Source: an alpha proteobacterium AAP38
GTDB taxonomy: Bacteria > Pseudomonadota > Alphaproteobacteria > Azospirillales > Azospirillaceae
Reading direction: 5' to 3'
NCBI GenBank assembly: GCA_001296005.1
Contig: LJHR01000008.1
Location: 62,001 to 126,000, forward strand
DNA: 64,000 nt
Under the pieces are notes generated by a model. That model saw only the letters and a list, made by a program, of their open reading frames with translations, ran no database searches and had not been told where the DNA came from. Positions 1-64,000 of this stretch are shown here, one piece after another. Position 1 is the stretch's first letter. Each line of letters begins with the position of its first letter. Made by a program: the position numbers and the translations under genes.

Positions 1-1232
1 ACGAACCCACCACGCCCGGCAGCGACGGGACGCCACCGGACAGTGATGGCATTCAGGTCGATATCGACCGGGGCTCCCTGATCGGGCTGCTGCTGCTGAA
101 CACCTTTCTGACAATCATCACGCTGGGCATTTACCGGTTCTGGGCCCGCACCAAGGTGCGCCAGCGCCTGTGGTCCGCCGTCACCCTGCGCGGCGACCGT
201 TTCGCCTATACCGGCACCGGCAAGGAACTGTTTATTGGCTTTCTGGTGGCGCTGGTGGTGCTGCTGCCGTTCATGGGCATTGTTGTGCTGCTGAACAGCC
301 TGATCCCGCCGACAGCGTTCCTGCAGCAACTGGCGACACAGGTCGCCATCGGCCTGGGTGCCGGTCTGCTGGGCCTGATAGCGCTTTACTTCGCCCGCCG
401 CTACCTGCTGACCCGCACGCAATGGCGGGGGATCCATGGGGGACAGGACCGGGCGCTGGGTCAGTTCATGTCGGTGCATCTGAAAGCCTATATCCCCTCC
501 CTGCTGACGGGCGGCCTGATCCAGCCCTGGGCGGATGCAAAGGCCTATAATTACCGGCAGAGCATCAGTTGGTTTGGCACGGCACGATTTGGCGCCGCCG
601 CAAAACCGGATGCGCTGTGGCATATCTGGATTCCTGCCTGGCTGCTGCTGGTGGCGGGGTATGCCACCATGATCATTCTGACCCTGCCGTTGACGGAATG
701 GACCGAAGCCGCACAGGCGGCACAGGCCTCCGGTCTGGCTCCCCCTCCACGGCCCGACATCAACCTTCCGGGCATCTTTGCCTGCTTCGGGGCCGTGGTG
801 ATCGGGCTGGGTCTCTGGTTTGCCTACACCGTGCGCCGCACTGTGGTGTTTCTGGGCGCAACCTGGCTGGATGACATGCGCTTCAACCTGCCCGTGGGCT
901 GGCGGCAGGTGGTGCATGTGCCGATCATGGCCTTTGTCTTTTCCGTTGTGTCCTATCTTGTCATTATTGGTGCTGCTGCCGTGGTCGGCGCCATTTTCGG
1001 CAAATCGCTGAACATCGTGGCCTTTGTGGTCGTCCTGACCTTTGTGATGCTGGCTCTGATCAACATCCTGTCGGTCGGCTGGGTGCAGGTGGAAATGCTG
1101 CGGATCATCGGCCTGCATCTTCGTCTGCACAATATCGGCGTCCTGGATGATATCCTGAACCGTGGTCAGCCGGCCCCGACCCGGGGTGAAGGGCTGGCCG
1201 ATGCCATCGGCGATATCGGGATCGGCGGGTGA
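1..1232 (+). CDS. DUF898 (YjgN-like) membrane protein, 5' truncated
   Basis: The reading frame is already open at the window edge (codons from base 3), so the start lies upstream. The visible part has the DUF898/YjgN layout: a short helix ending in GIYRFWARTKVRQRLW, then several hydrophobic segments separated by polar loops with AKAYNYRQS- and GATWLDDMRFNL-type motifs. It is an inner-membrane protein of unknown biochemical role. Its stop overlaps the GTG of the next gene by 4 bases (GTGA), so the two are translationally coupled. DUF898 genes are often paired with an M48 protease, as here. Family call is firm; function is not known. Confidence 0.85.
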   Translation, partial: EPTTPGSDGTPPDSDGIQVDIDRGSLIGLLLLNTFLTIITLGIYRFWARTKVRQRLWSAVTLRGDRFAYTGTGKELFIGFLVALVVLLPFMGIVVLLNSLIPPTAFLQQLATQVAIGLGAGLLGLIALYFARRYLLTRTQWRGIHGGQDRALGQFMSVHLKAYIPSLLTGGLIQPWADAKAYNYRQSISWFGTARFGAAAKPDALWHIWIPAWLLLVAGYATMIILTLPLTEWTEAAQAAQASGLAPPPRPDINLPGIFACFGAVVIGLGLWFAYTVRRTVVFLGATWLDDMRFNLPVGWRQVVHVPIMAFVFSVVSYLVIIGAAAVVGAIFGKSLNIVAFVVVLTFVMLALINILSVGWVQVEMLRIIGLHLRLHNIGVLDDILNRGQPAPTRGEGLADAIGDIGIGG

Positions 1233-2359
1233 CCTTGATCGACGCCACGTATGAGGATCGGCGCACGGGGCGCACCCTGCCGGTACAGCTGGATTTTCAG
1301 CACCCTTTCCTGATCATCCATCGGGAAGGGGGCGCTGAACTGGACCGCTGGAACTGGCGGGATGTGGCGCCGGTGCCTGGCCCCTTCCCCGATGACCGGC
1401 TGCGCCTGGGCCTGTCGGCGGATGCGCATGCCGTACTGGCCGTGGCGGATGCCGACCGGCTGCTGACCCTGGCACATGGGGCCGGCATGGTGCAGCCCGT
1501 CCACCGTGAACACCGCTCCCGGCGGGAGATACCGCTTTATATCTGGATCGGCGGGGCCATCCTGTCGCTGATTATCATGCTGCGCGTCGTGCTGCCGGCC
1601 CTGGCCAGCACCCTTGCCCCGCATGTGCCGGACTGGCTGCAGGCGCGGATCGGGGATCAGGTGCAGATCCTGGCCACGGCCTTCCTGACGCGGGAGGGCG
1701 GGAACCGCCATTGCGCGGCGCCGACGGGGCGCGAGGCCCTGTTGAAACTGTCCGGGCGGCTGCCCGACAGTCAGGGCCTGCGCCTGCACATAATCGACAG
1801 CGACCTGCCCAACGCCTTTGCCCTGCCCGGCGGCCATGTCAGTGTCACCACGGCCCTGATGGACAGGGCCGACGGGCCGGATGCTGTCCTGGGCGTGCTG
1901 GGCCATGAGCTGGGGCATCTGCATCACGGCCATTCCATGGAACGGGTGATGCGCTATGGCCTCAGTTCCGCGCTGATCTCCATGGTGGTCGGGGATGTTG
2001 GCGGCGGCGTGCTGGCCGTGGGGGTCAGCCAGATCGTCGAATCGGAATTCAGCCAGGATCAGGAACGTCAGGCCGACCAGTTCGCATTAGATGCGCTACG
2101 CCAGGCACGGGTGTCACCGGCCGGCCTGTCCAAACTGTTCGCCGCGATCCGGGACGAGCATCCGGAGGCCGATGGCGTGCTGGCCGAATGGATGGGCAGC
2201 CACCCCACCCTGACTGAGCGGATCACCACGCTGGACCGCGCCGCCGCCGGCACCCGCACACAGGGCGAGACATTGACCGGTGAGGAATGGGCCGCCCTGC
2301 GGGCCATTTGCAAACAACCTGTACCAGTGCTCCCCGCATCCGCCGCAAAGCCGGACTAA
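1229..2359 (+). CDS. M48 family metalloprotease
   Basis: 376 residues starting at a GTG that overlaps the stop of the DUF898 gene. An N-terminal soluble stretch of about 100 residues is followed by one membrane segment near residues 105-125 and then the M48 protease domain. The zinc-binding motif HELGH is at residues 226-230, and the third ligand is probably E279 in the QERQAD segment. The HELGH-containing domain faces the periplasm or membrane in relatives (HtpX/BepA/Oma1 group). The tight pairing with DUF898 suggests the two act together in envelope quality control, which is inference. Confidence 0.9.
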   Translation: MTLIDATYEDRRTGRTLPVQLDFQHPFLIIHREGGAELDRWNWRDVAPVPGPFPDDRLRLGLSADAHAVLAVADADRLLTLAHGAGMVQPVHREHRSRREIPLYIWIGGAILSLIIMLRVVLPALASTLAPHVPDWLQARIGDQVQILATAFLTREGGNRHCAAPTGREALLKLSGRLPDSQGLRLHIIDSDLPNAFALPGGHVSVTTALMDRADGPDAVLGVLGHELGHLHHGHSMERVMRYGLSSALISMVVGDVGGGVLAVGVSQIVESEFSQDQERQADQFALDALRQARVSPAGLSKLFAAIRDEHPEADGVLAEWMGSHPTLTERITTLDRAAAGTRTQGETLTGEEWAALRAICKQPVPVLPASAAKPD

Positions 2360-2463
2360 ACTAGGTCAGCCACCCCAATGGCATTCTCCGTTTTCCGTCT
2401 TGCAATTAAGAACGATTCGCAATAGCGTCATTGACATCAGATCAGACGGCGTCGGAGACGGTG

Positions 2464-3045
2464 ATGAACGAGATGGCATTGTGGTGGCCCGACCTGGCGG
2501 CTGGTACGGCGCAGACGGGGCCGGAACAGCCGGACGGCGCGCATATGGACCGTGTCCGTCTCCTGGCCGGGTTACAGGAGGGCGGCACCGTCTTCACCCT
2601 GTCACGCGGCGAACAGCTTCTGCTCTGGTCGGCACGGCGCTGGCGCCATGGCCGCTTCCGCTGGGATCAGGTGGAGATGGAGTTTCAGCGCCTGCTGCCC
2701 GAAGGGTGGCAGGACGCGGTCATCGCCTGGGAAGAGGTGATGGAACTGCTGCATCAATATCCGGCGGGTCGGCCCGATATCGGCAATGGCTGCCGTTCGG
2801 CCCTGTCGACCGATGAACGGGCGCTGCTGACCCTGGTGTCGCTGTTGCAGCGCGGGGCGCGGGGCCGGCCATCGGCGGCCTGGCTGCTGTCACATCTTGT
2901 GTCGCCCGCACGTCAGCGGGACGTGGCGGCACCGCTGCTGGCGCTTGCCACCACTTTCCTGCTGGGCGGGGTGGAACTGCCGTTACGCAGCCCCGCCCCG
3001 CCGACAGGTCAAACCAAACTCACCGTTCGATCTGCAGGTAGCTGA
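2464..3045 (+). CDS. Hypothetical protein, unknown function
   Basis: 193 residues from ATG 2464; a GTG at 2461 and a TTG at 2431 are in frame upstream. A GGAGA at 2453-2457 supports 2461 or 2464. The protein is rich in Trp and Arg, with a predicted helical core ([15 protein letters not shown], then [15 protein letters not shown]) and no signal peptide or membrane segment. I do not recognise a family. Its 3' end overlaps the convergent gpt gene by 26 bases. A Fur-box-like half palindrome lies upstream near 2408-2424. Confidence 0.6.
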
Positions 3046-3505
3046 CGGGCAGCAGATCCCACGGGAAATAGATCCAGGTATCCTGGCTGACCTCGGTGAT
3101 GAAGGTATCGACCAGGGGACGGCCCGCCGGCTTGGCATAGATGGTGGCGAAATGCGCGTTGGGCAGCAGCTTGCGCACATAGGCCGCCGTCTTGCCGGTA
3201 TCGACCAGATCGTCGATCAGCAGCCAGTCCTTGCCGCCATCCGTGACGGCATCGGCGGCCTTCAGCACGCGGATCTCACCCTGGGTCTGGTGGTCATAGC
3301 TCTTGACCGAAATCGTCTCCACGACCCGGATATCCAGCTCGCGGGCGATGATGGCCGCCGGAACCAGACCGCCACGCGTGATGGCGATGATGCCCTTCCA
3401 TTTGGTATGATCGGCCAAACGCCAGGCCAGCGCCTTGGCATTGCGGTGCAGCTCTTCCCAGGTCACGGGGAAATTCTTGTCGGGGTTCTGGATCTTGTTG
3501 GTCAA
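3020..3505 (-). CDS. gpt: Xanthine phosphoribosyltransferase
   Basis: 161 residues, the usual Gpt length. It transfers phosphoribose from PRPP to xanthine and guanine in purine salvage. The PRPP-binding loop is visible as [14 protein letters not shown], preceded by the [18 protein letters not shown] segment typical of the XGPRT branch. The C-terminus (WIYFPWD) also matches Gpt. It is monocistronic and convergent with the unknown gene at 2464-3045. Confidence 0.93.
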
Positions 3506-3686
3506 GGCGGGCCTGCTATCATGGGTTTCGGGCAGGAATAGCCGATGCCGGGGCGGACGGCAATCACGTCAGAGCGGCGTTGCGCACAAGCCCCACAAAA
3601 TCCCGTTGCAATCCCCATCCGCATCGGATACAAGCGCCACCTCACCGGACGGCACCCCTCACCGGGTACCGGAAATCGGAAAATGC

Positions 3687-3763
3687 GCGCCCGTAGCTCA
3701 GCTGGATAGAGCACCAGACTACGAATCTGGGGGTCAGAGGTTCGAATCCTTTCGGGCGCGCCA
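3687..3763 (+). tRNA. tRNA-Arg (anticodon ACG), copy 1
   Basis: 77 nucleotides including an encoded CCA. Acceptor stem GCGCCCG pairs with CGGGCGC, D arm GCTC..GAGC, anticodon stem CCAGA/TCTGG with loop CTACGAA (anticodon ACG, wobble A presumably converted to inosine by TadA), T arm with GGTTCGAATCC. Followed 35 bases later by an identical copy. Confidence 0.97.
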
Positions 3764-3798
3764 TTTCGAATTCATCCAGACCGGTCGATCATGGCGAT

Positions 3799-3875
3799 GC
3801 GCCCGTAGCTCAGCTGGATAGAGCACCAGACTACGAATCTGGGGGTCAGAGGTTCGAATCCTTTCGGGCGCGCCA
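3799..3875 (+). tRNA. tRNA-Arg (anticodon ACG), copy 2
   Basis: Identical over all 77 nucleotides to the copy at 3687-3763, including the CCA end. The 35-base spacer and the downstream flank differ from those of copy 1, so the duplicated unit is essentially the tRNA itself with a few flanking bases. Probably co-transcribed with copy 1. Confidence 0.97.
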
Positions 3876-3909
3876 TTTTCTCCACACGACATTAAATGTT
3901 TCGGTGGCT

Positions 3910-4968
3910 TCATGCGGGCGTTGACCCTGCCGCTGCCATGTGCGTTTGCATACCCCCGGACATAGCCAGCACGGCATCCGCGACCTGTGCGCCGGACAGG
4001 AAGGCTGCTTCCATACGGCCCTGACGTATCCAATCACCGCACAGCACGATGCGGTTTCTGGTGTCGATCAGCGGTTGATCCTGGCGTACGGGATCGCTGT
4101 TGGCATGCGGCCAGTGGTGGAGGGCGGCAAAGCGGGGCCGCAGCGGATGCCTCCATAGATCGGACAGCGCCTGTAACAGCGCGTCTTGGATATCCGCAGG
4201 GGGCCGGTCCTGCTGGACATCGGCCCAGGCATTGGCCGACAGGGCGAGAATGCCGGGCGGTCCCTGATGTCCCGGCCTTGACCCGGTGACGGAAACCCAG
4301 CTGATCGGCGCATCCTTCACCAGGGCAGCGTCAAACCCCGGATCGACAGGATTGTCCAGACCCACCATCAGGGCGTAACAGGATTTCATCATTGTCGCAC
4401 CGGCATGGGGGCGCAGAACGCTGTCGGCAGGCAGCAGATGCCGGGCCGCCGGCGCCGGCAGGGCCAGGATGACAAGGCCGAACGGTCCCTGATCAGGGCC
4501 ATCATTCAGGGTCAGCCAGGTGCTACCCATGGCCCGCCGCAGACCAGTGACGCGGCACCCCAGGCGCAGATCAAGGCCCGCCGACCAGGCGGCAGCGATG
4601 CTATCCATGCCGCCGGTCCCGACATAATGGCCGGGGGAGTCTGTCCATTGCCGGCGCGCGGTGATGGCACCATCCCGCACTTCCACGAACCGCGCGTGCC
4701 AGGGGGTGGCAAGCCCCTGTTCTTCCAACTGCCGCACCGCCGCCGTGAACCGGGGATGACGTGGCTTGAAGAACTGTGCGCCATGATCAAAGGTATGATC
4801 ACCGATCCGCCGCGTAGCCAGCCGCCCCCCGGCAACCGACGCAGCCTCGAACAGGGCAGTCGGCAGGTGCGGCGATAACAGACGCGCCGCCGTCAGACCC
4901 GCGACACCAGCGCCGATGATGGCGACAGGCTGTCCTTCATCCAAGGCCGTCCTGCACTTATCCGGCAC
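3910..4968 (-). CDS. FAD/NAD(P)-dependent oxidoreductase, renalase-like amine oxidase
   Basis: 352 residues. The N-terminal dinucleotide-binding motif is GAGVAGLTAA near residues 18-27, followed by an acidic strand end (ALFEAA) and the GGRLATRR motif characteristic of the renalase/amine-oxidase group; a FDHGAQFF segment follows. The C-terminal flavin motif reads VLCGDWI..GRMEAAFLSGAQVADAV. Substrate unknown. It lies 96 bases downstream of the cyanophycinase-like gene on the same strand and could be read through from it, but nothing ties it functionally to that cluster. Confidence 0.85.
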   Translation of the reverse strand: MPDKCRTALDEGQPVAIIGAGVAGLTAARLLSPHLPTALFEAASVAGGRLATRRIGDHTFDHGAQFFKPRHPRFTAAVRQLEEQGLATPWHARFVEVRDGAITARRQWTDSPGHYVGTGGMDSIAAAWSAGLDLRLGCRVTGLRRAMGSTWLTLNDGPDQGPFGLVILALPAPAARHLLPADSVLRPHAGATMMKSCYALMVGLDNPVDPGFDAALVKDAPISWVSVTGSRPGHQGPPGILALSANAWADVQQDRPPADIQDALLQALSDLWRHPLRPRFAALHHWPHANSDPVRQDQPLIDTRNRIVLCGDWIRQGRMEAAFLSGAQVADAVLAMSGGMQTHMAAAGSTPA

Positions 4969-5064
4969 TTTGTCCCTCCCCTGCCCGTACAGCCATCCCC
5001 GAAGAAGATGGGGCGTTGCGGCACGGGGGCCAGCCCATGACCGGAGAGCGTGGGCATCATCAGG

Positions 5065-6276
5065 TCAGGGGCGGAGGGGCCTGAACAGGGGATCGGCCAT
5101 GCGAACGGGGGTGATGTCCATGGTGAGGTTCAGGACCGTAATGCCATCACCGGCCCAGCCCCGGCTATCGGCGCGGCGGGTCAGCAGCATGCGGAAGGCC
5201 GGGCGGCGGGCGGGGTCGGCGGCATCAAAGGCCAGACCCGTGGCTTCTCCCTTCCGGCTTTCCAGGACCTGCGCCATCAGCCGACCGAATTGCCAGGGGG
5301 CCAGGATATCGCCCGTGGCCAGGGTCGCGGGCAATTCGGGATCGGGTTCGAAACCGGGGTAGGCCGGCAGGATGGGGGCATCGGCGCGCGCGGGGCCGGG
5401 GGTCACGGTACCGCTGGCCAGGTCCAGCCGGTCGCCGTCGCGCAGCAGGGACAGGACAATCCCCGTCTGTGCAAAGGGCCAGCCGGGGGAGCGGCGGGCG
5501 GGCCGCGTATCGATCACCACCACCCCGCTGGCGCCCACCACCTCCGCCATCTTGCGTTCGCGGATGATGAGGGCGGTGTTTTCATCCACACCCAGTCCAC
5601 GCTTATAGCCGGCGGTATCCATGGCTACCAGGGTGCGGGCAAAGCGGCCGCGCGCCAGGAAATGCTGATCGACGAACCAGTCGGGACCGATGAAGCCCAG
5701 GCCCGGCCCCAGGGTCCGGCCCGCGACGGGACCGGTGGCCAGCAGGTCCAGCGTTTCCGGTGCATCCTTGATCATGGTGGCGGACATGATGGCAGCCCCC
5801 GCGGACGATCCGGCAATGACGGCCCCGCCGGCATGGGCCGCGCGGATGGCGGCCAGCAGCGGCGTGTCGGACCCGTCGGGGCCAAGCAGGACGGCGGTGT
5901 AGCGCGACTGATCACCCCCCACCAGGAAGAAGCCCCCGGCATGGCGGGCTCGGTCGATCCAGACGGGATCGGTCACGATATCCGCCGGGCTACGCACAAA
6001 GCCCTTTTCGGCCAGCGGCAGCAGCAAGGCGTCGGCCCCCAGGCCGCGCAGATGGTCCACGATGCGACCGCCGCTGCCCACCGGATCCCCGCTGCCGGTG
6101 GGCAGGACCAGAATCGTGGCGCCCTTGCCGCCCGCTAATTCCACCAGCCGGGGCCAGCCCGGATTATCCATCCGGAAATCCCCACCCGCGATCAGCAGCG
6201 ATCCCTTCACGGGTTCCGCCAGGGTCGGCAGGGTCGTGAGCAGAAAGGCGAGCAGACACAGGAACAGGCGGCGCAT
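5065..6276 (-). CDS. Exported cyanophycinase-like S51-clan serine peptidase
   Basis: 403 residues from ATG 6276, chosen because a clear signal peptide begins there (basic MRR, hydrophobic core, cleavage about residue 20 after TLA). Cyanophycinase cuts the Asp-Arg polymer cyanophycin to beta-Asp-Arg dipeptides. Visible signatures are the nucleophile elbow GSSAG at residues 156-160 (Ser158), a conserved DQHF followed by GRFARTL, and GVDENTALII. Intracellular CphB is about 270 residues; the signal peptide and about 110 extra C-terminal residues resemble extracellular CphE-type enzymes. It ends a minus-strand array with a TonB receptor, ABC transporter and M14 amidohydrolase. Another S51-type peptidase activity cannot be excluded. 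Confidence 0.85.
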   Translation of the reverse strand: MRRLFLCLLAFLLTTLPTLAEPVKGSLLIAGGDFRMDNPGWPRLVELAGGKGATILVLPTGSGDPVGSGGRIVDHLRGLGADALLLPLAEKGFVRSPADIVTDPVWIDRARHAGGFFLVGGDQSRYTAVLLGPDGSDTPLLAAIRAAHAGGAVIAGSSAGAAIMSATMIKDAPETLDLLATGPVAGRTLGPGLGFIGPDWFVDQHFLARGRFARTLVAMDTAGYKRGLGVDENTALIIRERKMAEVVGASGVVVIDTRPARRSPGWPFAQTGIVLSLLRDGDRLDLASGTVTPGPARADAPILPAYPGFEPDPELPATLATGDILAPWQFGRLMAQVLESRKGEATGLAFDAADPARRPAFRMLLTRRADSRGWAGDGITVLNLTMDITPVRMADPLFRPLRP

Positions 6277-6365
6277 GGGAACATCCCGGCAGGGGGTGAA
6301 AACAAGGGCGGTCTTGCGGGAAATGTGCCCCTCCCGCAAGACCGCAACAGCGCTCAACCGCCAGA

Positions 6366-9300
6366 TCAGAAGACCAGACGGGTGCGCAGATAGTAGGACC
6401 GTCCGATGGCCGATGCTGGGCGGCCGATATCGCCATAGAACTGGCCCTTGTTGGTCAGGTTGTTGACGCCGGCGGTCACCCGCACCTCTTCCGTCACCTG
6501 ATACGATACGGTCGCGTCATGCACCCAGGCAGCGGGCGCATAGGCCTGGACAAAGGTGCTGGCCGTTTCCGTTTCCACGCCCGTCAGGGTCTGGCGCGAC
6601 TGGTAGAAGCCGTACCAGGCAACACTCCAGACATCATCGCTCCACGATACCGACGGGTTAAGGTTCCATTCCGGGAACAGACGCTCGCCCAGGGCATTGT
6701 TGGCGGCAGCGGCGTTGCTGGGCGTCTGGAAGGTACGGTTCTTTTCGTTCCACGTCCCGGTCAGGCCAAGGGTGACGCGGCCATTCTCGCCTAAGCCGAT
6801 CTCTTCCAGGTCCACGGGGTAGACCAGATCGAAGTCAATACCGCTGGCTTCGAACCGGGCGAAGTTGATGGTCGTCTGGTTCAGCGAGTTGACAGCCAGG
6901 AAAGTGGGCGAGGTGCTGGTGCGGTTACGGCCCACCTGGGAGCAGAAGGGATTGTCCCGGCTGGGCGCGTCATAGCAGGCGTTCAGAATGTTCTGGCCCG
7001 TCACCTGGCTGATCGCATCCTCGATCTTGATGTTCCAGTAATCGACGGCCAGGGAGAAGCGCGGCAGGAAGCTGGGCGTCAGCACCACACCGGCGGTGTA
7101 GCTGGTGGAGGTTTCCGGGTCCAGATCCGGGTTGCCGCCCGTGAAGCCCGGTACACGGGCGGTACGGGTGTCCAGCCAGCCATTGGGGATGCCGTCCGCG
7201 GCGCAGTTAGCGCGGCGGTTGGCGGGACTCGGGCCGGTACCGATCTGACCGGCATCGCAGGGATCGACGACGGAGAACAGGGTGGACGAGCGGGGCGCGA
7301 ACAGTTCCTGGATATTAGGGGCACGGATGGTGCGGGAGTAACCGCCGCGAGCGCGGATATCCTTAACCGGGGCATAGACGCCACCGACCTTCCAGGTGTT
7401 CACGCCACCGACCGTGCTGTAATCGCCATAACGATAGGCACCGTCCAGCGACAGCAGCTCCACCCCCGGCAGGTCGGCCAGCAGCGGGGCGTTCAGTTCG
7501 ACAAAGCCCTCGGTGACGTCAAAGCCGCCAACCACATTCTGGCGGCCGCCACGGTCGGTATAGTTCAGGCGTTCCCATTCGGTGACTTCAAACCGGCTGT
7601 CCTCCTTGCGGTGTTCCAGGCCGGCGGCAAAGCCGATGGGACCGCCGGGCAGCGACAGGGTTTCGCCCAGATCCCCGGTGATGCTGGCGTTCCAGACCTG
7701 CTGCTTGATGGTGGATTTGACGGGATTGTCATAGGTGACAAAATCCTGTGCCGCCTCTGACGGGGCGCCCAGGCCGAACAGGTTCAAGGGCTTGCACGAC
7801 CCGTCGCCGGCCTTGAACGTGTTGTAACCGGACCAGGAGAAGACCGGGAAGTCCGATACGGACGGGATAGAGGTCGGGTTCAGGTCGGAACGGCAGACGA
7901 TCTGGCCGTTGGGCGCGCGCACCGCGTCGATGGCGGCGAAGAACCGGTCGTTCAGACGGGTCGGGCGCTTGTCGGTGGCATCCGTGCGGCCATAATTGTA
8001 GGACGCCTCATAGGCCCAGCCATTGTCGAACTCACCTTCGAAGCCCAGCACGCCGCGATAGGTGTCGCGGGTATTGCGCACCACGGGATCGACCACGTCG
8101 GCATGATCGCGGGTGATGATGAACTGGTAGGTGCTGGCGAGCGCCGGTTCCGCCGCGATCTGGGCGTTGGCGATGTCGCGCAGCTGCTGCGGGATAAAGG
8201 GGTTGTCCAGCTTGATGCGGATGCTGTCGTCGAAGGTGCGCACACTTTCGACCTGACGGCTGGTATTGCGGACGTACTTGGCCTCGACGAACGGCTTGAA
8301 ATAGGGGTTCACCTCATAACGGGCGTTCAAGTTGGCCGTCTGGGTGGACAGGTCGCCGACCAGGGTGGCGCGGTCCAGATAGTCGGGCGTACCGTCGCCG
8401 CCGAACTGGTCATTATTGGCCAGGATACCATCCTGGAACGGACGCAGCTTGCCCGTGGCCGGATCGATGACCAGACAGCCATAGCCACGGCGGCCCGGAT
8501 AATTCTGAACACAGTCGCGGGTGCCGTTATTGTCCAGGTCGATATTGGGCGCGCGGCTGTTGGTGCCGGACACGGGGAAACCCGTGCCACGCGGGTCAAA
8601 GCCGATGATGCCGTAGATCGATGACAGGCCGAAACGCTGGTTGGTGCCGAAGGCGCGGGCCTTGGCGTTCGTGGCGCGGGCGATCAGCGTCTGGCCGGCA
8701 ATGGCCTGGTTGGCAGTGGACAGGGACAGGATGCGCGTGCCGGCGGTGACGCCTGCAGCGCGCAGCGCAGGGGTCAGGTCTGTTTCCTGAAGGAACAGGT
8801 CGGGGTTGGCCGTGTCGTCGGCGATGCCGTTGCCGCGCGACCATTTGCGGTCACCAAATCCCAACGGCTTCTGATCCACCGACGACAGCGACAGGGTGAT
8901 GTTGCCCTTGCCGTCATCAAAATTGCGGCCGATGGTGGCCGCGACATAGCGGCGGTCGGCATCACCCTTTTCCGACAGGCCATATTGGGCGGTGATGTCC
9001 TGGCCCTCGAAATCCTTCTTCAGGACAAAGTTCACCACACCGGTCACAGCGTCGGAACCATAGACGGCGGAGGCACCGCCGGTCAGCACATCGACCCGTT
9101 CGACCAGGGCCGACGGGATGGTGGAGATATCCACCGACGCCTCACCGGCAATGCCGGCCACATGGCGGCGGCCATTGACCAGCACCAGGGTGCGGGCCGC
9201 CCCCAGACCGCGCAGATTGGCCGTCGGCACGGGCGAGGCCGAGGAAAGCTGGTCGGACGACCGGGTGTTCTGCAGGGCTGGCAGGCGGCTCAACGCATCG

Positions 9301-9497
9301 GAGATGCTGGTGATGCCGCGCGCCGACAGTTCCGCCTCTCCCAGCGCCGTGACGGGGACGGGGCTCTGTTCGGCGGGGCGCGCGATGCGCGATCCCGTCA
9401 CGACAATCTCTTCCAGAAGGCCGCTATCCTGCGCGATGGCGGGGCCGGCCAGCAGGGCCAGCGCGGTGGTGGTGGCCAGCAGATGCTTGGTGTTCAT
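6366..9497 (-). CDS. TonB-dependent outer-membrane receptor
   Basis: 1043 residues from ATG 9497; GAGGGA sits at good spacing upstream. Signal peptide MNTKHLLATTTALALLAGPAIA, then a TonB-box-like EEIVVTGSRI, the plug domain (DALSRLPALQNTRSS, LRGLGAARTLVLVNGRR, VDVLTGGASAVYGSDAVTGVVNF) and a long beta-barrel ending in a terminal Phe (YYLRTRLVF). The size and plug type match receptors for large organic substrates as much as siderophores. Position between the ABC ATPase and the exported cyanophycinase suggests it takes up the released peptide fragments; this is inference. Confidence 0.93.
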   Translation of the reverse strand: MNTKHLLATTTALALLAGPAIAQDSGLLEEIVVTGSRIARPAEQSPVPVTALGEAELSARGITSISDALSRLPALQNTRSSDQLSSASPVPTANLRGLGAARTLVLVNGRRHVAGIAGEASVDISTIPSALVERVDVLTGGASAVYGSDAVTGVVNFVLKKDFEGQDITAQYGLSEKGDADRRYVAATIGRNFDDGKGNITLSLSSVDQKPLGFGDRKWSRGNGIADDTANPDLFLQETDLTPALRAAGVTAGTRILSLSTANQAIAGQTLIARATNAKARAFGTNQRFGLSSIYGIIGFDPRGTGFPVSGTNSRAPNIDLDNNGTRDCVQNYPGRRGYGCLVIDPATGKLRPFQDGILANNDQFGGDGTPDYLDRATLVGDLSTQTANLNARYEVNPYFKPFVEAKYVRNTSRQVESVRTFDDSIRIKLDNPFIPQQLRDIANAQIAAEPALASTYQFIITRDHADVVDPVVRNTRDTYRGVLGFEGEFDNGWAYEASYNYGRTDATDKRPTRLNDRFFAAIDAVRAPNGQIVCRSDLNPTSIPSVSDFPVFSWSGYNTFKAGDGSCKPLNLFGLGAPSEAAQDFVTYDNPVKSTIKQQVWNASITGDLGETLSLPGGPIGFAAGLEHRKEDSRFEVTEWERLNYTDRGGRQNVVGGFDVTEGFVELNAPLLADLPGVELLSLDGAYRYGDYSTVGGVNTWKVGGVYAPVKDIRARGGYSRTIRAPNIQELFAPRSSTLFSVVDPCDAGQIGTGPSPANRRANCAADGIPNGWLDTRTARVPGFTGGNPDLDPETSTSYTAGVVLTPSFLPRFSLAVDYWNIKIEDAISQVTGQNILNACYDAPSRDNPFCSQVGRNRTSTSPTFLAVNSLNQTTINFARFEASGIDFDLVYPVDLEEIGLGENGRVTLGLTGTWNEKNRTFQTPSNAAAANNALGERLFPEWNLNPSVSWSDDVWSVAWYGFYQSRQTLTGVETETASTFVQAYAPAAWVHDATVSYQVTEEVRVTAGVNNLTNKGQFYGDIGRPASAIGRSYYLRTRLVF

Positions 9498-9596
9498 GGT
9501 GAAGTCCCTCAACTGAAGTCTCCCGAGTGTCTGGATGGGCCCGCCCGTTTGCCGGGTCTCGTGCCCACGATGGTTTGGGTGGCGTTTCGAATGGGT

Positions 9597-10379
9597 TCAG
9601 GCGTGGCCGGCGCGGTGCAGGCTGCTGGCCAGGAAGGTGCGCAGGCGGTCGCTCTGCGGGTTGGTCATCAGGTCGGATGGGGTTCCCTGTTCCTCGATCC
9701 GGCCCTTGTGCAGAAAGACAAGCTGGCTGCCGACATCGCGGGCGAAGGCCATTTCGTGGGTCACGACCACCATGGTCCGCCCCTCCTCGGCCAGGCCGCG
9801 CATGACGCGCAGCACCTCGCCCACCAGTTCGGGGTCAAGCGCGCTGGTCGGTTCATCGAACAGCATCACATCGGGCTCCATGGCCAGCGCGCGGGCGATG
9901 GCCACCCGCTGCTGCTCGCCCCCCGACAGGTGCGCCGGATAGGCATCGCGCCGGTGCAGGACACCGACACGGGCCAGATAATGCTCGGCCCGTTCGACCG
10001 CTTCGGCCTTGGACAGGCCGTTCACGCGGATCGGTGCCTCGATGACGTTGCGCAGCACGTTCATGTGGCCCCACAGGTTGAACTGCTGGAACACCATGGA
10101 CAGGCGCGCGCGCAGGCGGCGCAGCTGGGCCGGGTCGGCGGCGGTCAGCTCTCCGGTCCGGTCGGGCGTCAGGGCCAGACGCTCCCCCGCCACCGTCAGG
10201 CACCCGGCATGGGGCCGTTCCAGCAGGTTGAGGCAGCGCAACAGGGTGCTTTTCCCGGAACCCGACGCACCGATCAGGGCGATGACATCGCCGGCCCGCG
10301 CCTGAAGCGAGACATCGTGCAGCACATCGATGCTGCCATAGCGTTTGGCGATATTGTCGGCTTGCAGCTTGATTTCCAT
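9597..10379 (-). CDS. Polar amino acid ABC transporter ATP-binding protein (HisP-like)
   Basis: 260 residues from ATG 10379. An in-frame GTG at 10391 overlaps the upstream stop by 4 bases and is an equally possible start (264 residues). Walker A is [10 protein letters not shown]-loop FQQFN, signature LSGGEQQR, Walker [14 protein letters not shown], switch His in VVTHE. This is the HisP/GlnQ class that energises uptake of polar and basic amino acids. It is directly downstream of the amidohydrolase and two permeases on the same strand, so the hydrolase is embedded in the transporter operon. Confidence 0.93.
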
Positions 10380-10387
10380 GGGATGGC

Positions 10388-11503
10388 TCACGGGCTCAAC
10401 AGGTTGCCGGAACGGCGCAGGCGGGTGCCGGCCAGCTTGCCCAGGCGGTTGCCGGGAAAGGCCATGCGGGTGGCGATGCGAGCGAACAGCAGGCCGCCGC
10501 CCTGGCTGGCGACGGGCACCGCCTGACCGGTGACGGGATCGATGATGTCGGCCACGATCTCCCCTGCTTCTACCGCCGCACCCAACGGCCGGCGATAGAC
10601 CAGGACACCCGCCGCCGGTGCTGTCAGCGGTTCCACCGCTTCCAGCGGGGTGGGCTGACACAGGGCCGGCGGCAGGTCGGGAATGGCCCCGGTCACGGCC
10701 CCGGCATGGGTCATGAACGCCACCAGCGCGCGGGCATCACGGTCGGCCAGATCATGGTCGACATCTGCCTGACCGCGCAGTTCCACCGTCACCGACCGGC
10801 AGGAAAGCGGGATCGGATATTGCGGGAAGCGCTGCCGCAGGGCGGCCCAGGGCCGGCTGACCGCCTCGTCGAACGGATGGTCACCGCTTTCATCCGCGGT
10901 CAGCAGCGCCTGCGCCCCCAGCAGCCGGGCCAGCGGCGCCACCGCTTCGGCCAGCGGCGTCAGGGTATAGAGATGCATCACGGCCTCATGGTCGCAATGC
11001 AGGTCCAAAACCCAGTCGGCCCCGACCGCCAGCGACATCAGCAACACCTTCAGATGCTGGGCCGGCGATTGCGGGCGCATTTCCGACAGGGCATCGGCCA
11101 GGGCCACACGGATCAGGGCGGTATTGGCGGCGGGATCATCGCCCAACCGGCCCTGCACACGCGCCGCGGCGGCAGGGACCAGCCAGGGGAAATCGCGGTT
11201 GAAATTGCGCCCGTCGGTAAGGTCGAACCGGCCCAGCATGTCGCCCAGCACCGCCTGCGACAGGCCAATCGGGTTGGCAATGGGGACCAGCACCACCTCG
11301 CCCACCAGCTTGCCCTCGGCCTCCAGCCGGGTCAGGTGGCGGCGCAGTTTGTCGGCGACCAGCATGGCCGGGATTTCATCGGCATGCAGGCTGGCCTGGA
11401 TATGTATGCGGGGGCGCCCGCCGGGGGTGCCGAAGCGCTGCACCGTCACCGTACGGTGGGTGCCTTGCGTCGTGCCGGGCAGGGACAGGGTTTCAGATCG
11501 CAC
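10388..11503 (-). CDS. M14-clan zinc amidohydrolase (AstE/AspA family), CphZ-like candidate
   Basis: 371 residues from GTG 11503, chosen because AAGGAG overlaps the upstream permease stop at ideal distance; longer upstream starts would run into the permease. The succinylglutamate desuccinylase/aspartoacylase fold is indicated by zinc ligands in LHADE (His40, Glu43) and VLDLHC (His169), the substrate-binding GRNFNRDFP near residues 98-106, and the catalytic Glu241 in VTVELRG. A family of beta-Asp-Arg dipeptide hydrolases (CphZ) related to zinc carboxypeptidases has been described beside cyanophycinase genes; the context here fits that role. A plain N-acyl amino acid deacylase is the alternative. 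Confidence 0.8.
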
Positions 11504-11517
11504 GTTGGTGCCGCTCC

Positions 11518-12222
11518 TTAAGAGGCACCGGCCGGGCGCGCCAGATGCCGCAGCAGGCGGCGCTCCAGCAGCCGGAACAGGCCGGTGATGCACAGGGTCA
11601 GGGCGAGGTAGAACAGGGCCGCCGTCCCGAACGCTTCCACTGCCAACAGGCTGTTGGCATGGACGTCGCGGGCCACGCGGGTGATCTCCACCAGGGTCAC
11701 CGCGCTGGCGATGGAGGTGGCATGCATCAGCATCACCAGCTCATTGCCATATTGCGGCAGGGCGCGGCGGACGGCGCCCGGGATCAGGATGCGGGTGTAG
11801 ATGTCAAAGCCGGTTAGGCCCAGGCTCCGCGCCGCCTCCACCTCTCCTGCCGGCGTGGCGCGCAGGGCACCTGCCAGCATTTCGGTCGTATAGGCAGCGG
11901 TGTTCAGCGTGAAGGCAATCCAGGCACAGAACCAGGGTTCACGCAGCAGCGGCCACAGGCTGCTGTCCCGGACCATATCGAACTGCGCCAGCCCGAAATA
12001 GACCATGAAAAGCTGCACCAGCAGCGGCGTGCCGCGCAGCACATAGGTGAACAGGAAGACGGGCCGCGACAGAAACGGGTTGGCCGACACCCGCGCCACC
12101 GCAAGGGGCAGCGACAGGCTCAGGCCGGCAACGGCCGAGGCCAGCAGCAGCAGGATAGTGACGCGCGCACCATCCAGAAAGGCGGGCAGATTGTCCTGAA
12201 TAATCTGAAGATCGATCATCAC
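11518..12222 (-). CDS. Polar amino acid ABC transporter permease (HisM-like)
   Basis: 234 residues. Five or so membrane segments, with the RGTPLLVQLFMVYFGL motif and the cytoplasmic EAA loop (EAARSLGLTGFDIYTRILIP) that docks the ATPase. Its ATG overlaps the stop of the upstream permease by 4 bases (ATGA), and its stop overlaps the ribosome-binding site of the amidohydrolase. Works as one half of the heterodimeric membrane channel with the 12219-12905 product. Confidence 0.92.
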   Translation of the reverse strand: MMIDLQIIQDNLPAFLDGARVTILLLLASAVAGLSLSLPLAVARVSANPFLSRPVFLFTYVLRGTPLLVQLFMVYFGLAQFDMVRDSSLWPLLREPWFCAWIAFTLNTAAYTTEMLAGALRATPAGEVEAARSLGLTGFDIYTRILIPGAVRRALPQYGNELVMLMHATSIASAVTLVEITRVARDVHANSLLAVEAFGTAALFYLALTLCITGLFRLLERRLLRHLARPAGAS

Positions 12223-12905
12223 AGCACCGCCTTGCGAACGCCGAGGGACACGCGCTTTTCAAGTTGGCCCAGCGCCAGGATCGAGACGGTGGTGACAACC
12301 AGATAGAGGACGGCGACGGCGGCATAGAAGGTGAAGGGCTGGGCGGTCGCGGCGGTGGCCAGGCTGGCGCGGTGGACCATGTCGTCCAGGCCGATGATCG
12401 ACACCAGGGCCGAGGCCTTGACCATGACCAGCCAGTTATTTGCAAAGCCGGGGATGGCGTGGCGGATCATCTGCGGCAGGGTGATGTGCCAGAGGACCTG
12501 TACCCCGCTCATGCCATAGGCCAGGCCCGCCTCCGCCTGCCCCTTGGGGATGGCCATGAAGGCGCCGCGGAAGGTTTCCGTCAGATAGGCACCATAGATG
12601 AAGCCCAGGGTCAGGCTGCCGGCCAGGAACGGATCGATATCGATATAATCCCAGCCCAGACGCAGGCCGATATCATTGACCAGCGCCTGCCCGCCATAGA
12701 ACAGGGCCAGCATCAGCACCAGATCGGGGATGGAGCGGATCAGCGTGGTGTAGGCCCCTGCCACCGCCTGCAACCCGCGCCCCGTGGACAGCTTGGCCAG
12801 GGCGCCGGCCAGACCGAACAGCGAGGCGATGGCCAGTGAGACCAGCGACACCGACAATGTCGTCAGCAAGCCGTCAAGCAGGATGGGCAGATACTCGATC
12901 AGCAT
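12219..12905 (-). CDS. Polar amino acid ABC transporter permease (HisQ-like)
   Basis: 228 residues from ATG 12905, preferred because MLIEYLPILLDGLLTTL aligns with the usual HisQ start; ATG 12911 and GTG 12926 are alternatives and no start has a convincing Shine-Dalgarno. Contains the permease motif IRSIPDLVLMLALFYGG and EAA loop EAGLAYGMSGVQVLWHITLP. A 104-base gap with GC-rich inverted repeats separates it from the binding-protein gene, which may allow differential expression of binder and membrane parts. Confidence 0.9.
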   Translation of the reverse strand: MLIEYLPILLDGLLTTLSVSLVSLAIASLFGLAGALAKLSTGRGLQAVAGAYTTLIRSIPDLVLMLALFYGGQALVNDIGLRLGWDYIDIDPFLAGSLTLGFIYGAYLTETFRGAFMAIPKGQAEAGLAYGMSGVQVLWHITLPQMIRHAIPGFANNWLVMVKASALVSIIGLDDMVHRASLATAATAQPFTFYAAVAVLYLVVTTVSILALGQLEKRVSLGVRKAVL

Positions 12906-13009
12906 GGGCATGCAACCGGGGTTCACCCCCGGCGGTACCGGGGGTGGGGGGGGAAGGTCTGGGGTGAAAGCGGCGGGGCGGGGTCCGAGCGGGCGGGCCG
13001 CCCTATTCC

Positions 13010-13789
13010 TCAGGAATTCCCGCCCGAGACATCAAACGTGAAGTAGCGTTGGGCAATCTGCTGATAGCGACCGTCAGCCTTGATGGCTTTCAGGGCGGCG
13101 TTGATCCGGTCGCGCAGAGCGGTATCGCCCTTGCGCACGGCAATGCCGACGTCGCTATCCCCCTTCAGGCGCAGGGGTTCACCCACGGTGGCGAACCCAG
13201 CGCCCTCGGGCCGCTTCAGGAACAGTCCCTCCGCGATCACCGATGAACCGAGTGCGATATCCCCGCGCCCTGCGCGCAGTTCCAGGTAGACATCCGTCTC
13301 CTTGGCGACCAGCAGCAGGCGGCTGTCGGGGTATTTTTCCTTGGCATGTTTGGCACGCGGACTGTTACGCAGGACGATAATCGTCTTGCCCTTCAGCGCG
13401 TCGGGCGTAGGCTCCGTAAAGGCGCCCTGTCTGGCGATCCAGCGGGAGGGGACATCATAATAGACATCGGAGAAATCGACGATTTTCGCCCGGTCCGCCG
13501 TGATCGTCATGGAGGCGACGATCATGTCGAACTTGCGGGTGTTGAGCGCCGGGATCATCCCGTCCCATTCCTGTTGTACCAGGGTGCAGTCGACCTTCAT
13601 TTCCGCGCACAGCGCATTGGCAATGTCGATATCAAAACCCGACAGTTTCCCGTCCGGCCCGATCACCGAAAAGGGCGGATAATTGCCCTCCACCCCCACC
13701 CGCATGCGGGCGTTCTGCGCATCGGCAGATGTGGTCAGAAGCAACAGACTTGCGGCAAGACCCGCCGTCAGGGACATAAGACGCATCAT
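13010..13789 (-). CDS. Periplasmic amino-acid-type substrate-binding protein (HisJ/ArgT-like)
   Basis: 259 residues from ATG 13789, with GGAAG nine bases upstream. Signal peptide with cleavage near ADA-Q, then the family 3 solute-binding fold: MRVGVEGNYPPFSVIGPDGKLSGFDIDIANALC, MIPALNTRKFDMIVASMTIT and a C-terminal DGRYQQIAQRYFTFD. HisJ-type binders take Arg, Lys, Orn or His. In this cluster the ligand could be arginine or the beta-Asp-Arg dipeptide; the sequence does not decide. First gene of the operon, divergent from the RpiR regulator. Confidence 0.92.
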   Translation of the reverse strand: MMRLMSLTAGLAASLLLLTTSADAQNARMRVGVEGNYPPFSVIGPDGKLSGFDIDIANALCAEMKVDCTLVQQEWDGMIPALNTRKFDMIVASMTITADRAKIVDFSDVYYDVPSRWIARQGAFTEPTPDALKGKTIIVLRNSPRAKHAKEKYPDSRLLLVAKETDVYLELRAGRGDIALGSSVIAEGLFLKRPEGAGFATVGEPLRLKGDSDVGIAVRKGDTALRDRINAALKAIKADGRYQQIAQRYFTFDVSGGNS

Positions 13790-13851
13790 GGCAACTGGCT
13801 TCCGGCAGGTTTCGCAATGATCGGCTCGATGGAATGGACAATGACACGTTA

Positions 13852-13876
13852 TTTTCATAAGATCAATCTATGAAAA
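13852..13876. promoter_or_regulatory. Palindrome in the SBP/RpiR divergent region, candidate operator
   Basis: Perfect inverted repeat TTTTCATA-N9-TATGAAAA. Its right arm contains the ATG (13870) of the regulator gene, and it lies 63 bases upstream of the binding-protein start. No Shine-Dalgarno is seen before 13870. Position suggests binding by the adjacent MurR/RpiR protein, repressing itself and the transport operon. Confidence 0.5.
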
Positions 13877-14814
13877 AATCCTCTCAGGCTGATTTTCACG
13901 CTCCGGGCCAGGGCGACGCGCAAACTCAATCCGCCCCGTCGACGGAGGTGGCCTTTGCAGACACCGAACTGGGCCGCCGGCTGCTGGCAGTGATGGCGGA
14001 TGGGACGGCGTCCAATCGGACGATTGCGGAGCATCTGCTGCGCAATCCCGTGCGGATCACGGCGTGGAGCATTGAGGATCTGGCCAGTGCCATCGGCGTG
14101 TCGAACGCCACCTTGAGCCGGTTTGCGCGGGCCGTGGGCTATGCTGGCTATCCCGACCTGCGGGCGGGCATGGCGGAGACGTTGCAGACGGTGCTGCGTC
14201 CCGTTGAAAAACTGCGCAGCAGCTTCGACCGCGCCGACCCGACCCAGGCCGCCATTAATGAGGGGCTGGAGGCGACGCTGTCGCATCTGTCGCGGGTGGC
14301 GGAGCAGATGGCGGGCGGCACACAGCTGTCAGAACTGGTCAGCCGGCTGAACGCGGCGCGCACCATCTATGTCATGGGTTTCGGCCTGTCGGCCCATGTC
14401 GCGGGGCTGCTGACCCTGGGGTTGCAGCCCTTCTGCGCCAATCTGGTCAATGTCGTGGAATTTGGCGGTACCGAGGTCGCGGCGGGGCGGCTAATGAATT
14501 TGGGCGAAGGCGATGTGCTGATCGCCATCGCCTTTCCCCGCTACGCACAGGCAGCATTGCACCTGACCAGCTTTGCCAAATCGCGCAGGGCGCATGTGGT
14601 GGCCATCACCGACAGCCCCGTATCGCCCCTGGCGCAACGGGCGGATACGGTGCTGCTGGCCGAAAGCACGCATCCCGTCCTGTCCAGCAGCATGACGGCG
14701 GCGGTGCTGATGGCGGAAACGCTGGTCACCGCCATGATGCTGTCCAACCGGGACAATGTCGCCCACGCGGAAAGCCTGACCGACGCGATATCCAGCTATC
14801 TGCATAATCCGTAA
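13870..14814 (+). CDS. MurR/RpiR family transcriptional regulator
   Basis: 314 residues. An N-terminal helix-turn-helix of the HTH_6 type (NRTIAEHLLRNPVRITAWSIEDLASAIGVSNATLSRFARAVGY, about residues 50-95) is followed by a SIS domain (about 150-290) with IYVMGFGLSAH and DVLIAIAFPRYAQ. SIS domains bind phosphosugars in most relatives, but several RpiR proteins beside amino acid loci sense other ligands. Divergent from the transporter operon, separated by 80 bases, with a palindrome over its own start codon, so it is the likely regulator of the cluster. No ribosome-binding site is visible, so leaderless or weak translation is possible. Confidence 0.9.
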   Translation: MKKSSQADFHAPGQGDAQTQSAPSTEVAFADTELGRRLLAVMADGTASNRTIAEHLLRNPVRITAWSIEDLASAIGVSNATLSRFARAVGYAGYPDLRAGMAETLQTVLRPVEKLRSSFDRADPTQAAINEGLEATLSHLSRVAEQMAGGTQLSELVSRLNAARTIYVMGFGLSAHVAGLLTLGLQPFCANLVNVVEFGGTEVAAGRLMNLGEGDVLIAIAFPRYAQAALHLTSFAKSRRAHVVAITDSPVSPLAQRADTVLLAESTHPVLSSSMTAAVLMAETLVTAMMLSNRDNVAHAESLTDAISSYLHNP

Positions 14815-14829
14815 AAGGGCGGCCCGCTG

Positions 14830-15234
14830 TCAGCCCGGATGTGCTGCCGCCCAGCGGCCATTCTGTGTCCGGCCACCATAGCCATAGGCATCGCCATTGG
14901 TTTCATGGACATAGACGTAGCATTCCGAGTGTAGCGGCCCCAGAAGGTCCGCCATTTCCCGATAGGCCGCCTTTACGAACGCGGTGGTTTCCGCCTTGGT
15001 ATTGGTGCCCGCCGTCACCTTGATATCCAGCCAGAAGGCCGACAATCCGTCATCGGTGGGCCGTTTGCCGGCGATGAACCAGCCATCGGGGTCCGCCGGC
15101 TCCACCAGCACCGCCGTCACGCCAGGGTCCTTGCCCAGCTTTTCCGCCCCAAGCCGGGCAGCCAATCCGGCGATCCGGGCGCGCAGGTCGGGGCGTGGGT
15201 CGGGCGTTACATAGCGCACAATGATCATGGGCAT
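14830..15234 (-). CDS. Tautomerase family protein
   Basis: 134 residues from ATG 15234, preceded by GGAG. This start puts Pro directly after Met (MPMIIVRYV), giving the N-terminal catalytic proline of the 4-oxalocrotonate tautomerase superfamily after Met removal; the GTG at 15237 would not. It is about twice the 62-residue 4-OT unit. Substrate unknown. Divergent from the LysR regulator at 15330, with an inverted repeat between them. Confidence 0.75.
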   Translation of the reverse strand: MPMIIVRYVTPDPRPDLRARIAGLAARLGAEKLGKDPGVTAVLVEPADPDGWFIAGKRPTDDGLSAFWLDIKVTAGTNTKAETTAFVKAAYREMADLLGPLHSECYVYVHETNGDAYGYGGRTQNGRWAAAHPG

Positions 15235-15294
15235 CACACATCTCCTGTTGGGGTTGGATGCCCATTTCTGCCCTTTTGAAATTCACTCGTGAAC

Positions 15295-15321
15295 GCTATG
15301 ATATTTGATAATTACCATAGC
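15295..15321. promoter_or_regulatory. Inverted repeat between tautomerase and LysR genes
   Basis: GCTATG-N15-CATAGC in an AT-rich 95-base divergent intergenic region, ending 9 bases before the LysR ATG. Size and place fit a LysR-type recognition site for the adjacent regulator. The inner 15 bases are AT-rich. Confidence 0.4.
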
Positions 15322-15329
15322 GATTTCAT

Positions 15330-16172
15330 ATGATGCTTGATCTTGAATCCGTCCGCCTGTTCGCCCTTGTCGCAGAATATGGCAACCTCACCCGCGCGGC
15401 AGAGGCGGCGGGTACCGTCCAGCCTGTTGTCAGCCAGCGCATCAAGTCGCTGGAGGCGGCCCTTGGCAGACGGCTTCTGGATCGCAGTCCCCGGCTTGTC
15501 CGCCTGACCGAGGCGGGAATAGCCTTTCTTGATCATGCGCGAACCTTGCTGGCGGCGCACGAGGCGGCGATTGCCGCGGTCGATATTGTGCCCTCACACA
15601 TCACAATCGGGATCAGCGACCATGCATTGGGTACCCATCTCGACCTGACGCTGAAGCGGGTGCGGATGGCATTGCCGCCGCATGCGACGATGGCCGTCCA
15701 TCTGGGCCAGTCGGCTGATATCCGGGATCGGTTTGAGGGCGGCCAGATCGACCTTGCCATCATCCGGCGAGAGCATGGGGCGGAAGGGGGAGAGATTCTG
15801 GGCAGCGATGCGTTGCAATGGCGCGTCCCGCCCGGATGGTCCGGGTCCGATGGCCCCCTGCCCCTGGTGCTTCTGCCCTCTCCCTGTTCCGTCCGGGCGG
15901 TGGCGATCCGGGTGCTTGATCAGGCCGGCATCACATGGCGGGAGACATTCACGGGCGGAAGCTGTCTGGCCCTGATGGCGGCGGTGCGCGCGGGCCTTGG
16001 CGTGGCCCCTCTGGGTACCATCATCGGGGCCGATCTGGCCATGGTCCCGGCATCCCTGGGGATGCCGCCGCTGCCCCCGTCACAGATCGTCATGCTGGCG
16101 CGGACGCCCAATCCCGCAACATCGGCAGCGGCCCGTGCCCTGGCGGCCAGTGTGCGTGATCTGCTGGCCTGA
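15330..16172 (+). CDS. LysR-type transcriptional regulator
   Basis: 280 residues. N-terminal winged helix-turn-helix over residues 1-60 (LFALVAEYGNLTRAAEAAGTVQPVVSQRIKSLE), then the periplasmic-binding-protein-like effector domain. The divergent position next to the tautomerase gene is the classic LTTR arrangement, so the tautomerase is the likely target. ATG 15330 is followed by a second ATG; both are in frame. Confidence 0.9.
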   Translation: MMLDLESVRLFALVAEYGNLTRAAEAAGTVQPVVSQRIKSLEAALGRRLLDRSPRLVRLTEAGIAFLDHARTLLAAHEAAIAAVDIVPSHITIGISDHALGTHLDLTLKRVRMALPPHATMAVHLGQSADIRDRFEGGQIDLAIIRREHGAEGGEILGSDALQWRVPPGWSGSDGPLPLVLLPSPCSVRAVAIRVLDQAGITWRETFTGGSCLALMAAVRAGLGVAPLGTIIGADLAMVPASLGMPPLPPSQIVMLARTPNPATSAAARALAASVRDLLA

Positions 16173-16177
16173 AACCC

Positions 16178-16208
16178 CGCTTGCGCTCCGCCACCGTCTG
16201 CCCCATAT
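16178..16208 (+). promoter_or_regulatory. Sigma-32 (RpoH)-like promoter of htpG
   Basis: A CTTGCG element at 16180-16185 is followed after 15 bases by CCCCATAT at 16201-16208, an exact match to the E. coli sigma-32 -10 consensus CCCCATnT. It sits 60 bases upstream of the htpG start codon, a known heat-shock gene. Confidence 0.55.
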
Positions 16209-16267
16209 CCAGCAGCGGCTTCACGGCCACCCTCATTGGATGTAAATCGCAGAGCAAGGTGAGAGAG

Positions 16268-18148
16268 ATGAGCGAGGAACGGCTCAGTTTCCAGGCCGAG
16301 GTCAGCCGCCTGTTGGATATCGTGGCGCACAGCCTCTACTCGGAGAAGGAAGTCTTCCTGCGGGAACTGATCTCCAACGCGTCGGACGCGTGCGACCGGC
16401 TGCGTTATGCGGCGCTGACCGATGGGTCGCTGCTGGGGGATGACCCTGACTTCAAGATCCGCATCGTCGCCGACAAGGATGGAAAGACGCTGACGCTGAT
16501 CGATAACGGCATCGGCATGAACCGCCAGGATCTGGTGGACAATCTGGGCACCATCGCCCGGTCGGGCACGTCGGCCTTCGTCAAGAACCTGTCGGGCGAC
16601 AGCAAGAAGGATGTCAGCCTGATCGGCCAGTTCGGCGTCGGTTTCTATTCCGCCTTCATGGTGGCGGAAAAGGTTGAGGTGTTCAGCCGCAAGGCGGGTG
16701 AGGCCACCGGCTGGCGCTGGGTCAGCGACGGCCAGGGCAGCTTTACCGTGGCCGAGGATGAGAATGCCCCGGCGCGCGGTACCCGCATCATCATGCATAT
16801 CCGCGAGGCGGAGACGGAGTTCCTGGAGGAACATCGCCTGCGCCATGTCATCAAGACCTATTCCGACCATATCGCGGTGCCCATCCTGCTGGGGGCCGAC
16901 ACAACCGACAGCGTGAACGCGGCCAACGCCCTGTGGACAAGGTCGAAGTCGGAGATCACGGAAGAACAGTACAAGGAATTCTATCACCATGTCGGCCACG
17001 CCTTTGACGAGCCGTGGCTGACCCTGCATTGGCGCGCCGAGGGCGTGATCGAGTACACGGGCCTGCTGTTCGTGCCGCAGCAGCGGCCCTTTGACCTGTT
17101 CGATCCGCGCCGCGCCCATCATGTGAAGCTCTATGTCCGCCGTGTCTTCATCACGGACGAGGCGGAAGGGCTGGTCCCGCCCTATCTGCGGTTCCTGAAG
17201 GGCGTGGTGGACAGCGAGGACCTGCCGCTGAATGTCAGCCGCGAGATGCTGCAGAACAACCCGGTGCTGGCCAAGCTGAAGGCCGGGATCGTGAAGCGCG
17301 TGCTGGGCGATCTGAACAAGAAGGCTGCCGATCCGGAGCAAGCCGCCGACTATGCCCGCTTCTGGGATGCGTTCGGGGCCGTGCTGAAGGAAGGGCTGTA
17401 TGAGGATTTTGCCCATCGCGACGATCTGCTGAAGCTGCTGCGCTTCCGTACCACGGAGAGCAAGGGCGAGCTGGTCAGCCTGGCCACCTATATCGGGCGC
17501 ATGAAGGAAGGCCAGGACGCCATCTATTACATCACGGGCGATGAGAAATCGGCCGTGGAGCGCAGCCCGCAGGTCGAAGGTTTCCGGGCCAAGGGCGTGG
17601 AAGTGCTGCTGCTGACCGATCCGGTGGATGAATTCTGGGTCGGGTCGGTGCGCGAGACCGATGGCAAGCAATTCAAGTCCGTGACGCGCGGCGGCGCCGA
17701 CCTGTCCAAGATCAAGGGCGAGGAAAAGCCGGAGGACGAGAAGAAGGACAAGGCGACGGATGGCGACCTGTCCTCGCTGACCGCCCTTTTGAAGCTGACC
17801 CTGGGTGAAGAGGTCAAGGATGTCCGCCGTTCCGAACGCCTGACCGACAGTGCCGTCTGTCTGGTGGCCGATGACGGCGACATGGATATCCACCTGCAGC
17901 GCCTGCTGAAGCAGCATGGGCAATTGGGAGCCGATGCCGCGTCCAAGCGGGTGCTGGAGATCAATCCCGGTCACCCGCTGATCCGCCGTCTGGCGGAGAA
18001 GGCGACGCAGGACGGCGCGGCGACCTCGCTGGAGGATGCGGCCTGGCTGCTGCTGGATCAGGCGCGCATTCTGGAGGGTGAGACCCTGCCCGACCCGCTA
18101 TCCTTTGCCCGCCGCATGGCGGCGTTTGTGGAGAAGGGCCTGGGGTAA
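16268..18148 (+). CDS. htpG: Molecular chaperone HtpG (Hsp90)
   Basis: 626 residues from ATG 16268, with AAGGTGAGAG just upstream; an earlier in-frame start at 16181 overlaps the promoter and is rejected. ATP-dependent dimeric cytosolic chaperone. N-terminal GHKL domain shows LRELISNASDACDRLR, DNGIGMNRQDL and GQFGVGFYSAFMVA; the middle domain and C-terminal dimerisation domain are complete. A charged KGEEKPEDEKKDKATDGD linker lies near residue 485. Heat-shock control by RpoH is suggested by the promoter upstream. Confidence 0.97.
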   Translation: MSEERLSFQAEVSRLLDIVAHSLYSEKEVFLRELISNASDACDRLRYAALTDGSLLGDDPDFKIRIVADKDGKTLTLIDNGIGMNRQDLVDNLGTIARSGTSAFVKNLSGDSKKDVSLIGQFGVGFYSAFMVAEKVEVFSRKAGEATGWRWVSDGQGSFTVAEDENAPARGTRIIMHIREAETEFLEEHRLRHVIKTYSDHIAVPILLGADTTDSVNAANALWTRSKSEITEEQYKEFYHHVGHAFDEPWLTLHWRAEGVIEYTGLLFVPQQRPFDLFDPRRAHHVKLYVRRVFITDEAEGLVPPYLRFLKGVVDSEDLPLNVSREMLQNNPVLAKLKAGIVKRVLGDLNKKAADPEQAADYARFWDAFGAVLKEGLYEDFAHRDDLLKLLRFRTTESKGELVSLATYIGRMKEGQDAIYYITGDEKSAVERSPQVEGFRAKGVEVLLLTDPVDEFWVGSVRETDGKQFKSVTRGGADLSKIKGEEKPEDEKKDKATDGDLSSLTALLKLTLGEEVKDVRRSERLTDSAVCLVADDGDMDIHLQRLLKQHGQLGADAASKRVLEINPGHPLIRRLAEKATQDGAATSLEDAAWLLLDQARILEGETLPDPLSFARRMAAFVEKGLG

Positions 18149-18155
18149 GGTCACA

Positions 18156-18716
18156 TCACTGCGGCGGCGGTTCCACCAGCGGGGGGGCCGCCGCCCGTTC
18201 GGCGCAGGCATCGCCGATGGCCTGATAGGCGCCGCCGCTGCCGGCCAGACTGAACGTGTCGGTGGTGCGGCTGCCGCGCAGGCTGGTGCCGCGCACCACC
18301 AGGGTCGACCCCTGGCGCAGCGCCTGGGTGATGGCGTGGTCGGTTTCGGCCTCGCGCGCCCAGGCCTGTTCATCCTTGCTGAACAGTTTGAAGCTCTGCT
18401 TGCCGACCTGAACCTGCACCTCGGCATGTTCGGCGAACGGGTAGCCTGCGATGAAATTCACCACATCAAAGGTCCGTTCCGCCGGGCGGTGGGTGATCAT
18501 CAGGAAGACATCACCGCGTTTGGTGAAATCGCCTTCCATCTTCTTGGGCCGCGACACCATCCAGCAGACGGGACCCGACGGCTCCTCCAGCATGAAGGCG
18601 TTCCAGTCGCGGAAAATCCCGATCAGCCGGGGCTCCGCCGCCATAGCCGGCAGGGCCAGCAGCAGGGTAAGCGCCAAGGGGAAAAGCGTCAGGATCTGCC
18701 GTGCCGGTTGCTGCAT
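18156..18716 (-). CDS. Invasion-associated locus B (IalB) family protein
   Basis: 186 residues. Signal peptide ending about AMA at residue 27, followed by the IalB pattern of an N-terminal FRDWNAF segment, a Cys in the GPVCWMVS position, RGDVFLMITHRP, a FVVNFIAGYPF-like strand and a second Cys near the end (DACAER). A periplasmic or secreted small protein of uncertain role, common in free-living alphaproteobacteria despite the name. Convergent with htpG, 7 bases apart. Confidence 0.82.
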   Translation of the reverse strand: MQQPARQILTLFPLALTLLLALPAMAAEPRLIGIFRDWNAFMLEEPSGPVCWMVSRPKKMEGDFTKRGDVFLMITHRPAERTFDVVNFIAGYPFAEHAEVQVQVGKQSFKLFSKDEQAWAREAETDHAITQALRQGSTLVVRGTSLRGSRTTDTFSLAGSGGAYQAIGDACAERAAAPPLVEPPPQ

Positions 18717-18809
18717 GGGCCTGCGGTATGGTTGGGGGACCGGACTTTCCCTTTACCGGAATTGGCGGCCCAAACGAAGGGCGAAATGTTTCACAGCAGC
18801 GGCATTTGC

Positions 18810-18857
18810 CCTCAGACGCCGGGCGGCGGCCTCCGCCGCCTTGGCTTTGCGAGCACG
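18810..18857. repeat. GC-rich intergenic repeat, copy A
   Basis: Begins CCTCAG, contains the hairpin GGCGGCGG-CCT-CCGCCGCC and continues CTTGGCTTTGCGAGCACG. About 80-85% similar by eye, with a few gaps, to a stretch at 38196-38241. Lies in a 188-base gene-free interval between the IalB-family and argO genes. Confidence 0.5.
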
Positions 18858-18904
18858 GTGGCCGGCCTCAAGCAGCATGCGTAAAAAAACTCATGCCGCT
18901 GGTC

Positions 18905-19504
18905 TTACACCAGCAACTTGAACGCCAATCCGCCCATCACCAGGGCAATCACCCCATCCAGCACCCGCCATGCCGCTGCCTGCGCAAATAATGGCCGCAG
19001 CAACCGCGCGCCGAAGCCCAGGGCGAAGAAGAAGCTGAACGACGCCGCCACGGCCCCCAGGCCGAACCAGACCTTCAACTCCCCGAACCGGCTGGCCACC
19101 GATCCGATCAGGACGACAGTATCCAGATAGACATGCGGGTTCAGCCAAGTCAGCGCCAGACAGGTGGCCAGCGTGGCCGCCCGTCCCGCCCCCTCCCCCG
19201 CGGCCGGGTCCAATCCCGTCGTCGCCGTCCATGCCGACCACAGGGCCCGCAGCGCATAGGCAAGCAGAAAGGCTGCCCCCGCATAGCGCAGGACCGGCAG
19301 CAGCCCCGGCCAGCGTTCCACCAGCCAGCCCAGCCCCGCCACCCCGCCGACGATCAACACCGCATCCGACAGGGCACAGGTCAGCACGACCGGCAGCACA
19401 TGCTGCCCCCGCAAACCCTGGCGCAGGACAAAGGCATTTTGCGCCCCGATGGCGACAATCAGACTGAGGCCCAGCAGATAGCCGGACAGGATGGCGTTGA
19501 ACAT
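18905..19504 (-). CDS. argO: LysE/ArgO family amino acid exporter
   Basis: 199 residues with about six membrane segments. Family signatures include GLSLIVAIGAQNAFVLRQGL at the N-terminus, the ALSDAVLI segment and TWLNPHVYLDTVVLIG. ArgO exports arginine (and toxic analogues such as canavanine); LysE relatives export lysine and arginine. The divergent argP-type regulator 98 bases away is the standard partner and supports basic amino acid export. The exact substrate is not proven by sequence. Confidence 0.88.
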   Translation of the reverse strand: MFNAILSGYLLGLSLIVAIGAQNAFVLRQGLRGQHVLPVVLTCALSDAVLIVGGVAGLGWLVERWPGLLPVLRYAGAAFLLAYALRALWSAWTATTGLDPAAGEGAGRAATLATCLALTWLNPHVYLDTVVLIGSVASRFGELKVWFGLGAVAASFSFFFALGFGARLLRPLFAQAAAWRVLDGVIALVMGGLAFKLLV

Positions 19505-19552
19505 GGGGCGGTTCTCCCGTGGCGTGACGGGAACGGACCTATCATCCGACGG

Positions 19553-19590
19553 TGATTAAGCGTAATTAATGTTACTAATCCTGATTAAGC
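19553..19590. promoter_or_regulatory. Direct repeat in argO-argP intergenic region
   Basis: TGATTAAGC occurs at 19553-19561 and again at 19582-19590, 29 bases start to start, about three helical turns, within an AT-rich stretch just before the argP start. Candidate ArgP binding sites controlling argO and argP itself. Confidence 0.45.
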
Positions 19591-19602
19591 ATTGCTGATC
19601 TC

Positions 19603-20481
19603 ATGCTGGACTACGCCCTGCTTTCCGCCTTGGCCGCCGTGGTGCGGACGGGCAGTTTCGAACGTGCCGCGCAGCAGTTGCACATCACCCCGTCTGCCGT
19701 GTCGCAGCGGGTGAAGCTGCTGGAAGAACGGATGGGGGCGGTGCTGGTGGTGCGCGCCAGCCCCTGTACCGCCACCCCGGCGGGGGCCCGCCTGTGCCAG
19801 CATGCCGAACATGTGGCGCTGCTGGAAAGTGAGCTGCCGGCCAGCCTGCCGGGTCTGGCGCAGGAGGGGCCCCGCCCGGTTCTGCGCATTGCGGTCAATG
19901 CCGACAGTCTGGCCACATGGTTTGTGGCGGCCATGGCCGATATGCCCGACTGTCTGTTCGATCTAGTCCTGGATGATCAGGATCACAGCGCCGACTGGTT
20001 GCGCCGGGGGGAGGTTCTCGCCGCCGTGACGGCGGGCGGCGGGGCCGTTCCCGGCTGTGACAGCGTCGCCTTGGGCGCCCTGCCCTATGTCGCCACGGCC
20101 AGCCCTTCCTTCATGCAGCGTCATTTCCCCAATGGGGTGACGACCGAGGCCTTGGCACGGGCACCGTGCCTAACCTTCAACGCCAAGGACCGGTTGCAGG
20201 CACAGTGGCTGCGCCGTGCGGGGATGGAAGGGGCGGTGCCGACCCACTGGCTGCCCTCGTCCCAGGCCTTCATCGATGCGGCCCTGGCGGGGATCGGGTG
20301 GGGCATGAACCCGCGTCCCCTGGCAGCCGCGCATCTGGCGGCGGGCCGACTGGTGGAGGTACTGCCGGGTCAGGGGCTGGACGTGCCCCTGTTCTGGCAG
20401 CGCAGCCGCATGCCCAGCGCCACCCTGTCACGCCTGACCAAGGCCGTACAGCGGGCAGCGGCTTGCGTCCTCATTCCATAA
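19603..20481 (+). CDS. argP: ArgP-type LysR regulator
   Basis: 292 residues, LysR architecture with the ArgP/IciA subgroup sequence: MLDYALLSALAAVVRTGSFERAAQQLHITPSAVSQRVKLLEE in the DNA-binding domain and FNAKDRLQAQWL in the effector domain. ArgP senses Lys and Arg and activates argO. Divergent from the exporter gene, which supports the call. Confidence 0.9.
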   Translation: MLDYALLSALAAVVRTGSFERAAQQLHITPSAVSQRVKLLEERMGAVLVVRASPCTATPAGARLCQHAEHVALLESELPASLPGLAQEGPRPVLRIAVNADSLATWFVAAMADMPDCLFDLVLDDQDHSADWLRRGEVLAAVTAGGGAVPGCDSVALGALPYVATASPSFMQRHFPNGVTTEALARAPCLTFNAKDRLQAQWLRRAGMEGAVPTHWLPSSQAFIDAALAGIGWGMNPRPLAAAHLAAGRLVEVLPGQGLDVPLFWQRSRMPSATLSRLTKAVQRAAACVLIP

Positions 20482-20688
20482 GGGATGGCCCTGTCCGCCC
20501 GTTTCATGTTAATGCTGCCGCCGGTCGGCAGTTCACCCAGGCGTCGCCAGCCCTTCAAGGGGCCGCTAAACCTGCCTTCTCAATATTTATCGACCGTCAC
20601 ACCCAAAAGGCGTGCCGCGTCGGCAAGATGGCGACCACCGACGGTTCCAGCAAGGATCAAGGCGTGCCGTGAAACGGGATGTTGACCC

Positions 20689-21240
20689 ATGTCGAAGCAG
20701 GAATTGCCCTTTCAGGTCGCCGATATCGGCGCCCTGGCCAAGTCACTGAAATCACAACTGGAAGCGCATGAGGGCAGGGCCGGCCATGTGCAGCTTCTGA
20801 ACATGCTGGCGCGCGGCGCCGGTTATCGCAATTTCCAGCATTACCGGGCGCAGGCAGCGGCGCTTGAACAGTTGGAGAACCCGGCACCCACTGCCCCGAC
20901 GGTGGCGATCGATCACGCCCGCGTGCGCCGGCTGATGCGGCATTTTGATGATGCCGGACAGTTGATCCGCTGGCCCAACAAGTTCAACGAACAGGCCACC
21001 TGCCTGTGGGTGATCTGGTCGCGCCTGCCGCCGCGTGACAGCATGACGGAACAGCAGATCAGCCGGAAACTGAACGAGATGCACAGCTTCCGAGACTTCG
21101 CCCTGCTGCGCCGTGAGCTGGTGGAACAGGGGCTGGTCAGCCGCACCCCCGATTGCCGCGATTATCGCCGCATCGAACGGGAGCCGCCCCCCGACGCCCT
21201 GGCCCTTATCCGGTATCTGTCACAGCGCAAACCGCAGTAA
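20689..21240 (+). CDS. DUF2087 domain protein with N-terminal glyoxalase-related-type segment
   Basis: 183 residues. Residues 10-55 (VADIGALAKSLKSQLEAHEG then LLNMLARGAGYRNFQHYRA) look like the short helical segment found in glyoxalase-related proteins. Residues 75-180 match DUF2087: MRHFDDAGQLIRWPNKFNEQ, a WVIWSRL helix and DFALLRRELVEQGLVSRT, a winged-helix-like fold. Probably cytosolic and possibly regulatory; no function is established. It ends at the bidirectional terminator shared with leuC. Confidence 0.75.
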   Translation: MSKQELPFQVADIGALAKSLKSQLEAHEGRAGHVQLLNMLARGAGYRNFQHYRAQAAALEQLENPAPTAPTVAIDHARVRRLMRHFDDAGQLIRWPNKFNEQATCLWVIWSRLPPRDSMTEQQISRKLNEMHSFRDFALLRRELVEQGLVSRTPDCRDYRRIEREPPPDALALIRYLSQRKPQ

Positions 21241-21273
21241 AAAAAGGGGCGCCCCAGAGGGACGCCCCTTTTT
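21241..21273. terminator. Bidirectional Rho-independent terminator
   Basis: AAAAAGGGGCG / CGCCCCTTTTT, an 11-base complementary stem with an 11-base loop, giving a T-tract on both strands. Directly after the DUF2087 stop and 20 bases after the convergent leuC stop. Confidence 0.9.
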
Positions 21274-21293
21274 CACTACAGGCACGCCCTGGC

Positions 21294-22697
21294 TCAGCCG
21301 AGAGTGCGCACGTCCGTCAGGTGGCCCTTGATGGCAGCAGCGGCGGCCATGGCGGGGCTGACCAGATGGGTGCGGCCACCGGGGCCCTGGCGGCTTTCGA
21401 AATTGCGGTTCGACGTGCTGGCGCAGCGTTCGCCGGGCTTCAGCTTGTCGTCATTCATGGCCAGGCACATGGAGCAGCCGGGCTCACGCCAGTCAAAGCC
21501 GGCTTCGGTGAAGATCGTGTGCAGGCCTTCTTCCTCGGCCTGCTTCTTCACCAGACCGGAACCGGGGACGACCATGGCATAGACGCCATCGGCCACTTTG
21601 CGGCCCTTGGCCACGTCGGCGGCGGCGCGCAGATCCTCGATCCGGCTGTTGGTGCAGGAACCGATGAACACCTTCTGCACCGGCACCTGCGACAGAGGCG
21701 TACCCGGCGTCAGGCCCATATAGGCCAGCGAGCGTTCCACGGCCTTGGCCTTGTGCGGGTCCTTGAAATCGGCCGGGCTGGGCACGTTGGCGGTGATCGG
21801 GGCCACGTCCTCCGGGCTGGTACCCCAGGTAACCAGCGGCACGATGTCGGCGGCGTTCAGTTCCACGACCTTGTCATAGACCGCACCCTCGTCGCTGGGC
21901 AGTGACTTCCAATATTCGACGGCGCGGTCGAAATCGGCCCCCTGCGGTGCGCGATTGCGACCCCGCAGATAGTCGAAGGTCTTTTCGTCCGGGGCGATCA
22001 GGCCGGCGCGGGCGCCCGCCTCGATCGCCATGTTGCAGACCGTCATGCGGCCTTCCATCGACAGGTCGCGGAATGCCTTGCCGGCATATTCGATGACATA
22101 GCCGGTGCCGCCGGCAGTGCCCAGCTTGCCAATCACGGCCAGCGTCAGGTCCTTGGCGGTGACGCCCGGCGGCAGGTCGCCATCGACCTTCACCAGCATG
22201 TTCTTCGACTTCTTGATCAGCAGGGTCTGCGTGGCCAGCACATGCTCCACGTCGGACGTGCCGATGCCAAAGGCCAGCGCGCCGAAGGCGCCATGGGTGG
22301 CCGTGTGGCTGTCGCCGCAGACGATGGTCATGCCCGGCTGGGTCACGCCCTGTTCCGGCCCGACAACGTGGACGATGCCCTGGCGGATATCGCTCATGTC
22401 GAAATATTCAACGCCGAATTCCCTGGCGTTGATGGCCAGCTGCTCCACCTGGATGCGGCTTTCCTCATTCTTGATGCCGGCCAGACGGTCCTTGCTGGTC
22501 GGCACATTATGGTCGGCCACGGCCAGGGTCTTCTTGGGCTGACGCAGCTGCCGCCCCGCGATGCGCAGACCTTCAAAGGCCTGCGGGCTCGTCACCTCAT
22601 GCACCAGATGCAGATCAATATACAGCACGGCGGTGCCGTCCTCCTGACGGTGGACGGTGTGGCTGTCGAAGATCTTGTCATAGAGGGTGCGGGCCAT
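21294..22697 (-). CDS. leuC: 3-isopropylmalate dehydratase large subunit
   Basis: 467 residues from ATG 22697 ([15 protein letters not shown]), the usual LeuC start, with AGGTGAG upstream; a GTG 6 bases earlier is less likely. LeuC and LeuD isomerise 2- to 3-isopropylmalate in leucine synthesis. Cluster cysteines are visible in [13 protein letters not shown] and [11 protein letters not shown]. It stands alone: leuD and leuB are not in the window, and its terminator follows at once, so the small subunit must be encoded elsewhere. Confidence 0.96.
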
Positions 22698-22774
22698 GGT
22701 CACTCACCTGGGGGTCAAGGATCGAACCGCAAAGACGGGGGTGGCTTTACGGTCACATTGTTACGTGATGGCGG

Positions 22775-22803
22775 AGCATAGCGGCACGACCCGACCACGG
22801 CAA
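22775..22803 (-). promoter_or_regulatory. Sigma-70-type promoter of leuC
   Basis: Read on the minus strand: TTGCCG, 17-base spacer, TATGCT, giving a start near 22768 and a leader of about 70 bases. A TCAC-N8-GTGA partial palindrome (about 22752-22769) overlaps the start site. No leader peptide with a run of Leu codons is seen. The rest of the 329-base gap 22704-23032 shows no gene. Confidence 0.5.
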
Positions 22804-23032
22804 GCGGGTGGCGGCCCTTCGCCGGGCGCCTGCATGCAACGCAGCGTTCAAGGGGGCGCATGATTGGTAGGATTTGTACCAGTCTGACAGGCACACAGGG
22901 GCTGCACGATGCAACCGGCGGACACAGGACAGCGCACCTCATCCTTAAGGATTAACCTATCGGGAAGACATACAGGGGTCGTCATGTTATGAGACGGGCG
23001 GCGAGAATTTTCTCCGCCAGACGGAAAGCCTG

Positions 23033-24264
23033 ATGTTCCCGCTGGATATTGTCACCATTCTGGTGCTGTACAAATCTTCGCTGATCGCGGGCGCGCTGGC
23101 TTTTATGCACATGCGCAGACAATCCCATCGGCCGTCGGGCCTGCGGACCCTGATTCTTGGTTTTGGACTGCTGATCCTGGGCTCGACCCTGGCAGGCTGG
23201 GGCGCGGCGGGCCGTTTGCCGCTTGAATTCTGGACCCTGACCAGCCTGATTTTAGGTACCCTGGGTTATGGTCTGATCTATCTGGGTATCCATGCGCTGA
23301 GCAGACAGCGGCGGGCCCGGCAGGGATGGCTGATCCTGGTACCACCAGCCCTGTTCCTCCTGGCGGCGCTGGTCACGGGCTTTCACACCGATGACCGCAT
23401 CCGGTCCTGCCTGTTCCACCTGCAGGCCGGCCTGTTCCTGGCGGTTGCCGCCTGGCCGGTCTGGCGTGACTGCCGGCATGACCCGCTGCCATCACGCCTG
23501 CCGCTGGCCGTGGTCCTGGCGACCTGTGCGCTGGTATTCGGCGTGGGGGCGTGGGCGATCCTGTCAAGGCCGGACTATGTCGACTGGATCGCACATGGCT
23601 TCGCGCTTCAGATATTGGGGAATTTCGGCATCGCCGTCCTAGTCTGCGGCTTTGCCACCGACCGGGCCGAACGCGGCCTGCGGCAGGCGGCGGAGATCGA
23701 CAGCCTGACCGATATCGGCAACCGCCGCTGGCTGGAGGCCAGGATGCCTGCGATCATCCAGGCCGGCGACGCGCTTATCGTGCTGGATCTTGATCATTTC
23801 AAGCAGGTGAATGACCGTTACGGCCATGCCGCCGGTGATGCGACCCTTGTTGCCACCGCTAGCACCCTGCGGCAGGCATTGCGCGCGCAGGACCTGTCGG
23901 CCCGCATGGGGGGAGAGGAATTCCTGCTGTTCCTGCCGGGTGTGAAGGATCAGGCCCGTGCGGTCGCGAACGACTGCGCCTGCGCATTGAGGCGCAGACG
24001 GCCCTGCATCAGGATTATGCCATCACCGTTACCGCCAGCCTTGGCATCGCGGTCGCCCCGTCCGACGGCATGGGCTGGGAACAGCTTTATCAAGCCGCCG
24101 ACGGCGCGCTGTATGAGGCCAAACGGCAGGGCCGCAACCGGGTGGTCGACCACGCCGACCTTACTACCCCCGCGGCAGCCGCGCCTCCGGCGTCGGCGGG
24201 TCCAGGTCTTCATACAGGGCCTGTGCTTCCGGTGCCGGTCCACGCCGTGCGGCCAGGGCCTTGA
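23033..24264 (+). pseudogene. Frameshifted 7-TM diguanylate cyclase (GGDEF)
   Basis: Seven hydrophobic segments (residues 1-220) precede a GGDEF domain. The N-terminal frame carries the start of the domain (SLTDIGNRRWLEARM, VLDLDHFKQVNDRYGHAAGDATL) and the active site GGEEF, preceded by an inhibitory RxxD site (RAQD, five residues before). At about 23966-23968 the frame breaks. Adding one G restores AERLRLRIEAQTALHQDYAITVTASLGIAV and the C-terminal GADGALYEAKRQGRNRV-type end, which reads in another frame to 24264. Either a true pseudogene or a sequencing error. Its 3' end overlaps hslR. Confidence 0.8.
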
Positions 24265-24508
24265 CCTTGATCACCCGGACATAGCCGCCCAGGGGGAAGG
24301 TCAGGACGTCGCCCACCTTCACCACCTGGCTGGCCTTGGCAACCAGTGCGCCGCCGATACGCAGGCCGCCCGACGTCGCCAGTTTGGCCGCCTGACTGCG
24401 GGTTTTCAGAAAGCGCGCGTACCAAAGCCATTTATCCAGCCGAAGCCGGCCCTTCGCCATTTCTGCGGCGTCGGTGGGATCAAGGGCGGTGATGTCCTGT
24501 TCGGCCAT
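24164..24508 (-). CDS. hslR: RNA-binding S4 domain protein (Hsp15-like)
   Basis: 114 residues. The S4 RNA-binding domain spans about residues 20-75: RLRLDKWLWYARFLKTRSQAAKLATSGGLRIGG, the signature of Hsp15, which binds stalled 50S subunits carrying peptidyl-tRNA. The C-terminal tail is short and proline-rich, and it overlaps the repaired 3' end of the convergent cyclase by about 100 bases. Seven bases after the esterase stop, on the same strand. Confidence 0.85.
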   Translation of the reverse strand: MAEQDITALDPTDAAEMAKGRLRLDKWLWYARFLKTRSQAAKLATSGGLRIGGALVAKASQVVKVGDVLTFPLGGYVRVIKVKALAARRGPAPEAQALYEDLDPPTPEARLPRG

Positions 24509-24514
24509 GCGCGC

Positions 24515-25525
24515 TTACCCGTTCAGGGCGCGGACAAGATAGGGCAGGCTTTCATCCATCCGGTAATCGACCGAGGAATGGTCATCGGGGAATTCCTCGT
24601 ACCGGTGGGCGATGCCCAGCGCCTCCAGACGGCGGTGCAGACGCCGGGCACCATGGACCAGATTATACTGGTCGCGGTCACCGCAATCGATGAACAGACC
24701 CTTCAGCCCTCGCAAGGCCTCGGCATGCTTTTCCACCATGCGTGCCGGGTCCCAGGCGAGCCAGTTGTCCCAGCGTTCTTCAATCACCTCGCACGTATCC
24801 GGCGTCACCGGCAGACGGATGCCCAGGAACTGTGACGGGTCGGGATCATAGGTGGCGGCCATGCACAGGATCATCAGGACATGGGTGTCCTTGCCATCCA
24901 CCTTGCGCGCCGTCTCGAACGCGTTCATGAACCGCTCGATGGAGCCGCCATGGCGGGACAGGGCGCGCAGCACACCCGGCATATCGGGCAGGTAGCACAG
25001 CTCAAACCCCATATCGCCGGAATGGCAGGCGGCGGCGGCCCAGATGTCGGGCCGCAGGAAGGCATGCGCCATGGAGCCATAGCCACCGCTGCTTTTCCCG
25101 AAGATCGCTCGCCGGCCGGTCCCGCCACAGCCGAACCGCCCTTCGATAAAGGGCACCATCTCGACACACAGGAAATCCATCCAGCGGCCCAGGGCGGCGG
25201 AATTGATATATTGGTTGCCGCCAAGGCGCGTGAAACAGTCTGGAAAGACCACGACCGCCGGCGCCATGGCCCCGCTATCGATCAGCCGGTCCAGCCGTTC
25301 GGGCAGGTTCTCACCGAAATTCTTCCAGTTGGTATGGGCGGGGCCGCCCGCCGTATAGCCTACAATATCGACCAGCAGCGGCAAGTCACGGCCATCATGG
25401 CCGGCAGGCACATAGACATGCACCGCACGCGCGGGGCTGTCGCCCATCAGATTGCCGCGCAGGACCTGGCTGTCCAGCGTCAGGCGGTGGATGGTGCCCT
25501 GGGCGGCGGTCTGGGAACGGCGCAT
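24515..25525 (-). CDS. Alpha/beta hydrolase, putative esterase (esterase D/enterochelin esterase type)
   Basis: 336 residues from ATG 25525; a longer frame would overlap the NUDIX gene. No signal peptide. The nucleophile elbow is GKSSGGYG, the acid is probably in LFIDCGDRDQYN, and the His in EFPDDHSSVDYR. The N-terminal half carries YVPAGHDGRDLPLLVDIVGY, typical of the Fes/EstD-type fold. Substrate unknown; no siderophore genes are adjacent, so a siderophore role is not supported. Confidence 0.8.
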   Translation of the reverse strand: MRRSQTAAQGTIHRLTLDSQVLRGNLMGDSPARAVHVYVPAGHDGRDLPLLVDIVGYTAGGPAHTNWKNFGENLPERLDRLIDSGAMAPAVVVFPDCFTRLGGNQYINSAALGRWMDFLCVEMVPFIEGRFGCGGTGRRAIFGKSSGGYGSMAHAFLRPDIWAAAACHSGDMGFELCYLPDMPGVLRALSRHGGSIERFMNAFETARKVDGKDTHVLMILCMAATYDPDPSQFLGIRLPVTPDTCEVIEERWDNWLAWDPARMVEKHAEALRGLKGLFIDCGDRDQYNLVHGARRLHRRLEALGIAHRYEEFPDDHSSVDYRMDESLPYLVRALNG

Positions 25526-25584
25526 TCTGTCTATGTCCGGCTGTTGGTCGCTTCTGCTGCGACTGTGCCCGGACAGGGCGGCGG

Positions 25585-26160
25585 TTACAAGCCCTCCACC
25601 GGGGGCGGCGGGTTGGTGCCAGGGGCGAATCCGGTTTGCCCCGCCTTCTCCCGCCATTCATGCAGGGCCCAGACAACACTGGGAAAGGCCAGTTCGTCCC
25701 AGGGGATGTCCTTCCAAGCGAACATGCCGACCTCCAGGCTCTCCACCCCCGCCGCGATCGCGGGATCGGAAAGTCTGGCACGGTAGATCATCTGCACCTG
25801 GGAAATGCGGGGGATGTTGTAGACGGCCAGCAGGGCGTCGATGGCGATGCGGGCACCCGCCTCCTCCATCGCCTCCCGCGCCGCCCCCTGCTCCGTCGTC
25901 TCGTTCAATTCCATATAGCCGGCGGGCAGGGTCCAGAAGCCCCTGCGCGGCTGGATGGCGCGGCGGCACAGCAGGAACCGGCCTGCATCATCGGTCACCA
26001 CAGCGCCGACAACGATCTTCGGATTCTCATAAGCGATATAGGAACAATCGGGACAGACCAGCCGTTCCCGATCCTCGCCCTGCGGCACCATGCGCACGCG
26101 TGGGCCGCTGGTGGGCGGCGGCGGGGACAGGCGGGCGGGGTCGGCGGGGGGCATGCTCAT
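25585..26160 (-). CDS. NUDIX hydrolase with partial zinc-ribbon N-terminus
   Basis: 191 residues. The Nudix box is intact: [14 protein letters not shown] then REAMEEAGA, matching GX5EX7REUXEEXGU. A CPDC pair near residue 36 followed by [14 protein letters not shown] is the second half of the NudC-type zinc ribbon; the first Cys pair is missing. It hydrolyses a nucleoside-diphosphate derivative, substrate unknown (ADP-ribose or NADH-like possible). Start is uncertain because no Shine-Dalgarno precedes 26160 or the second Met at 26154. Confidence 0.87.
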
Positions 26161-26207
26161 CGATCAACCATGCGGCCAAAGCCCCCGCCGGGGCAAGAAG
26201 CAGCAGA

Positions 26208-26354
26208 TTAATTCTTGGCGTCCTGGGCCGTGTTCTCAATGGCCTTGCCGCCAGACTTCACATCCTTGCCCACACCTTCGACCGTATTGCAGGCCGACAG
26301 GGCGAAAGCGGAAAGTAGCAGGGGGATCGCCAGGGTCAGTGTGGGCTTCTTCAT
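26208..26354 (-). CDS. Entericidin A/B family lipoprotein, 48 residues
   Basis: A very short gene: ATG 26354 preceded by AGAGGA, ending TAA 26208. The product has a lysine-rich start (MKKPTLTLAI), a hydrophobic signal, a lipobox ending LSAC at Cys22, and the tail NTVEGVGKDVKSGGKAIENT. This is the entericidin pattern, an amphipathic membrane-anchored peptide. Entericidins in E. coli form a bacteriolytic toxin/antidote pair; alphaproteobacteria often have a single copy of unknown role, as here. Confidence 0.85.
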   Translation of the reverse strand: MKKPTLTLAIPLLLSAFALSACNTVEGVGKDVKSGGKAIENTAQDAKN

Positions 26355-26427
26355 GATGTCCTCTCGTATCAAAACCGGCATTCAGCCGACGATGCGGAGG
26401 TAACAACCGAAAGCGGCGTTTGTTCCG

Positions 26428-26985
26428 TCACCCTCGTTCAATCAGCCAGGGCCAACGCGCGCGATAGCTGTCGACCTTGATCCGGTACTGCGGCGGATTG
26501 TCGGTGCGCGGGTTCGGGCGCAGGATGCCGGCGGCCAGCTCGTCCAGCCCGTAGGGCGCCACCACGTCCCCAGCCGCCGACAGGCCGACACAGGTGCAGC
26601 GGACTAGGAAACCGGCAATGCCGTCGCGGCTGCTTTCCAAGGCGGGGATCACCGTCCCGAATCGCTGCGGATACCAGAGATGGACCCGCGCCTGATTGCG
26701 CAACTCCACCTCCACGCCCAGATCGGCAAAGAGACCGGCGGCCCGCCGGATGACCGCATCCTCGGCCTCCCAGCTGGTGTCCGGGTCATAGTAGAACAGG
26801 TCGTAATCCTTCACGCCCCAGCCGGGGTCACGCCCATCGCGGGCGTTCCACACGGCCTGATAAAGACATCCCGCCACCAGATAGGCCTGATCCAGACCCA
26901 GAGCAGGCAGCCGATCCAGGATGGTGGCATTGATCGGGTTGGACAGCGCCAGGGCGCGGAGGGCGTCGGGGGTCATGACATCCAC
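26428..26985 (-). CDS. Nucleotidyltransferase family protein (DUF925)
   Basis: 185 residues. The family core is visible as YLVAGCLYQAVWNARDG then GVKDYDLFYYDPDTSWEAED, with acidic residues in the DYDLFY segment in the nucleotidyltransferase-like position. Usual length. A later VHLWYPQRFG and the SFLVRCTCVGL-type stretch also fit. No substrate is known for this family. ATG 26976 (second Met) is an alternative start. Confidence 0.8.
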   Translation of the reverse strand: MDVMTPDALRALALSNPINATILDRLPALGLDQAYLVAGCLYQAVWNARDGRDPGWGVKDYDLFYYDPDTSWEAEDAVIRRAAGLFADLGVEVELRNQARVHLWYPQRFGTVIPALESSRDGIAGFLVRCTCVGLSAAGDVVAPYGLDELAAGILRPNPRTDNPPQYRIKVDSYRARWPWLIERG

Positions 26986-27001
26986 GATCCAGAAACGACA
27001 T

Positions 27002-27025
27002 CGCCCCGACCGTTTGGCCGGGGCG
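27002..27025 (-). terminator. Hairpin downstream of cysK
   Basis: CGCCCCG / CGGGGCG, 7-base stem with a 10-base loop, 24 bases past the cysK stop. There is no clean T-tract on the minus strand, so termination would be weak or Rho-assisted. Confidence 0.4.
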
Positions 27026-27048
27026 ACAGCAATTCTATCTGGAAAGGC

Positions 27049-28011
<963 letters not shown>

Positions 28012-28028
28012 TTTACATCTCCATTTGT

Positions 28029-28047
28029 GGTATTCATCGGAAATACC
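28029..28047. promoter_or_regulatory. Palindrome downstream of the cysK start site, candidate Rrf2 operator
   Basis: GGTATT-N7-AATACC, a perfect 6+6 inverted repeat lying between the -10 box and the cysK start codon, where a bound repressor would block transcription. The adjacent Rrf2-family gene encodes the obvious candidate binder. Confidence 0.5.
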
Positions 28048-28059
28048 GGGTCGATGTTG

Positions 28060-28088
28060 TGTATATAGGCAGGCGCAGGCGCTGTCAA
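28060..28088 (-). promoter_or_regulatory. Sigma-70-type promoter of cysK
   Basis: On the minus strand: TTGACA (28083-28088), exactly 17 bases, TATACA (28060-28065). A near-consensus promoter with an expected start about 40 bases before the cysK ATG. Confidence 0.75.
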
Positions 28089-28098
28089 AGTGCTGATG

Positions 28099-28143
28099 CC
28101 GTAGGTCAGGTCGAGGCGAAGCCGAGCCCTGACCTACGGTTTT
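28099..28143. terminator. Long hairpin between the Rrf2 gene and cysK
   Basis: CCGTAGGTCAGG / CCTGACCTACGG, a perfect 12-base stem, with an inner GGC-GAA-GCC stem in the loop. A TTTT follows on the plus strand only. It ends 3 bases past the end of the Rrf2 gene, so it may stop or slow minus-strand transcription before the cysK promoter. It may instead be a dispersed palindromic element. Confidence 0.5.
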
Positions 28144-28145
28144 CC

Positions 28146-28601
28146 CTAAATGCTGAAATCGAGCTTGGAGGCGGCTTCGCTGGCCACCCCGGCCTGATGG
28201 GCGCGCACGCACAGGTCCTCGATGCTGGTCTGTTCCAGGCGCGCCATAACCTCGTCCTGCAGCTCGGCCCACAGGGGGCGCACCACCTGCCGGCCCAGTT
28301 CCGCGCCCACCTCTTCCTCGATTGGATCGGTGGCCTGTTCCAGGGCGCGGACGACGCGCACAATCTCGGCCACCGTGATGCGGCGGCGTTCCTTGGCCAG
28401 ACGGTAACCGCCCTTGGGTCCACGCACACCGGCCAGAACGCCGGCCCGCACCAGGGCCTGCAACACCTGTTCAAGGTAGCGTTTGGGGATGCCCTGACGC
28501 TGCGTGATCTCCGCCGACTGGACCGGGGCGGAACCGGCATTATAGGCGATGTCCAGCACCGTCTCGATGGCGAACATCAGTTTCTTGGATATGCGCAGCA
28601 T
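28146..28601 (-). CDS. Rrf2 family transcriptional regulator (CymR-like)
   Basis: 151 residues. N-terminal winged helix ([18 protein letters not shown], then [33 protein letters not shown]) typical of Rrf2. The three cysteines that hold the Fe-S cluster in IscR are absent; only one Cys is present (DLCVRA). This favours a CymR-type regulator of cysteine metabolism rather than IscR, in line with cysK next door and no isc or suf genes in sight. The dut gene lies 12 bases upstream. Confidence 0.87.
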
Positions 28602-28613
28602 CCCCGTTCCCCC

Positions 28614-29069
28614 TCAGCCCTTGGTGCCGGTTGAACCGAAACCGCCCGACCCGCGCGCGGTTTCGTCCAGATTGTCCACTTCCGTCCAGACGGCCCGTTC
28701 ATGCCGCGCGATCACCATCTGCGCGATGCGGGTGCCGCGTTCCACGGTAAAGGGCTGGTCACCATGATTGATGACGATCACCCCGATCTCGCCACGGTAA
28801 TCGGCATCGATGGTGCCGGGGCTGTTGACCAGACTGATGCCGTTTTTCAGGGCCAGACCGGAGCGCGGGCGGATCTGCGCCTCAAACCCTGCCGGCAGGG
28901 CGATGGCAATGCCGGTCGGGATCAGCTTGCGCTGACCCGGTTCCAGGGTCACCGGCTCTGCCACGGCGGCCAGCAGGTCCATGCCGGCGGACAGGGCGGT
29001 GGCATAGGCGGGCAGGGCCAGATCGGCGCCATGCGGCAGGCGGCGGATGGAAATGCTGATATCCGACAT
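28614..29069 (-). CDS. dut: dUTP diphosphatase
   Basis: 151 residues, the usual trimeric dUTPase length. All five motifs are visible: AGMDLLA (I), [12 protein letters not shown] (II), [13 protein letters not shown] (III), RIAQMVIA (IV) and the Gly-rich C-terminal GSGGFGSTG (V). Removes dUTP and provides dUMP for thymidylate synthesis. Two bases after the coaBC stop on the same strand; dut-coaBC adjacency is common in proteobacteria. Confidence 0.96.
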
Positions 29070-29071
29070 TC

Positions 29072-30322
29072 TTATTTCTTTCCGTTTACGAAATGATCAC
29101 TGATGGCGGTCGCCAGACGACTTGCCACCTCGGTCTTGGCCAGGTTTTCCCAGGCTTCCTCTGTGCCGTCGGCGCGGATGACATGCACGGAATTGCGGTC
29201 GCCGCCGAAGGTGCCGGTGGCTGGTGAGACATCATTGGCCACGATCCAGTCGCACCCCTTGCGCAACCGCTTGGCGCGGGCATAGGCCACGACATCATTC
29301 GTTTCGGCAGCAAAACCAACCACCAGTTCCGGGCGATCCGGTCCGGCTGCCGACAGGTTGGCCAGGATGTCGGGATTCTCGGTCAAGGTCAGGGCCGGCG
29401 GTCCGCCGCCCTCCCTCTTCTTCAGCTTCTGCCCCGCCGCACCATCAACGCGCCAATCGGCGACGGCAGCGGCGGCGACAAAGATATCGGCAGGCAGGGC
29501 GGCCCGGCAGGCAGCCAGCATCTGCGCTGCCGTCTCCACCGCCACCACATTCACCCCCGGCGGGTCAGGCAGGCGCACAGGGCCACTGACCAGCGTCACC
29601 CGCGCGCCCAGCGCTGCCAGCGCCGCCGCAATGGCGTGGCCCTGCTTGCCGCTGGACCGGTTGGCGATATAGCGGACGGGATCGATGGGTTCATGGGTCG
29701 GGCCACTGGTGACCAGGGCGTGGCGACCGGCAAGTGGCTTCGGCGCTGCCTGCGCCGCGAACCAGCCGGCCAGATACTCGGCGATGGACAGCGGTTCCAC
29801 CATGCGGCCCGGCCCATATTCGCCACAGGCCATGGCACCGTCATCCGGCCCGATGATACCCACACCGCGCGCGGCCAGCAGGGCCAGATTGGCCTGGGTG
29901 GCCGGATGCTCATACATCCGCACATTCATGGCGGGTGCCACCAGCACCGGCTTGTCGGTGGCCAGCAGCACCGTCGTGGCCAGATCATCAGCCAGACCGT
30001 GGGCCATGCGGGCCAGGATATTGGCGGTGGCCGGGGCCACCAGAACCACATCCGCCGACCGCGACAGCTGGATATGCCCCATGGCCGATTCGTCGGTCAG
30101 GGACCAGAGATCGCGATAAACCGTGTCCTCCGAAACCGCCTGCAGGGTCAACGGCGTCACGAACTGCGCCCCGCCATCGGTCAGCACCACGCGCACCGAT
30201 GCCCCGCGTTCACGCAGACGGCGCACAAGGTCTGGCGTCTTGAAGGCGGCAATCCCCCCCGCCACTATCAGCAGGACGCGGCGGCCGGCGAGTGATTGCA
30301 CAGGCGATTGCGCGGTGGACAA
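29072..30322 (-). CDS. coaBC: Bifunctional phosphopantothenoylcysteine decarboxylase / phosphopantothenate-cysteine ligase
   Basis: 416 residues from TTG 30322, chosen because GAAGGGA lies 8 bases upstream; GTG 30301 is an alternative and no ATG fits. CoaC half: [42 protein letters not shown] and the flavin- and substrate-binding [17 protein letters not shown]. CoaB half: [24 protein letters not shown] and [20 protein letters not shown]. Two steps of coenzyme A synthesis. Confidence 0.94.
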
Positions 30323-30789
30323 GGGCGATATCCCTTCGGCCCGGTGATGGGGCAGATTGTTTACCGGTAAATCAGCGCATTCTGCCGCCAGAATGCACGG
30401 CGGTCGCGCTGTGAAATCAGGGATATTCCCAAACCGGGACGGATGCAAGCGCGCCGCCATGCGCATGCGCGGGGGGATCGATGCCCCAGACGCCGGACAG
30501 CGCGACAGATTGTCCAGAAGCATGCGCTTCCCAACCGTTGGCGGGCCATGTATATCGAACATCCGCGACCGGAGGAGCCTCCGGCCGCTCCGTTCGTGCT
30601 GGCCTCCCGCCCCATCGCACCGTCCGCGTCGCACCGCATCCCCCGATGCGCGCTATGACGCAGTAAGTGGGGGTGGAAAGACCCGCGGACAAGCCCAATT
30701 CAGCCCGGATTTCCGGGTCCATATCGTTGTTTCAGTAAAAGGCGTCGGCCCGACGGGGGCCGCGTCCATTCGCCGAGGAGATGAGAGGT
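30323..30789. other. 467-base intergenic region between divergent coaBC and petA
   Basis: No supported gene. Several short open frames on both strands have no recognisable protein features. It must hold the promoters for coaBC and the petABC operon; I could not fix convincing -35/-10 elements. GAGGAG at 30775-30780 is the petA ribosome-binding site. Confidence 0.5.
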
Positions 30790-31335
30790 ATGGCGGACAC
30801 CATGCATGCGGGCGACGGCCAGACCCGCCGCGACTTCATCTATCTGGCTGGCGCCGCCATGGGCGGTGTTGGTGCCGCTGCTGCTTTGTGGCCCTTCATC
30901 CACAGCATGAACCCGGCCGCCGACACGCTGGCCCTGGCCAGCATCGAGGTCGATCTGGCTCCAATCCAGCCGGGTCAGGCCATCAAGGCCATGTGGCGCG
31001 GCAAGCCGGTTTTCATCCGCAACCGCACCCAGGAAGAGATCGATGCCGCCCGCGCCGTGCCCACGGCTGAGCTGATCGATCCGCAGCCGGACCAGGCCCG
31101 TGTCAAGGAAGGCAAGGATAACTGGCTGGTGCTGGTTGGCGTCTGCACCCATCTGGGCTGCATTCCGCTGGGCACCTCCTCGGGCGAATCGAAGGGTGAT
31201 TTTGGCGGGTGGTTCTGCCCCTGCCACGGATCGCACTACGACACGTCGGGCCGCATCCGCAAGGGCCCCGCGCCCTTGAACCTGCACGTGCCGGAATATG
31301 CGTTCCTGACCGACACCCGCGTCAAGATCGGCTAA
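30790..31335 (+). CDS. petA: Ubiquinol-cytochrome c reductase Rieske iron-sulfur subunit
   Basis: 181 residues. ATG 30790 is chosen over ATG 30781 because GAGGAG is at correct spacing only for the former. A twin-arginine motif [14 protein letters not shown] precedes the single membrane anchor. Rieske box I is CTHLGC (Cys119, His121, Cys124) and box II CPCHGS (Cys143, Cys145, His146), supplying the 2Fe-2S ligands and disulfide. First gene of the bc1 operon. Confidence 0.97.
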
Positions 31336-31362
31336 AAGACAGATCCAGTCAGGGAGTGCCAG

Positions 31363-32643
31363 ATGGCTCACGCCCCACAGTCCAATTTCGAGAACCCGGT
31401 GGTGAACTGGATCGACCAGCGCCTGCCGATCTTCACGATGATGAACAAGGAGTACGGGTCCTTCCCGACTCCGCGTAACTTCAACTATTTCTGGAACTTC
31501 GGCGCGCTCGCCATGTTCGTGCTGGTGACGATGATCGTCTCCGGCATCTTTCTGGCGATGCACTACACCAACAACACGTTGTATGCCTTCGACAGCGTCG
31601 AACGCATCATGCGCGACGTGAATTGGGGCTGGATGATCCGGTACATCCACGCCAACGGTGCGTCGATGTTCTTCATTGTCGTCTATATCCACATCTTCCG
31701 CGGCATCTATTACGGTTCCTACAAGGCGCCGCGCGAATTGCTTTGGATTTTCGGCGTCATCATCCTGCTGCTGATGATGGGCACCGCCTTCATGGGCTAT
31801 GTGCTGCCCTGGGGCCAGATGTCCTTCTGGGGCGCCACCGTGATCACCAATCTGTTCTCAGCCATACCGGTGGTGGGTGAGAGCATTGTGACCCTGCTGT
31901 GGGGTGGCTTCTCGGTCGATAATCCGACCCTGAACCGCTTCTTCGCACTGCACTATCTGCTGCCGTTCGTGCTGCTGGCCGTTGTGGTCCTGCACGTGGC
32001 GGCCCTGCACATCACCGGGTCCAACAACCCGCTGGGTGTGGAGCCGAAGGGTCCGCAGGATACGCTGCCGTTCCATCCCTACTACACCACGAAGGACATT
32101 TTCGGCCTGACGGTCTTCCTGATCTTCTTCGCCTCCTTCGTGTTCTTCGCGCCAAACCTGCTGGGCCACCCGGACAATTACATTCCGGCCGACCCGCTGG
32201 TGACGCCGGCGCATATCGTTCCGGAATGGTACTTCCTGCCCTTCTACGCGATCCTGCGCTCCATCACCTTCGCTATCAGCCTACCGTTTACCGACGTGGT
32301 GCTGATCCCGGCGAAGCTGGGTGGCGTGTTGGCCATGTTCGGCTCCATCGCGATCCTGTTCGTCCTGCCCTGGCTGGACAGCTCGCCGGTCCGTTCGGCC
32401 CGTTTCCGCCCGATCTTCAAGTGGTGGGTGCTGCTCTGCTTGGTGCCGGCCTTCTTCATGCTGGGTTATGCCGGCGGCAAGCCCGCTGAACAGCCCTACG
32501 TGCTGATCGGCCAGTTGGGCACGGTGATGTATTTCGCCTTCTTCCTGCTCCTGCCGATCATCGGCCGGATCGAGAAGCCGCTGCCGCTGCCGGCCAGCAT
32601 CGCCAACCCGGTTCTCGGCGGCAACGCCGCCACCGCCAAGTGA
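31363..32643 (+). CDS. petB: Cytochrome b of the bc1 complex
   Basis: 426 residues, full-length bacterial cytochrome b with about eight membrane helices and the Qo-site motif [14 protein letters not shown]. Haem-ligand histidines lie in the [20 protein letters not shown] and [20 protein letters not shown] segments. AGGGAG ribosome-binding site; 27 bases after petA. Oxidises ubiquinol and passes electrons on through two b haems. Confidence 0.97.
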
Positions 32644-32657
32644 TGGGAGAAGGCCTG

Positions 32658-33443
32658 ATGCGTCGTCTTCGTACCCTTATCGCCGCAGGCGCCATGACCA
32701 TTGCTGGCCTGACCAGCACGGCCCTGGCCGCCGGCGACGTGCCCCTGCCCCCGGCCCAGACCTGGGCCCATGGCGGGGTGAACAGCTTCCTGTCCTTCTT
32801 CAAGGGCTATGATTACGCTTCCGTGCAGCGCGGCTTCCAGGTCTATAAGGAAGTCTGCTCTGCCTGCCATTCGATGCACCTGCTGTCGTACCGCAATCTA
32901 CACGACATCGGTTTCACCGAGGCGGAAGTGAAAGCCATTGCCGCCGCGCAGGAAATCAACGACGGCCCCAACGACCAGGGTGAGATGTTCACCCGGCCTG
33001 GCCTGCCTTCGGACCGGTTCAAGAACCCGTTCCCGAACAAGCAGGCCGCAGCCGCCGCCAATGGTGGCAAGGCTCCGCCGGACCTGTCGCTGATCGTGAA
33101 GGCCCGCGCCCATCACGAGGATTACATCCACGCCCTGCTGACCGGCTACACCGACGCCCCCGCGGGCTTCGAGTTGTCGCCGGGCGCCAATTACAACAAG
33201 TACTTCCCCGGCCACGCCATCGCCATGGCGCAGCCGCTGTACGATAGCGGCGTGACCTATACCGACGGCACCGCCGCCACGATCGATCAGCAGGCCAAGG
33301 ACGTGACAAACTTCCTGGCCTGGGCCGCTGAGCCCAAGCTGGAAGAGCGTCGCCGCGTCGGCCTGATGGTCATGCTGTTCCTGGTGTTCTTCGCCGGCAT
33401 CATGTATGCCGCGAAGCGTCGCCTGTGGTCGGAAGTCCACTGA
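32658..33443 (+). CDS. petC: Cytochrome c1
   Basis: 261 residues from ATG 32658 (GGAGAAGG upstream); ATG 32640 overlaps the petB stop and lacks a good site. Signal peptide to about ALA, the c-type haem motif CSACH at residues 67-71, axial Met in the AMAQPLY region, and a single C-terminal membrane anchor (VGLMVMLFLVFFAGIMYAAKRRLW). Last gene of the operon, followed by a strong terminator. Confidence 0.96.
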   Translation: MRRLRTLIAAGAMTIAGLTSTALAAGDVPLPPAQTWAHGGVNSFLSFFKGYDYASVQRGFQVYKEVCSACHSMHLLSYRNLHDIGFTEAEVKAIAAAQEINDGPNDQGEMFTRPGLPSDRFKNPFPNKQAAAAANGGKAPPDLSLIVKARAHHEDYIHALLTGYTDAPAGFELSPGANYNKYFPGHAIAMAQPLYDSGVTYTDGTAATIDQQAKDVTNFLAWAAEPKLEERRRVGLMVMLFLVFFAGIMYAAKRRLWSEVH

Positions 33444-33468
33444 GCGGACGCCGGGTTCCGGTAGAATG

Positions 33469-33501
33469 AAAGGGCCGCACCGGCAACGGTGCGGCCCTTT
33501 T
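33469..33501 (+). terminator. Rho-independent terminator of petABC
   Basis: AAAGGGCCGCACCG, GCAA tetraloop, CGGTGCGGCCCTTT, then a T-run. A perfect 14-base stem starting 26 bases after the petC stop. Confidence 0.95.
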
Positions 33502-33527
33502 CATATGAAGATAAGATTGCAGATGCC

Positions 33528-34301
33528 ATGACCGAAGACGATCTCCTTGCCCGCCTTCTCTATCGTGACGGCCTGATGCTTGTGCTGGACAAGCCGGCAG
33601 GCATCGCCGTGCATGCGGGGCCGGATACGGCCAAGGGCAAGGGCGATAATCTGGAACGGCATTTCGATGCGCTGCGCTTTGGCTTCCCGAAGCCACCATC
33701 GCTGGCCCACCGGCTGGACCGCGATACCTCGGGCTGCCTGATCTTAGGCCGGCATCCCAAGGCGCTGCGCCGGCTGGGCATCCTGTTTCAGGAAGGCAAG
33801 GTCGCCAAGACCTACTGGGCCGTCGCCCTGGGCCACCCCGCCGACAATAGCGGCAAGATCGATGCCGGCCTGACCAAGGTTAGCGACGCGCGGCGCGGCT
33901 GGCGCATGGTCATCGACAAAGAAAATGGACAGGCGTCGGTCACGATCTGGCGGGTGCGCGGACGCGGCGAACTGCCGGGCATCGGCCCCGTCAGTTTTAT
34001 GGAACTGAACCCCAAAACCGGTCGCACCCATCAGATCCGGGTGCATATGCAGCATCTGGGGCATCCGCTGCTGGGCGACCCGATCTATCTGCCGCCCGGC
34101 GCGGCGGGCAAGGTGGGGGACATGCTGCACCTGCATTCCCGCGCCGTCACAGTGCCCATTCAGGCCACCAAGCCGCCCGTCACCATCACGGCCCCCGTCC
34201 CACCCCACATGCAGGCAGCGCTGGCCGCCTGTGGCTGGGCGGGGGAGGATGCAAGCACTCTCAATCCTCCGGCCACAGCTCCGTCACCTGACCGACCCTG
34301 A
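33528..34301 (+). CDS. RluA family pseudouridine synthase
   Basis: 257 residues from ATG 33528; an upstream start at 33489 would begin inside the petABC terminator. The catalytic Asp is in HRLDRDTSGCLILG, and MELNPKTGRTHQIRVHMQHLGHPLLGDPIY is the second RluA signature. There is no N-terminal S4 domain, so it belongs with the short RluA/TruC type rather than RluC or RluD. RNA target not predictable. Its 3' end overlaps the convergent ABM gene by 41 bases. Confidence 0.92.
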   Translation: MTEDDLLARLLYRDGLMLVLDKPAGIAVHAGPDTAKGKGDNLERHFDALRFGFPKPPSLAHRLDRDTSGCLILGRHPKALRRLGILFQEGKVAKTYWAVALGHPADNSGKIDAGLTKVSDARRGWRMVIDKENGQASVTIWRVRGRGELPGIGPVSFMELNPKTGRTHQIRVHMQHLGHPLLGDPIYLPPGAAGKVGDMLHLHSRAVTVPIQATKPPVTITAPVPPHMQAALAACGWAGEDASTLNPPATAPSPDRP

Positions 34302-34578
34302 CCACGGCGTCGCCCTGTTCGGCACGCCAGGCGCTCCAGCGCTGAAAATGCGCCGAGGCATGGTGGCTGCGCATCGCCGCCTCATCCACGAATTCCTCCC
34401 AGACATGGAAGATGGCAGGGCCACCCTCCTTCTCCTCGGACGGGGAGCGGGCGGCACGGAACTGGATACAGCCCGGCTCCTGCCGGCTGTGGCGCAGGTT
34501 ATGGCCGAAATATTCCATGAACCCGTCCAGATGGGTCAGCGCGACCTCCACCCGGATCAAACGGCCTTCACGCGCCAT
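34261..34578 (-). CDS. Antibiotic biosynthesis monooxygenase (ABM) domain protein
   Basis: 105 residues, one ABM ferredoxin-like domain: IRVEVALTHLDGFMEYFGHNLRHSRQEPGCIQF and FHVWEEFVDEAAMRSHHASAHFQRW match the quinol monooxygenase (YgiN) pattern. Typically a small dimeric cytosolic enzyme acting on quinones; substrate unknown. 18 bases downstream of the GDYXXLXY gene on the same strand. Confidence 0.83.
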   Translation of the reverse strand: MAREGRLIRVEVALTHLDGFMEYFGHNLRHSRQEPGCIQFRAARSPSEEKEGGPAIFHVWEEFVDEAAMRSHHASAHFQRWSAWRAEQGDAVVRVGQVTELWPED

Positions 34579-34596
34579 AACGGCATTCCTCCCTGG

Positions 34597-35088
34597 CTAT
34601 TCGGTTTCGGGCAGGGATTTGCCGTCAACCTGGACATCCTCCAAAGCGATGCCACCCTTGCCGTCGAATCGCACGGCGACATCAACCCGCACCTTGGCAT
34701 CACGCAGCAGCACCTCCAGCCGGAGCGCCCGTTCCTGCGACTGGTAAATCCGCAATTCCCGCCCCGGATCGGCCAACGGATAAGGACAGGCCGACAGGAC
34801 ATCCGGCGTGCAGGCCGGCAGGGCAGTGAAGCCGGGCCGGCCATCGGCGCCACCGGGTGTCAGACAGACACAGTCTCCGGCGCCTGAGCGCCCCGGCGGC
34901 AGCCCGGCAATATCCAGCCGCGCCAGCAGATAATGGCCGCGCAGCAGGTCGCGCGGGTCAAAGCCGGCCAACCGGACCCGCATCAGCGGCTCCTCTGCCC
35001 GCAGCAGCGGCAGCGACAAGGCCCAGCCTGTCAGGATAAGGGTCGGCAGGATCAGCAGGGCCGCGCGCAGCAGCATCTCCTTGCGCAT
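34597..35088 (-). CDS. GDYXXLXY family membrane-anchored protein
   Basis: 163 residues. One N-terminal membrane segment (LLILPTLILTGWALSLPLL) then a periplasmic domain with FDPRDLLRGHYLLARLDI, a GHY variant of the family motif GDYxxLxY. Its start overlaps the stop of the DUF2157 gene by one base (TGATG), and the two families are regularly adjacent. Function unknown. Confidence 0.78.
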   Translation of the reverse strand: MRKEMLLRAALLILPTLILTGWALSLPLLRAEEPLMRVRLAGFDPRDLLRGHYLLARLDIAGLPPGRSGAGDCVCLTPGGADGRPGFTALPACTPDVLSACPYPLADPGRELRIYQSQERALRLEVLLRDAKVRVDVAVRFDGKGGIALEDVQVDGKSLPETE

Positions 35089-36239
35089 CAGGTGCCCTCC
35101 CCCGCCTGCTGTGCTTCACCCCAGGCCATGACCCGCCGCGCGGCAAAGGCCAGCCCCAGCAGCACGAGGCCGGCCAGGACCAGCCCGAAGCCGGTGGCCA
35201 GCAATCCGCCCGTGGCATCCAGATAGGCGATAAAGACCCGTACCGCGATCAATGCGACGGCCAAGCGGAACCAGCCCGGCCGTTCCGTCAGCAAGGCCAG
35301 CCGCGCCAGAGCAATCCAATAGAGGCAAAACAGCACCCCCGTCACAATGGCGGCCAGGGTGCCATCCAGCAGGAAAGGCAGCACCGACAGCGGTGGCGCC
35401 AGGGCGAGCAGGGCGCCGAAGCCCAGCCGCATCCCCCTCATGTCCCCCGGCGACAAGGCGTGGGCGGCGGCGATGGCCATCATGCCCACGACCCCGCCGA
35501 TACCGGCATCCCACATCACATCCGGTTCCGGCACCCCGTCGATCAGGGGACGCAGCACCAGCAGCAGGACGGTCAACCCGCCGATCAGCGTCCCCACTGC
35601 CGCCCGCCCCAGATGGCGCGCCCAGACCGCCGGCACAAGCCGGGGCGACAGCCGGGCCAAATAAAGCAGCGCAAGAAACAGGATCAAGATGCTGGCTGAC
35701 AGGCGTCTGTCATGCAGCCAATCCCAATGGTCGGACAGCAGGGCACCGGCCCAGGTGAACAGGCCCAGGACCCAGACCCAGCGGTTCAGCCCACCGCGTG
35801 CCAGGGCCAGCGTGAAGGGTGTGGACAGCAGCAGCCATCCCCCCATCAGGCCGCTGGCGCTGCCCTGTAACTGGAAACTCTGTCCGATATGCGCGATCAG
35901 GGCCAGGGTGGACAGCGACAGCAGCAGCACCCCGCCTTCGACCCGAACAGACAGCGAGGTGGGCCCCGCCCAATGCCAGACAAGGCCCCCCAGGACCAGA
36001 TTGATCAGGATATGCAGGCCCAGGCGCGGGCCGATGGGGATGGCGTCCCAGTTGGCGGCGATGATGGCGATGATGCCGACACCGATGGTAAAGGCCCCCA
36101 GCACCGCCAGGGCCAGCGCCAGCTTCGGTTTGCCGCGGCTGGCCTCGAACGCGGCGATGCGAGCGGCCTGATCATCGCTGATCAACCCTTCGCGCCGCCA
36201 ATCGGCCAGCTTTGCCTCCAGACCGTAACCCCAGCCCAT
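35088..36239 (-). CDS. DUF2157 polytopic membrane protein
   Basis: 383 residues from ATG 36239 (GGAAAGG upstream). The N-terminal cytoplasmic segment (EAKLADWRREGLISDDQAARIAAFEAS) is the DUF2157 signature, followed by about ten membrane helices. Translationally coupled to the GDYXXLXY gene. No biochemical role is known; the pair probably forms one membrane complex. Confidence 0.85.
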   Translation of the reverse strand: MGWGYGLEAKLADWRREGLISDDQAARIAAFEASRGKPKLALALAVLGAFTIGVGIIAIIAANWDAIPIGPRLGLHILINLVLGGLVWHWAGPTSLSVRVEGGVLLLSLSTLALIAHIGQSFQLQGSASGLMGGWLLLSTPFTLALARGGLNRWVWVLGLFTWAGALLSDHWDWLHDRRLSASILILFLALLYLARLSPRLVPAVWARHLGRAAVGTLIGGLTVLLLVLRPLIDGVPEPDVMWDAGIGGVVGMMAIAAAHALSPGDMRGMRLGFGALLALAPPLSVLPFLLDGTLAAIVTGVLFCLYWIALARLALLTERPGWFRLAVALIAVRVFIAYLDATGGLLATGFGLVLAGLVLLGLAFAARRVMAWGEAQQAGEGT

Positions 36240-36300
36240 GCCGCCTTTCCCATCATGACCGCGCACAGGGTGGCGGAAACCGCTACCCTGCACAAGCAGA

Positions 36301-37461
36301 TCAGTCCGGCAGCCGGGGCAGCAGGATCAACGCTGCCAGCCCCACCGCCTGTACCAAAGCCACCGCAAGGGTCAGGGCCGGCAGGCCCAGGGTGATGAAC
36401 GGGGCCAGCAGGGCGGTACCCAGCGACGAAATGCCGGTAATGAACAAGATCACCAGGGCCGAGGCGCGGTCATCATCGCCGCGCCCTGCCATGATGGCCC
36501 GCAGGAAACCCGGCGGCCCACGCAGGCCCAGCCCGATATTCATGGGCGCGAACAGCACCGACAGCATCCAGACCGGCCCGCCGCCCGTCCAGCCGAAGAT
36601 CAGCAGCAGGATGCCCGACAGAAAGGCCATGGCCGTGCCGATGCTGATCATGCGTTCGATCCCGAACCGTCGTGCCAGCCCGCCGGCCAGATTGGCGGTG
36701 ATGGCGAACAGGGTGACGCCGATGGCCTGCATCACCAAGAAGTCCCCCATGCTGCCACCCATACCAGTAGTGATGGTGACGGGCGCACCGAACACGAAGA
36801 TCAGCAGCCCACCCAGCACCCCTCCATGCGACAGGCCATAGCGCAGGAAGACCGGATCGCGCAGCAAGCGGCCATAGGAACCGCCCTGCCGTTTTTCCAC
36901 CCGTCCGCCCGGAAGAATACCCAAACCCGCCGTCAGGCAGGCCAGCACCAGCAGAGCCGCCAGCGTGATGGCCAGGAACGGCGCCTGCCACCCGGCCCAG
37001 GCGATCAGGGCCGCCCCCGCCAGCGGGGCGGCACCCGGTGCAATGGCCTCGATCGAACCCAGTAGCGCCAGGGCGCGCATGGCCCCGACCTCATCGAACA
37101 GGCGGCGGATGATGCCGGGTGCGAAGACGGCGGGGGCGGACCCGGCCAACCCCTGCCCCGCGCGCAGCGCGATCAGCACATCCAGATCGGTGACCAGCAC
37201 CGACATGCCCGACAGGATGCCGAACGCCGCCATGGCACCCAGCAGCAGGAAGCGTCGGTCGAAACGTGCCGCCAGCGTGCCGAACAGCAGCATGCCCGCC
37301 ATGGCGCCCGCTACATAGGCGGCGATCACCAGCTGCGCACGCGCCGCATCACCCCCCGGCCAGCCGGCCAACAGCGGCAGCGCCGGCAGGACCAGATCAA
37401 TTCCCGCCAACCCCAGAAGCGTTCCCATCACCAGCAAGGCGCAGATCAGCGTCCGCGTCAT
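36301..37461 (-). CDS. MFS transporter, drug:H+ antiporter (Bcr/CflA-like)
   Basis: 386 residues from ATG 37461, preferred because GAGGGA is correctly spaced; ATG 37470 sits too close to it. Twelve predicted helices. The DHA1 pattern is visible: LPALPLLA in helix 1, GMLLFGTLAARFDRRFLLLG as the loop 2-3 motif, and LRAGQGLAGSAPAVFAPGIIRR in helix 4. Efflux substrate unknown. Ends 61 bases upstream of the DUF2157 start on the same strand. Confidence 0.85.
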   Translation of the reverse strand: MTRTLICALLVMGTLLGLAGIDLVLPALPLLAGWPGGDAARAQLVIAAYVAGAMAGMLLFGTLAARFDRRFLLLGAMAAFGILSGMSVLVTDLDVLIALRAGQGLAGSAPAVFAPGIIRRLFDEVGAMRALALLGSIEAIAPGAAPLAGAALIAWAGWQAPFLAITLAALLVLACLTAGLGILPGGRVEKRQGGSYGRLLRDPVFLRYGLSHGGVLGGLLIFVFGAPVTITTGMGGSMGDFLVMQAIGVTLFAITANLAGGLARRFGIERMISIGTAMAFLSGILLLIFGWTGGGPVWMLSVLFAPMNIGLGLRGPPGFLRAIMAGRGDDDRASALVILFITGISSLGTALLAPFITLGLPALTLAVALVQAVGLAALILLPRLPD

Positions 37462-37638
37462 CACCCACATCCCTCTTCCAAAGCTCCGCTCAATAAATCC
37501 GATTTCGGATCAATTCCGGCAGCGCACAATCCAGACAACAGGCATGCACAGCGCTCAACCGAGTGCCACGATAGAGATTGATTGCAAATTGTGCGATCTC
37601 AGGTCAGAAAACAGGCACGCAATGCACAGGATTTACCC

Positions 37639-38151
37639 ATGCCGCGTCATCTGCTGGTCCGTCATGAATCCCGCCATCCGCATCTGGCCGCCCATGTGAA
37701 GGCTGGAGTGGGGGCGACCGTGACCATCGCGGCGGCGGGGTGGCTTGCCGGGGTGACGCATCTGCCGCTGCTGCTGGCGCCGTTCGGGGCCAGTGCCGTG
37801 TTGCTGTTCGCACAAGCCGCAAGCCCGCTGGCCCAGCCGGTGAACGTCATCGGTGGCTATCTGCTGGCCGGCCTCGTCACCCTGCTGGCCCATATGGCCC
37901 TGCCCGCCGATTGGTGGGTGGTAGGGCTGACGGTGGGGGCCGCCATCACCATGATGTCACTGGCCCGCCTGACCCATCCGCCGGCGGGCGCCATGCCCGT
38001 GGTGGTGGCGGGATCGACCACCATGCCAGCCCTGGAACTGCTGGCCATTGCGGTGGCCGGGGCGGCGGTCATGACCATCTACGCGGCCCTGCATCATCGT
38101 CTGCCGCCGCGTTTCGACTATCCCAAGCGCCCCGCCCCCATGGTGAGCTAG
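37639..38151 (+). CDS. HPP family membrane protein
   Basis: 170 residues from ATG 37639 with AGGA upstream. Four to five membrane segments with the family motifs LLLAPFGASAVLLFAQAASPLAQPVNVIGGYL and SLARLTHPPAGAMPVV (the HPP tripeptide in THPPAGA). HPP proteins include nitrite transporters in chloroplasts; the bacterial substrate is not settled. The stop codon lies inside a perfect 37-base palindrome. Confidence 0.88.
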   Translation: MPRHLLVRHESRHPHLAAHVKAGVGATVTIAAAGWLAGVTHLPLLLAPFGASAVLLFAQAASPLAQPVNVIGGYLLAGLVTLLAHMALPADWWVVGLTVGAAITMMSLARLTHPPAGAMPVVVAGSTTMPALELLAIAVAGAAVMTIYAALHHRLPPRFDYPKRPAPMVS

Positions 38152-38184
38152 AGCGTATTTCCGGTGACCGGAAATACGCTCTAG
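38148..38184. repeat. 37-base perfect palindrome at the HPP gene stop
   Basis: 18-base arms around a single G at 38166; the left arm begins CTAGAGCGTATTTCCGGT and includes the TAG stop (38149-38151). There is no T-tract, so it is not a standard terminator. The form is that of a dispersed palindromic element. Confidence 0.85.
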
Positions 38185-38195
38185 TCGTTCGTTTT

Positions 38196-38241
38196 CCTCA
38201 GGCGCCGGCGCGGCATCCGCCGCTTGGCTTCACGCCGCACG
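38196..38241. repeat. GC-rich intergenic repeat, copy B
   Basis: CCTCAGGCGCCGG, CGCGGCATCCGCCG, CTTGGCTTCACGCCGCACG; similar to 18810-18857. It runs on into a further palindrome CGCCGCACGTGCGGCG. Lies between the HPP gene and dnaN. Confidence 0.5.
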
Positions 38242-38436
38242 TGCGGCGCGGCGGCAGTCGCCGCCGGAGCGTTGGCCGGGTCGTACCCTGTCCATCAGAC
38301 AGTGGCCCGATCCATGCAGCAAACCCCTGTTATGTCCGATGTCTTATGCTATGGTAGCGCCCCTTCCGGCCCTTGGCCGGGGGATTGGAAGAACATTGTC
38401 GTCCCCTTTCGGGGGACCTAGCCGACCGGAACCAGG

Positions 38437-39555
38437 ATGAAGATCATCATCGAACGTGCCGCCCTGCTTCGCTCCCTCGGGCATGTGCAGAGCATTGTCG
38501 AACGGCGCAATACCATTCCGGTCCTGTCCAATGTCCTGTTGAACGCGGCCAATGGCGAACTGTCGCTGACCGCCACCGACATGGACCTGGAGATTGTGGA
38601 AAGCGTGCCGGCGGAAATCGCCACGCCCGGTTCGGCAACCGCCCCCGCCCACACCCTGTATGACATCGCCCGCAAGCTGCCCGATGGCAGCCAGGTGGAG
38701 CTGGATGCGACGGGCGATGTGCTGACCCTGCGGTCGGGCCGGTCGCATTTCAAGCTGGGCACCCTGCCCATCGATGATTTCCCGCAGATGGCCCAGGGCG
38801 ATCTGGCCCACAGCTTCACACTGACGGTGAGCGAGCTGAAGGCCCTGATCGACCGCACCAAGTTCGCCATCAGCACCGAGGAAACCCGGTACTATCTGAA
38901 CGGCATCTATGTTCATGCGACCAAGCCGAAGGGCGGCGACGCCCCGGCCCTGCGTGCCGTGGCCACGGACGGTCATCGTCTGGCCCGCGTGGAAGTGCCG
39001 CTGCCCGAAGGCGCGTCCGCCATCCCAGGCGTGATCGTGCCGCGCAAGACCGTTCTGGAAGTGCGCAAGCTTCTGGACGAGGTCGCGGGCAGCATCGATG
39101 TGCAACTGTCAGAAACCAAGGTCCGCTTCGCCTTCGACAATGTCGTGCTGACCAGCAAGCTGATCGATGGCACCTTCCCGGATTATGAGCGCGTGATCCC
39201 CGCCGGCAATGACAAGGTGCTGGAGGTCAATTCCAAGTCCTTCGCCGCCGCCGTTGACCGCGTGGCCACCATTTCGACCGAGAAGTCGCGCGCCGTGAAG
39301 CTGTCGCTGGGTCGTGACCTGCTGACCCTGTCCGCCAGCTCCGCCGATGCCGGTTCGGCCACGGAAGAGCTGGAAATCGCTTATGACAACACCCCGCTGG
39401 AGATCGGCTTCAACAGCCGCTACCTGCTGGACATTACCGGCCAGATCGAAAGCGGCACTGCGCGTTTCCAGATGGCCGACGGCGGCTCCCCCACCATCGT
39501 CCGCGACGCCCAGGACGCCACGGCACTCTATGTGCTGATGCCGATGCGCGTGTGA
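38437..39555 (+). CDS. dnaN: DNA polymerase III beta subunit (sliding clamp)
   Basis: 372 residues, the standard clamp length, three repeated clamp domains. N-terminus MKIIIERAALLRSLGHVQSIVERRNTIPVLSNVLL and C-terminus YVLMPMRV are typical. Small hairpins lie in its leader (CCGGCC-CTT-GGCCGG and GTCCCC-TTTC-GGGGAC). Unlike in many bacteria, dnaA is not upstream; an HPP gene and repeats are. recF follows after a 600-base island. Confidence 0.97.
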   Translation: MKIIIERAALLRSLGHVQSIVERRNTIPVLSNVLLNAANGELSLTATDMDLEIVESVPAEIATPGSATAPAHTLYDIARKLPDGSQVELDATGDVLTLRSGRSHFKLGTLPIDDFPQMAQGDLAHSFTLTVSELKALIDRTKFAISTEETRYYLNGIYVHATKPKGGDAPALRAVATDGHRLARVEVPLPEGASAIPGVIVPRKTVLEVRKLLDEVAGSIDVQLSETKVRFAFDNVVLTSKLIDGTFPDYERVIPAGNDKVLEVNSKSFAAAVDRVATISTEKSRAVKLSLGRDLLTLSASSADAGSATEELEIAYDNTPLEIGFNSRYLLDITGQIESGTARFQMADGGSPTIVRDAQDATALYVLMPMRV

Positions 39556-39580
39556 GGATAGTTGTGGGTTGAGTTTGTGG

Positions 39581-39614
39581 AACGCCCTGGCTGGGAGACT
39601 GGCCAGGGCGTTTT
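39581..39614 (+). terminator. Rho-independent terminator of dnaN
   Basis: AACGCCCTGGC / GCCAGGGCGTT, 11-base stem, then TTTT, 26 bases past the dnaN stop. Confidence 0.9.
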
Positions 39615-39911
39615 GCTTAGGGCTGGGGCTTGCGCGGGGTACCGCTTTGCATCACGCTGCTCATGCAACGACGAAGGGGATATCGCTGGATGATGCTTCG
39701 GGCAACTATACGGGACGAGCGCAACTTACGCCCTTATCTGCTCGGCTCACTGGCGGCAGTGGCCTACTGGGGTGGTTGTATCGGAGTATTGTGGGACACC
39801 CGTCCAGACGTCGTACTCGTCCCTTATTTATGCGTTTTCAGGACCGAGATCATTGAAGAGGTCATGTCCCCACCAGCACCTCCACCAAGGACCAGGGGCA
39901 TGCCCGATTAA
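39615..39911. other. Atypical lower-GC stretch with a doubtful small ORF
   Basis: Lower GC than the flanking genes by eye. One plus-strand frame (ATG 39663 to 39911, about 82 residues) could encode a small protein with one hydrophobic segment (YLLGSLAAVAYWGGCIGVLW). There is no clear ribosome-binding site and no family I recognise, so I do not call it a gene. Confidence 0.25.
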
Positions 39912-39915
39912 TGAC

Positions 39916-40125
39916 ATGCATGCCAGTGTAAGTGCCTTTGGCACAAAGGGGATTTCGGTGTCTGCGCAAAGCGAACAGTTGGTTTAAAGGAGGGCGGCCC
40001 CGCCCCAGGACATCGCTGCGGCAATAAGACGTGCGCAAGCTCTTGTTCGCCGGTATGTTCCTGACGGCGTCAGTCTTGCCGATGAACTGATCGCCAAGCG
40101 GCGAGCCGCCGCCGAGGTAGAGTGA
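39916..40125 (+). pseudogene. Possible remnant of a type II antitoxin gene
   Basis: A frame beginning MHASVSAFGTKGISVSAQ at ATG 39916 is broken by TAA at 39985-39987. It stays open after that to TGA 40123-40125 and ends in VRRYVPDGVSLADELIAKRR. The last part resembles the C-terminus of Phd/AbrB-type antitoxins (SLADELIAERR-like). No toxin gene follows; recF begins 46 bases later. Similarity is from memory of the motif only. Confidence 0.25.
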
Positions 40126-40171
40126 ACATCCGTTGGACACCCATCCAGCACCTTCGAACTGCACCCATCTG

Positions 40172-41335
40172 ATGAACCCCATCCCCACCCTGGCCGTCAC
40201 CCGCCTGACGGTGACCCGGTTCCGATCCTATGCCAGCGCGCGACTTGAATGCGATACGCGGCCTGTCGTGCTGACGGGGGAGAACGGGGCGGGCAAGACC
40301 AACATTCTGGAGGCGGTCAGTTTCCTGGCCCCCGGTCGTGGCATGCGCCGGGCCAAATTGTCGGAGATTGAACGCATCGGCGACAGTTCAGCGGCGGATT
40401 GGACGGGCGGCCCCGGCTGGGCCATCGCCGCAACCGTCGCCACGCCGACCGGCCCGGTAGAGATCGGCACGGGCCGCGATCCGGCGGGTGGGGAGAGTGA
40501 GCGGCGGCTGGTCCATATCGATGGCCGCCCCGCCAAGGGCCAGATTGCGCTGGCCGAGCATGTCTCCGTCGTCTGGCTGACGCCGCAGATGGACCGGCTG
40601 TTCCTGGAAGGGGCGGCGGGGCGGCGGCGGTTTCTGGACCGGTTGGTCTTTGGGTTTGACAGCGGCCATGCCGGGCGCCTGACCAAGTACGAAAACGCCC
40701 TGCGCGAACGTGCCCGCATCCTGCGCGACGGCCCCGTCGATCCCGCCTGGCTGTCCAGCCTGGAAAGCCAGATGGCAGAAACCGGCATCGCGGTGGCGGC
40801 GGCACGGGCTGACATGGCGGCAAGGCTGGAAGCGGCGGCGGCACAGGGGGTTGGCCCCTTCCCCGCCCCTGGCATCGCGATCATTGGGGCCGTCGATGCG
40901 CTGCTGGCCGGGCGCCCGGCGCTGGACGCCGAGGAAGGTTTCCGCAAGGCGCTGGCCGAGGGGCGGCGGGCCGATGCGGCGGCGGGTGGCGCCACTATTG
41001 GTCCGCACCGGTCAGACCTTTCCGTCACATACCGTGCCAAGGATATGCCCGCCGAATTGGGCAGTACGGGGGAGCAGAAAGCCCTGCTGATCGCCATCGT
41101 GCTGGCCAATGCCCGTCTGATGCGGGCAGAGACGGGAACCGCCCCGCTGCTGCTGCTGGATGAGGTGGCGGCCCATCTGGATGAAGGCCGCAGGCAGGCG
41201 CTTTTCGATGAGATTCTGGCGACCGGCAGCCAGGCCTGGATGACCGGTACCGATGCCGGTATCTTCCGCCCGCTGGGAGCGTCCGCCACCCATGTTACGG
41301 TTGCACAATCGCGATTGTGCCATGCGGAATTTTAG
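40172..41335 (+). CDS. recF: DNA replication and repair protein RecF
   Basis: 387 residues from ATG 40172. Walker A is GENGAGKTN near residue 35, the RecF signature is LFLEGAAGRRRFLDRLVF, the ABC-type signature is in GSTGEQKALLIAI, and Walker B is LLLLDEVAAHLD. SMC-like ATPase that loads RecA at gaps with RecO and RecR. Upstream of gyrB by 57 bases in the conserved dnaN-recF-gyrB order. Confidence 0.95.
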   Translation: MNPIPTLAVTRLTVTRFRSYASARLECDTRPVVLTGENGAGKTNILEAVSFLAPGRGMRRAKLSEIERIGDSSAADWTGGPGWAIAATVATPTGPVEIGTGRDPAGGESERRLVHIDGRPAKGQIALAEHVSVVWLTPQMDRLFLEGAAGRRRFLDRLVFGFDSGHAGRLTKYENALRERARILRDGPVDPAWLSSLESQMAETGIAVAAARADMAARLEAAAAQGVGPFPAPGIAIIGAVDALLAGRPALDAEEGFRKALAEGRRADAAAGGATIGPHRSDLSVTYRAKDMPAELGSTGEQKALLIAIVLANARLMRAETGTAPLLLLDEVAAHLDEGRRQALFDEILATGSQAWMTGTDAGIFRPLGASATHVTVAQSRLCHAEF

Positions 41336-43963
<2,628 letters not shown>

Positions 43964-43969
43964 TAATGG

Positions 43970-43999
43970 AAGGGCGGGGCTGGCAACATCCCCGCCCTT
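43970..43999 (+). terminator. Hairpin after gyrB
   Basis: AAGGGCGGGG / CCCCGCCCTT, 10-base stem with a 10-base loop, directly after the gyrB stop. The following sequence is only moderately T-rich, so the terminator is probable rather than certain. Confidence 0.65.
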
Positions 44000-44043
44000 C
44001 TGCTTTCTGCTGCCGCTCTTCCGTCCCTGGCCACTGACCGACC

Positions 44044-45138
44044 ATGCTGTCCCTGCTCTATCGCTGGTTCCGCTCCCCCCGGTCACGCCTGCATGAGGTG
44101 ACCCTGGGCCGGCGCCTGGGCACGCTGGTGCTGTGGGTGGCCGCCGTCTGTGCGGCCCATGTCATCGCCATGATGGTGCTGGAAGGAATGGCCCTGCGCG
44201 ATGCGCTGTGGCTGACAGCCACGACCATCGTCACCGTCGGCTATGGCGATCTGTTCGCCAAGACCGATGCAGGGCGGCTGGCCACCGTCGGCTTGATGTA
44301 TATTGGCGGGATTTTTGTGGTGGCCAGCCTGGTGTCGGCGCTGGTCGATTGGCGCATGGATCAACAGGAACGCAAGGCCAACGGGACCTGGGGGTGGAAA
44401 TTGTCGAACCATCTGCTGTTGATCGGTGAACCTAGCGGCGACGCAGTCCAGCATCTCTGCCGGCTGGTCGATCAGGTCCGCGCGCATGAGGATTGGCGCG
44501 ACACGCAGATTCTGTTGCTGACCCGCGCCTTTGAGACAACCCGCCTGCCGACCGCACTGGCCGACCGTGGGGTCGTGCATGTTACAGGCAGTGCGGCGGA
44601 CGCCACGGCGCTTGCCCATGCCGGGCCTGACCGTGCCCGCACCTCCCTGGTCTTTTCCAGCTCCGAAACCGACCGAGAGGCGACGGCCCGCGTGCTGGAT
44701 ACCGTCCTGCGCCTGCGGGAAGCGGGACAGACAACCGCCATCGTGGCCGAATGCGTCGATGTCGGCGACCATGACCGTCTGGCCCGCCTTGGTGCTGCCC
44801 AGCCCATCCGCGTCATGCACGGCTATCCCGAAGTGGCGGCCCGCGCCATCGTCAGCCCCGGATCGGAGGCGCTGATCGAACAGCTGTTCACGGCAGAGGG
44901 CGATGAATGCCGCCGGATCGACTTGCCCCGCATGTGGGAAGGAACCTGGCTGGATCTGCTGACCCGTATCGCCGGGGCCGGCATCGGCACCCCCATCGGC
45001 TATCTCTGCGCCGATACCGGTGCCGTCCTGGCCAATCCGGTGGGCCGCACCATCCGGGCCAAGGCGCTGTTCCTGATCGTCGGTGATGACCGGCAGGTTA
45101 CGGCTGCCCGCGACACGGTACGAACCTTGTCGCTGTAA
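44044..45138 (+). CDS. Potassium channel with RCK-type regulatory domain
   Basis: 364 residues. Two membrane helices (about 27-50 and 76-98) flank a pore loop with the K+ selectivity filter TVGYGD at residues 64-69. A cytoplasmic RCK/TrkA-N-like domain follows, beginning NHLLLIGEPSGDAVQHL near residue 118; the usual GxGxxG is degenerate (GEPSGD). A second domain with an FLIVGDDRQ end suggests tandem RCK. Forms a gated K+ channel in the inner membrane. Confidence 0.87.
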   Translation: MLSLLYRWFRSPRSRLHEVTLGRRLGTLVLWVAAVCAAHVIAMMVLEGMALRDALWLTATTIVTVGYGDLFAKTDAGRLATVGLMYIGGIFVVASLVSALVDWRMDQQERKANGTWGWKLSNHLLLIGEPSGDAVQHLCRLVDQVRAHEDWRDTQILLLTRAFETTRLPTALADRGVVHVTGSAADATALAHAGPDRARTSLVFSSSETDREATARVLDTVLRLREAGQTTAIVAECVDVGDHDRLARLGAAQPIRVMHGYPEVAARAIVSPGSEALIEQLFTAEGDECRRIDLPRMWEGTWLDLLTRIAGAGIGTPIGYLCADTGAVLANPVGRTIRAKALFLIVGDDRQVTAARDTVRTLSL

Positions 45139-45264
45139 TGGCGCTTCGCCGCGAATGACCGTCGAAACGACGGGATCATCACCGCAATCCGCCCGATCCG
45201 CCACTTCAATCCGGCGGTCATTGCCGCCACAATCGCGGCAATCAATTCTCAAGGGACCGCCGTC

Positions 45265-46971
45265 ATGACCATGCCCGCAGCCATCGCCCCTGGCATCACC
45301 CCAAACACCGCCCGTACCGGCGCCCGCCTTCTGGTCGCCGCCCTGGAGGCGCAAGGGGTGAAGATGGTGTTCGGCGTGCCGGGGGAGAGCTATCTGCCGG
45401 TCCTGGACGCCCTGCATGACAGCGGCATCCGCTTCATCACCTGTCGGCAGGAAGGCGGGGCCGCCATCATGGCAGAGGCGCAGGGAAAGCTGACGGGACG
45501 TCCCGGCATCTGCTTCGTCACGCGCGGGCCCGGCGCCACCAACGCCTCTGCCGGCATCCACATTGCCCAGCAGGACGCCACGCCCATGATCCTGTTCGTG
45601 GGACAGGTGGCACGCGACATGCGCCAGCGGTGCGCGTTCCAAGAGGTGGATTACAGCGCCGTCTTTGGCAGCATGACGAAATGGGCGTTGGAGATCGACA
45701 ACCCCGCCCGCATCCCGGAACTGGTCTCCCGCGCCTTCCGCGTCGCCTGCCAGGGCCGGCCGGGTCCGGTGGTCATCGCCCTGCCGGAGGATATGCTGGC
45801 GGAATTGGCCGATGTGGCCGACGCCGCCATCACCCCCACTGTTGAGGCCTTCCCCGACCCCGCTGCCATCGATGATCTGGCCCGGCGTCTGGCCGCCGCC
45901 GAACGCCCGCTGGCCATCCTGGGCGGCAGCGGCTGGACCGCAGAAGCAGCTGCCGCCTTCGCCAACTTTGCCGAGGCACACCATATCCCCCTGGCCGTGG
46001 AGTTCCGCCGCCAGATGCTGGTGAGCGGGATGAGCGAGGCCTATGCCGGCGACCTGGGTTTCGGGGCCAATCCGGCTCTGCTGGCCCGCGTGAAACAATC
46101 CGATCTGGTTCTGCTGCTGGGCGGCACCATGGGGGAGGTGCCGTCACAGGGCTATGAACTGCTGGGCATCCCCAATCCCGGTGTGCCGCTGGTGCATGTG
46201 CATCCCGGTGCCGAAGAACTGGGCCGCGTCTATCAGGCCGCGCTGTCGATCCAGGCCAACCCGCGTGCCTTCGTGACCGCTGCCCTGCCCACCCTGGCGC
46301 ATGCCGTCCCAGGCCCGCGTGCGGTCTGGCGGGAGGCGGCACGCGCCGCCTATCGCGCCTGGACCGATGATGTGCCGGCCAATCCCGGCCCGGTGCAGAT
46401 GGCGGAGGTCGTGGCGGCCCTGCGCGCCCTACCGTCTGATTCGGTGATGTGCAACGGCGCCGGCAACTACGCCATCTGGCTGCACCGGTTCCATCGCTAC
46501 CAGGCCTATGGCACGCAGTTGGCGCCGACCAGCGGGTCCATGGGCTATGGCCTGCCCGCTGCCGTGAGTGCCAAGCTGCACCAACCCGACCGCACCATCG
46601 TGGCGCTGGCCGGCGATGGCTGTTTCCTGATGCATGGGCAGGAATTTGCCACCGCGGTCCAGCATGGCGCGGCCATCGTGGCCGTCGTCATCGATAATGG
46701 CATGTACGGCACCATCCGCATGCATCAGGAGCGTGAATTTCCCGGTCGCGTCCTGGGCACGCAGCTCTACAGCCCCGATTTCGCAGCACTCGCCCGCGCC
46801 TATGGCGGCGTCGGCTTCACGGTAGAAAAGGCGGGAGAGTTTCAGGCCGCCTTCGACGCCGCTATGGCCAGCGGCCGCCCGGCCCTGGTACATGTCCGCC
46901 TGGACCCCGAAGCCATCACCCCGACCAGCACCCTGTCCGGCATCCGCGCCAAGGCCTTGGCTGGGTCATAA
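45265..46971 (+). CDS. Thiamine pyrophosphate-dependent enzyme, acetolactate synthase-like
   Basis: 568 residues with the three-domain TPP enzyme layout. Residues 20-180: GVKMVFGVPGESYLPVLDAL and the catalytic Glu in CRQEGGAAIMAEA. The central domain is the usual nucleotide-like fold. C-terminal domain: MGYGLPAAVSAKLHQPDRTIVALAGDGCF to VIDNGMYG, the TPP/Mg2+ site (GDG-N). No regulatory small subunit follows, so it is probably not the main branched-chain acetolactate synthase. Substrate unknown; relatives include benzoylformate decarboxylase-type enzymes. Confidence 0.85.
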   Translation: MTMPAAIAPGITPNTARTGARLLVAALEAQGVKMVFGVPGESYLPVLDALHDSGIRFITCRQEGGAAIMAEAQGKLTGRPGICFVTRGPGATNASAGIHIAQQDATPMILFVGQVARDMRQRCAFQEVDYSAVFGSMTKWALEIDNPARIPELVSRAFRVACQGRPGPVVIALPEDMLAELADVADAAITPTVEAFPDPAAIDDLARRLAAAERPLAILGGSGWTAEAAAAFANFAEAHHIPLAVEFRRQMLVSGMSEAYAGDLGFGANPALLARVKQSDLVLLLGGTMGEVPSQGYELLGIPNPGVPLVHVHPGAEELGRVYQAALSIQANPRAFVTAALPTLAHAVPGPRAVWREAARAAYRAWTDDVPANPGPVQMAEVVAALRALPSDSVMCNGAGNYAIWLHRFHRYQAYGTQLAPTSGSMGYGLPAAVSAKLHQPDRTIVALAGDGCFLMHGQEFATAVQHGAAIVAVVIDNGMYGTIRMHQEREFPGRVLGTQLYSPDFAALARAYGGVGFTVEKAGEFQAAFDAAMASGRPALVHVRLDPEAITPTSTLSGIRAKALAGS

Positions 46972-46984
46972 CCCCGAAACGACA

Positions 46985-47007
46985 ACGGCGCCCTGTTGGG
47001 GCGCCGT
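46985..47007 (+). terminator. Hairpin between the TPP enzyme gene and tRNA-Gly
   Basis: ACGGCGCCC / GGGCGCCGT, 9-base stem with a 5-base loop. No T-tract on the plus strand. It lies 14 bases after the TPP enzyme stop and also just downstream of the minus-strand tRNA, so it could serve either. Confidence 0.5.
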
Positions 47008-47036
47008 CTGTACAACCGGATTAACCGGAAAGTCGT

Positions 47037-47110
47037 TGGAGCGGGTGAAGGGAATCGAACCCTCGTCGTAAGCTTGGGAAGCTTCTGCTCTACCATTGAG
47101 CTACACCCGC
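47037..47110 (-). tRNA. tRNA-Gly (anticodon CCC)
   Basis: 74 nucleotides with encoded CCA. On the minus strand: acceptor GCGGGTG with CACCCGC, D arm GCTC..GAGC, anticodon loop TTCCCAA (anticodon CCC), T arm GAGGGTTCGATTCCCTT. The first anticodon-stem pair is a G-A mismatch; the other four pairs are normal. Confidence 0.93.
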
Positions 47111-47195
47111 GCCGGGACCGTTCTTATATTGGGTTCCCGATGCCGGATCAAGGGTCTAATCGTCTTCTGATCGCCCCTTGGCCGACCCACCCGGT

Positions 47196-47852
47196 TCAGC
47201 GCGCCGCGCGCCGCAGACGACGTCGGGACACCGGGGTGTCCAGGTCGGCCCCCTGGGTCAGGGCGGCGAACAGCGCAAGCTTGGTGACCTTGGCGGCGGC
47301 GCGGGGGGCGGCAGACGTGGCCGCAACAGCAGCCGTCCGAACCTTCGCCGGCTTGGCACGACCCACCATGCCGGTGACGCCGGTCAGGGCACCTTCTACG
47401 AGTTCCAGACCCTGGAACCGGGTCGGATCAACCGGGCCGGGCAGTGACAGGCCCGTCACCAGATCCCGCTGGAACCCGAAGCGCACATAATAGGGAGCAT
47501 CGCCGACCAAAATGACGATGCGGTGACCCAGAGCCTTGGCGGCCTCCAGGCTATGGCGGATCAGCTTACCGCCCAAGCCTTCGCTGCGGTGAGCCGGATC
47601 GATGGCGATGGGGCCCAGCATCAGGGCCTGGACGCTGTTGCCCAGCATAACCGGCCAGTAGCGGATGGTGCCCAGCAGCACCTCGTTCCCCGCCTCATCC
47701 GTATCGGTCGCGACAAAACACAGGTCGGCCACGGGGGCGACATTCTTGCGCAGGCGATACACGGTCTTGGTGTGGCGCTTGGGGCCGAAGGAGCTGTCGA
47801 GAAGCTTTTCGATGGCGGCGGCGTGAACCGGCAGCTCAAGCGTGATGTTCAT
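47196..47852 (-). CDS. GNAT family N-acetyltransferase (YhbS-like)
   Basis: 218 residues from ATG 47852. The acetyl-CoA-binding motif A is visible as ALMLGPIAIDPAHRSEGLGGKLIRHSLEAAKALGHRIVILVGDAPYYVRFGF, with the R-x-x-G-x-G/A loop as RSEGLGG. The order of motifs and the YYVRFGF end match YhbS. After residue 160 comes an Ala/Lys/Arg-rich tail that looks unstructured and basic, unusual for the family. Substrate unknown. Confidence 0.85.
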   Translation of the reverse strand: MNITLELPVHAAAIEKLLDSSFGPKRHTKTVYRLRKNVAPVADLCFVATDTDEAGNEVLLGTIRYWPVMLGNSVQALMLGPIAIDPAHRSEGLGGKLIRHSLEAAKALGHRIVILVGDAPYYVRFGFQRDLVTGLSLPGPVDPTRFQGLELVEGALTGVTGMVGRAKPAKVRTAAVAATSAAPRAAAKVTKLALFAALTQGADLDTPVSRRRLRRAAR

Positions 47853-48132
47853 ACGATTGGGGTTTCCCGGCAAAATGGAATGTGGGGGAGACACTGTGAG
47901 AAGCGTCTGGCCGGGACCCCCACGCAGATGGCGTCAGGTCCCGTGCACAAGAACCGGCCGCCCGTAGAAGGGGACCGAGATCTTTCGTCGTCGCAGGGGC
48001 GTGAAGCGCAACATCGCGCGGCTCATAAGCAGTTGACCGTGATTTGCTATATGAGGCCATCCGCCCCCCGACGCAAGCGGCGTTTTCATGACGAAGTTCC
48101 CCCTGACCGGATGCGTCGGCAACCGCCTGGGA

Positions 48133-48160
48133 TTGTGTGGGGACGGAACCGGCCTATAAT
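48133..48160 (+). promoter_or_regulatory. Sigma-70-type promoter of apaG
   Basis: TTGTGT (48133-48138), 16-base spacer, TATAAT (48155-48160), giving a start near 48167 and a leader of about 80 bases. The 393-base divergent gap 47853-48245 otherwise shows no gene. Confidence 0.55.
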
Positions 48161-48245
48161 GCTGATCTGCGGGCATCTTTCGCCTGCGGGCCATGATGAA
48201 ATCCGGGATCAGATCATCGGATCGGAAATGGGACGGGAGGCCGCC

Positions 48246-48638
48246 ATGTACAGCGACACGACACGCGCGATCCGGGTGACGGTGGAGCCGCGCTACCTGC
48301 CCGACCAGTCGCAACCCACGGAAGGCCATTATGTCTGGGCCTATCATGTGCGGATCGAGAATTTGGGGCAGGAGACGGTGCGCCTGCGCACCCGGCATTG
48401 GAAGATCACCGACGCGCGGGGCCGATTGATGGAGGTGCGGGGGCCGGGCGTGGTGGGCGAACAACCCCTGCTGCGGCCCGGCGAACATTTCACCTATACC
48501 AGCGGCACCCCGCTTTCCACACCGTCCGGCATCATGGTCGGCAGCTATGGGATGGAAAGCGAGGCCGGGGAGAGCTTTGACATCGCCATCCCGGCCTTTT
48601 CCCTGGACAGTCCGCATCAGGAACGGCGGCTGAACTGA
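48246..48638 (+). CDS. apaG: Co2+/Mg2+ efflux protein ApaG
   Basis: 130 residues from ATG 48246, with GGGAGG upstream. One ApaG immunoglobulin-like domain: YVWAYHVRIENLGQETVRLRTRHWKITDARG, then GVVGEQPLLRPGEHFTYTSGTPLSTPSGIMVGSYGM. The name reflects a cobalt-resistance phenotype in enterobacteria; the biochemical role is unsettled. The family sequence match is close to full length. Confidence 0.93.
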   Translation: MYSDTTRAIRVTVEPRYLPDQSQPTEGHYVWAYHVRIENLGQETVRLRTRHWKITDARGRLMEVRGPGVVGEQPLLRPGEHFTYTSGTPLSTPSGIMVGSYGMESEAGESFDIAIPAFSLDSPHQERRLN

Positions 48639-48859
48639 CGCCGTCACCGACGATCAGGGGACGGAAAATCCGCACGCCGGGGGGATATCTGAAATCGGCG
48701 CTTGAAACATTCGGCGAACAAGCCATCTGCTTCTCCTGCCGGGACTGACCTTGACCCTTTGAGGTAGCCCGGCCGGCCGGATCGGGGGAACTGGCCGGTG
48801 GCCCGCCCTGCAAGGGGGCTGCATGCAAGCCGAACACATACATTGAGGAGTGCATCCCC

Positions 48860-49537
48860 GTGACCGTGCCCAAGAAGAATGACGACAAGGTCGTGCCGGG
48901 TCCCGTCCATGGCCGCCGCGCCGGACCCGCCGCCACCAACCCCAATCTGGTTCGCCCCAGCAAGGCGGAAGCCGAAGCCGCCGTCCGCACCCTGATCCGC
49001 TGGGCCGGTGATGATCCAGACCGTGAGGGTCTGGTGGGCACGCCCGACCGCGTGGTCCGGTCCTATGAAGAGTTCTTCGCCGGATATGAGGTCGATCCTG
49101 TCGATCTTCTGGCCCGGACCTTCGAAGAAACCGACGGCTATGACGAGATGGTCGTGCTGCGCAATATCCGGCTGGAAAGCTATTGCGAGCATCATATGGT
49201 GCCCATCATCGGCAAGGTCCATATCGCTTATCTGCCGCGTAACCGCGTGGTCGGCATTTCCAAGCTGGCACGCGTGGCCGAGGTTTATTCCAAGCGCCTG
49301 CAGATCCAGGAAAAGATGACAGCCCAGATTGCCAATACCGTCGATGAGGTGCTGGAGCCTCTGGGCGTGGCGGTAGTAATCGAAGCGACGCATCAGTGCA
49401 TGACGACCCGTGGCATTCACAAGCCCGGTGTCACGATGGTCACCAGCCGCATGCTCGGTGCCTTCCGCGAGGACGAGAAGACCCGGCGTGAGTTCCTGGC
49501 CATGATCGGCAACCCCGCCAGCAGCGGCGAGGGCTGA
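48860..49537 (+). CDS. folE: GTP cyclohydrolase I
   Basis: 225 residues from GTG 48860, with GAGGAG upstream. First step of folate (pterin) synthesis from GTP. Signatures: [31 protein letters not shown] containing the zinc Cys and His residues, and [17 protein letters not shown] with the second zinc Cys and substrate residues. The first 30 residues are a variable basic extension. Followed by a terminator shared with the convergent XRE gene. Confidence 0.96.
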
Positions 49538-49564
49538 TCCGTTCCTCTGCGGAACGATGAGACG

Positions 49565-49594
49565 GGGGCGGCCCTTTCGGGACCGCCCCTTTTT
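49565..49594. terminator. Rho-independent terminator of folE
   Basis: GGGGCGG / CCGCCCC stem with an inner CCC/GGG extension and a bulged A, followed by TTTTT (49590-49594). The T-run touches the stop of the convergent XRE gene. Confidence 0.9.
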
Positions 49595-49821
49595 CATGGG
49601 TTTGCCGCCGCACCGTCCCCTTGCCATTGAAACACTGTTTCCAGCGGCACCTGAAAGACCTGGGCAATGCGGAAAGCGGCCTCCAGGCTGGGTGAATATT
49701 TTCCCTGTTCGATTGCAGCCACCGTCTGGCGCGTCACGCCGATCCGGTCGGCCAGTTCCTGCTGCGTCATCTCGCCAGCCTCGAACCGCAGGCGGCGGAC
49801 TTGATTGGTGAAGGGCAGCAT
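49594..49821 (-). CDS. XRE family helix-turn-helix regulator, 75 residues
   Basis: A compact single-domain Cro/C1-type regulator: VRRLRFEAGEMTQQELADRIGVTRQTVAAIEQGKYSPSLEAAFRIAQVF, close to the YozG-like group. It starts 3 bases after the stop of the membrane protein gene, so the two form an operon. Such small XRE genes are commonly paired with a small membrane protein whose expression they control. Direct target unknown. Confidence 0.9.
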   Translation of the reverse strand: MLPFTNQVRRLRFEAGEMTQQELADRIGVTRQTVAAIEQGKYSPSLEAAFRIAQVFQVPLETVFQWQGDGAAANP

Positions 49822-49824
49822 GGA

Positions 49825-50262
49825 TCACCAGCCCCGGCGGTACATGAAGACCTGCGTGCCCAGCCGCGACAGTTCGGCCAGCAGCAGGGCGAAAAATATG
49901 AAATTCACCAGCATAACCTTGTCGGCACCATGGTGCAGGCTGAGCATGGCGCAGATGATTCCCGTCACCAGGACGTAAAAGCCAGTGCGGGTGCCCAGCA
50001 GGCCGACCTGCCGGTCACGCTCGTCTTTGGGGCTGCGCGCTTCTGCCGGGGTACGGATCGCTGTTACGATGGCCAGTGCCACGGCCAGCACCACCTGCCC
50101 CACAATCAGGCCGATGATGCAGGCCACCATCCACATGAACTGACCCCCACCCGGCACCGCAGCCCAGCCGAGATAGGAGCCGAAAACCGGCCCGAAATAG
50201 GCGGCACCGAAAGCCAACAGGACCAGCAACTGCGTCCAGGCCAGTTTCTCCCGGAATGACAT
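49825..50262 (-). CDS. Small four-helix membrane protein (DUF2178-like) in operon with XRE
   Basis: 145 residues from ATG 50262, with GGAGGG at ideal distance. Four hydrophobic segments: LLVLLAFGAAYFGPVFG, WMVACIIGLIVGQVVLAVALAI, FYVLVTGIICAMLSL and LVNFIFFALLLAELSRLG. A charged loop with ARSPKDERDRQVGLLGTR lies between helices 2 and 3, a common feature of these proteins. The upstream region (50263-50413) is AT-rich, with repeats of TTTTTAACAT type, likely promoter and operator. Confidence 0.7.
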   Translation of the reverse strand: MSFREKLAWTQLLVLLAFGAAYFGPVFGSYLGWAAVPGGGQFMWMVACIIGLIVGQVVLAVALAIVTAIRTPAEARSPKDERDRQVGLLGTRTGFYVLVTGIICAMLSLHHGADKVMLVNFIFFALLLAELSRLGTQVFMYRRGW

Positions 50263-50413
50263 GTTAAGCCCTCCATTGATAATGTTAGATATTTTTAACA
50301 TCATGTGCAATATGGGCGCGGTCATGTCAAAGATTTTTTACATGCATTTTCCCTTTCCCGCCTTATCGCAGCGCAACATACTGCGGTGAGGATCTTGGAG
50401 GGAGACAGGGCAG

Positions 50414-50776
50414 ATGGCGGAGAACGGGACGGGCAGCAGCAGCCCCATCACCTATGATGATTTCCAGAAGGTCGATATCCGGGCCGGTACCATCGTCAAG
50501 GCTGAACCCTTTCCAGAGGCGCGCCGTCCCGCCATCAAGTTGTGGGTGGATTTCGGCGACCCCATCGGCATCCGCAAATCTTCCGCGCAGATCACGGCCT
50601 ACTATCAGCCGGACAGCCTGATCGGTCGGCAGGTCGTGGCCGTCACCAACTTCCCGCCCCGCCAGATCGGCAAATTCATGTCAGAGGTTCTGGTGCTGGG
50701 TGTGCCCAGCAATACGGGTGAGGTGGTTCTTCTCTCACCCGATCAGGCCGTGCCCAATGGTGGGCGGATGTATTGA
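50414..50776 (+). CDS. csaA: CsaA-type tRNA-binding protein
   Basis: 120 residues. One OB-fold tRNA-binding domain as in CsaA: FQKVDIRAGTIVKAEPFPEARRPAIKLWVDFGDPIGIRKSSAQIT and NFPPRQIGKFMSEVLVLGV. CsaA has been described as a secretion-related chaperone in Bacillus; the domain also occurs in methionyl- and phenylalanyl-tRNA synthetases. Monocistronic, with GGAGGG 13 bases before the start. Confidence 0.92.
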   Translation: MAENGTGSSSPITYDDFQKVDIRAGTIVKAEPFPEARRPAIKLWVDFGDPIGIRKSSAQITAYYQPDSLIGRQVVAVTNFPPRQIGKFMSEVLVLGVPSNTGEVVLLSPDQAVPNGGRMY

Positions 50777-50963
50777 CGATCAGGACCTGGGGAACCGCGT
50801 CGAAGCGGATTTTGACATTGCTTACGTGATTTTCTCCTCCCTTAGGAAAAGCACAGCCGGTCACTTTAATTCCTGATCCTATCCTTCTGGATTGTCCTTC
50901 CCCACTGCACCATTACCGCATGCCGCGTACAATCTGACTGCATCCCTTTAAGCAGACACGCGC

Positions 50964-51527
50964 ATGCATGATGTTTTCCGCCTTGATGACCTGACCAACG
51001 ACATACAGCATTATGCGTTGTCACATTGGACCAGCATTGCCCGGCGGAACCCGGCGGTGCCGCTGGCTGATATGATGGTCTGCCGGCACGCGGCAGAGAC
51101 GGCGGATAACTGCATCCTGTTCAATCTGGAAGCCGGCAGCATCCGTGACGCGCGGGTGGAGAAGGTGGGGGCCGGGGTGATGGCGTCGCTGACCTTCGAT
51201 CCGGCGGGCATGACGCTGTCAAAGCTGATGCCGCCCGATTATGTGGCCGATATCATCCCTGCCTACGCCTTCTGCGCCGGCTCCTTCCGGCCCATGTCCA
51301 GTCTGGACGAGGTGACGCATACCAACGGCGCTGTCGCCCTGGTCCGCCGGCTGATCCTGCCGCTGGAGCGGCAGCCGCCGGGTGGCGCCTTCGCCGCGCG
51401 CTACCTGCTGATGATCTATGACAAGCTGTCGGGCGGCCCCGATCAAACGGGCATGGGCCCTTGTGCCGGTCCCGTCCGGTCCAACCGCGCCTTGAGCGTG
51501 GCCGTTTTCCGCGACGGGCAGGGCTGA
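50964..51527 (+). CDS. Hypothetical protein, possible PAS_5-type domain
   Basis: 187 residues, no signal peptide or membrane segment. The layout resembles alphaproteobacterial PAS_5 proteins: a Trp-containing N-terminal helix (LSHWTSIARRNPAVPLADM), a strand pair NCILFNLEAGSIRDARV, and RRLILPLERQPPG before a final strand (RYLLMIYDKL). I could not confirm the family. The end (VRSNRALSVAVFRDGQG) is extended. Convergent with the methyltransferase, 17 bases apart. Confidence 0.65.
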   Translation: MHDVFRLDDLTNDIQHYALSHWTSIARRNPAVPLADMMVCRHAAETADNCILFNLEAGSIRDARVEKVGAGVMASLTFDPAGMTLSKLMPPDYVADIIPAYAFCAGSFRPMSSLDEVTHTNGAVALVRRLILPLERQPPGGAFAARYLLMIYDKLSGGPDQTGMGPCAGPVRSNRALSVAVFRDGQG

Positions 51528-51544
51528 ACCAGTTCACCCGCGGA

Positions 51545-52132
51545 TCACGCCGGCGGCAGGGGCACAGGTTCGGGGTCACCATTCAGGTCTGCGGCGGCAC
51601 CAACGGGGCGCCGTGCGGCCAACCGCTGCACTATGGCGGCTTTGGGGCTGGACACCTCTCCTTGTTCAAAGGCCACCACCTGCAATCCCTGCCCGATGGC
51701 CAGATGCAGCAACTCCCCCTCGCGCAGCAGGAAAGCCGGGCTGGACGGGCGGCCATGGCGCTGATTGCCATTGGCGAAGGTCTCGTACAAGAGCAGGCCA
51801 CCGGGCTTCAACGCACCGGCAATGGCGGGCAGCAGCGGCCGGTGCAGATAGTTGGTGACGACGATCCCGTCAAAGCCCGACAGGGTGGGCGGCCAGCCAT
51901 CCGGCCCCTCCAAATCGGCCTGCACCAGGGTCACACCTTCCTGCCCTGTCAGGTCAGCGACACCGCGCAGATCGATATCGACGCCCGTGACCGACAGGCC
52001 CCGATCCCGGACATGCCGCAGGTGCCGCCCGCCGCCACAGGCGACGTCCAGCAGGCATCCCCCCGGCCGCAGCAGCGGCGTGAAACGGACGATCCAGGGC
52101 GAGGGCGGGGCGAAGGGCAAGGTGTGGGTCAT
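51545..52132 (-). CDS. Class I SAM-dependent methyltransferase
   Basis: 195 residues. Motif I is LLDVACGGGRHLRHV (about residues 27-41), the acidic end of strand 2 is GVDIDL, post-I is VQADLEG, and motif IV is GIVVTNYLHRPLL. Closest in shape to the tellurite-resistance/TehB-like small methyltransferases. Substrate unknown. Confidence 0.85.
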   Translation of the reverse strand: MTHTLPFAPPSPWIVRFTPLLRPGGCLLDVACGGGRHLRHVRDRGLSVTGVDIDLRGVADLTGQEGVTLVQADLEGPDGWPPTLSGFDGIVVTNYLHRPLLPAIAGALKPGGLLLYETFANGNQRHGRPSSPAFLLREGELLHLAIGQGLQVVAFEQGEVSSPKAAIVQRLAARRPVGAAADLNGDPEPVPLPPA

Positions 52133-52218
52133 GGCGCCGGATCATAGATTGATTGCGGGGGGATACAAACACCCTCTGGGTCACCAGTGACGGATCGCGG
52201 TCAGGCACCGGCAACAGA

Positions 52219-53238
52219 TCAAGAGTTCGGTATCAGACCCCGAATGATGGAAAGCATCTGCTCACGGTTGGGCAGGCCGTCAAAAACCGCAACCACCTCC
52301 TTATCGGGTGGCGGTCCGAAATAACGCAGGACATAAGGCGTCGATGCCCCGTTGAGGCTAGCACCACCGGCTGGAATGGGCAGGCCCTCCATGGCGGTCC
52401 CGCCATCGCCGATAAGGACAAGCCAGCCAATTGCCTTACCGGCTTTATCCTGGCGGCGCAGCAAGCGGGCGAAAGGCGGCAGTTCGGCCTCGATACAAAC
52501 CTCATCAGGCGCATCAGGCGACCAAGGGGAAAACTGGCTTTCATCCTCCGGCGGGCCTGACAGGGCAGAAATGATACCCGGTTCCATCCGCATGGCTTCC
52601 GGCCCGGACTGCGGCGCGGGGCATGCCGTGGGACGCAGGTCAAGGACGGGAATTGGCGTCGTGCCCGGGTCTATGCGAATGCCAGCCAGTGCCATCTGCA
52701 TCAGCCGTTCAACCGTCGCCCGGTCCCGTCCGGTCGTTTTCAGTCCCATCACCCAACCGCCCCTGAAAAGGGCGGTAACCGCGTTGCCCCAGTCCCCCTC
52801 CCCGTCCTGCCACAGATAATGGCGCAACACCGGCCTGCCATCGCCGCCCGGCAGGGCCATGGCACCTTCCTCCACCCACCGGCGCCAGGCAAAGGCCGGG
52901 CTGCTCGGGACCATGATCCGTGGCGCATCGACGGCGGCCGTTCGATCGAGAAGCAAGCTGACATGGCCGTGGTCCCCGTCTTCGCGATACCAGCTCATCG
53001 CGCCGTCAATCTGGCCGGAGTTGGGGAGACTCGCGATCTCTCGCGGCACCAGGAACGGGGCCGCTCCATAGCGCAGGCCGTCGGCGTCCGGCTGATCAAT
53101 CCAGCGGCTGACAAACCTCCCTTGCGTCACCATCGAACAGGGCGGCGCGGCGTCGGCAACCTGCTTCGCGGGGCCGGTTCCCCCTTGGCATCCGGCCAGA
53201 AGAAGCGGCAGCACGAGAAAGGGCAGATATCGGATCAC
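52219..53238 (-). CDS. Putative lipoprotein, unknown function
   Basis: 339 residues from GTG 53238 with GGAGGT directly upstream. Signal with lipobox LLLAGC, Cys at residue 17, so probably lipid-anchored. The mature part has no motif I recognise. Features include WYREDGDHGHVSLLL, AFAWRRWVEEGAMALPGG and a C-terminal PYVLRYFGPPPDKEVVAVFDGLPN. There are few cysteines (five in all). Methyltransferase gene 86 bases downstream on the same strand. Confidence 0.7.
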   Translation of the reverse strand: MIRYLPFLVLPLLLAGCQGGTGPAKQVADAAPPCSMVTQGRFVSRWIDQPDADGLRYGAAPFLVPREIASLPNSGQIDGAMSWYREDGDHGHVSLLLDRTAAVDAPRIMVPSSPAFAWRRWVEEGAMALPGGDGRPVLRHYLWQDGEGDWGNAVTALFRGGWVMGLKTTGRDRATVERLMQMALAGIRIDPGTTPIPVLDLRPTACPAPQSGPEAMRMEPGIISALSGPPEDESQFSPWSPDAPDEVCIEAELPPFARLLRRQDKAGKAIGWLVLIGDGGTAMEGLPIPAGGASLNGASTPYVLRYFGPPPDKEVVAVFDGLPNREQMLSIIRGLIPNS

Positions 53239-53473
53239 GGCACCTCCGGCGCAGGGACAGGGGGACAGACATCCCGCGCCAACTGATGATGGCGAGTGGA
53301 AAGTACATAAACCATTTACAAAATAAGGCATTTGGCCTTGCCAGGACAGACTGGCAGCGGACAGCCAGCGCCCATTTGCGGCATCGGTGACATAGCACAC
53401 TGGATTCCAAGGGACTTGCCCGCCAGACCGCGACGGTCCATCTATCTGTATCCTCCTGACGATTCATCGCCCC

Positions 53474-53953
53474 ATGATCCTGTTCAACCTTCAATGCAGC
53501 CAAGGCCACCGGTTCGAAGGCTGGTTTCGCAACGGTGCCGCGTATCAGGCGCAGGCGGCGTCGCACGCCATCACCTGCCCTCTGTGCGGCGACGCCAAGG
53601 TCGAAAAGGCGCCCATGGCCCCGGCCATCGCCAAGGGCGGCCGCTCACGCGACCGCGACCAGCCGCCGCTCGCACCTGTAGCGGATACCCTCGCCCCAGC
53701 GGCCCCACCTGTGCCCGACGCGGTACGCGAGGCGCAGGCCGAAATTCTGCGGCACCTGCGCGACCTGCGCACTCAGGTGGAAAAGAACGCCGATTATGTG
53801 GGCGACCGTTTCGCCGAAGAAGCCCGTAAGATCCATTATGGCGAGGTGGAAGGACGTGCCATCTATGGCGAAACCTCGACTGAGCAGGCCGAGGCCTTGC
53901 GGGAGGAGGGCGTCCCCATCGCCAGCATCCCCTGGCTGCCGGTAGAGAACTGA
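53474..53953 (+). CDS. DUF1178 family protein
   Basis: 159 residues. Matches DUF1178 along its length: MILFNLQCSQGHRFEGWFRNGAAYQAQ with Cys8, ITCPLCGDAKVEKAPMAPAI with a CPLC pair giving a likely zinc ribbon, and the conserved C-terminal GDRFAEEARKIHYGEVEGRAIYGETS then EEGVPIASIPWLP. Function unknown; widespread in alpha- and betaproteobacteria. Confidence 0.9.
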   Translation: MILFNLQCSQGHRFEGWFRNGAAYQAQAASHAITCPLCGDAKVEKAPMAPAIAKGGRSRDRDQPPLAPVADTLAPAAPPVPDAVREAQAEILRHLRDLRTQVEKNADYVGDRFAEEARKIHYGEVEGRAIYGETSTEQAEALREEGVPIASIPWLPVEN

Positions 53954-54212
53954 GCCTGAAGCCGTCAGGGACGCTGCCATGCCCGGACAGGCGCGGAAAT
54001 CCAAGGATTCCGCTTGACCGGAAGCCGGGTTTGGCGCATCAACCCACCCATATCGACGCCCGCCCGTGCGGGACCGTGCTGGACGACATCCCGGCACGGC
54101 CCCGCAACGCGTGGGCGCGTGCCCGTTCCGGGATACCGGAACCCGGTCGATAGGGTGCCTTCGCGGTGCCGGGTGCGTTCATCCCTCAATCATCTTAATG
54201 TGGAGACATCCG

Positions 54213-54482
54213 ATGTCGATCACGGCTGAGCGCAAGACTGCGCTGATCGCAGAATACAAGACCAACGAAACCGACACCGGTTCGCCCGAAGTGCAGGTCG
54301 CCATCCTGACCGAGCGCATCAACAACCTGACCGAACACCTGAAGACCCACGCGAAGGATTTCCACTCGCGCCGTGGCCTGCTGGTGATGGTCGGTCAGCG
54401 CCGCCGTCTGCTGGATTACGTGAAGGGCAAGGAAAAGGCTCGTTATGACAGCCTGATCCAGCGCCTGGGCCTGCGCCGCTAA
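54213..54482 (+). CDS. rpsO: 30S ribosomal protein S15
   Basis: 89 residues from ATG 54213, with GGAG upstream, the universal S15 length. Contains [48 protein letters not shown]. Binds 16S rRNA early in 30S assembly. Upstream of pnp, the conserved rpsO-pnp order. Several GC-rich hairpins lie in the 250 bases before it, where S15 autoregulation usually acts; none is assigned. Confidence 0.97.
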
Positions 54483-54658
54483 GGCGGGCCGGTCGCGACG
54501 GTTACAGACCCGAACGCCCAAGGTGATGTTCGACGTGAACATGCAGCCCACCGTCCAGACGATGTTCCACACCCGCTCCGGCGGTGGGGGATGGCGTGTC
54601 GGCGGCGGGCCCCTGGGCGGTAGGAACCGTCGGGACCCGCGTCAGAGTTAAGGTGTGG

Positions 54659-54693
54659 ACGGCCAGCCGGGACCCCTTCCGGCTGGCCGTTTT
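54659..54693 (+). terminator. Rho-independent terminator between rpsO and pnp
   Basis: ACGGCCAGCCGG / CCGGCTGGCCGT, 12-base stem, 8-base loop, then TTTT. In the 344-base rpsO-pnp gap. A second hairpin (GGGGCC..GGCCCC, about 54750-54775) lies in the pnp leader. No gene is seen in the gap. Confidence 0.9.
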
Positions 54694-54826
54694 GCCATGC
54701 GCGCCGTGCGGAATGCGCAGAAATGCTGTACTGAAGGGGCAAGAAACAGGCGGGGCCGTCCGAACGGGCCCCGGCCCGGCCGCCCAATCCGGGGTGTTGC
54801 GGGTTTCGGATGGAAGGATCGATACG

Positions 54827-56950
54827 ATGTTCAAGGTGTTCCGCAAGGAAATGGAATGGGGCGGTCGCAAGCTGGTCATCGAGACCGGCAAGATCGCCCG
54901 TCAGGCCGATGGCGCCGTCATGGTGAGCTATGGCGACACGGTCGTGCTCTGCACTGCCGTCGGCGCCAAGTCGCCGAAGCCGGGCGTGGATTTCTTCCCG
55001 CTGACGGTGAATTACCAGGAAAAGGCCTTCGCCGCGGGCAAGATCCCCGGCGGCTTCTTCAAGCGTGAAGGCCGTCCGACGGAAAAGGAAGTGCTGGTCA
55101 GCCGCCTGATCGACCGTCCGATCCGTCCGCTGTTCGTCGATGGCTACCGCTGCGAGACGCAGGTCGTCTGCACCGTGCTGAGCCACGATCTAGAGAACGA
55201 TCCCGACATCGTCGCCCTGATTGGTGCGTCCGCCGCCCTGACCATCTCCGGTCTGCCCTTCCTGGGCCCCATCGGTGCGGCCCGCGTCGGTTATGAGAAC
55301 GGCCAGTTCATCCTGAACCCGACCGCCGACCAGATGGAAAACGCCACGCTGGATCTGGTGGTTGCCGGTACGCAGGAAGGCGTGCTGATGGTCGAGTCCG
55401 AGGCCAAGGAGCTGTCGGAAGAGGTCATGCTGGGCGCCGTCACGTTCGGCCATGCCCAGTTCCAGCCGGTCATCGACCTGATCATCGGTCTGGCCGAGGA
55501 TTGCGCCAAGGAACCCCGCGACATCGCCCCGCCGGCCTTTGACAAGGCCGCCGTCAAGGCCCGCATCCTGGAGGTTGCCGGTGCTGACGTGAAGGCTGCC
55601 TATTCGATCCTGGTCAAGCAGGAGCGCTATGCCGCCGTCGGTGCCGCCAAGGATAAGGCCAAGGCCGCGCTGAAGGAAGAGTTCGCGCCGGAAGCCATTT
55701 CCGAGATGTTCAAGGAAGTGGAAGCCGACGTCCTGCGCGGTGCGGTGCTGGACACCGGCAAGCGCATTGACGGCCGCACCACGGTCGATATCCGCCCCAT
55801 CGTGGCCGAAGTGGGCATCCTGCCCCGCGCCCATGGGTCGGCCCTGTTCACGCGCGGTGAGACGCAGGCCCTGGTCGTCGCGACCCTGGGCACCAACCAG
55901 GATGAGCAGATCATCGACGCCCTGGAAGGCGAATACCGCGAAAGCTTCATGCTGCATTACAACTTCCCCCCGTACAGCGTGGGTGAAGCCGGTCGCATGG
56001 GGTCTCCGGGCCGCCGCGAGATCGGCCATGGCAAGCTGGCCTGGCGCGCCATCCACCCGCTGCTGCCGACCAAGGAAGATTTCCCCTACACGCTGCGCGT
56101 CGTGTCGGAGATCACCGAGTCCAACGGTTCTTCCTCCATGGCCACGGTCTGCGGCACGTCCTTGTCGCTGATGGACGCCGGCGCCCCGCTGGCCCGCCCC
56201 ATCGCCGGCATCGCCATGGGCCTGATCAAGGAAGGCGACAAGTTCGCCGTCCTGTCCGACATCCTGGGTGATGAAGATCACCTGGGCGACATGGACTTCA
56301 AGGTGGCCGGCACCGAAGCGGGCATCACCGCCCTGCAGATGGACATCAAGATCACCTCGATCACCGAGGAGATCATGAAGGTGGCCCTGGCGCAGGCCCA
56401 GAAGGGCCGCATCCATATCCTGGGTGAGATGAACAAGGCGCTGAACACAGCGCGCGGCGAAGTGTCGGGCAATGCCCCGCGCATCACCGTCATCAACATC
56501 CCCAAGGAGAAGATCCGCGACGTCATCGGTTCGGGCGGCAAGGTCATCCGCGAGATCGTGGAACAGACCGGCGCCAAGATCGACATCGAAGACGATGGCA
56601 CCGTGAAGGTGTCGGCGGTCGACAGCAAGTGCTCCGACGCCGCCATCAAGTGGATCAAGGGCATCGTGGCCGAGGCCGAAGTGGGCGAGGTCTATGACGG
56701 CAAGGTCGTCAAGGTCATGGATTTCGGCGCCTTCGTGAACTTCCTGGGCAGCCGCGACGGTCTGGTCCACATCTCCGAACTGAAGAACGAGCGCGTGGCC
56801 AAGGTCACCGACGTCGTGAAGCAGGGTGATGCGGTCAAGGTCAAGGTCCTGGGCTTCGACGATCGCGGCAAGGTCAAGCTGTCGATGAAGGTCGTCGATC
56901 AGGTGACCGGCGAAGACCTGTCCAAGAAGGCCGAAGCCACCGAGGGCTGA
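54827..56950 (+). CDS. pnp: Polyribonucleotide nucleotidyltransferase
   Basis: 707 residues from ATG 54827, with GGAAGGAT upstream; longer frames run into the terminator. Two RNase PH domains ([33 protein letters not shown]; later [32 protein letters not shown]), then KH ([24 protein letters not shown]) and S1 ([22 protein letters not shown]) domains. Phosphorolytic 3'-5' exoribonuclease of the degradosome. Ends with a strong terminator. Confidence 0.97.
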
Positions 56951-56992
56951 TGCCCAAGGGTGCTTTCCGGCTTTCGGGATGCGTTGAGTGAG

Positions 56993-57024
56993 AAAGGCCG
57001 CCGGGGCAACCCGGCGGCCTTTTT
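56993..57024 (+). terminator. Rho-independent terminator of pnp
   Basis: AAAGGCCGCCGGG, GCAA tetraloop, CCCGGCGGCCTTT, then T-run. Same architecture as the petABC terminator. Confidence 0.95.
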
Positions 57025-57187
57025 CGTTGTGGGGCTGGTGCCAGGGGCTGGGTGCATGGCGATTAATTACTTCCGCCCCCTTGCACGTCCCGCCTGCGAT
57101 CCAAACATTTTTTGCAATTTCCGGCGCGCTCCCGTAGCGTGCGGGCAAATGCGTGGCCTGTGGGCGCCCATAAGGAGCAACGGATCG

Positions 57188-57580
57188 ATGTTCGAGACCC
57201 TGCCGCTTTATCTGACCTTTGTCGGCGCCTCTGTGGCGCTGCTGGCCGTGGCCCTGCTGGCCTATACGCTGATCACGCCGTACCGCGAATGGGCCTTGAT
57301 CCGGCAGGGGAATTCGGCGGCGGCGACCAGCATGGGCGGCACGGCCATTGGCATGGCCATTGCCTTGTCATCGGTGGCGCGCGGCACCTACGCGGTGGCC
57401 GAACTGCTTATGTGGGGTGGGGTGGCGCTGGCTTGTCAGCTGCTGGTGTTTGTCGCCGTTTGTTTCCTGCTGCCCGGTTTCCGGCAGGGGATCGAAGCGG
57501 ACAAGCTGGGCTATGGCGTCACGCTGGGCACCCTGTCCATTGCCATGGGAATTTTGAATGCCGGGGCGCTTTCGGTTTAA
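57188..57580 (+). CDS. DUF350 (YjfL-like) membrane protein
   Basis: 130 residues from ATG 57188, with AAGGAG 10 bases upstream. Four hydrophobic segments, with YREWALIRQGNSAAATSMGGTAIGMAIALSSVARG matching the DUF350 core. In E. coli the YjfL family sits in yjfIJKLMC; here the PspA-, YjfM- and YjfC-like genes follow in order on the same strand, so this is the first gene of an equivalent module. Biochemical role unknown. Confidence 0.88.
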   Translation: MFETLPLYLTFVGASVALLAVALLAYTLITPYREWALIRQGNSAAATSMGGTAIGMAIALSSVARGTYAVAELLMWGGVALACQLLVFVAVCFLLPGFRQGIEADKLGYGVTLGTLSIAMGILNAGALSV

Positions 57581-57662
57581 CCCCGGCCTCCCTATCTCTG
57601 ATTAACCCCGCCCGGCCATAACCGGCGGGGCCGTTCTGCTTGGTCTTGAGGAGCCAGTTCCG

Positions 57663-58487
57663 ATGATGCAGTTCTTCCGCACGCTGTTGGGCGTGAAGGG
57701 TGAGAAGGTGGGCCGCCAGGTGGTGGATGCCCTGGTCGCCATGGACCCCAAGAGCGCGTCCGTCGCCCAGTTGCGGGTCATGGAGGCCGATCTGGACAAG
57801 GCCGGCAAGCTGCTGACCAATCTTCGCGTCGATATGCAGCGTGAGCGCAAGGAAGCTGTGGAGGCGCGGGAGAATTATGACCGCCGTCTTGCCGCCGCCG
57901 AGCATCTGAACAACCTGCTGGCCACCGCCGAGGGCGAGCGTAAGGCGAGCCTGGAGGCTAGCCTGGCCAAGCTGCTGGCACAGCTGGAAGAGTTGGAGAG
58001 CGAGGTCGCCATTGAACAGCGCGAGGCCGACGAGGCCGAGGCTTTGGTGGCCGAAGCCGAGGTTGCCTATCGCGAGAAGGCCCGCGCCCTGACCGAGGCC
58101 AAGTCCGCCCTGGCCAAGGCCGAGCGCGACATGCAGCGCGCCAGCATCCAGGAGGAGCGGGAGCGCGAGCGCGCCAACCGCGCCGCCCAGGTGGCCGGCC
58201 TGCGCGATGATGGCGGTTCGAAGCTGAACACCGCCATCGACGCCATGACCCGCCGCGCCAATGAGGCCCGCGCCAATGCCGAGGCGGCGCGCATGAAGGC
58301 CCAGGCCCTGGGCGACCTGTCGCGCAAATCCGCCGATGATATGGGCGATGCCGATATCCAGGCGGCACTGGCCGCCGTGGGCAAGGGCGGGGCACCCGCC
58401 CTGTCGGTGCAGGAACGTCTGGCCCGCCTGAAGGGTCCGTCGCCTGACGCCGCCCCGCTGGCCATCACCGACAAGTGGAGCAAGTAG
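57663..58487 (+). CDS. PspA/IM30 family protein (YjfJ-like)
   Basis: 274 residues, almost entirely charged coiled coil from about residue 35 to 235, preceded by a short N-terminal helix (MMQFFRTLLGVKGEKVGRQVV) with an amphipathic character. ESCRT-III-like membrane-binding scaffold, as in PspA and YjfJ. The C-terminal 40 residues (PALSVQERLARLKGPSPDAAPLAI) are outside the coiled coil. Between the DUF350 and DUF1190 genes on the same strand. Confidence 0.88.
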   Translation: MMQFFRTLLGVKGEKVGRQVVDALVAMDPKSASVAQLRVMEADLDKAGKLLTNLRVDMQRERKEAVEARENYDRRLAAAEHLNNLLATAEGERKASLEASLAKLLAQLEELESEVAIEQREADEAEALVAEAEVAYREKARALTEAKSALAKAERDMQRASIQEERERERANRAAQVAGLRDDGGSKLNTAIDAMTRRANEARANAEAARMKAQALGDLSRKSADDMGDADIQAALAAVGKGGAPALSVQERLARLKGPSPDAAPLAITDKWSK

Positions 58488-58545
58488 GGCCGCAACGCCC
58501 CCTGACCGTATCCGTTACCCCGCCACCATCGCCATCCGGGCCGCC

Positions 58546-59184
58546 ATGACCGACCAACAGCGCAAACGCCGCCGTTCCGCCCATGTCTCTACCCTGCTTG
58601 TCGGGGGGGCGGCGGCCCTGATGCTGTCGGGCTGCGGCGGCGACGATGTGCAGGAGACAGACGCCCGCATCTTCCCAACGGTGGAAGCGTGCCTGGTGGA
58701 GTTCAGCCAGCAGGAATGCAACGGCGCCTTTGAACAGGCCAAGCAATTGCACCTGCAATCCACCCCGCGCTTCGATACGGCGGCCGCGTGCGAGGCGACG
58801 ATGGGCAATGGCGCGTGTCAGCCCATGGTCCTGTCGCAGCCAGATGGCAGCTTGGGCAATGTCTTCGTGCCGGCCCTGATGGGCTTCATGATGGCCAAGG
58901 CGTTGCAGCCACCCCCGCAATATGGCGGCGGCTATATCGGCGCGCGGGGTGGGTACTATTATCCGCGTCCCATCTTCATTGACCGTGACGGGTTCATGTA
59001 TAGCGGTCGGGGCAGCCTGGGCCGCGCCCCGGTCAGCCGCGACAGCTTCACCCAGGGCAAGACCGGCTTTGGCATGAAGACCGAGGTGCGGGGCAAGTCG
59101 GCGCAGGTGGGAACCACCACCAAATCGACCAGCCGCGGCGGCTTTGGCAAATCGTCGGCCAAGTTTGGCGGCGGCGGTTCCTGA
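58546..59184 (+). CDS. DUF1190 (YgiB/YjfM-like) lipoprotein-type protein
   Basis: 212 residues. Basic N-terminus (RKRRRSAH), hydrophobic segment and a LMLSGC lipobox at residue 30. DUF1190 pattern: ARIFPTVEACLVEFSQQECNGAFEQAKQLH, then ACEATMGNGACQPM, and a Gly/Tyr-rich middle (YGGGYIGARGGYYYPRPIF). The C-terminal tail is Gly/Ser-rich with SRGGFGKSSAKFGGGGS. Paired with the YgiC-like gene, as ygiB-ygiC in E. coli. Confidence 0.86.
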   Translation: MTDQQRKRRRSAHVSTLLVGGAAALMLSGCGGDDVQETDARIFPTVEACLVEFSQQECNGAFEQAKQLHLQSTPRFDTAAACEATMGNGACQPMVLSQPDGSLGNVFVPALMGFMMAKALQPPPQYGGGYIGARGGYYYPRPIFIDRDGFMYSGRGSLGRAPVSRDSFTQGKTGFGMKTEVRGKSAQVGTTTKSTSRGGFGKSSAKFGGGGS

Positions 59185-59245
59185 CCGCCGTTCCCCCTCT
59201 CTCTGCCTCTCCTTCCCGCGCCCCTTCAGCACAGCGGATACCACC

Positions 59246-60547
59246 ATGCATCGCCAATCCATCCGCCCGCGTCCCGATTGGAAAGCCCGCATGGAAGCGC
59301 TGGGCTTTGATTTCCACACCATCCCGACGGACGAGGACCCGAGCGGGGTTTACTGGGATGAAAGTGCCTGCTGGGTGTTCAGCGAGGCGGAGATCGACCT
59401 GCTGGAAGAAGCGGGGAACGAGTTGCACAAGATGTGTCTGGCCGCCGCCAAGCGCATCATTGATGAACGGCTCTACCCCCTGCTGAACATCCCCGCCCAT
59501 GCCATTCCGGCCATCGAGGCATCGTGGCAGCGTTACCAGGGGGGACAGGAATTCTCCCTCTATGGCCGTTTCGACCTGGCCTATGGCGGGGCCGGCCATG
59601 GTGACGGCATGCCCAAACTTCTGGAGTACAATGCCGACACGCCCACGGGCCTGTATGAGGCGGCGGTGGCGCAATGGACCTGGCTGGAGGATGTGTTCCC
59701 CGAGGGGGATCAGTTCAATTCCATCCATGAAGGGCTGGTGGATCAGTGGAAGGCCCTGCTGCGTGCTGATCGGCTGCTGGCCGATGATGGCGGTCGGCGC
59801 GGAGTATGGGAGGCGGGGCGCGCCCTGCACCTGACCTGTGCCATGCCGCATACCGAGGATGAGGGCACGCTACGCTATCTCCAGGATACGGCCATCGAGG
59901 CCGGGCTGGCGACCAAGAGCATTGCCCTGTCGGATATCGGCTGGACCGAGGAGCAGGACCACCTGAACCGCCAGACGCGCGGTTACTTCACCGACCTAGA
60001 GGAACAGGAGATCAAATGCCTGTTCAAGCTGACGCCGTGGGAATGGCTGGTGGCCGATGATTTCGGCACCAACCTGCTGACCCTGGCCCAACGCAATGAT
60101 ATCCGGGTTGTGGAGCCTGCCTGGAAGATGCTGCTGTCCAACAAGGGGCTGTTGGCGGTTCTGTGGGAAATGTACCCGCACCACCCCTATCTGGTGGAAG
60201 CGCATTTCGACCGCCGGGCCTTTGCCGCCGGTACCCGCGTGGTGGCAAAGCCGCTACTGGGCCGGGAAGGGGCCAATATCAGCGTCGTCACGATGGGCCC
60301 CGATGGCCGCCCCACCACGCGCGAACTGGATGTGGCTGGACCTTACGGCGAAGAAGGCTATGTCTATCAGGCCTGGTCGCCGGTGGTGTCGGCGCGGGGG
60401 CCGGACATCAAGGGCGTGACACGTGACCATCATGCCGTGATCGGCGCATGGATGGTGGGCGATGAATGCCGGGGTATCGGCATCCGTGAGGACAGCACCG
60501 CCGTCACCCGCGACACCTCCCGCTTCGTGCCGCATCGGTTTGAGTGA
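59246..60547 (+). CDS. Glutathionylspermidine synthase-like ATP-grasp protein (YgiC/YjfC)
   Basis: 433 residues from ATG 59246. An ATP-grasp ligase fold like the synthetase half of glutathionylspermidine synthase: YWDESACWVFSEAEIDLLEEA, LLEYNADTPTGLYEAAVAQW, then FKLTPWEWLVADDFG and KPLLGREGANISVV as the ATP-binding loop. Lacks the amidase half. Whether YgiC/YjfC makes glutathionylspermidine is unproven; a peptide-amine ligation is expected from the fold. Confidence 0.9.
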   Translation: MHRQSIRPRPDWKARMEALGFDFHTIPTDEDPSGVYWDESACWVFSEAEIDLLEEAGNELHKMCLAAAKRIIDERLYPLLNIPAHAIPAIEASWQRYQGGQEFSLYGRFDLAYGGAGHGDGMPKLLEYNADTPTGLYEAAVAQWTWLEDVFPEGDQFNSIHEGLVDQWKALLRADRLLADDGGRRGVWEAGRALHLTCAMPHTEDEGTLRYLQDTAIEAGLATKSIALSDIGWTEEQDHLNRQTRGYFTDLEEQEIKCLFKLTPWEWLVADDFGTNLLTLAQRNDIRVVEPAWKMLLSNKGLLAVLWEMYPHHPYLVEAHFDRRAFAAGTRVVAKPLLGREGANISVVTMGPDGRPTTRELDVAGPYGEEGYVYQAWSPVVSARGPDIKGVTRDHHAVIGAWMVGDECRGIGIREDSTAVTRDTSRFVPHRFE

Positions 60548-60612
60548 GGGCTGGCGGCAGGGTCAGGGTGGCTGGGTCGTATCAGGCACAGACCCACACC
60601 CGGAGCATGCAC

Positions 60613-61650
60613 ATGCAGAGCCGTCGTCTGTTTCTGTCCAGCCTCGCCGCCGGCCTGCTGCTGCCGTTTCCTACCGCCGTCGCCGTGCCCGTCGATCCGA
60701 CATCGCCGGACCTGCCGCAGGTGACAACGCTGATTCAGGATGCCATCCGCCGCCACCGGCTGGACGGGGTGGCCGCCATCGCGCATCAGGGGCCGCGCGT
60801 GCTCTATCGCGGCTATTTCGGCGATGTCGGTCCCGGGACCGCCATTGATGTGGCGTCGGCCAGCAAATGGGTGGCGGGGCTGGTGATCATGGCGCTGGTG
60901 GCCCAGGGGCAGCTGCGGCTGGACATGACATTGGCCGATGCCGGGCTGGTCAGCGCCGGGTCGAAAGCCGGCATCACGCTCGCGCAGTTGATGAGCCATA
61001 CCTCGGCCCTGCCGGACACCGGCCCGTTCTGGCAGGACCGCCGCTACCCCACCCCGCGCGCAGCGGCGGCAAAGCTGGCGGATATGGACCTAATCGGGTC
61101 GCCGGGTGGGGTCTTCGCCTATGCTGGCGTATCGATGGAGGTGGCGGCCTTCATGGCTGAACAGGCGGGCGGGGCCGATTGGAACAGCCTGTTTCGCCGC
61201 CTGATCGCCGACCCGTTGGGCCTGTCGCCCGCCTGCCGCTGGGGTGAGCGCTGGGGTGTGGCCGGTGGGTTGATCGCCAGCCCGGACGATTTTGAGCGCA
61301 TCCTGCTGCTGATCGCGCGGCAGGGCGTGATGGAAGATGGGCAGCGCCTGCTGCCGGTCGACATATTCCCCACCATGGAGCATGACCAGATTGGGGCCGC
61401 CCGGCGCAAGCAACAGCCGAACGCTGCCAAAGCCATGCAGGGTTACGGCATTGGCATGTGGTGCGAACAGCGAGAGGCCGATGGTGCCTGCCCCACGATC
61501 TCCAGCCCTGGCTATTTCGGTACTTGGCCGCGTATCGATCGCAGCCGCGATCTCACCATTCTGCTGATGGTGAAATCGCGCCTGCGCACGGTCATTGACG
61601 ACTGGCAAGCGATTATCCGGGCCCTGACCAATGCAGCAGCGCCCGGATGA
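60613..61650 (+). CDS. Serine hydrolase, beta-lactamase family (class C-like)
   Basis: 345 residues from ATG 60613, chosen because GGAG is 7 bases upstream; ATG 60607 is too close. Signal with a twin-Arg-like SRRLFLSSLAAGLLL, so possibly Tat-exported. Catalytic SxxK is SASK in DVASASKWVAG, followed by AQLMSHTSALPD; a Tyr-x-Asn motif is replaced by a YAGVS segment (Tyr-Ala-Gly-Val-Ser). Probably an esterase or peptidase of the serine-beta-lactamase group, not a resistance gene. Confidence 0.8.
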   Translation: MQSRRLFLSSLAAGLLLPFPTAVAVPVDPTSPDLPQVTTLIQDAIRRHRLDGVAAIAHQGPRVLYRGYFGDVGPGTAIDVASASKWVAGLVIMALVAQGQLRLDMTLADAGLVSAGSKAGITLAQLMSHTSALPDTGPFWQDRRYPTPRAAAAKLADMDLIGSPGGVFAYAGVSMEVAAFMAEQAGGADWNSLFRRLIADPLGLSPACRWGERWGVAGGLIASPDDFERILLLIARQGVMEDGQRLLPVDIFPTMEHDQIGAARRKQQPNAAKAMQGYGIGMWCEQREADGACPTISSPGYFGTWPRIDRSRDLTILLMVKSRLRTVIDDWQAIIRALTNAAAPG

Positions 61651-61659
61651 GGGCGAGTA

Positions 61660-61821
61660 TTACAGCTGCCGGCCCGTGCCATCGGTACTGGCAAAGACGC
61701 TGTGCAGGAACCACAGGATGAAGGTGGCCAGCAGCATGAAGCCGCCCCATTGACGGCTGACGGTCATGACACCACCCGCAGCAGCCAAGGCCGCAGCATA
61801 AAAGAACAGGGACTTTTTCAT
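61660..61821 (-). CDS. Small membrane protein, 53 residues
   Basis: ATG 61821 to 61660. Two hydrophobic segments: [18 protein letters not shown] and FMLLATFILWFLHSVFA. GGAAAG lies upstream, a weak ribosome-binding site. No family recognised. It is convergent with the serine hydrolase gene, 9 bases apart. Confidence 0.5.
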   Translation of the reverse strand: MKKSLFFYAAALAAAGGVMTVSRQWGGFMLLATFILWFLHSVFASTDGTGRQL

Positions 61822-61898
61822 CGTTACGGACTTTCCGGCATGGGCGCAGGGACGGGCATCGGCCACGCATGCCCCGCGCATTCAAGGATCAGGATGGA

Positions 61899-62336
61899 TC
61901 AGGCGGAAAGTCCGGCGGGCGGGCCCGTCGGCATGCGGGCGGCGTGGCCCACGCGGGCCATGACAGGCCCCATGATGACCGGCGGCAGGGACGATTTGTC
62001 CAGGGCAACCGGGACCGGCATCCAGGGCGGGCTGGCCGCCACGAATTTTGCCGGCGGCGGGTCATCTCCGCCGGACAGATCGGCACGGCGCTGTTCGTCG
62101 GGCAGGGCAGCCAGCGTGGCCGGTGCCTCCGACAGGGTGGTGCGCAGACCGGGACCACTTGCCGTCAGCCCTTCGCGCGCCCGATCCCCTTCGCCCCCGC
62201 CCAGCCCGGCCAGAACGCCGGCACAGGCCAGCAGCACCAGCAGTGCCAGCGCCTTCACCCGGTCAGACCATTGGCCGATGGCCCCGCGCGGGCGCGGGTC
62301 GGCAAGGTCAGGATGCGGGTGGGCGGGATCGGTCAT
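61899..62336 (-). CDS. Hypothetical single-pass membrane protein
   Basis: 145 residues from ATG 62336. A proline-rich cytoplasmic start (MTDPAHPHPDLADPRPRG), one membrane helix (ALALLVLLACAGVLAGLGGG), then a Pro/Ala-rich periplasmic tail. The low-complexity tail carries no motif I recognise. Start codon overlaps nothing; the haemoglobin gene ends 44 bases upstream. Confidence 0.5.
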   Translation of the reverse strand: MTDPAHPHPDLADPRPRGAIGQWSDRVKALALLVLLACAGVLAGLGGGEGDRAREGLTASGPGLRTTLSEAPATLAALPDEQRRADLSGGDDPPPAKFVAASPPWMPVPVALDKSSLPPVIMGPVMARVGHAARMPTGPPAGLSA

Positions 62337-62380
62337 GGCGTCAAGATGGGGGTTGGCGGGGCCGGACGCAAGGCCCGGCT

Positions 62381-62779
62381 TCAAACGCCGCGCGCCATGG
62401 CAATGCCCTGCTGCAACGCCTCCCCCATCCGGGCGGCCTTGTCGCGCAGGAAGGCGGCGGCAGGCGGAGTGAACAGCCGGTCCGTGCTCTGTCCGAACAG
62501 GTCCAGCCAGCGCTGGAAATGCGCGGCATCCAGGCCGGGAATACCCGCATGCACCTGCATGGGCCGGCCCCCATATCGCCCCGTGCCCATGGTCACCGAC
62601 GACCAGAAATCATGAACACGGCGCAGATGGGCGGCCCATTCCTCGTCCCCATCCCCCACCATGGTCTGGAACATTGGCCCCAGCAGGGGGTCCAGGCGGG
62701 CGGCCGCATAGAATTCGATGAGCAGCACCGTCAGGCTGTCATCATCAATGCGGGCATAGGGCGGGCGGGTGCTCATCAT
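62381..62779 (-). CDS. Group III truncated haemoglobin
   Basis: 132 residues. Pattern of class III truncated globins: VLLIEFYAAARLDPLLGPMF, then HLRRVHDFWSSVTMGTGRYGGRPMQVHAGIPGLDAAHFQRWLDLF. The His of VHAG is the likely proximal haem ligand. These globins bind O2 or NO and are linked to NO or oxygen chemistry; a role is not predictable from context. Two Met codons at the start (62779 or 62776). Confidence 0.88.
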   Translation of the reverse strand: MMSTRPPYARIDDDSLTVLLIEFYAAARLDPLLGPMFQTMVGDGDEEWAAHLRRVHDFWSSVTMGTGRYGGRPMQVHAGIPGLDAAHFQRWLDLFGQSTDRLFTPPAAAFLRDKAARMGEALQQGIAMARGV

Positions 62780-62886
62780 GGCACGATCCTAACCTGCCGC
62801 GATTTCCCCCAGCTTTGTCCGCGCGGACGGTTTGCGTTGCGCGTTGCGCTTGCCTACAATCAGCGGAACAACAAACGGATGCATCC

Positions 62887-63837
62887 ATGCCCCGCGGCGA
62901 TCTGTTCTCCCCGCTCGACCCTTTTCAGACCGGCCGGTTGCAGGTCGATGATGTTCATAACCTTTACTGGGAACAGAGCGGCAATCCCGATGGCGTGCCC
63001 GTGCTGTTCCTGCACGGTGGGCCGGGGGCCGGCGCCTCGCCCACTCATCGCCGGTTTTTCGACCCCACCTTCTACCGCATCATCATCTTGGATCAGCGCG
63101 GGGCCGGTCGTTCCACGCCGCTGGGCGACCTGCGCAACAATGATATCCCGCATCTGGTGGGCGATCTGGAGGCGGTGCGCGCGCATCTGGGCATCGACCG
63201 CTGGATGGTGTTCGGCGGCTCCTGGGGCTCCACCCTGTCCATCGCCTATGCGGAGGCGCATCCCGACCGGGTGATCGGTCTGGTGCTGCGCGGCATCTTC
63301 CTGATGCGCCGGTCGGAGATCGACTGGTTCCTCTATGGGATGAAGCAGATTTTCCCGGAAGCGTGGAACCATTTCAACGCCTATATCCCCGTGGCCGAAC
63401 GCGATGATCTGCTGGAGGCCTACTGGAAGCGGCTGACCCATCCCGACCCGGCCATCCACCTGCCCGCCGCGCGGGTGTGGAGCATGTATGAAGGTTCCTG
63501 TTCGACCCTGATGCCCAGCCCGGAACTGGTGTCCGCCTCCGGCGAAGATAATCACGCCCTGGGGCTGGCGCGGATCGAGGCGCATTATTTCCGCAACAAC
63601 ATGCTGGACCCGGAAGACAAGCTGCTGCGCGATATCCGGGCGATCCGGCATATCCCCGCCGTCATCGTGCAGGGCCGCTACGACATTGTCTGCCCCATCC
63701 GCACTGCCGACGAATTGCACCGCGCCTGGCCGGAAGCCGACTATATCATCGTGCCCGACGCCGGCCACAGCGCCATGGAACCCGGCGTCCGCATGGCCCT
63801 GGTGCAGGCGACAGAGCGGTTCAAGACCCTGCGCTAA
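62887..63837 (+). CDS. pip: Proline iminopeptidase
   Basis: 316 residues from ATG 62887. Alpha/beta hydrolase of family S33: oxyanion HGGPGAG, DQRGAGRSTP, nucleophile GGSWGSTLSIAYA, acid in QGRYDIVCP, His in DAGHSAMEPG. The HGGPG and DQRG motifs with the LYGMKQIFPEAWNHF cap region are diagnostic of Pip. Removes N-terminal proline from peptides in the cytosol. Confidence 0.94.
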   Translation: MPRGDLFSPLDPFQTGRLQVDDVHNLYWEQSGNPDGVPVLFLHGGPGAGASPTHRRFFDPTFYRIIILDQRGAGRSTPLGDLRNNDIPHLVGDLEAVRAHLGIDRWMVFGGSWGSTLSIAYAEAHPDRVIGLVLRGIFLMRRSEIDWFLYGMKQIFPEAWNHFNAYIPVAERDDLLEAYWKRLTHPDPAIHLPAARVWSMYEGSCSTLMPSPELVSASGEDNHALGLARIEAHYFRNNMLDPEDKLLRDIRAIRHIPAVIVQGRYDIVCPIRTADELHRAWPEADYIIVPDAGHSAMEPGVRMALVQATERFKTLR

Positions 63838-63858
63838 CTACGATGGAGCTTGTTCCCG

Positions 63859-64000
63859 CTAGCTCTTGAGCGCTTCCACCGCCGCCCGCAGTAGGGAAAT
63901 TTCCTCCTTCTGCTGGCGCAGTAGGGCTTCAAGCTCATCTGTTCGCAGCCGGTCCAGTTTTTCGTGCAGGGCCATAATCTCCAACTCGGCCTTCAGGTTG
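63859..64000 (-). CDS. DUF1003 family protein, C-terminal fragment
   Basis: Only the last 47 codons lie in the window, running off its right edge. The sequence NLKAELEIMALHEKLDRLRTDELEALLRQQKEEISLL is a coiled-coil tail of the kind that ends DUF1003 proteins, ending at TAG 63859. The membrane part would be to the right. Confidence 0.65.
   Translation of the reverse strand, partial: NLKAELEIMALHEKLDRLRTDELEALLRQQKEEISLLRAAVEALKS

Follow-up and report, generated by a model that had tools for sequence, protein, structure and literature searches.

Cyanophycin is a nitrogen-rich polymer that is freed when cyanobacteria die. The locus described here raises the question of whether a bacterium that does not produce the polymer can feed on it, and on which side of the outer membrane the chains would be cut. 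It lies in the window, the whole 64,000-nucleotide stretch of DNA that was analysed; the genome amounts to 5.78 Mb in 62 contigs. The organism is akin to Niveispirillum and falls in the same genus (g1) as Niveispirillum lacus. A first-pass annotation had described eight genes, seven of them on the minus strand and a divergent one for an RpiR regulator. All eight were found where it had placed them, and Pfam and NCBIfam bear out the domains that it had assigned (S51, TonB receptor, ABC components, AstE/AspA-type hydrolase, and RpiR). The minus-strand genes are ordered HisJ, HisQ, HisM, CphZ-type hydrolase, HisP, TonB-dependent receptor (TBDT), and CphE-type cyanophycinase, with rpiR divergent from them (Table 1). 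HisQ and HisM overlap, and fewer than 20 bases separate HisM from CphZ and CphZ from HisP. Gaps of about 80-105 bases, counted from the chosen starts, lie between HisJ and HisQ, between HisP and the receptor, and between the receptor and cphE. The likely start codons were picked by eye and differ from the raw ORF ends.

Table 1. Genes and sequence elements of the putative cyanophycin-scavenging locus, in positions of the window.
Feature	Position	Strand	Remarks
cphE-type cyanophycinase, 403 aa	5065..6276	-	ATG 6276 (ORF to 6357); S51 domain and C-terminal part of ~120 aa
Hairpin with T-rich tail, between TBDT and cphE	6308..6345	-	stem prediction, z -4.35
TonB-dependent receptor (TBDT)	6366..9497	-	ATG 9497 (ORF to 9512); PF07715 (Plug), PF00593 (barrel)
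HisP-type ABC ATPase	9597..10379	-	ATG 10379; NF007908 378.5 bits, below cut-off of 466
CphZ-type AstE/AspA hydrolase	10388..11503	-	GTG 11503 (ORF to 11593); PF24827; PDB 8ein 290.8 bits
HisM-type permease	11518..12222	-	Pfam/NCBIfam domains
HisQ-type permease	12219..12926	-	Pfam/NCBIfam domains
HisJ/LAO-type binding protein, apparent signal peptide	13010..13789	-	ATG ~13777-13789, not 13858 (ORF to 13858)
Inverted repeat TTTTCAT-N11-ATGAAAA, candidate RpiR operator	13852..13876	.	overlaps rpiR start codon
RpiR-family regulator	13870..14814	+	HTH_6 and SIS

Downstream of cphE, on the same strand, there is an FAD-dependent amine-oxidase-like gene (PF01593, 3910-4968). It likewise comes after cphE in three relatives (G068, N. 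lacus, and a bloom MAG), although the next gene along differs in N. lacus. This FAD oxidoreductase was considered as a member of the pathway and rejected, since it was not found beside cphE in a pond MAG (G074).

The S51 protein scores above the curated cut-off for cyanophycinases (TIGR02069, 137.9 bits against 126.6) and above that of the S51 family (PF03575, 29.8 against 23.9), and it carries the GSSAG, DQHF, and DENTA motifs that had been ascribed to it. Nine key residues of CphB (3en0), Q101, S132, D172, Q173, H174, R178, R180, R183, and E201, are all identical in the window protein. Gln101, Ser132, Asp172, Gln173, Arg178, Arg180, and Arg183 of CphB and a Ser-His-Glu triad of CphEal are named in the available text of PMC3235067; H174 and E201 are our own equivalents of the His and Glu of CphEal. 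The nine residues do not prove that the window enzyme is active, since the pseudo-CphB structure 7uqv, its best structural match, keeps the same nine. An AlphaFold model of CphE, made with 14 sequences as input, has a pLDDT of 91.1. Foldseek returned 15 matches to this model at E <= 0.001, namely nine cyanophycinase or pseudo-CphB chains, five peptidase E chains, and 6nqc, titled as a peptidase from an acI-B1 actinobacterium. No Foldseek match could be assigned to the C-terminal part. The CphE enzymes of Pseudomonas anguilliseptica BI and P. alcaligenes DIP1 resemble the window enzyme, whose own Sec-type signal is an apparent one, in signal type, in a length of about 400-420 aa, and in the triad, and the substrate arginines, whereas CphEal has Asp-Thr-His in place of Asp-Gln-His (available text of PMC3235067). 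Among 72,556 plasmid records, no match to cphE was found at 1e-15.

The bacterium does not appear to make cyanophycin itself. The absence of cphA had been noted for the window, and it extends to the whole genome (5.8 Mb), in which no CphA over the cut-off was found. The best TIGR02068 match is partial, with 49.9 bits against a cut-off of 850; it is one of 13 partial matches, none of them at E <= 1e-60. Among 82 genomes of the family, two (G001 and G067) pass the curated cut-off for CphA; in 44 others the matches at E <= 1e-60 are all partial, and the present genome is not one of these. A TIGR02069 match at 1e-10 is found in nine of the 82. Seven of the nine were classed as CphE type (the present genome, G055, G067, G068, G070, G072, and G074); as for the other two, G001 has a CphB-like protein beside its CphA, and the match of G052 is weak.

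The linkage, which was to be looked for in relatives, is conserved in them. The same eight-gene order is present in G068 and in N. lacus 1-14 (G070, NZ_NOXU01000032.1), and the arrangement is thus not due to chance. The locus is split over contigs in G072 and G074, and no CphZ of the window type was found in G074. Aerophototrophica crusticola (G067, MOEB01000030.1; grouped in g1) and G055 possess the receptor and CphE with no ABC module there. In G053, from a different genus, RpiR, HisJ, HisQ, HisM, and CphZ stand beside an arginase and a class-III aminotransferase; the contig breaks off within CphZ, and no cyanophycinase match was found in the genome. G052 has a relative of CphZ and its weak S51 match, without a receptor of the window group. 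The locus is best read as two putative modules, one of receptor and cyanophycinase and the other of RpiR, HisJ/Q/M, and CphZ. Caenispirillum bisanense has HisP, HisJ, HisQ, HisM, CphE, and CphZ together in an independent cluster that also holds a class-III aminotransferase and an Lrp/AsnC regulator. No TonB receptor was found within the 21 kb examined there.

Where CphE acts can be considered from its N-terminus, which is hydrophobic after ATG 6276 when read by eye and gives an apparent Sec-type signal peptide only. The secretin GspD, the sole secretion gene sought, had no match in the whole genome; the same search gave matches in six of 14 control genomes, two of them over the cut-off. With an apparent Sec-only signal and no GspD match, digestion in the periplasm, of chains that the receptor has imported, is no poorer a fit than digestion outside, and CphE may work in the periplasm. 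The first-pass annotation had drawn a full route that begins with depolymerisation outside the cell. Of that route, scavenging by a non-producer can be kept, but the opening step is weakened. A strictly extracellular version, in which CphE is released to break down granules outside the cell and the receptor imports the resulting beta-Asp-Arg or short products, is possible though rather doubtful. A TonB receptor should be unnecessary for a dipeptide of about 290 Da, and the Caenispirillum cluster is without one in the stretch examined. The missing GspD match also counts against this version. Pseudomonas CphE, however, is extracellular, and when expressed in E. coli, a host said to be without a functional type II system and from which CphEal escaped, it reached the supernatant (available text of PMC3235067).

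The ABC transporter set is complete, with an SBP_bac_3 binding protein, two BPD permeases, and an ATPase. None of the HisJ, HisQ, HisM, and HisP models of NCBIfam reaches its cut-off for the window proteins; the general permease domain TIGR01726 is over its cut-off. At the LAO positions compared, the cph-type binding proteins have E11, Y14, T72, R77, S120, P121, and S161, with E11, Y14, and R77 of LAO kept or similar. Asp161 of LAO, which we take to be the residue that holds the alpha-amine of the ligand, is replaced by Ser in all six genomes with the cph ABC type (the window, G068, N. lacus, G074, G072, and G053). The reference LAO has Asp at this position and chain 6mla has Ala. In beta-Asp-Arg this amine is tied up in the isopeptide bond. 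The binding protein seems suited to a basic ligand whose alpha-amine is blocked. The alignment took in 29 of the 59 listed places besides the window, a second copy in G074 being left out, and these 29 comprise five proteins with the cph signature, 23 with Thr161 (22 from g3 and one from g13), and one with Asp. The Thr161 proteins of genera g3 and g13 belong to loci L144-L166. Asp161 is kept in the protein of the Caenispirillum CphE-CphZ cluster, in both proteins of G795, and in one other protein of the present genome. Loss of Asp161 as a unique mark of cph loci was rejected on account of the 23 Thr proteins and of Caenispirillum.

Judged by its matches, the hydrolase in the transporter operon is CphZ-type. 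Its best match among solved structures is 8ein (E 1.8e-85, full-length), and 8eip is also among the best; both are taken to be the CphZ cyanophycin dipeptide hydrolase. At a position where 8ein has Glu and 8eip has Ala, the window protein keeps Glu in the alignment. Seven residues, presumably those of the active site, are identical in all 37 rows of the tree, 8ein included. In this tree the window protein falls into a clade of 26 rows together with G053, G052, the g3 genomes, and Caenispirillum; the support of 90/93 is short of the star of the tree tool. Without Caenispirillum, the clade has 25 rows and support of 100/99. The known enzyme, 8ein, falls outside all other rows on a long branch, so that the window protein stands far from it, in a clade with relatives from arginase-linked places. 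Other paralogues are set apart from the window protein in the tree, among them one of the AstE/AspA type that lies at a distance of about 105 kb in the present genome and adjoins RmuC and a PALP enzyme. Four contexts of CphZ relatives (G040, G053, G030, and G052) were scanned with Pfam. The near relative in G040 is next to an arginase and a class-III aminotransferase, and that in G030 has a class-III aminotransferase nearby (one neighbour protein scanned). In G052, three neighbours were scanned and neither enzyme was found; one of the three has an Lrp/AsnC-type domain at its end. The company of arginase and class-III aminotransferase in G053 and G040 suggests that the product of the pathway is probably arginine.

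The AstE/AspA enzyme and the binding protein might instead serve another arginine conjugate or isopeptide, such as an N-acyl-arginine, an opine-like compound, or a damaged peptide. This is improbable in view of the linkage to a cyanophycinase over its cut-off in the window, the synteny in relatives, and the recurrence of the linkage in Caenispirillum, even though AstE/AspA relatives occur in 58 of the 82 family genomes, 49 of them without a TIGR02069 match, the G053 module has no cyanophycinase match, and Asp161 is lost in further binding proteins.

The closest NCBI models to the receptor are those of heme, B12, and siderophore receptors, all far below their cut-offs. The window receptor group was delimited at E <= 1e-150 in the 82 family genomes, with the best nine candidates or fewer scored per genome. 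Among these candidates, the group is present in eight genomes, the seven of CphE type and G054, so that CphE is present in seven of eight receptor-group genomes and the receptor in seven of seven CphE-type genomes; the chance of such an overlap is 2e-9 if kinship is ignored. The receptor adjoins cphE in six of the seven, and in G072 the two are on separate contigs. G054 has a relative of 46% identity with no cyanophycinase match in the genome and no S51 gene near it, and a strict tie of receptor to CphE was rejected for this one exception. With the receptor group in every CphE-type genome, adjacent to cphE in six, and with other S51-TBDT pairs elsewhere that involve distantly related receptors, it is improbable that the neighbourhood is incidental and that the receptor carries an iron chelate or other ligand, as its closest models and the G054 relative might suggest.

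Cyanophycinase loci were also surveyed more widely. A scan of genome contigs gave 15 loci, of which four (L071, L072, L074, and L075) have a receptor beside CphE, two (L073 and L076) are on short contigs, and nine, that of Caenispirillum bisanense among them, show no receptor. In a sample of the phylum, 28 of 398 genomes, the present one included, match TIGR02069 at 1e-15 in 35 places; the 33 loci taken cover all 34 places outside the present genome. Of the 33, 16 have a receptor no more than 3 kb from the S51 gene. Divided by motif, it is present in 13 of 16 loci with Asp-Thr-His (11 tallied, with L109 and L115 read from motif strings), one of nine with Asp-Gln-His, two of five with Asp-Ser-His, and none of three others, two of which are without the catalytic Ser. 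Asp-Thr-His and Asp-Gln-His loci differ in receptor linkage with a Fisher p of 0.002, kinship ignored. The profile used to find receptors was built from three sequences, and some contigs stop early; receptors may therefore have been missed in places. No receptor was seen in four loci of a class search (L127-L130), which are outside the 33.

Several of these loci have features of their own. In L108-L124, Asp-Thr-His S51 genes as a rule run divergently from a TonB receptor that is no more than a distant relative of the one in the window. L104 (G593) and L105 (G820) hold TIGR02069 matches without the catalytic serine. L107, a locus of G795 in another class of the same phylum, is a counterpart of the window locus with no receptor match. 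An OprD porin is placed between its two S51 genes, one of which has lost motif residues, and it also holds two HisJ-type proteins and an RpiR 40% identical to that of the window over 304 residues. CphE stands next to EamA-family transporters, possible uptake or export partners, in L076 (Elstera litoralis) and L127 (G244).

The inverted repeat between rpiR and HisJ is the only exact site in the genome. With one or two mismatches, 20 further places were found, against one for a reversed control pattern. The repeat is present in seven of seven divergent RpiR-HisJ regions from six genomes, including G053, where the flanks have diverged and RpiR is 56% identical to that of the window; none was found in L107 with up to three mismatches allowed. 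Both arms hold an ATG, one belonging to rpiR and the other to the long HisJ ORF, and the conservation may for that reason be partly coding. The repeat is a candidate RpiR operator. The hairpin before cphE has a stem of 14 Watson-Crick pairs, or 16 with G-T. Its 14-base arms are identical in all four genomes aligned, with a loop one base shorter in the pond MAG, and among 175 loci searched the sequence occurs only in copies of the TBDT-cphE gap. Rfam gave no match within 4900-15300. The hairpin could possibly be a terminator, an attenuator, a processing site, or an mRNA-stabilising element. It may limit transcription of cphE, and the receptor and cphE may not share one transcript.

Scavenging of cyanophycin by a non-producer is well supported by the family calls, the key residues, the conserved linkage, and the lack of CphA. 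The locus as a whole, including the proposed route from uptake to CphZ, is likely to serve this purpose. For this route, we infer the substrate and the direction of each transport step from the sequences. Soluble cyanophycin, its oligomers, or dipeptides would pass the outer membrane by way of the TonB receptor. CphE, presumably exported, would cleave the Asp backbone in the periplasm, and perhaps to some extent outside, to give beta-Asp-Arg. This dipeptide would be imported by the HisJQMP-type transporter and split to Asp and Arg by cytoplasmic CphZ. RpiR may control the divergent promoter region through the repeat and would be induced by some product.

The novelty that the first-pass annotation had seen in the addition of a TonB receptor was put too strongly. 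Besides the 16 loci above, such a pair was in print in 2012 for Citromicrobium sp. JLT1363, with the same substrate inferred; no ABC transporter, CphZ, or regulator is mentioned in the available portion of that account, unlike the window locus (PMC3400609). Nor is scavenging in a non-producer new, as PMC10206079, which cites the CphZ hydrolase as its ref. 49, describes in its available portion clusters that lack cphA1 and contain a cyanophycinase, a dipeptidase, and in many cases transporters. The clusters of Ben Hania et al., as presented in PMC10206079, resemble the window in having a cyanophycinase, a dipeptide-splitting enzyme, and a transporter with no cphA1; the window differs in that a single stretch unites a CphZ-type dipeptidase with a TonB receptor, RpiR, and the full HisJQMP set. 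The literature search found no paper on cyanophycin together with Niveispirillum and none that joins cyanophycin and RpiR. The parts are known; the complete one-stretch set, the changed binding protein, and the repeat appear to be new details as far as the search went.

Niveispirillum lacus and N. cyanobacteriorum were isolated from cyanobacterial aggregates, according to titles cited in PMC11089705. A selfish route, in which the receptor imports whole chains, digestion is periplasmic, a dedicated importer takes N-blocked arginine, and nothing leaks to neighbours, is an unlikely reading. If true, it would be an analogue of selfish polysaccharide uptake in which bacteria from cyanobacterial aggregates take up a poly(amino acid). 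Whether such a polymer can pass through a TonB receptor can be tested with this locus. With the putative pathway in one stretch of a culturable species, it becomes testable who eats cyanophycin and whether it is shared or hoarded.
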